Assembly: GCA_016196285.1 (NCBI GenBank)
Contig: JACPXY010000019.1
Span: forward strand, 1-33,008
Direction: 5' to 3'
From: Candidatus Pacearchaeota archaeon
Lineage (GTDB): Archaea; Nanobdellota; Nanobdellia; Pacearchaeales; GW2011-AR1
DNA: 33,008 nt
The notes under the pieces are model-generated. The model did not search any database. It was not told the DNA's origin and was given only the letters and a program-made list of their open reading frames with translations. Positions 1 through 33,008 of this stretch are shown in pieces. The translations under genes were made by a program, and so were the position numbers. Position 1 is the first letter of the stretch, and every line of letters begins with the position of its first letter.

Positions 1-113
1 TTTGGATGCCGAGAGAACTTTCAGTTCTCGGGCACAGAAAATCTACTAGATTTTCTCGTGCTCAAGGAACTACACACCATAAATGGTGTGGTTTCCGTCA
101 AGTTCCTTGACAT
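1..113 (-). repeat. Modular nested-hairpin element, copy 1 (modules A-B-C visible; probably continues beyond the left edge)
   Basis: Reverse complement is nearly identical to 7708-7820. Differences seen are the AA/TT hairpin tip and a 1-nt deletion in the inner stem. Outer stem TCAAGGAACT (62-71) / AGTTCCTTGA (101-110). Confidence 0.9.
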
Positions 114-136
114 CATAGAAGTTTCACATATATCTT

Positions 137-973
137 ATGACTGAGAATGAATCTAAAAAGGAGATAGTGCAGCAGATATGCTTAAGCTTGCTTGTGAGCG
201 GGGTGCGTAAAGAGGATTTAGTTATAAAGAGAGGAATGCCTGAATGGCAGAGAGCAAAGACGAGGAGGGAAAGTTTTACTATCTGGATGAAAGAGAAGAA
301 AAAAGGACTGGTTGGTCTTCTGAACGGCACAAGAACTGCAGAGAATGTGAAGGATCATCTTGCTGCAACTACTGGTGCAGTTATGGGAGGACTACCCATC
401 TATTCTCTCCTTGAGATGGGTGTGGTTTATCTTACTCCACTGCAATCTCTAGTGACACGAGCAACTGCTGCAGGAGCAGGATATCTCGGGTTTAATCCTA
501 TCTTTGTAATAGGAAGAGAAGCGTTTTATATTGCCTGCAAGGTGAATGAGAAGTCCAAAGGATACAAGAAAAGAGTGGCAGATATCGCGTATCAGGGAAT
601 CTTCAACGGACTTACTTATCCTGTATTTGCAGGTCTTGGGAGATTTTTTTCAGACACATCTCTTCACGCTAAAGATATAGCTGATGAGACTTTTATATTT
701 ACATTGACAGGGTTAACTGCAGGAATGTTTGTTGGAATGGGCATTGATGCGTATCGCGAGCTTCTCGGGACTAACTTTTCTTCGCGAGTTCCACCGAGTG
801 TACGAAATCTTCCTCGCAGCACGAAGGCAGGGGTTGCTGCGCTTGCAGCAGCAGCTTCTTTATATGCAACTTCTCTGGAACATGACTATTTCTCTAATTG
901 GGATTATACACATCTTCCAAAATCTTCATGGCATTTGTTCAATCACGGAAAAGAACCTGCAGAGATAAAGTAA
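137..973 (+). CDS. Hypothetical multi-pass membrane protein (weak resemblance to AlaE-like exporters)
   Basis: 278-aa ORF with hydrophobic segments and a repeated-looking GY...F...REAFY / G.DAYRELLG pattern; TATA-like sequence just upstream. Family call is weak. Confidence 0.7.
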   Translation: MTENESKKEIVQQICLSLLVSGVRKEDLVIKRGMPEWQRAKTRRESFTIWMKEKKKGLVGLLNGTRTAENVKDHLAATTGAVMGGLPIYSLLEMGVVYLTPLQSLVTRATAAGAGYLGFNPIFVIGREAFYIACKVNEKSKGYKKRVADIAYQGIFNGLTYPVFAGLGRFFSDTSLHAKDIADETFIFTLTGLTAGMFVGMGIDAYRELLGTNFSSRVPPSVRNLPRSTKAGVAALAAAASLYATSLEHDYFSNWDYTHLPKSSWHLFNHGKEPAEIK

Positions 974-1383
974 GATAATGCAGGATTACAATAAACCTAA
1001 AATAGTTTAATGAGCATAATTATCTTTTGTCTGATAAAGATGAGTAGTTGCAGGAGCTGAATTCTCAAGGAACTTGACATAAATAGCTCTTAGAGTAAAT
1101 AGCGTTACCATGAATGATTCTGCTAGATATGATGGTTGGCTTGTTTATAATAGCTTTATCAAAAGATTAATAGCTGTTTGTGGTTATGCTGCATTAGGGG
1201 AGTGATATTATATATAGGATTATTTACTATTCTTTTCATAGCAGAGGTAGTAATTCCCTGTTGGTCTTTCTTAAATAATCAGGATAATAACTATCTTCTT
1301 CTAAGTTGTAGAGTAACTGAGAAAATAAGGTTGTCCGGAAAAATACCGCGCTGATATAAATATTATGAGTTAGTAAGTAGGTT

Positions 1384-4300
1384 ATGTCAATCACAAAATT
1401 AACGGGAAAGAAAAAATCCACCTTCAATGGTGTCTTACCGATTCTATTGGTGAGCATCATGCTTATTGCTTCCTTGATCGCACCTATCTCAGCTCAAGGT
1501 GCTGATACAACTAATCCTACTATCTCTATTACACATCCTGCTGACGGCGCAACACTCTCAGGAGAGGACTTTGTCTCTGCTGACGCTTCTGATAACGTAG
1601 CTATAACAAAAGTTACATTCACTTTGGATGGAAGCCAGAGTGTTGATGACACCGAAGCCCCTTATTCTCTTCCTCTCTTTACAACTCTTATGTCTGACGG
1701 AGCACATAATATTGTTGCAGTTGCATCTGATTCATCTGGAAACACTGCAAGCGACTCTGTTTCGTTTACTGTAAATAATTCAGCAGGAAGCGGAGACACA
1801 ACCGCTCCTTCTGTATCTATTACAAGTCCTGCAAATGGTGCAAGTGTATCTGGAACTATTAATGTAAATGCTGATGCAAGCGACAATGTCGCAGTAGCTA
1901 ATGTGCAATTTAAAGTAGATGGAAATAACATCGGCAGTGCCGACACTTCATCCCCGTATTCTGCAAGCCTGGATACAAGTACTCTCTCAAATGGAAACCA
2001 TGTACTCACTGCTGTTGCAGCTGATTCATCTGGAAACACTGCAACTTCTACATCTATCAGTATTACAGTCAATAATGGAGGAGGAAATGTAAGCGATACT
2101 ACAGATCCTAGTGTTTTTGTTACGAATCCTACTAACGGCGCCACAGTAAGCGGAACAATTCCTATTACTGCGATTGCAAGCGATAATACAGGTGTTGTTG
2201 GAGTGACATTTGTGCTTGATGGGAATAATGCAGGAGCAATTGATGATACAACTGCTCCTTATGAAACTTCTCTAGACAGCACTTTAGTTGCTGATGGAAG
2301 CCATAGTATTTCTGCGACTGCACGTGATTCTGCTGGAAATACAGCGAGCCATACTATATTCTTTAATGTGAATAATGCTGGAGGGAGCGGAGACACGACA
2401 GCTCCTGCTGTTTTAATAACACAACCTTTCAACAATTCATTCATCTATGGTAGTTCATATGAAATTCAGGCAGATGCAAGCGATAATGTTGCCGTAACAA
2501 AAGTTACATTCACTTTGGATGGAAGCCAGAGTGTTGATGACACAACATCTCCTTATGGAACAATTATCCAGCCGTCTGCTCTTTCGGAAGGACAACATAC
2601 TCTATCTGCTACAGCATTTGATGCAGCAGGAAATACAGCGGTATATTCAATTGTATTTAATATAGACAATGATGGAAGCCAAGGACCTCCTCCAATACCA
2701 GCTCAAACTCCTCCTGCTGTGACTATAATTGATCCTCAAGCAACAACTTACACTTCATATCCAATACCTTTCAGGTTCAGCATCAACGAAGCAGGAGATT
2801 GTTCATATTTGCTTGACAACAATTTCTCAAATCAGTATCCAATGACTAAAACAGACGCAAGCAGGACTGAATTCACTGCGCAAAGATCTGACTTGGCTAA
2901 TGGAAATTATCATGTAGCTGCTATTTGTACTGACTTGGTAGGAAACGCGAACTTCTCAGAAGGGAGAGACTTTACAGTTAATGTAGGAAGCGGCGGAGAT
3001 ACTACAAATCCATCAGTTAGTATAACCTCTCCGAGTAATGGAGCAAGTGTATCCGGGACAATTAATGTAAATGCAGATGCAAGCGACAATGTGGCGGTAG
3101 CTAATGTTCAATTCAAAGTTGATGGAAATAACATCGGCAGTGCTGACACAAGCTCCCCATATTCTGCAAGCTTAGATACAAGCACATTATCTAATGGTAA
3201 TCATGTATTGACTGCTGTTGCAGCTGATTCATCTGGAAACACTGCAACTTCTGCATCTATTAGTATTACGGTCAATAATGGAGCTGGCGGAGACACAACT
3301 AATCCTAGTGTATCAATTACAAGTCCTACTAATGGTGCTACAGTAAGCGGAACTATCGCTGTATCTGCTACTGCAAGCGACAATGTAGGAGTTACTGGAG
3401 TGACATTCGTGCTTGATGGGAACACTGCTGGCGGGATTGACGATACTGCTGCACCATATGAAACTTCATTGGACAGCACACTAATCGCTGATGGTACACA
3501 TACATTATCTGCGACTGCAAGAGATGCAGCTGGAAACACACAGACTGCCAGTGTTACCTTTACAGTTAATAATGCAGGCGGAGGAAATGCAACTGATACT
3601 ATTGCTCCAGCAGTTTCTATTACTTCACCATCCCATTGGTCTACGGTGAGCGGAACTATCGCTGTATCTGCTACTGCAAGCGACAATGTAGGAGTTACTG
3701 GAGTGACATTCGTGCTTGATGGGAATAATGCAGGAGCAATTGATGATACAACTGCTCCTTATGGAACATCACTCGATACAACTCTGATTACAGATGGTAC
3801 ACATACATTATCTGCGATTGCAAGAGATGCAGCTGGAAACACTGCAAGCGATGTGATAAACTTCATCGTAAACAATGCTGGTGGAAATGCAACTGATACT
3901 ACACCTCCTGCAATTACTGTATTCTCACCTGAGAATAAGACCTACAATACTAGTACTATTGTGGTGAACTTCAGCGCAAGCGATTCAAGCGGAATATCCT
4001 CATTGAGCTTCATGAATGATACAGGCATAACTGAATATACCGGTGCAACAACACAGACAGCTTCTGAAGGAAGCCATACATGGACATTTATTGCAAGAGA
4101 TAATTTAGGGAATGAAGCACACCAGAATGTAACCTTTGCAATTAATCTGACTGCTCCAGGAGAAGAGACAAATGAGACTATCCCTGGCAATGTCACTTGC
4201 AGTGATACAAACATGACGATAAGTCAATACAAGTTTGTCTACTTTGTGTGCCCTACATTGGAATCAGGAGCAGTTGTTGACAGGAATTATATTGAAGTCA

Positions 4301-6045
4301 ACACAACTACTATTCCTGCAGGCATAGGAAACATAACTATCAGACTATACAATGCATCGCACCAGCTCATAAGTGAAGATACTGCTGGCACATATTACGG
4401 TTTGTACAAGAATTACAGCGGTCTGCCTTATGGCTTGTACTTCTATAATGCGAGCATTGATGGCGAGAATCTTAATATGTCTTACTTTGCAACTGAGACG
4501 AGAAACATCACTCTTGCGAACCTGACTATCCCTGGCAATGGAACAATTATTCCCGGCAATGAGACGAATGGAACCTTGAATGATACTATTCCTCCAGCAC
4601 AAGTCACTGACCTGCATTCTGTTGCAGTATTTGAGAACAGTATTACATGGGCGTGGAACAATCCTAATAATACAGACTTTGCCCATACGAAAGTATACTT
4701 AGACGGAGAGTGGACTGCTTATACTACTCAGGAGATATTCACGGCAGGCAATCTCCTGCCTGGAACACTACACCTTATCGCACTGCGGACTGTAGACACG
4801 AACGGTAATGTGAACACTGATACAGTATTTCACATAGAGAGAACTCTTGGAGGAGATCTCTTCGCGAACTTGACTATCCCAAGTTTATCAATCAGCGGAC
4901 TTAACGAGACTATCGCATATCCTATTGTGACTACTTTCTCAGGAAATGGATGCCCTAACGAGAATGTTACATGCAGGCTTTACCTTGATGGTATTCTCGT
5001 AAGCAATCCGCATACGACTATCTTGTCTCCTGGTGAGCATACAGTTATCTTCCTAACTAATGGAGATGCACAGTATGCTCCTGCATTGGCAGTGAGAGAC
5101 GTTACTGTAATTGCTAACTCCAACAGCCAGTTTGCTTCAGGAACAACAATCGTGCTTACCAATGGAACCAAAGAAGTAATATTCACCGATAATTCTGGCA
5201 CTGAGCAGATTATTATCCGCACGACCTCGGATACAGAAGAGATTATCCTGAATCTTGCTCTGTTGCTTGAGGATGATTCTGTGACTCTGCCTTCAAACTT
5301 GACTCTTATCCGAGAGAGCGCAAGCAAAGATTATCGTGTCTTCATACCTGCAGGAACTAAGATGAGCGCAGAGGGCTGGGATGGCACATTTATCATGCCA
5401 GCAGTTCGTGATGGCTCTTCTTTCAGCGTTCCTTCGGGAACTGTTGATGTTGTCTTGACCATGGGCATTGATGGAGAGCTTACATTCTCACAGCCAGTGC
5501 AAGTAGTACTCTCTGGCATGGCTGGCAAGAGTGCTGCGTGGAGTTCAGGAAGCAGTACTGCAACACCAATCACTGCTGTATGCAACAGCGATAGCACACC
5601 AACGAATATTGATTCAGTGAATATACGGGAGTGTGCTGTAAGCTCAGGGAGCGACCTTGTGATATGGACTTACCATTTCACTGACTTTGGTGCATATACA
5701 CCAGCCTCTTCGAGCGCTTCCTCAGAAGATACTTCAGGCAGTTCTGACAGTTCAGGGAGTTCAGGAAGCGGCGGCAGAATCGTCACCTCATCTGCTGTAA
5801 CTACCAGTGCTTCAGATTCTACTCAGACCACTCCTTCTGAGAGCAGTACTGAAGGTACATCAGCATCTGATTCAAGCGACTCTTCTGATGCAGGAGATTC
5901 CGAAGAGCAGAGATCTCCAAGTATCACTGGAGCAGTAACTGGCACCTTCGGCAAGATTGGCGCCACTGTTGCCATCGTCTTCATGGTACTTGTAATCTTA
6001 GGACTGGCAATTGTCTCGGTCAGAAAATTGAGAAAGGAAAAGTAA
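1384..6045 (+). CDS. Large secreted surface protein with about nine Ig-like repeats and a C-terminal TM anchor
   Basis: 1553 aa. N-terminal signal/TM (LPILLVSIMLIASLIAPISAQG). Repeats of the type DTTxPSVSITSPxNGAxVSGTxxVxAxASDNVxVxxVxFxxDG...GNTAxxxxxxxVNN. Ser-rich stalk, then ITGAVTG, a hydrophobic segment and RKLRKEK. Confidence 0.93.
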   Translation: MSITKLTGKKKSTFNGVLPILLVSIMLIASLIAPISAQGADTTNPTISITHPADGATLSGEDFVSADASDNVAITKVTFTLDGSQSVDDTEAPYSLPLFTTLMSDGAHNIVAVASDSSGNTASDSVSFTVNNSAGSGDTTAPSVSITSPANGASVSGTINVNADASDNVAVANVQFKVDGNNIGSADTSSPYSASLDTSTLSNGNHVLTAVAADSSGNTATSTSISITVNNGGGNVSDTTDPSVFVTNPTNGATVSGTIPITAIASDNTGVVGVTFVLDGNNAGAIDDTTAPYETSLDSTLVADGSHSISATARDSAGNTASHTIFFNVNNAGGSGDTTAPAVLITQPFNNSFIYGSSYEIQADASDNVAVTKVTFTLDGSQSVDDTTSPYGTIIQPSALSEGQHTLSATAFDAAGNTAVYSIVFNIDNDGSQGPPPIPAQTPPAVTIIDPQATTYTSYPIPFRFSINEAGDCSYLLDNNFSNQYPMTKTDASRTEFTAQRSDLANGNYHVAAICTDLVGNANFSEGRDFTVNVGSGGDTTNPSVSITSPSNGASVSGTINVNADASDNVAVANVQFKVDGNNIGSADTSSPYSASLDTSTLSNGNHVLTAVAADSSGNTATSASISITVNNGAGGDTTNPSVSITSPTNGATVSGTIAVSATASDNVGVTGVTFVLDGNTAGGIDDTAAPYETSLDSTLIADGTHTLSATARDAAGNTQTASVTFTVNNAGGGNATDTIAPAVSITSPSHWSTVSGTIAVSATASDNVGVTGVTFVLDGNNAGAIDDTTAPYGTSLDTTLITDGTHTLSAIARDAAGNTASDVINFIVNNAGGNATDTTPPAITVFSPENKTYNTSTIVVNFSASDSSGISSLSFMNDTGITEYTGATTQTASEGSHTWTFIARDNLGNEAHQNVTFAINLTAPGEETNETIPGNVTCSDTNMTISQYKFVYFVCPTLESGAVVDRNYIEVNTTTIPAGIGNITIRLYNASHQLISEDTAGTYYGLYKNYSGLPYGLYFYNASIDGENLNMSYFATETRNITLANLTIPGNGTIIPGNETNGTLNDTIPPAQVTDLHSVAVFENSITWAWNNPNNTDFAHTKVYLDGEWTAYTTQEIFTAGNLLPGTLHLIALRTVDTNGNVNTDTVFHIERTLGGDLFANLTIPSLSISGLNETIAYPIVTTFSGNGCPNENVTCRLYLDGILVSNPHTTILSPGEHTVIFLTNGDAQYAPALAVRDVTVIANSNSQFASGTTIVLTNGTKEVIFTDNSGTEQIIIRTTSDTEEIILNLALLLEDDSVTLPSNLTLIRESASKDYRVFIPAGTKMSAEGWDGTFIMPAVRDGSSFSVPSGTVDVVLTMGIDGELTFSQPVQVVLSGMAGKSAAWSSGSSTATPITAVCNSDSTPTNIDSVNIRECAVSSGSDLVIWTYHFTDFGAYTPASSSASSEDTSGSSDSSGSSGSGGRIVTSSAVTTSASDSTQTTPSESSTEGTSASDSSDSSDAGDSEEQRSPSITGAVTGTFGKIGATVAIVFMVLVILGLAIVSVRKLRKEK

Positions 6046-6138
6046 TTATGTCTGTAAGAGGTTAGCCTTAGGATACTGCCCATCTTTCAGAAAAATTTAT
6101 AAGGTTAGCTTTATATATTATTAACAATCTTGTTTTGA

Positions 6139-7695
6139 ATGATAATAAGGGATAGTAAAGGCAGAGTTCCAGTAAGTGTGATTCATCGAGTACAAAGTAT
6201 TCGGGAAAATCTTGAGCATATACTCTCGACTCATCCATTCAAAGGAGTCTTGCGAGTTGATTCTTCTTATGAGAATCCTGTTTCCTATGTAAATTCTCTC
6301 TCTGGAGAGCTCCCTCATCCTTTTCTTTTTGTTCAAGAGGAAGAGATTACAAGACTGCAGACTATGCTTGATTCAAATTATCCTCCTGGAGGCACAAAGT
6401 ATTTTATGATATCTACAGGTATTGATGATGCTGTTGACCCTGGGCGAGTCATCCAGGAATTGCGCGACCTCCATAGCAAGAGAAAAGTGATAGGATGTAT
6501 TGATTTACTTAGACTTCTCACTGATAAAGAGAAATCAGGATATATCTGGAAGACAATGGCTGATTCTGGAGATCTGCGCAAGGAGAATACGAAAGTAGGT
6601 TTAGTAGGTTATGGGCATTTTAATAATACTTTGTTGACTCTTCTTCTTTCCAGCAAAGTGCGAGGAATTAGCTGCTACAGCTCCGATAATAGGGCGTTCA
6701 ATAAAGGAATACTCGCCATGTTTGAAGGTGAGCGAATACGCATTGGAGAGAAGGAATTACGAAAAAAGACAGTATTTGATAATATACTTTTTGATTCTGA
6801 TATGATAGTTGTTGCCCGAGGCCCGCAAATAGAGAATCCAGACACATTCTTCAATAGACCGCGGGCAGAGGTAGAAACTGACTTATTCAATCAAGGAAAC
6901 GCGCGCATGAGGGCATTCTTTGATGCAGCAGTATTACATAACTATAAGGGGCTTCTTGTACTAGAATCTACTCCAGTCTCAGCATACATTCCCATGGCTC
7001 GGAAGTATGGGTTTGAGCTTGATCAGATTACATCTATCTCCTCTGATGCCCTTCGAACTGGTTTTATCGTGTTTCAGCTTCTCAAAGAGTATGTTCAGGG
7101 AGAAAGTATCCCTTTGGAATGCCTTATTAATCTTGAGCAGATAGAATGCAAAGTGACGGGCCACCATTGGTGGCCTCACATCATCTCTGATTTTAGCAAG
7201 GTTAAGAATGATACGTTGTTCTTCAGTACACTCTTTCAAGATGGCGGATCTTCTTTCCATTCTAAACTTGCTGAGCTTGTACGACGAAATGTGAGCACGA
7301 GCGACCCTAGCTATCAGGATTCTCCTTATGCAGTACATTCTTTTATTGAAGAAGCTATCTCGCTCCATGAGACTCTCTCCGGACCTTTCTCTGCATATTG
7401 CCCCTTAAAGATAAGAGACATTGAAAAGATATTCTCCCTTGCTGAAGTAGAACGCCCTGCTGACTTTACTGAAACTGCAATCTTATATCCTTCTCCAACA
7501 CTTACATACTTTCCTCACTTACGCATTGGGCAGAATGGCGATCTCAGCCTGCCTAGTTTTACGCAGAAAAGAAGCAGGAATACTGAAGACAAAGACTTTT
7601 CCCGCAAAGAGAAGAACATTGCGGTTAGCTTGGCAGAGATTATACTAAGGGATTATGAATTGAATAAGATGAGATTGCAGAGCATAGGTATGTGA
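6139..7695 (+). CDS. Divergent lactate/malate dehydrogenase-like (Rossmann fold) protein
   Basis: KVGLVGYGHFNNTLLTLLL; DSDMIVVARG; DLFNQGNARMRAFFDAAVLHNYKGLLVLESTPVSAYIPMARKYGFELDQITSISSDALRTGF aligns by eye with the LDH/MDH core (N..I......I....P....NPVD....R). Confidence 0.65.
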   Translation: MIIRDSKGRVPVSVIHRVQSIRENLEHILSTHPFKGVLRVDSSYENPVSYVNSLSGELPHPFLFVQEEEITRLQTMLDSNYPPGGTKYFMISTGIDDAVDPGRVIQELRDLHSKRKVIGCIDLLRLLTDKEKSGYIWKTMADSGDLRKENTKVGLVGYGHFNNTLLTLLLSSKVRGISCYSSDNRAFNKGILAMFEGERIRIGEKELRKKTVFDNILFDSDMIVVARGPQIENPDTFFNRPRAEVETDLFNQGNARMRAFFDAAVLHNYKGLLVLESTPVSAYIPMARKYGFELDQITSISSDALRTGFIVFQLLKEYVQGESIPLECLINLEQIECKVTGHHWWPHIISDFSKVKNDTLFFSTLFQDGGSSFHSKLAELVRRNVSTSDPSYQDSPYAVHSFIEEAISLHETLSGPFSAYCPLKIRDIEKIFSLAEVERPADFTETAILYPSPTLTYFPHLRIGQNGDLSLPSFTQKRSRNTEDKDFSRKEKNIAVSLAEIILRDYELNKMRLQSIGM

Positions 7696-7707
7696 TACCG
7701 CATTTTT

Positions 7708-7931
7708 ATGTCAAGGAACTTGACGGAAACCACACCATAAATGGTGTGGTAGTTCCTTGAGCACGAGAAAATCTAGTAGATTTTCTGTGCCCGAGAACTG
7801 AAAGTTCTCTCGGCATCCAAACCGCAAGGATTTTCAATCCTTGATGGCAGTCAAGAACTCCGTTCTTGATGACACGAGTGCCTGTCACAAACCACGCACT
7901 TTAGTGCGTGGTGGCACATCGTGCTTTTGAT
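7708..7931 (+). repeat. Modular nested-hairpin element, copy 2 (modules A-B-C-D-E-F)
   Basis: Consecutive hairpins: A 7711-7760, B 7761-7790, C 7791-7813, D 7825-7843, E 7851-7869, F 7873-7923. Inner stems of A, B and F are perfect 10-bp inverted repeats. Confidence 0.92.
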
Positions 7932-7981
7932 ATCGCCTCGCAGTATAGAAATGCTTATATATTTCATGTGTTTAAACAGGT

Positions 7982-8716
7982 ATGGAGCAGCGCGTTGACA
8001 ATGCCCTTTCTTTGCTTGGACTTGCAAAAAATGAGAAGAAGGTTTTTCTTGACCTCATTAAGAACGGTAAATCCAGTGCTTTAGAGATATCCAAGAGAAC
8101 AAGCATACATCGGACTAATGTTTATGATACTTTAAGGGAGCTCATTACTAAAGGGCTTGCGTTCGAGTTCGTCGAGAATGACAAGAAACTGTTTATCTCA
8201 AAGAGCCCAGAAAAACTGGCAGACCATGCAGAGGAGATAAAGAAGGAAGTTGTCTCCGTTATCCCATACTTCAAAGACCTACATCGGGCAGATTCCTCGA
8301 CGGAGTCGGTTATTATGTCAAAGGGAACTTTTGCACTTAGGGAAGCGCTGAATGGATTGCTTGACTCTAATGAACCTATCAGCATCTATGGTGCGACCAA
8401 AGATGCACCAGAGAGCTTCGGAGTTGCGTTCCTTGATGATTTTCACAAGCGACGTGTTGAGAAGAAGATACTTATGAGGCATATCTATCATTATGATGCT
8501 CCTGAGAGAATACTCAAGCTCAACAAGCTTAAGCATACTGAGGCACGGCATCTACCTAAGAAATATTATTCAGCTGTCTCAACAGCAATATGCGGAGACA
8601 CTGTTCTGCTTATTATCTTTACCCAGCCAGTCTCTCTTATCAAGATACAGAATAAGGCAATTGCCGAGTCATATAATAAGTATTTTGAGATACTCTGGGC
8701 CAAGAGCAGCATCTAA
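7982..8716 (+). CDS. TrmB-family transcriptional regulator
   Basis: N-terminal wHTH LGLAKNEKKVFLDLIKNGKSSALEISKRTSIHRTNVYDTLRELITKGLAFEF is typical of TrmB; TATA box CTTATATATT upstream. Confidence 0.88.
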   Translation: MEQRVDNALSLLGLAKNEKKVFLDLIKNGKSSALEISKRTSIHRTNVYDTLRELITKGLAFEFVENDKKLFISKSPEKLADHAEEIKKEVVSVIPYFKDLHRADSSTESVIMSKGTFALREALNGLLDSNEPISIYGATKDAPESFGVAFLDDFHKRRVEKKILMRHIYHYDAPERILKLNKLKHTEARHLPKKYYSAVSTAICGDTVLLIIFTQPVSLIKIQNKAIAESYNKYFEILWAKSSI

Positions 8717-8835
8717 ATATTACCTGTTGCTATTTATCACAATTAGTTTATAGCATACAATTATGTTGTCTTGAAATAGACTGCAGTTATTCTTATATCT
8801 CAACGCATTAGATATTAAATGGGGTATTGCATCTA

Positions 8836-9390
8836 ATGAACTTTAAATTAACATCGAATCTTTCTGCAGGACGCGTTATCTTAGTTGTACTTTTAATGGG
8901 AGTTATCTTTTTGAGCACTCCAGGTTATGCATTATATCATGATGCCGATGTTAGTGTTGATACTGGAAGTGGAGCCGAGATTGATATTGGGGGAGATACA
9001 GGCATCTCTTCCGGGATTGATGTACGAACAGGATTTAATGCAAGCAGAGTAGAAAATGAGACTAAGGGCTCTTTGCTAAGAGTTACTTTGTCAAATGGAC
9101 AGTATGCTTATGTGAAGATACTTCCCGAGGTTGCTTCTGAGATAGCAGTGAGAGTATTAAATGCCTCTTGTCAAGAACGGAACTGCACGGTAGAGCTGAA
9201 GGAAACAGGATACTTGGGAGAGATACGGGCAGTCTACCGAGTGCATGCTGAAAAAGACGCACGAGTACTTGGAATATTCAGAACAACTATGAATGTGAGT
9301 GCTGATGTTGATGCTGAGACAGGGGAAATTATTGAGGTGAATAAACCATGGTGGGCTTTTATAGCCAGCGAGACGAACGTTTCTTCGTAA
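8836..9390 (+). CDS. Hypothetical secreted/membrane-anchored protein
   Basis: ORF with an N-terminal hydrophobic segment (VILVVLLMGVIFLSTPGYA). The ORF-track start at 8827 is a TTG; the ATG is at 8836. Confidence 0.7.
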   Translation: MNFKLTSNLSAGRVILVVLLMGVIFLSTPGYALYHDADVSVDTGSGAEIDIGGDTGISSGIDVRTGFNASRVENETKGSLLRVTLSNGQYAYVKILPEVASEIAVRVLNASCQERNCTVELKETGYLGEIRAVYRVHAEKDARVLGIFRTTMNVSADVDAETGEIIEVNKPWWAFIASETNVSS

Positions 9391-9500
9391 TCTCTTGCTC
9401 TAGTGATTCCTCTTGACTAGATGTAACTTTGCAGTGATTAGCGTTTGCTGTCCTAATTTATACCGCATTTCTTCATATATCGCTTGTTCTTCAACCCACA

Positions 9501-9851
9501 ATGTCACAGCATCTTTTTCGTGCTTCTGAAAAAAAGATTGATCAGTTTTTAATTACACAAGGAATTGCAACACAGCAGGAATTGTGGCATACTCTGCGTA
9601 TCCTGCTTCCGAGCACTTTTGTTGAAGCAATTCAAGCTTTCAGAGAATCTAATTCAGTTGCCACCACATACTCAATTCATGGAAAACCGACATATCGGTA
9701 TTGTGAGCGCTGTCTGAAAGCGCATGCCATGAAAACTGCACAGGAGATTGGTCTTGATAGCAGAATTCTCCGATGCCTTGAGCAAGCCTTGCCTGGAGAA
9801 ACAGGGCATGACGGTTATTATCTTAATCATGAAGAGTTGATTAAGATTTGA
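9501..9851 (+). CDS. Hypothetical protein
   Basis: 116-aa ORF, CxxC (YCERCLKA); no overlap with a better ORF. Confidence 0.6.
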   Translation: MSQHLFRASEKKIDQFLITQGIATQQELWHTLRILLPSTFVEAIQAFRESNSVATTYSIHGKPTYRYCERCLKAHAMKTAQEIGLDSRILRCLEQALPGETGHDGYYLNHEELIKI

Positions 9852-9856
9852 GTTAA

Positions 9857-10231
9857 TCATCTCTTCTTAAAGACTAAGCAGGCAGAATTAATGCAGTACC
9901 TGCTTTTTCCTTCTGGCCCGTCGGGAAAGACGTGGCCTAAATGAGACTTGCACTTTTTGCATCTGACCTCTACCCGATGCATGCCATGCGAAGTGTCTTC
10001 TTTTATCTCAACTGCCCTTGTATTTGATGGGTTAGTAAATGATGGCCAGCCTGTTCCTGAGTCGAATTTTGTATCTGATCTGAATAGAACTGAGTTGCAG
10101 ACTGCGCACGTGTAGTCTCCTGATCCATTATGATTCCAGTACTTGCCGGAGAATGCAGGTTCAGTGCCTTTCTCTCTCAGAATATGGTACTGTTCAGGCG
10201 TAAGCTTCTTCTTGATCTCGCTTTCTTTCAT
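9857..10231 (-). CDS. msrB: Peptide-methionine (R)-S-oxide reductase MsrB
   Basis: [13 protein letters not shown], CxxC pairs (CAVC, CKKC), [29 protein letters not shown] motifs. Confidence 0.95.
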
Positions 10232-10234
10232 TCT

Positions 10235-10450
10235 TTATCTCTTCTTTCTTCTTCTGCGCTCCCGCGAGAAGACTGGAATGAGGGCATCATCAACCTTCCT
10301 CGTTGCTGCAGAGATTTTCTTGTAGGAGAGCATGCTCCGCCTGACAATGTCTTCTATCAATTCAGAAACCTCAAGATACTGCTTCTCTGCACGGCTCTTC
10401 AGCTTCTTATATAAGTCATCGCCAAGAGTAATGGATATTGTTTTACTCAT
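10235..10450 (-). CDS. Ribbon-helix-helix (CopG/antitoxin-like) protein
   Basis: MSKTISITLGDDLYKKLKSRAEKQYLEVSELIEDIVRRSM followed by an Arg/Lys-rich tail. Confidence 0.75.
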   Translation of the reverse strand: MSKTISITLGDDLYKKLKSRAEKQYLEVSELIEDIVRRSMLSYKKISAATRKVDDALIPVFSRERRRRKKR

Positions 10451-10740
10451 GTATACGCCTTATTCTTGATTCTTCCGTATAACCAACCGATTAAGGATCC
10501 GATAACAAAGAAGATTACTAGATTAACTCCATATATCCAGACCCAGTCTAGCCCAGATGGGCTACTCCCCATATATGAGAATATTATAAGATATACTGGT
10601 CCCTCGAAGATAATCCCTAAAGTTTTTAGGATACTAGACCATGGTGTATTTATTGCTGGTAAGAGTAAGAGGACTATTATATCAAGTAATAAAAGGATTA
10701 TCCCTCCCTTTAACCAATAACTCCAATCTTTCCACCCCAT
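10447..10740 (-). CDS. Small multi-pass membrane protein
   Basis: Hydrophobic ORF; the ATG at 10740 (MGWKDW) is more likely than the ORF-track start; 4-nt overlap with the RHH gene. Confidence 0.65.
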   Translation of the reverse strand: MGWKDWSYWLKGGIILLLLDIIVLLLLPAINTPWSSILKTLGIIFEGPVYLIIFSYMGSSPSGLDWVWIYGVNLVIFFVIGSLIGWLYGRIKNKAYT

Positions 10741-10741
10741 G

Positions 10742-11041
10742 TTACTTCCTCCTTGTCTGCACGTAAACTTTCTGCACGGCAAATGATTTGTAAATGCCTT
10801 CTAAAATATCGGTTCCCGCATACCCTGCCAAAAGGGAGAGCCGATAGTCTATATTGAATACGATGCCGGTGAAGATTCCGATGATTGCAGCAACAATAAC
10901 TGTTATGAGATAGTAACCCCAGAGAATTGTTCTTCTCAAAGAGAGTGCTTTCAAAAGGCCTATAACTCCTCGTGTCAGGCCTCCGATGCCTCCCAGCAGC
11001 GCAGGATAGAAGATTTCAGCAAATAACGTTGGATCGACCAT
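10742..11041 (-). CDS. Small membrane protein
   Basis: 99-aa ORF with hydrophobic segments (GYYLITVIVAAIIGIFTGIVF); tightly spaced with the downstream gene. Confidence 0.65.
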   Translation of the reverse strand: MVDPTLFAEIFYPALLGGIGGLTRGVIGLLKALSLRRTILWGYYLITVIVAAIIGIFTGIVFNIDYRLSLLAGYAGTDILEGIYKSFAVQKVYVQTRRK

Positions 11042-11099
11042 AGCCTCTTTATGTTAATACGATAGATTACTATAAAAGGGTTGTGTTTCTCTTCTCTGT

Positions 11100-11504
11100 A
11101 TGAAACAGATACAGGTATGGATAGTCTGTGTATTGATTCTGGCATTTATTATAACCATAGGCATAGTATACCTGCCAGTAAAGCAGGCAACTGAAGATGA
11201 TGATTCTAGAGTACGAGTGATTGATGGAGATACATTTGAATATCAGGAAGAGATTATCAGATTGCTTTGCATTGATACGCCTGAGAGAGATGAGGAGGGG
11301 TATGAAGAGGCATCTCTATTTCTCTCTTCTTTGTTGCAAGATGCTGAATTTAGCATCGAGCGGCATGGTTATGATAAGTACAACCGGACGCTTGCTTATG
11401 TATTTACAGAGAATCTGAATACATCTGTGAATGAAGAGCTTGTTGATCAGGGCTATGCACAGATATTTCCTTATGGGAATGAAAGCTGCACTTCTTTTTA
11501 TTGA
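11100..11504 (+). CDS. Thermonuclease (SNase-like) with N-terminal membrane/signal segment
   Basis: VIDGDTFEYQEEIIRLLCIDTPERDEEGYEEA...HGYDKYNRTLAYVF matches the SNase core. Confidence 0.88.
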   Translation: MKQIQVWIVCVLILAFIITIGIVYLPVKQATEDDDSRVRVIDGDTFEYQEEIIRLLCIDTPERDEEGYEEASLFLSSLLQDAEFSIERHGYDKYNRTLAYVFTENLNTSVNEELVDQGYAQIFPYGNESCTSFY

Positions 11505-11673
11505 TTCTTTCTGATGTTTTATCTTTTCCTAATACCTCCTAGCTTGCTTTTGGGATAAAGCAATGCAATTAGAAGATCTAAAAGTTAAGCAATAAATATT
11601 GTTAGCTGATGTCTGTAAATATTATCGTATCATAGATAATGAGGTTCTTCTTTTCTTCTTCTGATGTCCCATG

Positions 11674-11703
11674 GTCTTGCCAGAGGGTTCTTCATTAGGC
11701 AAG
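11674..11703. repeat. Short intergenic element, GGTCTTGCC-N-GGTTCTTCA family
   Basis: GGTCTTGCCAGAGGGTTCTTCATTAGGCAAG; CTTGCC/GGCAAG stem. Confidence 0.5.
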
Positions 11704-11737
11704 TCTTTTTATAGTGCTTGTTCCTTGTGGGTGAAAG

Positions 11738-12361
11738 ATGGTGAAGCAGAAACACGCGGTTCATCGCGAGTATGTGTACAAACGCAGAGTCATTTTGGTG
11801 CTGTCTATCCTGATTGCCCTGATGATTTACTTCTTCAAGAATGCCTCGTTTCTCCTTAGGGCAGCAACAACCATTGAATTCTTGATTCTATTTTATCTCA
11901 TCGACCATTTTCTCGATATTCGTTTCAGACCACATCACTATGGTTTTGTCCTGCTTATAGGGGTATTCAGCTTATTGCTGAGCCCGCTCTATTATGTGTA
12001 CCCTAATTATGATAAGATACAGCACTTTGTGCAGCCGATGCTCTTCTGTTCCATTATTTACTTTATGGTGAACAAGCTGAAGCTTGAGATGCGCTGGAAA
12101 TTAATATTTACGTTCTTTGTGACACTAGGGATATTGGGTTTGTTTGAAATCAGCGAGTATACTCTCGATCATTTCTTTGACCTAAAATTGCAAGGAGTGT
12201 ATCTCAGGGATTTACATGGGTTTGAGAAGTTCAACCTGATTACTGATCCATTGGATGATACTATATTTGATCTGATTTTAGGAGTGCTGGGCAGCGGGCT
12301 TTATGCTATTATCTTAGGCATCTGGTACCGCGCTCAAGGAAAGCATATTCTGAAAAGGTGA
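11738..12361 (+). CDS. Multi-pass membrane protein (DUF2238/YjdF-like by eye)
   Basis: 207 aa, several TM segments, YDKIQHFVQP, GLFEISEYTLDHFF, DPLDDTIFDLILGVLGS. Confidence 0.65.
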   Translation: MVKQKHAVHREYVYKRRVILVLSILIALMIYFFKNASFLLRAATTIEFLILFYLIDHFLDIRFRPHHYGFVLLIGVFSLLLSPLYYVYPNYDKIQHFVQPMLFCSIIYFMVNKLKLEMRWKLIFTFFVTLGILGLFEISEYTLDHFFDLKLQGVYLRDLHGFEKFNLITDPLDDTIFDLILGVLGSGLYAIILGIWYRAQGKHILKR

Positions 12362-12365
12362 CTCT

Positions 12366-12474
12366 CTATCACCTCCCGGAACCGCACAGCGACCTTATGG
12401 GGTCGCTGGATAAGAACCTCCACCGGGTTCCTATCACCTCCCGGAACCGCACAGCGACCTTATGGGGTCGCTGG
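12366..12474. repeat. 44-bp direct repeat including the 3' end of tRNA-Pro (copies 12366-12409 and 12431-12474)
   Basis: CTATCACCTCCCGGAACCGCACAGCGACCTTATGGGGTCGCTGG present twice exactly, 65-bp period. Confidence 0.9.
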
Positions 12475-12536
12475 GATTCGCACCCAGGTCTTACACACCC
12501 CATGCGTAAATACTAACTAAGCTGTACTACGACCCC
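12463..12536 (-). tRNA. tRNA-Pro (anticodon GGG)
   Basis: Cloverleaf: acceptor GGGGTCG/CGACCCC, D stem GTAC/GTAT, anticodon stem TACGC/GTGTA with loop ATGGGGT, T stem CTGGG/CCCAG, discriminator A, no encoded CCA. Confidence 0.93.
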
Positions 12537-12689
12537 TACGTCAATCTTGCTTTGCATATTTTTAAGGATTGCTAATGAGTTGGTATAGGGTAGGAGATAG
12601 AAGAATTTCTTCGATAGGTAAATCATACTCTTTTGAAAGATCAAAAGGAACTATTATGTGAATGAACTGGTAGGTTTATAAGTTTATTT

Positions 12690-13829
12690 GTGAATGAATT
12701 ATTAATGATATTTGATATAGTTGCTCGGGATGCGAAGAGCAAAGCACGGACAGGAGTATTGCATACTAAATCAGGCAGCATAGAAACACCTTTCTTCATG
12801 CCTGTTGCAACTAAGATGACTGCAAAATTTGTCTCCCCTGATGATTTCGATAGAATGCATTGCAATTCCACAATAAGCAACGCCTTTATTCTCTCACTCA
12901 AGCCTGGAACAAAAGTGATACAGAAGGCAGGAGGCATTGGAAAGATGATGAATTGGAAAGGAGTCAATTTCACTGATTCAGGCGGTTTTCAGATGTACAC
13001 CAAATCATTGTACTTAGGAAGCGATGAGAACGGAGTTAGATTTAGAGATCCTTTTGAAGGCAAAGAGTATTATGTGACTCCTGAGAAGGATATGCAGATA
13101 CAATTAGCTCTCAACGCTGATGTTGCTATGTGCCTTGATTCCATGCCTTTGATTGAACATTCAAAGGAAGATATACGCAAGGCTGTTGAGAAAACAAGCG
13201 CGTGGGCTGGCCGATGCAAGGAATATCATGCTATTAAACAGAAGAAGATTAAGGAAAAAGAAAGACAGATTCTTTTCGGCATTATCCAAGGAGGAATACA
13301 CAAGGATTTGAGAAAGAGGAGTGCTCGGCAATTGGTTGCTTTGGATTTTCAAGGATACTCCATCGGCGGGCTTGCATTGGGAGAGCCGAAGAAGGATGAA
13401 TATCAGATGATTGAAGTGTGCAAACTAATTATTCCTGAAGAGAAGCCAGTGTACCTAATGGGTGCAGGGCATCCTTTGGAATTATTAGAGGCGATACATA
13501 GAGGAGTTGATATGTTTGATTCTCGATTTCCAACTAGAAATGCGCGGCACGGAAGCTTGTATACCTGGAAAGGAAAAATTAACCTGATGAACAAGAGATA
13601 TGAAAATGACTTGACATGTATAGATAAAAATTGTGATTGTTTTTCTTGTAAGAGATATAGCAAGGCATATATAAGATATTTATTGAAACAAGGTGAAGGT
13701 ACAGGATACAGGTTAGCAAGTATTCATAACCTTCATTTTTTACAAAGCCTGATGAGAAAAGCAAGAGAAGAGATAATGAAAGGGAATTTTCAGAAACTAC
13801 TTAAGAATTTTAGGAGGAATTATGCATAA
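12690..13829 (+). CDS. tgt: tRNA-guanine transglycosylase, bacterial (Tgt) type
   Basis: TDSGGFQMYTKS, ILFGIIQGGIHKDLRKRSA, DFQGYSIGGLALGEPK, MFDSRFPTRNARHG, and the CxxxxCxCxxC...H zinc site near the C-terminus; 379 aa with no PUA extension. A start at 12705 (MIFDI) is possible. Confidence 0.92.
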   Translation: MNELLMIFDIVARDAKSKARTGVLHTKSGSIETPFFMPVATKMTAKFVSPDDFDRMHCNSTISNAFILSLKPGTKVIQKAGGIGKMMNWKGVNFTDSGGFQMYTKSLYLGSDENGVRFRDPFEGKEYYVTPEKDMQIQLALNADVAMCLDSMPLIEHSKEDIRKAVEKTSAWAGRCKEYHAIKQKKIKEKERQILFGIIQGGIHKDLRKRSARQLVALDFQGYSIGGLALGEPKKDEYQMIEVCKLIIPEEKPVYLMGAGHPLELLEAIHRGVDMFDSRFPTRNARHGSLYTWKGKINLMNKRYENDLTCIDKNCDCFSCKRYSKAYIRYLLKQGEGTGYRLASIHNLHFLQSLMRKAREEIMKGNFQKLLKNFRRNYA

Positions 13830-14085
13830 AGAACTGTATGACTTGGTGACATACGATGAGAATCTCTTTCAGCGGTTTAGAAGACTATTGCCTGATAATG
13901 AGATATATACTGATGCAGAGATTTGCATTGATCCAGTGTATATGATACGAGATCTTCATATAGGCGAGCTTTTGAATACTGAAATAGCTGTGCCCCATCC
14001 GCCTTTCTCATTCATACCTCATACCAAGAGCGCAGTACACTATTATTTTGAGAATGGGTTGTGCATGATTGCTTTTAGCGCGTGA
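13822..14085 (+). CDS. Hypothetical protein, overlapping the 3' end of tgt
   Basis: 87-aa ORF starting in the tgt stop region (ATGCATAA), suggesting translational coupling. Confidence 0.55.
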   Translation: MHKELYDLVTYDENLFQRFRRLLPDNEIYTDAEICIDPVYMIRDLHIGELLNTEIAVPHPPFSFIPHTKSAVHYYFENGLCMIAFSA

Positions 14086-14806
14086 TTGCCTCATCTTCTA
14101 GAAGAGTATTATTAACTCCAATCTCGGGGTGAATATCCAATATTTGCCATTTCTTTGGGAAGATAGTACCATTCCTAGGAGAATTTAGTATCAGATTTAG
14201 TACTGCATATATGCGCGGGGCTGGTTTTAGATATGTTATCCTCCTTGCTGCAGTACTTAAGCACTTTCTTAGATATCCTCCTCCTAGATATACTGTTCTC
14301 CCTGCGAGAAAGTATATATTCTCTTCTTCAGCAGGAGCTCCGCTATCTGCTCCGGTAAATACAACTTTGTTTACGAGACCTCTTTCTACCATGAGGCTGG
14401 TTGCAGCTGCATAATGATGGAATGTCTCAAATATCACTACATTAATTCTCTCCCTTGCAAAGCTCGGTTGCATTACCTGCATAAGATTATTTGTATATCT
14501 TTGTAGTTCCTCTGCAGCTTCTTCTCCCTGAAGAAGATGCATATGACTAAGACTTAGATAAAAAGGATGAACAAGTACAAGGAATTTTTCTGAATCAATC
14601 CCTAATTCTCCACTTCGTGCATGGTCTTGCGCATACTGCATCAAAGGAGCATCTCTTGAGCCGTATCTTGCTCCCTGCCTGTCTCGTATCCTTTCCTCTA
14701 TTAATTCATTCCATCTTTGAAATTCTCTATTTAATGCAACTTCTCTCGATCCATTGTTCGAGCATAGTTGCTCTGCTAATCTAGTATCATAGTGCTTTCT
14801 TTCCAT
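14075..14806 (-). CDS. Hypothetical protein
   Basis: 243-aa ORF; no family recognised. Confidence 0.65.
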   Translation of the reverse strand: MERKHYDTRLAEQLCSNNGSREVALNREFQRWNELIEERIRDRQGARYGSRDAPLMQYAQDHARSGELGIDSEKFLVLVHPFYLSLSHMHLLQGEEAAEELQRYTNNLMQVMQPSFARERINVVIFETFHHYAAATSLMVERGLVNKVVFTGADSGAPAEEENIYFLAGRTVYLGGGYLRKCLSTAARRITYLKPAPRIYAVLNLILNSPRNGTIFPKKWQILDIHPEIGVNNTLLEDEAITR

Positions 14807-14883
14807 AGAATTCGCATTTAAACTTCTCTTAATCTAGTATCATAGTGCTTTCTTTCCATAGAATTCGCATTTAAACTTCTCTT
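14778..14883. repeat. 53-bp perfect tandem direct duplication spanning a gene start
   Basis: AATCTAGTATCATAGTGCTTTCTTTCCATAGAATTCGCATTTAAACTTCTCTT at 14778-14830 and 14831-14883. Confidence 0.95.
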
Positions 14884-14915
14884 ATAAATCTTTCTAAGCT
14901 TGTTCTTCATTAATA

Positions 14916-14954
14916 CACTAAGGTCTTGCCCTATGGTTCTTCACTGCCTTAGTG
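14916..14954. repeat. Short intergenic element, GGTCTTGCC-N-GGTTCTTCA family
   Basis: CACTAAGGTCTTGCCCTATGGTTCTTCACTGCCTTAGTG; outer stem CACTAAGG/CCTTAGTG. Confidence 0.55.
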
Positions 14955-15386
14955 ATGAGTATCGTGATGCCGGTACTTCTGCCTAAACGGCAGCTTCCAC
15001 TCAAACCTTATCTTATTGGCAGTCTGCCTTAGGTTATTACAGAACTCATGCCTATCTTGAATTGCTTTCTGAATGAGTGCCAGCTTCTTCTGGCGCTTTC
15101 TCTCGATAGTATACGCAAAAAAGCGCATTCCTTGGCTGATAGCCAGGAGATAAGGAGGTTCATTGGTTGCAGCCGCACATGAGAGCACTGCTGCATCAAG
15201 AATTCCCGGCACTACTCTTCCGAGTGCGATATGCACATGCTGTTCAAGATCTAGATGATTATAGATTGCCATGCGGTCTTGGGCATCTAGAACGTATTCT
15301 ACATAGAATCTTTTCTGTTCGCGATAAAAAGAGATAGTCTTTGCTCCAAGGAGATATTCTTGCAGGAAGTCTCTTACACGAGCCAT
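14949..15386 (-). CDS. Hypothetical protein coupled to the SFM1-like gene
   Basis: 145-aa ORF whose start overlaps the stop of the upstream gene (TAATG). Confidence 0.65.
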   Translation of the reverse strand: MARVRDFLQEYLLGAKTISFYREQKRFYVEYVLDAQDRMAIYNHLDLEQHVHIALGRVVPGILDAAVLSCAAATNEPPYLLAISQGMRFFAYTIERKRQKKLALIQKAIQDRHEFCNNLRQTANKIRFEWKLPFRQKYRHHDTHH

Positions 15387-15958
15387 TAGAAGCTCTCTTT
15401 CTTCTTGAGGTAATGAATCAGCTTTGGTGAGATATATGATTTTCCATGTACTAAATTATAACGGTAAGGAAGAAGAATAGACTCTACTTTATTGATGGTT
15501 ACTTCAGCAGTATCTATGAATGCGAGCTTCCTGAATGCTTTTCCTCTGAGAATCTGCTGCGCTGTGTAAACTGCATTGTCAGTACTCATCTGCCTGTCTC
15601 CTATATGTCTCTTTACCGCTTCTGGAAGGAACCTGCTTAGCTCAGGTCCTGTGCGCTTTTGCGGCGGGTCGTCACCGAGAATGCCGCCTAAGATGAAATA
15701 CTGAAATCTTGATTTATCTCTTGGAGAGAGCAGTTTATTAGCTTCTGGATCAAGAACACAGGCATTCTTCAGATGCATTGATGTGACTGATTCGGTAAAA
15801 ACAGAGCCATACTTTGCCAGCTTTTTCCTATCTTTCTTAGGTATATTGGTGAACCAGAGATTTTTCTTCCCTACTGCTTGCGAGATATGCTTATATTCTA
15901 TCAAGCACCACTCATACATTTCTTTTTCCAAATGCTCTATAATGAAAAAGTGGTTCAT
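15386..15958 (-). CDS. SFM1-like (PF04252-type) SPOUT methyltransferase family protein
   Basis: FFIIEHLEKEMYEWCLIEYKHISQAVGKKNLWFTNI, CVLDPEA, YFILGGILGDDPPQKRT, IGDRQMSTDNAV, ILLPYRY motifs. Confidence 0.8.
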   Translation of the reverse strand: MNHFFIIEHLEKEMYEWCLIEYKHISQAVGKKNLWFTNIPKKDRKKLAKYGSVFTESVTSMHLKNACVLDPEANKLLSPRDKSRFQYFILGGILGDDPPQKRTGPELSRFLPEAVKRHIGDRQMSTDNAVYTAQQILRGKAFRKLAFIDTAEVTINKVESILLPYRYNLVHGKSYISPKLIHYLKKKESF

Positions 15959-16086
15959 CAGGTAAGGAGTGTTTTTAGGAGGACAATTAGGAAGAAAAGA
16001 ACTAGAAATATGAGCCCGATAGTGACGAGTACTTTCTGCATTCTATCCATATACATTTATAGCATAGGATTATTTAAGGATTATCA

Positions 16087-16170
16087 TGCGGGGAGCATGA
16101 TTCGAACATGCGCAGGCACTAAGCCACTGCGACCTGAACGCAGCCCGTTTGACCGCTCCGGCATCCCCGC
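16087..16170 (-). tRNA. tRNA-Leu (anticodon CAG)
   Basis: Type II cloverleaf: acceptor GCGGGGA/TCCCCGC, anticodon stem CTGCG/CGCAG with loop TTCAGGT, variable arm GGC/GCC, T arm GCATG-TTCGAAT-CATGC, discriminator A. Confidence 0.95.
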
Positions 16171-16222
16171 TCAAAAGTATGGATTGAGTAAGATTTAAAA
16201 ATACTCGCTTATGCTCTTTTAT

Positions 16223-16879
16223 ATGTCGGGGAATGGAAACGGGAATGGGCAGGCATATCTTATTGATACCTGTGCTTCACATCTTTACTCGCCTCGCTCT
16301 AGAGACTTTATACCTGGAGGATTACAGAGAAAACTAGACTCACTCACTGCTCAGCTTACCGCTTTTAATGCCTTTGCAGATAAACATATAATATATACTG
16401 TTGAGGAAGTTACACAAGAACTGCGCATGCTTACTACGCAAGTGCGTTCTCTGGAGGATGAACAAGATTTTTCAGAAGATCTAAGCCCTCTTTATAGCGC
16501 AGTTCGGAAAGCACTCTTTATGCTTGATGGGTGCAGAGTATCCTCTGTGCAGATGACCTCTATACAGAAGACTATCTTTCGCTATGCATTTCGTGTAAGT
16601 GAGATACATTCTTCGCGCACCTCTCAAGAAAGTGAAGGCGGAAGACTTCAGACGGATAGGCGTCTTGCCGCTACTACTTTTGCATTAGCTATCTCAAGTC
16701 CGATTATTCTCTTGACACGTGATGAAGGTCTTGCTGAGACACTTGTTGAGATGGTTCCGTTGGTAGTTGATGGAATGGGTGCTCGCGAATATTTCACTAA
16801 TCCTATTGGTCTCTGCAAACCCCACTTTGAAGAATGTCTCAATATCGATTCTGTAAAACAAGTGTATTCTCCTTCTTGA
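16223..16879 (+). CDS. PIN-domain-like protein
   Basis: YLIDTCAS near the N-terminus, TVEEVTQEL, and C-terminal DRRLAATTFALAISSPIILLTRDEGLAE resemble PIN acidic motifs. ORF-track start is 16211; 16223 fits the TATA spacing. Confidence 0.55.
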   Translation: MSGNGNGNGQAYLIDTCASHLYSPRSRDFIPGGLQRKLDSLTAQLTAFNAFADKHIIYTVEEVTQELRMLTTQVRSLEDEQDFSEDLSPLYSAVRKALFMLDGCRVSSVQMTSIQKTIFRYAFRVSEIHSSRTSQESEGGRLQTDRRLAATTFALAISSPIILLTRDEGLAETLVEMVPLVVDGMGAREYFTNPIGLCKPHFEECLNIDSVKQVYSPS

Positions 16880-16881
16880 CG

Positions 16882-18030
16882 CTAGGTAATCTTCTTCCCG
16901 TCAACATAGACATGCATGCCGCGCTTTCCCAGCTCTTTGATGAAAGCACGATGAGGAATGACTCCTTCAGGTGCGTGAACTCCGGTTTCCTTGATGATTC
17001 CTGAATACAGCATGGATGACATGATGGCAATGGTCCTGCCTGTATCAACATTACTTCCTGCGTCTTCCCATCCAGGAGTTGTTTTTACCACACAGTCGAT
17101 TGCTTTATTGACTTTCTTTTTATTCTTTGTTCCTGACATCCTGACCCATAAATCTTCTGTTTCCTTGTAACCTTGCGGGATTGGGAGGCGTTTCAGGAGA
17201 GCTGTGGTAAAGTCAACAGGGCGTATCTGCTTGCCTGAGATTGCTAGAGTTTTCTCTGAACTGAAACCGAGATTCATAAGCGTATCAAGCACTGTTCGTG
17301 AATGTTCTGGAAAGCCCGCCATGTAATGCACGGTCTTGAGTCCTTTCTTCTTGAAGTAGCGTGGGAATGAGTAGACTTCTGAATGAACAATGCAGTAGAC
17401 TGTCTGTGTTCCGACTGAGCGGAAGTTCATGGTTCCTTTGCATCTGATTCTTGATTCTTTGATGAATCTGCCTTGATGATATGTGGCTGGCGGCTGATTG
17501 AATTCTTCAAAGATGCTCTGTAAAGAATAGGGAATGACGAATTGCTTGATGTTGGAATCCCATGCGAATCCCAAACTAATTTCTTCAACTGTGTCTAGTT
17601 CTTCAAGAACATGCGCTGCCATGACATTTAAAATGCCTGGAGTTGAGCCGCATCCTGTGATGCAGAGAATGCCTGTTTCTTTAAACTTCTGGTGAAGCTT
17701 GAATTGCTGTTCAGTTACTTTCTGCAGACCCCCTAGGTCTGTGCAGGACTTTTTACAGGCAAGGCATGCTTTCATAATCGGAATGTTGAAGATTAGCTCT
17801 GCGCAATTTATCACTATTCGTGCAGATGAGTTTTTTATTGCTTTTATGATTGCCCTTTGATTTGTTAAGTCTATTTTTAGAAAGCCTGCTTTCTTATTAT
17901 TCAACAAGCTCTTGATTCCTTCTGGATTCCTGCCTGCGAGCAAGACTGAGTAGCCTGATTCAAGCAGGTCACGGGCGCAGATTCTTCCCTGCAAGCCGGT
18001 GCCACCAAAGATGATAAAATCGTACTCCAT
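16882..18030 (-). CDS. Saccharopine dehydrogenase-like NAD(P)-binding protein
   Basis: MEYDFIIFGGTGLQGRICARDLLESGYSVLLAGRN; NCAELIFNIPIMKACLACKKSCTDLGG; GCGSTPGILNVMAAHVLE. Start placed at the ATG at 18030, since the longer ORF runs into the divergent gene. Confidence 0.82.
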   Translation of the reverse strand: MEYDFIIFGGTGLQGRICARDLLESGYSVLLAGRNPEGIKSLLNNKKAGFLKIDLTNQRAIIKAIKNSSARIVINCAELIFNIPIMKACLACKKSCTDLGGLQKVTEQQFKLHQKFKETGILCITGCGSTPGILNVMAAHVLEELDTVEEISLGFAWDSNIKQFVIPYSLQSIFEEFNQPPATYHQGRFIKESRIRCKGTMNFRSVGTQTVYCIVHSEVYSFPRYFKKKGLKTVHYMAGFPEHSRTVLDTLMNLGFSSEKTLAISGKQIRPVDFTTALLKRLPIPQGYKETEDLWVRMSGTKNKKKVNKAIDCVVKTTPGWEDAGSNVDTGRTIAIMSSMLYSGIIKETGVHAPEGVIPHRAFIKELGKRGMHVYVDGKKIT

Positions 18031-18091
18031 TGCCTCTTTTTTCTCCAATGCAGTAGGATTATTTAAATACTCGCCCCTTGTGTGATTCTCC

Positions 18092-18619
18092 ATGTTTAAG
18101 ACAGACAAGCATTCTCTTGAGAAGCTATCCTTTATCTTTAGTGAGAAGGATATTGCACGGTTCAAGCGTTTATTTGAGCTGGTGAGCAGAGAAGATATGA
18201 GTACTGTGCCTGCAGAAGAGCTAGAACGATTGTTCCATGGTTTAAATGAGATAGGAAGATTGAAGCTAGACGCAAAGCATTACGCATTTCACGTTGAGGA
18301 TGAATATGCGTATAAACAAGGAGGAGATGCAGGATATGGTGTGGAAGTTTATTTACGGCAGGGAGATGCTTTGGAGAATGAGCTGGTGCTCTCACATCGG
18401 GATTATGTCATGAAAGCAAATGAGCTTATACCTATCTTGAACGAGCGGAAAATTACCAGGCTTTACACTGGACCAATTCCTAAAGGCACTAGTTTCTTAG
18501 GGCTCCCTGAAGAGTGCGATCCTGATGACCCTCTTATCAGGAGTATCTTGCATGAATCTGAAATTATTGATTTTAGAGATGCAGGCATAGAGGTTATTTT
18601 GCTTGAGACGCTTATTTGA
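18092..18619 (+). CDS. Hypothetical protein
   Basis: 175-aa ORF with TTTAAATAC box about 26 nt upstream of the ATG. Confidence 0.65.
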   Translation: MFKTDKHSLEKLSFIFSEKDIARFKRLFELVSREDMSTVPAEELERLFHGLNEIGRLKLDAKHYAFHVEDEYAYKQGGDAGYGVEVYLRQGDALENELVLSHRDYVMKANELIPILNERKITRLYTGPIPKGTSFLGLPEECDPDDPLIRSILHESEIIDFRDAGIEVILLETLI

Positions 18620-18646
18620 CTGATATTTGATATTTTGCAGATTTCT

Positions 18647-19537
18647 TTAATCATTATACACGATGGCCGAACGGTCTGGCGTATGCTGTTCTTCCCAGAG
18701 TGCACGCCACGGCGGTTCATGGCTCGGTGTCTGCTGTTTCCATTTGAGTACGTAGTACGCAAGATCCCACCCATCTCCAAATAGCTCGAATGCATTATTT
18801 CTATCCTCATGCCCTGTGCAGTACCTATCTTCTTCTAGAGAACTTCCAGGATGAGGAAGTTTATCTAGGCGCCTGCATAGTTTAAGGCCAGTCCCTCCGC
18901 AATAGTTTGTAATGTATGCTGGCTGCAGATTCAACCTCTGCAGGATTGTTTCAAAGGGCAGAATCACTTCTCTATCTGAGATAATTGCATAACACGGATC
19001 GATGATTGTTTCAAGCGCTGATTCTCTGCCGTTACCCTTTTCTTCTGAATCACCAGTATGCATCCAGTTCAAGCGAGCCATCTGTGCATGCTCATCCCAT
19101 GAATTGTATGACTCAAGCGGTGCTTCTATCTCTTGTTCTTCCACATGAAAGCATCGTATTCTTCCACGCCCATCTTGTATCTTTTCTGTGTGCTCTTCTT
19201 CTCGCGGACACGACACAAGATCTATGTGGGGCAGCTCAGACTCAAGATAGAGCTCTTCTATAGCCAGCTCATGATACCGTTGTTCGTTGTCGTTGTTTTC
19301 AACTCTCCATTTCTCTATGAATTCCATGAGCTGGGGAATCGCTAACGGCCAGTAGCACGTGTTCAGGCCCCCCCGTCGGATGCTGTCGAGGCAAGAGCCG
19401 AGGTGCTTTCCTTTCATCTTTCCTGATTCCATTAAATATACATACTGCTGTTCAGGTGTACGCGCATCGCGCCATTCATCGGCAGTTTTGGTTATCCCAC
19501 GTAATGCACGAAAGAATGAATGCATGACACTACTCAT
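18647..19537 (-). CDS. Hypothetical protein
   Basis: 296-aa ORF; upstream CTTATAAATC (on the - strand) at typical leaderless spacing. Confidence 0.65.
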   Translation of the reverse strand: MSSVMHSFFRALRGITKTADEWRDARTPEQQYVYLMESGKMKGKHLGSCLDSIRRGGLNTCYWPLAIPQLMEFIEKWRVENNDNEQRYHELAIEELYLESELPHIDLVSCPREEEHTEKIQDGRGRIRCFHVEEQEIEAPLESYNSWDEHAQMARLNWMHTGDSEEKGNGRESALETIIDPCYAIISDREVILPFETILQRLNLQPAYITNYCGGTGLKLCRRLDKLPHPGSSLEEDRYCTGHEDRNNAFELFGDGWDLAYYVLKWKQQTPSHEPPWRALWEEQHTPDRSAIVYND

Positions 19538-19586
19538 AACGCTTTCTTAAATTGAGTGATTTATAAGAATTGTGGTGTTATGAGAG

Positions 19587-19708
19587 ATCAAAAACACGAT
19601 GTGCCACCACGCACTTTAGTGCGTGGTTTGTGATAGGCACTCGTGTTTTGGATGTTCAAGGAACGACCACACCTTAAAAGGTGTGGTTTTCGTCAAGTTC
19701 CTTGACAT
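19587..19708 (-). repeat. Modular nested-hairpin element, copy 3 (short form, modules A and F only)
   Basis: Reverse complement: TCAAGGAACTTGACGAAAACCACACCTTTTAAGGTGTGGTCGTTCCTTGAACATCCAAAACACGAGTGCCTATCACAAACCACGCACTAAAGTGCGTGGTGGCACATCGTG. Confidence 0.92.
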
Positions 19709-19760
19709 AACGATACTATTCTAATAAATGCTTTTTGCTTTCTAATTATGTTTAATGTGT

Positions 19761-21440
19761 TTACCTGCGTTTCTTCTTTTTTGACTTGACTTTCTCTTTG
19801 ACTTCTGGAAGTGATATGGGAATTGGTTTAAGCATCTGCTGGGCTGCTGCGACAATGCTGGTGCTCTCTGTTTTCTCTGATTCAGTATGCTTGAGATGCT
19901 GTGCATAATGCACACAGGTTATTCCTTGAGAGATGAGTTCATGCGTGAGCATCTCACCTATTCCTCCTTCTTCGATATGGTTTTCAAGAATAATCAGTTT
20001 TCCACCATGCTCCTGAATGAAGGCAGCAAGTCCAGATAGTGATAGTGGTTTGATACTATACAAATCAATAAGTGCTGTGGGTATTCTCTCCCGCTTTAAT
20101 AGAGTGTGCGCTTTTAATGCTTCATGCAATGCATATCCTGTGCTGAGTATAGTGAGCTTATCTGCTGGTGAAGATGCAAGGACTTTGTATTCTCCTTGTA
20201 TGAAACTTTCTGTCTCTGTATAAATGAGCGGTGCAGGCTCATTGTTTATTCTGAGATAGGTGAGTCCTTTTTGCATGAATGCATGCTTGATGAAATAGAC
20301 AGCAGCATACGCATCAGCTGGAGAGAAGATGGTTGCAGAAAGAGTGCGTGCAAGTGCAAGATCTGCTGCTGGAGTAGAGACTTCGGCACTAACTATAATC
20401 GGTGCCTGAGCAAGGAAGGCAGCTACACGCAGCTGCGGAAGTGCTACACTAAGCTGAGATTCTGTCAAAGATACCCAGACTTTATTTTTTTGCAGCGTAA
20501 GACCTAAGGCAATTCCTCCACTGCTCTCGGCAAGGTCTCCATCAAGCATGACTGCCTGCGATGAATGGTGTGCTCTGAATTGATGAGCCGCTTGTGCAGT
20601 AGAGACTAGTTCTGTCAGGCGATACTTTATTCCCGAGACTGCAGATTCTTTTATCTCTTTCATTGTGTTTCTTTTAGGCCTCTGTAATTGAGGAAGGTAT
20701 GCTCGCTGTTCAGAAAGCTCTCTGAGTGCATGTATTGCCTCTGATTCAGTAAGTAGATTTCCTGAAGGGATGAATGAGATTCCTTTTCCTGGCTGGATGT
20801 GAGCGAGCATGAGCGTTGGCTTTTCTGATTTGCGTGCGAGTGCATAGGCAGACACAAGTTCTTTATTTTCATGACCATTGACTATCAGGACATTCCAACC
20901 GAGTACTTCCCAATATCTTTTCAACTCTTTGCTCTTTTCTCCTGTGCAGGGAAGTATGAGAAGGATATTTGCAATTTGTTTTCGTACAGTGAAGCGGGCT
21001 GCTTCATAGACACAGGGCAGGATACTCTCAGATTCATTGATGAGCGCGATTGTTCTTCCTGAGCGCTTGTGCAGATGCTGAGCGTACGCACTTCCCACAG
21101 CAATTGCAGGCAGTAATCCTGGAATATATTGAGGCATTAGACTCTGCATAAATGGTTTCTCTTCTTGCTCTTTCCGTGCAGATTTATCTCTATAGATGCC
21201 TAAGCGTGAAAGAAAGATAGATGCAAGTATACTATACTCTGGATTAACTAAGAGTATATCATTATCAGGATTGTTCTGGTTCTTAAGGTCATAACGGAAC
21301 TCTTGAGATATGAACGAGGCGAGAATATCTGTTGCCGCGAGCGAGGAAAGAAGCTGGTTGACAGGTTTTCCTATCATCTCTTTAATGCATTCTCGCCTGA
21401 TTAGTTGTGCGAGCGTTTGCAACTGCCTTGCCTGCCCCAT
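19761..21440 (-). CDS. Transketolase-like protein with degenerate thiamine-diphosphate site
   Basis: N-terminal half aligns by eye with the transketolase PP domain (LAATDILASFISQEFRYDLKNQNNPDNDILLV...GLLPAIAVGSAYA); C-terminal PYR and transketolase C domains (PIIVSAEVSTP; ILSTGYALHEALKA; LIDLYSIKPL). Confidence 0.75.
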   Translation of the reverse strand: MGQARQLQTLAQLIRRECIKEMIGKPVNQLLSSLAATDILASFISQEFRYDLKNQNNPDNDILLVNPEYSILASIFLSRLGIYRDKSARKEQEEKPFMQSLMPQYIPGLLPAIAVGSAYAQHLHKRSGRTIALINESESILPCVYEAARFTVRKQIANILLILPCTGEKSKELKRYWEVLGWNVLIVNGHENKELVSAYALARKSEKPTLMLAHIQPGKGISFIPSGNLLTESEAIHALRELSEQRAYLPQLQRPKRNTMKEIKESAVSGIKYRLTELVSTAQAAHQFRAHHSSQAVMLDGDLAESSGGIALGLTLQKNKVWVSLTESQLSVALPQLRVAAFLAQAPIIVSAEVSTPAADLALARTLSATIFSPADAYAAVYFIKHAFMQKGLTYLRINNEPAPLIYTETESFIQGEYKVLASSPADKLTILSTGYALHEALKAHTLLKRERIPTALIDLYSIKPLSLSGLAAFIQEHGGKLIILENHIEEGGIGEMLTHELISQGITCVHYAQHLKHTESEKTESTSIVAAAQQMLKPIPISLPEVKEKVKSKKKKRR

Positions 21441-21526
21441 TCATTTCATCAACGAAGTGGTTCTTTTTATAGTTTGCTTGATTGTACAGTATTAATTTAA
21501 CCGAACTTATAGGTAAAAGCTTATAA

Positions 21527-21543
21527 AGTAAGATATTCTTACT
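21527..21543. promoter_or_regulatory. Perfect inverted repeat AGTAAGA-TAT-TCTTACT between TATA box and abrB-like start
   Basis: Located between CTTATAAAG and the ATG at 21549. Confidence 0.55.
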
Positions 21544-21548
21544 AATAA

Positions 21549-21755
21549 ATGCATATTACGAAGATGAGCAGTAAAGGGCAAGTGGTTATTCCTCAACAGC
21601 TTCGGGAGACACTGAGACTACAAGAAGGAGATGCGTTTACCATTGTTGCTGAACAGGGAATCATTCTCTTGAGAAAGATACCTTCTGTGGAACGGCATCA
21701 GCAGACACCAGTCCGCCAAAAGGAGATAGGTATGCAACGGAATTATATTCAGTAA
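21549..21755 (+). CDS. AbrB/MazE-type swapped-hairpin DNA-binding protein
   Basis: MSSKGQVVIPQQLRETLRLQEGDAFTIVAEQGIILLRKI. Confidence 0.88.
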   Translation: MHITKMSSKGQVVIPQQLRETLRLQEGDAFTIVAEQGIILLRKIPSVERHQQTPVRQKEIGMQRNYIQ

Positions 21756-21780
21756 AGATACAAAGTAATGGCATCCTATC

Positions 21781-21832
21781 TTTAAATACTTTGTGGTGGC
21801 TGTTACTACCCTATAGTAACATTTAAATACTT
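21781..21832. promoter_or_regulatory. Palindrome TGTTACTA-CCCTA-TAGTAACA flanked by direct repeats TTTAAATACTT
   Basis: Palindrome 21801-21821; direct repeats 21781-21791 and 21822-21832; upstream of the ABC transporter gene. Confidence 0.55.
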
Positions 21833-21871
21833 ATCGGGAGTTGCGCTTATAAGGATGATATGGTGTATGTT

Positions 21872-23629
21872 ATGACAGAGCAACCCTATCCGGTTCGCAG
21901 CTTTTTTGGGGATATCTGGAGATTCCTGAATGGGTATCAGGCTCTTTTCAGCATCTGCCTGCTCGTTCGGCTTGCTTCCGAACTCGGTCCATTTCTTATT
22001 GCTTTCTTGCTCGGAAAAGTTCTTGACTTCTTTACTTCCTACCAATCAGGGGATTCTCTGGCTCTTTTTTATTACCTGGTGGCAGGTATTGCGCTGACAG
22101 GAATTGTGCAGGTGTGGATGCGGACATACTCTAAGACTGCAATTGGAGTTGTCGGTGCTCGTGCACGTCAACGGGCACGCCAGCTTGCTGTTAATAAGCT
22201 CATGGATCTTGAGATGGCATGGCACGAGAGCGAAGATACAGGAAGCAAGATACAAAGAGTAAATGCAGGAAGCCAGCATATTTATCGTCTTTTCTCAAGT
22301 CTTCTTGCAAATAACGGGAGCGTCGTATTCATAGGCATCATCGGCAGTATAGGATTGTTTAGCTTGATTGGGTGGGAGTACGCTCTTTTTGCACTTGTGT
22401 ATGCAGGTATCTACATGAGCATAGAATATTATCATAACCGGAAGCACAGTTATTGGGTCACTGAACTTGCGAAGATTGATGAGAAGATTAGCGGTAAGAT
22501 TCATGAATCGGCCTCTAATGTCTTATCTGTGAAATCTCTTGGGCTGCGAGAACGATTTGAGAAGGCTACGCAGAAACACGAGGATGATTACTATGCTGTG
22601 TGGTATAAAACAAAGACAACTGGCCACAATAAACTAAAGTATACTAAGTCATTTGCAGCTGTCGGCTATGCTCTCTTTCTGATACTTGTAGGGTTTGATT
22701 TCGTACACAGCGCAATTACCCTTGGATCGATACTTGTCTATGCTTCGTATTTCAATAGACTTCGAGATGCGCTCGATAAAATAAGTGAGACAACATCCGA
22801 ATTTATACAGATTAAATCATCTGTTGCTCGCCTTATGACTATTCTCGGCAGGGATGTCTTTGACAGAGAATCATCTTCACTCCTGGCTGTTCCTTCAGAC
22901 TGGAAATCTATAAGATTCGAGAATGTTGATTTCACGTATAAGAATAAAAAAGTACTACGAAACTTTTACCTTATTATCCGTAGAGGAGAACGTATAGGTA
23001 TTGTCGGGCGTTCTGGTTGTGGAAAATCTACACTGGTCAAGCTTCTACTGGGGCTTTACACTCCTCAAAAAGGAAGAATCACTATTGATGGTATTCCTCT
23101 GGAACGGTTCAAGCATAGCTCTCTGACTGCTATCTTGAGCGTCGTGCTTCAGGATTCTGAAATGTTTGCCATGACTTTGGAAGATAATATCACTATCTCT
23201 AGCGATAGAAAAGATGCCTACCTGTTGTCAAAGGCAATAAAAGTTGCCGAGCTTGCGGCAGTTATCGCACGAATGCCTGCTAAGCTGAAGACGCTGATTG
23301 GGGAGAAAGGGTATAAAGTCAGCGGAGGAGAGCGCCAGCGGGTTGGCATTGCACGTGCAGTCTATAAAGATACTTCTATGCTTGTCTTGGACGAAGCAAC
23401 ATCTCATCTGGACAGCAAGACTGAGGCAGCTATTCAAGCACACCTGACGCATGAGCTGCAGGGAAAAACATTCCTTATTGTTGCACACAGACTCTCTACC
23501 TTAAAGAATGTCGATACTATTTACGTGATGGAACACGGTAGGATTATCGAACACGGTTCGTTCAAACAGCTCATCGCAAAGCGTGGAGCGTTTCATCAGC
23601 TTTATACATTACAGCATAAAAAGGCATAA
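21872..23629 (+). CDS. ABC exporter half-transporter (TM domain plus ATPase)
   Basis: Walker A GRSGCGKST, signature VSGGERQRVGIARA, Walker B MLVLDEATSHLDS. ORF-track start 21860; ATG at 21872 (MTEQPYP) fits TATA spacing. Confidence 0.92.
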   Translation: MTEQPYPVRSFFGDIWRFLNGYQALFSICLLVRLASELGPFLIAFLLGKVLDFFTSYQSGDSLALFYYLVAGIALTGIVQVWMRTYSKTAIGVVGARARQRARQLAVNKLMDLEMAWHESEDTGSKIQRVNAGSQHIYRLFSSLLANNGSVVFIGIIGSIGLFSLIGWEYALFALVYAGIYMSIEYYHNRKHSYWVTELAKIDEKISGKIHESASNVLSVKSLGLRERFEKATQKHEDDYYAVWYKTKTTGHNKLKYTKSFAAVGYALFLILVGFDFVHSAITLGSILVYASYFNRLRDALDKISETTSEFIQIKSSVARLMTILGRDVFDRESSSLLAVPSDWKSIRFENVDFTYKNKKVLRNFYLIIRRGERIGIVGRSGCGKSTLVKLLLGLYTPQKGRITIDGIPLERFKHSSLTAILSVVLQDSEMFAMTLEDNITISSDRKDAYLLSKAIKVAELAAVIARMPAKLKTLIGEKGYKVSGGERQRVGIARAVYKDTSMLVLDEATSHLDSKTEAAIQAHLTHELQGKTFLIVAHRLSTLKNVDTIYVMEHGRIIEHGSFKQLIAKRGAFHQLYTLQHKKA

Positions 23630-23707
23630 TGGTCTACGCGCAGGTATCTTCTCGCTGTGAGGTTTAGCTGACACCACATTTATAAAACTCCTGCTTGTTA
23701 GAAGAGT

Positions 23708-25015
23708 ATGGGCGCATTTGTCATCTTCGGGGCTACTGGCGATTTAACAAGGCGCAAACTCTTGCCTGCGCTGGTGCGCTTACAGGAGCATAAGCAGCTT
23801 GTTGATATGAAGATTATCTGTGTTGGCAGACGAGCGTTTGTAACTGAGCAGTATAAGGAATTCTTAAAGAAAAGCATGCCTGCAGTAACTTATGAATCAA
23901 TAGAATCTCTCCCTCTCCAGTATCTTTCTCTTGATTTTTCTGTGCCTGATTCATTTAAGAGTCTGCATCAGGCGTTGGAGTATGCTGATTCACCTTCTAT
24001 CTTCTATCTTGCTACTAATTATCTGCTTTTTCCTGAGATTCTTGCAGGATTGAGAGCTCATGGATTAGAGAAGACGAGTAAGATTGTTTTTGAGAAGCCG
24101 TTCGGTTCTGATAGCAAGTCTGCGCGAAAACTTGATGCTTTGATTCATAGTGTTTTTCCTGAAGAACGCGTGTATCGGATTGACCACTACAGCGCTAAGG
24201 AGACTGTGCTCGATCTCGAAGTGCTGAAATTTACGAATCCTGTATTTGAGGCTGTACTGAACAAGAAGCATGTTGCGCGAATTGAGGTGTGCATTGATGA
24301 AGAGCTGGGAGTTGGAGAGCGTTTAGGATACTATCATGGGACTGGTGCGCTGAAGGATATGGTGCAGAGCCACCTGCTTCAGGTTCTCTCTTTAGTGTTG
24401 ATGAGAAAACCTAAGAATGCAGGAAGCACGGCGCTGCATGACGAGAAATTACGGATACTGAAAAAACTAAAGGTTCTTGATCCCTCCCAGCACTTGCTTG
24501 GGCAGTATGATTCATACCAGCAGGAAGCTGTTCAGGCAGGGCTTCCTGCACGAAATACCGAGACCTTTGCGCGAGTCGCGCTGGAGTGCATGAGTGCAGA
24601 GTGGAAGGGAGTGCCCTTGATTCTGCAGACAGGCAAGAAGCTCCCGCAGAAACGCGGGCAGATTCGCATATACTTCAAACAGATTCCTTCCTTGCTGAAA
24701 GGAGCACTTGCAAATGAGCTGGTGATTGATATCTATCCGAAACAGGATATTTATCTCTTAGTGAATACGCGGAAGCAGGGCATGCGTGATGAAGCAACAC
24801 CGATACAGTTTGAATTCTCACGAGAGAAAGCGTTCGGGCCGAATACGCCTGATGAGTATGCGACCTTGCTAAATGAAGTCTTTCTGGGCAATCAGATGTT
24901 TTTTCCGAGAGGCGATGAAGTATTGGCTGCATGGAAAGTGATTGAGCAGGTTGAACATATGCGGGATAAGATATTGTTTATGAAGTATCCTGATGGAGTG
25001 TATCCTGCTGGATGA
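23708..25015 (+). CDS. zwf: Glucose-6-phosphate 1-dehydrogenase
   Basis: VIFGATGDLTRRKLLPAL, EKPFGSD, RIDHYSAKETVLDL, GYYHGTGALKDMVQSHLLQVLSLV, LQTGKKLPQKRGQIRIYFK. Confidence 0.95.
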   Translation: MGAFVIFGATGDLTRRKLLPALVRLQEHKQLVDMKIICVGRRAFVTEQYKEFLKKSMPAVTYESIESLPLQYLSLDFSVPDSFKSLHQALEYADSPSIFYLATNYLLFPEILAGLRAHGLEKTSKIVFEKPFGSDSKSARKLDALIHSVFPEERVYRIDHYSAKETVLDLEVLKFTNPVFEAVLNKKHVARIEVCIDEELGVGERLGYYHGTGALKDMVQSHLLQVLSLVLMRKPKNAGSTALHDEKLRILKKLKVLDPSQHLLGQYDSYQQEAVQAGLPARNTETFARVALECMSAEWKGVPLILQTGKKLPQKRGQIRIYFKQIPSLLKGALANELVIDIYPKQDIYLLVNTRKQGMRDEATPIQFEFSREKAFGPNTPDEYATLLNEVFLGNQMFFPRGDEVLAAWKVIEQVEHMRDKILFMKYPDGVYPAG

Positions 25016-25063
25016 AATATCTCTGAGCCGAAAGATTTTTAACTCTCTTTCTTTGAGATTCTT

Positions 25064-25447
25064 ATGCACACTGAACAGGATTTTGAGAGAGATGTAGAGA
25101 CGTACCAGCGATGGCTCGATGACATAGGCAAGGCGAAAGCTCTGCGGGAGAGGTCATTTATTCGATCTGTCATCGATCTTTTTAATCTCACACCCAGCAC
25201 ACCAGCACATCCTATTCGTGGGCGTGCTGATTTGTCTGAAACACAGCAGACTGCAGTTGGTCATGGCGTCGATTACCGCGTTCTTGAGCGCAAATTTAGA
25301 GATATCGCTGAAGGCAGGCGCACAGGAGATATTTCTCCTGAAGAGGCTCGGTTAATGATATCATTAGCACATGAAGGATATGAAGCATGCAAACATACCT
25401 ATATTGTTAACTCAGTGTATGCTATACACGTGCAACAGGATGATTGA
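25064..25447 (+). CDS. Hypothetical protein
   Basis: 127-aa ORF with TATA-like sequence upstream. Confidence 0.6.
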   Translation: MHTEQDFERDVETYQRWLDDIGKAKALRERSFIRSVIDLFNLTPSTPAHPIRGRADLSETQQTAVGHGVDYRVLERKFRDIAEGRRTGDISPEEARLMISLAHEGYEACKHTYIVNSVYAIHVQQDD

Positions 25448-25460
25448 ACTTTATTGTTTC

Positions 25461-25500
25461 TTAATACACTAAAGTCTTGCCTTAGGAATAAAACTAGGCA
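25461..25500. repeat. Short intergenic element related to 14911-14954
   Basis: TAATACACTAAAGTCTTGCC vs TAATACACTAAGGTCTTGCC (19/20); hairpin TGCCTTAG/CTAGGCA. Confidence 0.5.
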
Positions 25501-25618
25501 GGAAAGAGATTCTAAAGTAGAATGTATGCAGAAAATAATTAACTGATGCTCGACTATAAAATCTTAGTTGTATGAGATAACAATAGTCTTTATATACTGT
25601 CTACATATTCATAATTTT

Positions 25619-26080
25619 ATGAGTGGTTTGAAACAAAAACTTGGCAAAATAGCGATAGGATTGAGTGTAACTTCGGCTTTATACCTCGGATTAGTAATAT
25701 GGAATTATGTATCTAAGATTAATTCTGCTCATCTGGTAGAGAAAGCATATTTATCACTTCAGGAACAAGCTGAACTAATAAGTGAAGATTTAGGATTTAT
25801 TCAAACTGAAAGAGAGAATTATGTCTTGGAATTTACAGAAATGAATGTACATGGAGTAAGACCTAATCATAAACAGATTATGGAACGTGCAGAGATGAAT
25901 ATGCATGGACAAACTCCTACTATTGAACAAAGAAGCTATATCGCTGACTATGCATTAATAAATGAGTGTCTTAGGTCCAGAGAATTAGAATTAAAAATTA
26001 AAGAAGCCCAACTTTTGGATAATATCAATAATTTAGAGCCTTCATATTTTGAAGCATTAAGAACCCTTAGGAAATACTAA
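25619..26080 (+). CDS. Hypothetical membrane-anchored protein
   Basis: N-terminal hydrophobic segment then charged helical region. ORF-track start 25568 is a TTG; ATG at 25619 follows TTTATATA. Confidence 0.6.
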   Translation: MSGLKQKLGKIAIGLSVTSALYLGLVIWNYVSKINSAHLVEKAYLSLQEQAELISEDLGFIQTERENYVLEFTEMNVHGVRPNHKQIMERAEMNMHGQTPTIEQRSYIADYALINECLRSRELELKIKEAQLLDNINNLEPSYFEALRTLRKY

Positions 26081-26095
26081 ATTAAAAATGCTCTT

Positions 26096-28048
<1,953 letters not shown>

Positions 28049-28052
<4 letters not shown>

Positions 28053-28321
28053 GATATCACCTTCGCTACAATGTCTTTGTAATCAAGAATCAGATGCTTC
28101 TCGCCATTAAGCTCGAATTCCTCGCTGGAAAAGCCGGTATAGAGAATATGGTCTCCTACTGCAAGAGGAAGGGGCTTTCCATCTTTCTCTCCGCATGCTA
28201 CGATAATGCCTTCTTTCTTCTCCTGACTGCCTTTCGGGAGAATCAGGCCTGACTTGGTTTTCTCTTCTGCCTGCTTGAGCTGCTTGATAAGCACGCGTTC
28301 ACCTAAAGGTATAATGTTCAT
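28049..28321 (-). CDS. groES: Co-chaperonin GroES
   Basis: IIPLGERVLIKQLKQAEEKTKSGLILPKGSQEKKEGIIVACG...VGDHILYTGFSSEEFELNGEKHLILDYKDIVAKV. Confidence 0.95.
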
Positions 28322-28375
28322 GGTAAGTTTTAGTAGATTTCTATGTTCAGAAAAGGTATATAAGTTTTTCGCTGG

Positions 28376-30193
28376 CTACTCGCCAATGTATCCGCCCTTC
28401 TGCAGATTCCAAAGCTGCTTATAGAGCCCTGGTTTCTTGATTAATTCTCGGTGCGCGCCTATCTGAACAATCTTCCCCTTATCCAAGACTACAATTTTAT
28501 CTGCACGCATAATGGTTGATAATCGATGGGCGATGATTATTGATGTTCTGTTTTCTAGAAGCTTTTGTAAGTCTCTCTGGATATCATGCTCGGTCTGCGA
28601 GTCAAGCGAGGAGGTTGCCTCATCGAGAACTAGAATCTTCTTGTTAGCCAAGATTGCTCTAGCTATTGACACACGCTGCTTCTCTCCGCCTGAGAGCTTG
28701 ATGCCGCGCTGGCCTACAATGGTATCCTCTTTGTTAGGGAACTCATTGATAATCCTGTCAAGCTGCGCAAACTTGATTGCCTGCATAACATCTTCTCTTT
28801 TTGCAGAGGGGTTTGAGAAGAGAATGTTATTATAAATTGTGTCGTCAAACAGCACGCACTCTTGAGGAACAATACTCAATTCACTTCTGACTGATTCCTG
28901 CCTGCAATTACGAATATCTTGATTGTCGATTACAATGGAGCCTTTATCAACATCATACAACCTGTACAGGAGCTTGATGAGCGTTGATTTTCCTGAACCT
29001 GAGTGGCCAACCAAGGCGACCTTCTCATTCTTAGCTATCTCCAGAGTGAACTTCTTAAATAGCTTTCTCTTCCCGTAGTTGAAGTCTATTGCATTGAAAA
29101 GGACACTCCCTTCAGGGATATGAATATTCTTTGCATTCGGTTTGTCTTCTATCTCATTGTGTATCTTGCCGTACTGGAAGAGATCATTGAAGTCAGTCAT
29201 AGAGCGGTAGAATCCTCTGATGCCGTAGGAGAATCCATAGATGTTGCCGAACAAGTCAAGGTAAGCAGTGTAGATTAATACTAAGGTGCCTACAGTGATA
29301 TTTCCTGCAAGAAACTGTTTAATAGGAGTGATGATTACCAGGAAAGTTCCTAATGCGAGAATCAAGTTGTGGCCTGCATCGCGCCAGCGCCCGTAATCCC
29401 AGAATTTAATCATGCACTTTCTGCTTGCCTCTGCTAAATCAGTATATTTACGATTGATGTAGCTCTCTTTTCCATAATACTTGATTGAGTCTATATTCGT
29501 GAGGATATCCCCGATATTTGCTTTCTCGATATCTTCTGCCTTGTTATAGGCGTCATTCGCGGGCTTTTCCAGCTTTTGGATGTAAAGAGTGTATGCCACA
29601 AAGACAATTGTTGTGCTTGTAATTACAATGCCGGTAGTCTTATCGAAATAGAGCAATGTCGTGCTTACTACAATCAACTGGAGGATGAGCGGGAAGATGT
29701 TAAAACCGATAAAGTCAGTCATGCGCTCCATTGCTCCTGCTCCTCTGCCCAGGCGTGCAATCAATGAGCCAGTCTTATGTGTGATGTGAAAGTTGTGTGA
29801 TAGATGAACTAAGTGATTGAAGAAGCGCTGCTTCATGTCAAGCATGATTGAGCTGTCTATCTTATTGATAAGATGAATCTGCATCCAATTTCCTGCTGAT
29901 TTGCCGAGCGTTGTCAGAAGATATGCGCCAGCTACTGTAGATAGTACTGTAATGAATATACCTCTGGGCAGTGCATCAGTTGCGTAGAGCGTGCCCTGAT
30001 CGATAATAATCTTGAACAGAAATTTGTCGGTCAGCCTTGCGACTTCCTTTGCCAGAACTATAAAGACGAGCAAGGCTATTAAGAACCCGTAAGGTCTTAG
30101 AAAACTCCAGTACACTTGCAGGTTGTACTTGAAATCGACGCTCTTGTTGGTTTTTGTTTTCATGAAAGGTTTATATACTTCTGCACCCTCCAT
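28376..30193 (-). CDS. ABC exporter half-transporter
   Basis: Walker A GHSGSGKST, signature LSGGEKQRVSIARA, Walker B ILVLDEATSSLDS, N-terminal TM domain. Start may be 30161 (MKTKTNKS). Confidence 0.92.
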   Translation of the reverse strand: MEGAEVYKPFMKTKTNKSVDFKYNLQVYWSFLRPYGFLIALLVFIVLAKEVARLTDKFLFKIIIDQGTLYATDALPRGIFITVLSTVAGAYLLTTLGKSAGNWMQIHLINKIDSSIMLDMKQRFFNHLVHLSHNFHITHKTGSLIARLGRGAGAMERMTDFIGFNIFPLILQLIVVSTTLLYFDKTTGIVITSTTIVFVAYTLYIQKLEKPANDAYNKAEDIEKANIGDILTNIDSIKYYGKESYINRKYTDLAEASRKCMIKFWDYGRWRDAGHNLILALGTFLVIITPIKQFLAGNITVGTLVLIYTAYLDLFGNIYGFSYGIRGFYRSMTDFNDLFQYGKIHNEIEDKPNAKNIHIPEGSVLFNAIDFNYGKRKLFKKFTLEIAKNEKVALVGHSGSGKSTLIKLLYRLYDVDKGSIVIDNQDIRNCRQESVRSELSIVPQECVLFDDTIYNNILFSNPSAKREDVMQAIKFAQLDRIINEFPNKEDTIVGQRGIKLSGGEKQRVSIARAILANKKILVLDEATSSLDSQTEHDIQRDLQKLLENRTSIIIAHRLSTIMRADKIVVLDKGKIVQIGAHRELIKKPGLYKQLWNLQKGGYIGE

Positions 30194-30337
30194 CTATATG
30201 CCTGCATCGGACATTCGAGTCTATGGATCTGAAGCGGTGTGTTCACGTTATGAACAGGAACCTGAAGACGAACCACCCTTTTCATATGATGACCAACAGG
30301 AAAGAATCGTTTTTTAATCTTTGTATTCGCTGATTCT

Positions 30338-30372
30338 AGGATATTGCCATAAGGTTCTTCACCAGAAAAACA
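30338..30372. repeat. Short intergenic element, TTGCC-N-GGTTCTTCA variant
   Basis: GGATATTGCCATAAGGTTCTTCA shares TTGCC and GGTTCTTCA with 11674 and 14922 copies. Confidence 0.4.
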
Positions 30373-30448
30373 TCATCTCTGCCATCACTTTGACGTGTGA
30401 GGAAAAGTTTATATAGTGTTACCCCTGGCAGGTTATTATATTTATACC

Positions 30449-32746
30449 ATGCCTACACCAGAAGAATACATCGCACGAGTGAAGACCGGTCAGGACTTGC
30501 TTGACTTAAGAGTAATTCCCAAAGATTCCTCGACGCATCTTGCGCTGATTGCTCGTGAGCGGTTGCAGAGACTGCGTGAGAAGATTGATTCTCAGATTAC
30601 TGATGATGATCTTGGAGCATGGGTGCCTGCTGTAAAGAAGATAGGGAAAGAGTATACTGGGGAAGTGAGTGATCCTGAAATTATCTTGAGATTAGGGCAG
30701 CCAGGCATGCGTGTTGAAGGGAGAGGGGTGCATGATGGGCGCGACTTTAAAGGACTGGCAGGAATTCTTAGAGGCACGAAAAAGAATGAGATACTTGTTG
30801 AGTTCGACCGTCCGATAGCGGGAGGCCATGATTGTGACGGCCTGGCAAAGAAAGGATATGGTTTTAGAATGGCTCCTGAAAAAATGGCGATTATGCTTGC
30901 TCCAGGGCAGACACTTGTTGATGCCAAAGAGTATGCATTAGGAAAGGATATTGTTGCGCATGAGCATATCGGCCATATCGTGCGTGTTGCCACTGATTTG
31001 CCTGCAATCCGTGCATGGGACAACGACGATACTGGGGTACAACTGGCACTAAAGTCAGGCACATTTGGCAGGCTCTATAATTGCCAAACTAGCAAGGGGT
31101 CAGGTAAAAGAGTCTTAACAGTCAAGTTTGATGACCCTGTCAATAATAAGCAGATATATCAATTCCATCTTGAGACGATTGCAGACTGCTTCCAGGTCTC
31201 TTCACTTGGACAGCTTAAGCCGCATAGTCGAGAAGAATTGGTCCGAGATGAGACTTTTTTCGCGTTCTTTCCAAGCACAGTCATTGCAACAAAGCGCGCG
31301 GAGCGTGCATTAGTTGCCTTGCTGATGGGCAAGGATAAGGTTTTCTATGGCCCTCCAGGAGGCGGCAAGTCCCAGATAGCAAGGGATATCACAGATATTG
31401 CAAAACTACAAGGTGTTGGCTTTGTGGTAGAAGGATGCAAAGCAAACTGCAACCCCTTCAGTCTATTTGATGAATCATTTGCACGAGTTGTTCCTCCATG
31501 CCCTGAATGCATGATACATCACAGTCCTGATTTCAGAACCACTGGGCGATTTACCCGACCAAAGCCAGAAGATGTGAAAGTGATTGTTACTAATTATGGT
31601 GATGGCAAAGGAATTGAATTCTTGCAAGGAAAGGTAGCCATACAAGCTATGCATCTTATTGGCTATAAGCTTCCTACTATTCCTGGAGATACATCTGGAA
31701 CTGTTCAACCTGATTTACACGATGATTCAAATCCAGAAGGATTCATGGCAGGCGCATTGGTGCGAACTAATAACGGAGTGTTACATGCAGATGAGATGGA
31801 CAAATGGCGGCAGCAGGCACTTGATGTTTTATTGGAGTCCTTGAACAGCGGGAGGGTGAAACCTGATGAGTTGAGATACGCGTATCCTGCGCACAGCCTC
31901 GTTGTCGGCACTGCGAATGACCATACAAAGTTCTCTGGCGCCTTGAATGACCGTATGGCTCTGCTTGCGATACGGTATCCGGGCACAGTGTCTGATCGAC
32001 ATAGAATCACGAGAAGGGCGTACCATGGCGAGGTCACTCCTGCCGAGGAGGTTCCGATTGGCGATACGCATACGATGCAGAATGAGATTCTCCGCAGAAT
32101 ACCTATGGCAGTCACATTGGAGAAAGCTGTCGATGCGTTCTACATGAAGTTTGAAAATGAGTTCACTGGAGCAGGGAAGAACGAAATTTCTGCCAGCAAC
32201 CGCTCTAAGATAGATGCATTGAATGCTGCGCGCGCTTCATTGCTTCTTGAACGTACCTTCTTCAAAGATGCTCCTCTCATCACTGCTCCGAAGCATGCCA
32301 TGTTCGGCATTCAGTTTGCTGTATGCGGACGCGTGCAGAAGCAGAACCGCGAAGAAGAACAGAAAGCGAAGCAAGAGTTAGTTGATTATATTCATGAGAA
32401 TCTACCACCAATCTTAAAACAGGAGGAAAATACATGGTGGTGCGAGACGTATCGGCATGCAGGATTTCGTGATAAACAAGTTCCTGGCACCATTGATTAT
32501 TTTGTTAGTGAGATGAAGCTGTACGAGACTGCTATCGGGCAGGCAGCTACTGTATTTGAGCTTATTAAGAGGGGACGCGATCCTGCTGCCTCTGTTCACG
32601 ATAAGAAAGCACGTATAACTTATCCTTTCATGGACTACCTCTTCAAAGAACAGCCGCGCATGGCTTCTTTTACCAATGACGAGGTAAGCGAGCTTATCAA
32701 GTACTTCTTACAGAGCCGTGAGAACACTATCTGTACTATAGAGTAG
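30449..32746 (+). CDS. Large AAA+ ATPase (MoxR/Mg-chelatase-like) with N-terminal beta/SH3-like modules
   Basis: Walker A FYGPPGGGKSQIARDI; HADEMDKWRQQALDVLLESLNSGRV; GTANDHTKFSGALNDRMALLAIRYPG. N-terminal VEFDRPIAGGHDCDGLAKKGYGF. ATG at 30449. Confidence 0.8.
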   Translation: MPTPEEYIARVKTGQDLLDLRVIPKDSSTHLALIARERLQRLREKIDSQITDDDLGAWVPAVKKIGKEYTGEVSDPEIILRLGQPGMRVEGRGVHDGRDFKGLAGILRGTKKNEILVEFDRPIAGGHDCDGLAKKGYGFRMAPEKMAIMLAPGQTLVDAKEYALGKDIVAHEHIGHIVRVATDLPAIRAWDNDDTGVQLALKSGTFGRLYNCQTSKGSGKRVLTVKFDDPVNNKQIYQFHLETIADCFQVSSLGQLKPHSREELVRDETFFAFFPSTVIATKRAERALVALLMGKDKVFYGPPGGGKSQIARDITDIAKLQGVGFVVEGCKANCNPFSLFDESFARVVPPCPECMIHHSPDFRTTGRFTRPKPEDVKVIVTNYGDGKGIEFLQGKVAIQAMHLIGYKLPTIPGDTSGTVQPDLHDDSNPEGFMAGALVRTNNGVLHADEMDKWRQQALDVLLESLNSGRVKPDELRYAYPAHSLVVGTANDHTKFSGALNDRMALLAIRYPGTVSDRHRITRRAYHGEVTPAEEVPIGDTHTMQNEILRRIPMAVTLEKAVDAFYMKFENEFTGAGKNEISASNRSKIDALNAARASLLLERTFFKDAPLITAPKHAMFGIQFAVCGRVQKQNREEEQKAKQELVDYIHENLPPILKQEENTWWCETYRHAGFRDKQVPGTIDYFVSEMKLYETAIGQAATVFELIKRGRDPAASVHDKKARITYPFMDYLFKEQPRMASFTNDEVSELIKYFLQSRENTICTIE

Positions 32747-32754
32747 GAGTGCTT

Positions 32755-33008
32755 ATGCCTGAGATTCAAGATTACCGGCACGCTGACTGCAACCTCTTCA
32801 GGACTCCTCCTTTAGATTTCAGTAAACTTGACTCGACACTCATCGATACTCTTGTTTCATCATGGAAAAATGGATATACTGCGGATAACGCCTTGCAAAA
32901 GGTAGTGGAGGATACTTCTCTTGTCAGAGAATTAACTAAACAAGTTGCTGAACAGCTGACCTTCCAGAGAAGAACTGAACTTGAGCAGCTAAAGAGTGAG
33001 GAAAAAGC
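32755..33008 (+). CDS. Partial ORF, co-directional with AAA+ gene, truncated by the window edge
   Basis: Open frame MPEIQDYRHADCNLFRTPPLDFSKLDSTLIDTLVSSWKNGY... starting 8 nt after the AAA+ stop. Confidence 0.65.
   Translation, partial: MPEIQDYRHADCNLFRTPPLDFSKLDSTLIDTLVSSWKNGYTADNALQKVVEDTSLVRELTKQVAEQLTFQRRTELEQLKSEEK

Follow-up and report, generated by a model that had tools for sequence, protein, structure and literature searches.

The hairpin block at positions 7710-7931 of the window, that is, of the whole 33,008-nucleotide stretch of DNA analysed here, belongs to a family of mobile elements, a membership established by comparison of sequences across genomes. The original prediction of a non-autonomous transposable element is now well supported by many dispersed copies, fixed ends, naturally empty sites, genes that are interrupted precisely, and a rule for the target. 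We consider it about 60% probable that the block is a non-autonomous element resembling the palindrome-associated transposable elements (PATEs) and moved in trans by a Y1 transposase of the IS200/IS605 type. The genomes of DPANN archaea are small, genetic work on them is scarce or absent, and little has been published on their small mobile elements; literature searches turned up no description of this hairpin element family. The carriers are one order of tiny groundwater archaea, in which the family is found in many copies; it is abundant, precisely delimited and recognised by one covariance model. In addition, its target rule, bulged base and covarying stems provide a ready set of substrates for identifying the mobilising enzyme.

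Anatomy of the element and its copies in the source genome

Six hairpins (A-F) with perfect inner stems follow one another at 7708-7931, as originally described, and their folding far exceeds that of shuffled sequence: −65.5 kcal/mol as DNA versus −25.7 kcal/mol for shuffles (z = −10.6), with z = −10.3 for the RNA fold. The full copy, 222 bp from GTC to TTTTGAT, lies on the plus strand at 7710-7931 in A-to-F orientation, and its left (A) end is flanked by the target tetranucleotide TTAT at 7706-7709 (+), recognised from the sequence and from a TNAT rule holding across many copies. On the same strand, module A (7711-7760) carries an inner palindrome at 7729-7750 inside an outer stem TCAAGGAACT/AGTTCCTTGA; module B (7761-7790) is the hairpin GCACG(AGAAAATCTA..)GTGC; module C (7791-7813, from the centroid fold) is CCGAGAACTGAAAGTTCTCTCGG; module D (7825-7843) is CAAGGATT-TTC-AATCCTTG; and module E (7850-7870) is GTCAAGAAC..GTTCTTGAT, which forms the left end of a shorter copy, L010. 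Module F with the right end (7872-7931) comprises an outer stem with a conserved bulged base, an inner palindrome at 7891-7912 and the terminus TTTTGAT. On the minus strand, 7872-7924 is a hit of R1, the covariance model built for the F hairpin. The boundary first proposed on the F side, after TTTTGAT, is correct, whereas the one on the A side, after ATG, is one base off, as left flanks end in TTAT, GAT or CGT and the element starts with GTC. The copies measured (94-297 bp) contain no plausible open reading frame (ORF), as had been claimed.

Two inverted copies, first reported at 1-113 and 19587-19708, are real with slightly different limits: a partial copy with A, B and C at 1-111 (−), truncated by the contig start, and a 120-bp copy made of F and A alone at 19587-19706 (−), with its target TTAT at 19707-19710 (−). 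A lone 15-bp palindromic relic of the A tip, of the (T)TCAAGGAACTTGAC type, lies at 1065-1079 (no strand assigned). All three copies first reported are therefore genuine, but three is far too few, since the 864-kb, 72-contig genome, of which the window is contig 38 (C38), has about 25 separate element places at E<1e-8. Full-length copies number three (C38, C27 and C72, the latter two 96% identical to the copy at 7710-7931), and the remainder are shorter mosaics that keep some of the modules. Besides 19587-19706, copies of F and A only occur at C27:5587, C28:464-585, C40:9188 and C41:3377. The genome also contains about six solitary 15-bp A-tip palindromes, GTCAAGGAACTTGAC, mostly adjoining AT. 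Apical loops TTTA and TAAA are both found on the same stem, and this points to inversion of the palindrome, as is possible for extruded hairpins. Furthermore, several copies stop at contig edges, including the first base of the window, which suggests that the element breaks MAG assembly. Copies with the A end facing an elongation factor 1-alpha-like gene lie upstream of that gene in two genera (L022 1376-1450, on G000 C13, and L151, on G136 C14), by chance or as a common hot spot.

Across the family, read from A to F, the element begins with GTC and ends with TGAT, and it ranges from 94 to 297 bp, most measured copies being 111-136 bp. Both A and F are nested hairpins, in each of which an outer stem surrounds an inner palindrome and one side carries an asymmetric loop; their inner palindromes point the same way, each behind an A-rich shoulder, and zero to several extra hairpins lie between them. 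These two hairpins stand at the very ends of the copies, as in PATEs, and terminal inverted repeats are absent, since GTC(AAGGAAC..) at one end has only RTCA in common with the inverted other end, ATCAAAA... Palindrome sequences are common within one genome and different between genomes, and the pairing of the F stem is kept: two-sided changes affect 17/26 pairs and 96% of cells are paired, values far higher than those of shuffled and slid controls, in an alignment fitted to the model with which an unfitted alignment of 14 sequences agreed. An extrahelical T on the F-to-A strand of this stem is conserved in 70/74. Hairpins nested in this modular way, and palindromes that span an order yet are specific to lineages, are new.

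The modules themselves vary. Extra hairpins starting with GTC after AT sit within the apical part of the F inner palindrome in L290 and L293, and L283 is similar; all three loci are on public Pacearchaeota/Woesearchaeota/Nanoarchaeota contigs. Together with the left end of L010, which is an internal GTC module, and the solitary 15-bp palindromes, these nested hairpins suggest that a hairpin can also appear, disappear or move on its own, much as in REP sequences. In two copies of another genome (L126 and L131, on G074 C60 and C142), the middle is interrupted by an apparent unrelated transposon with its own ORF (MVYIKSNPEQTILLPTDMRTIIPKDH...); the ORF adjoining F at these loci was considered as an element gene and rejected, as it looks like an unrelated transposase inserted into the copy.

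Insertion sites and target rule

Comparison of loci with and without the element, a check put forward with the original prediction, defines its exact ends and target site through pairs within a second repeat family (repeat R) and through four interrupted genes. Repeat R is intact in the window at 11580-11701 (−) and at L012 and L017, and is split by the element in L020, giving an empty site CTATAAT-A-CAATAATAT (L017) versus a filled site CCATAATATCAAGC...CTTGACACGATAATAT (L020); L026 provides a second, shorter pair. All copies inside the window are intergenic, as claimed, but elsewhere some sit within genes. In other genomes, four protein genes are interrupted, and deleting exactly GTC..GAT restores each as a continuous family match: a CN-hydrolase (G056), a 350-aa ADP-ribosylglycohydrolase (G167), a histidine phosphatase (G201) and a diphthine-synthase-like methylase (G023). 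The 282-aa frame of the CN-hydrolase is restored on removing a copy of 94 nt, a length with which it is regained solely if the right ends are chosen. Its PDB alignment crosses the junction with no gap there, and that of the ADP-ribosylglycohydrolase has a small gap near the junction.

No target duplication is seen in the repeat R pairs or the four interrupted genes, where the AT common to both sides is unassignable: the element itself finishes with AT, so that its own end would look the same as a 2-bp duplication or a crossover core. The left flank follows a T-N-A-T rule, with AT in 49/50 and T at −4 in 46/50 of the left ends delimited by structure alone. TTAT accounts for 50/81 copies in a set chosen in a way that partly favours AT. 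No conservation is seen in the right flank, save for a mild preference for T at +2.

Repeat R is about 110 bp long (window 11580-11701 (−), L012 2100-2216, L017 1987-2091 (−)), with parts in L010, L019, L020, L026 and L044. Its end GTGAAG..CCCTATGGCAAGACCATAAGG is similar to that found on the right of resident Y1 insertion sequences, and it may thus be a decayed IS200-type PATE acting as a landing site. A separate 59-bp repeat with CTAAAGTCTTGCCTTA (window 25446-25504, L015 1437-1494) is similar to the left end of these Y1 elements, and in L015 it abuts a copy of the hairpin element.

Distribution

The original prediction called for a covariance search of this genome and its relatives. Run with the F model, it found further copies to be widespread: R1 matches 48 of the 200 genomes of the order, usually with many copies each, in 28/104 genera, almost all of them in one family. 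Scored copies reach at least 25 per genome, and all such counts are lower bounds, since scoring covered 25 candidates in each genome. A 22-base pattern recovered 63 stretches in public genomes, all MAGs, whose names are Pacearchaeota, Nanoarchaeota or Nanoarchaeia, with one labelled Woesearchaeota. The same pattern had no match in viral contigs, nor did blastn of the element in phage records. When R1 was applied across the phylum (371 genomes), scores outside the order reached at most about 35 bits versus 100 for the best members; these weak matches resemble generic hairpins, and the strong ones are confined to the order. Two copies in one genome (L226 and L227, on G196 C22 and C25) are flanked left and right by near-identical sequence, as would be expected of a segmental duplication and not of two independent insertions.

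Mechanism and relation to known elements

The signature of IS200/IS605 elements such as IS608 and ISDra2 combines directly oriented subterminal hairpins, insertion on the 3' side of a tetranucleotide, a target-like tetranucleotide at the right end and the lack of target duplication (PMC6006769, PMC7290912). The present element has all of these features, which makes the single-strand route the best-supported, if not proven, mechanism. According to this model, the A-to-F strand of a gene-less element with one hairpin at each end, and zero to several between, would be excised and inserted as folded single-stranded DNA. A Y1 (HUH) transposase of the IS200/IS605 type, supplied in trans, would recognise the A and F hairpins, cleave after TNAT at the left and after TGAT at the right, and insert the strand 3' of TNAT, mostly TTAT, with no identifiable target duplication. 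Modules between A and F would ride along as passengers and could come and go. The single-strand mobilisation put forward originally thus fits the anatomy, but the enzyme was not found. IS200/IS605 elements combine a guide with a hairpin (PMC6006769), and the conserved A-rich shoulders beside the hairpins are a candidate guide position; guide pairing to the cleavage site is a feature of the known elements and only a candidate here. The present element also differs from them in its lack of tnpA and tnpB and in the long outer stems around its hairpins, and with no ORF for a Y1 transposase in any copy, it is not an autonomous member of that group.

PATEs with such features are known in Haloquadratum walsbyi (PMC3119063). 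Like them, the present element is short, too short for a transposase, has a palindrome close to each end, lacks classical terminal inverted repeats and target duplication, and shows a 5' target of four to five bases (here TNAT), dispersed copies and shorter terminal-only forms (PMC3119063). It differs in its several hairpin modules between the ends and nested outer stems, in being recognisable order-wide as a single family whose palindromes are specific to each genome and show compensatory changes, and in that no parent IS605 transposon with matching ends was found. It works like a PATE, and its full membership is putative, as no such parent was found. The SMR-A small mobile repeats of Haloquadratum are likewise about 110 bp long, without target duplication and with no mobiliser known (PMC3119063), and two present copies also sit inside an apparent IS200-derived repeat; SMRs, in contrast, have prominent terminal inverted repeats, while the termini here are weakly similar (RTCA).

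Nested left-end hairpins are also found in the Y1 insertion sequences resident in this order. One group of these (G016, G200) finishes with TTCAT and is apparently preceded by TCAT, which would place TCAT at both ends, and some Y1 ends have a similar architecture and an AAACC shoulder, with no autonomous element with matching ends among them. Their end sequences differ from A and F, and no common ends emerged from the Y1 ends of the source genome and about 35 Y1 loci that were read, 23 of which were searched with the F model. Among about 100 F sites, none belongs to an autonomous copy with F and A around an ORF. Y1 was found in 25/48 carrier genomes versus 54/152 non-carriers, and no match was obtained in the other 23 carriers. 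Transposases present in several copies frequently drop out of MAGs, and an old element may persist after its enzyme has gone, but several of the carriers with no Y1 match have ten or more element copies. Two further points count against the Y1 reading: the base in the F bulge is A when read on the strand that is putatively active, and the shared AT would allow a 2-bp duplication or a crossover core. The genes beside copies cluster into unrelated families, with no recurring neighbour and no transposase-like family.

The carriers with no detected Y1 favour a different mover, namely a serine or tyrosine recombinase, acting at an AT core or on a folded strand as with integron attC sites, or an undescribed HUH enzyme; we regard this as possible but unlikely. 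Crossover might take place at the AT found at both junctions, the F hairpin and its bulged base resemble in outline a folded recombination site, and a tyrosine recombinase is present in 24/24 carriers tested. However, that enzyme is universal, being found in 14/14 control genomes as well, and serine recombinases (12/24 carriers) and IS110 (3/24) are patchy, so that none of the three singles out an alternative candidate; the lack of a recurring neighbour gene also argues against such a mover. A four-base target without recombinase arms is, moreover, unusual for serine and tyrosine recombinases. Slightly less likely is hairpin-only mobile DNA spread across the order by a non-Y1 enzyme, for example a recombinase on folded strands, and growing by insertion of hairpins into hairpins. 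If no Y1 enzyme moves the family, it points to an undescribed route of single-strand mobilisation.

A dispersed structured or regulatory RNA transcribed from intergenic regions, the other reading originally offered, would account for the strong covarying structure and the very stable RNA fold, but it is disfavoured and very improbable. A search of the window against Rfam 15 at gathering scores gave 0 matches; copies are inserted inside coding genes; neighbouring gene orientations are mixed, with no gene family recurring beside copies; and module content differs between copies. In addition, G-T cells (17) and A-C cells (13) among the F-stem mismatches are about equal and both rare. Unlike what is expected of an RNA, pairing is thus not biased to one strand, which suggests that it is the DNA, and not one RNA strand, that is under selection. 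A REP/BIME-like mosaic whose moving parts are single hairpins instead of the A-to-F unit would fit the variable modules, the solitary palindromes, the left end of L010 and the nested hairpins, and the family resembles REP/REPIN sequences with their RAYTs in its intergenic multi-copy hairpins, unit mosaics and single-hairpin relics, but this reading is hardly credible, as most copies across genomes keep two different end hairpins in fixed order and orientation, and no RAYT-like gene was met beside copies, PF01797 being absent from many carriers.

Two further features of the window lie apart from the element. An exact 44-bp direct repeat occupies 12366-12409 and 12431-12474; its second copy overlaps the 3' end of tRNA-Pro (12463-12536, minus strand), and the repeat may mark a former attachment site or have arisen by local duplication. 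A chaperonin gene (PF00118) at 26096-27703 (−) looks GroEL-like (group I) in sequence, in an archaeal genome.
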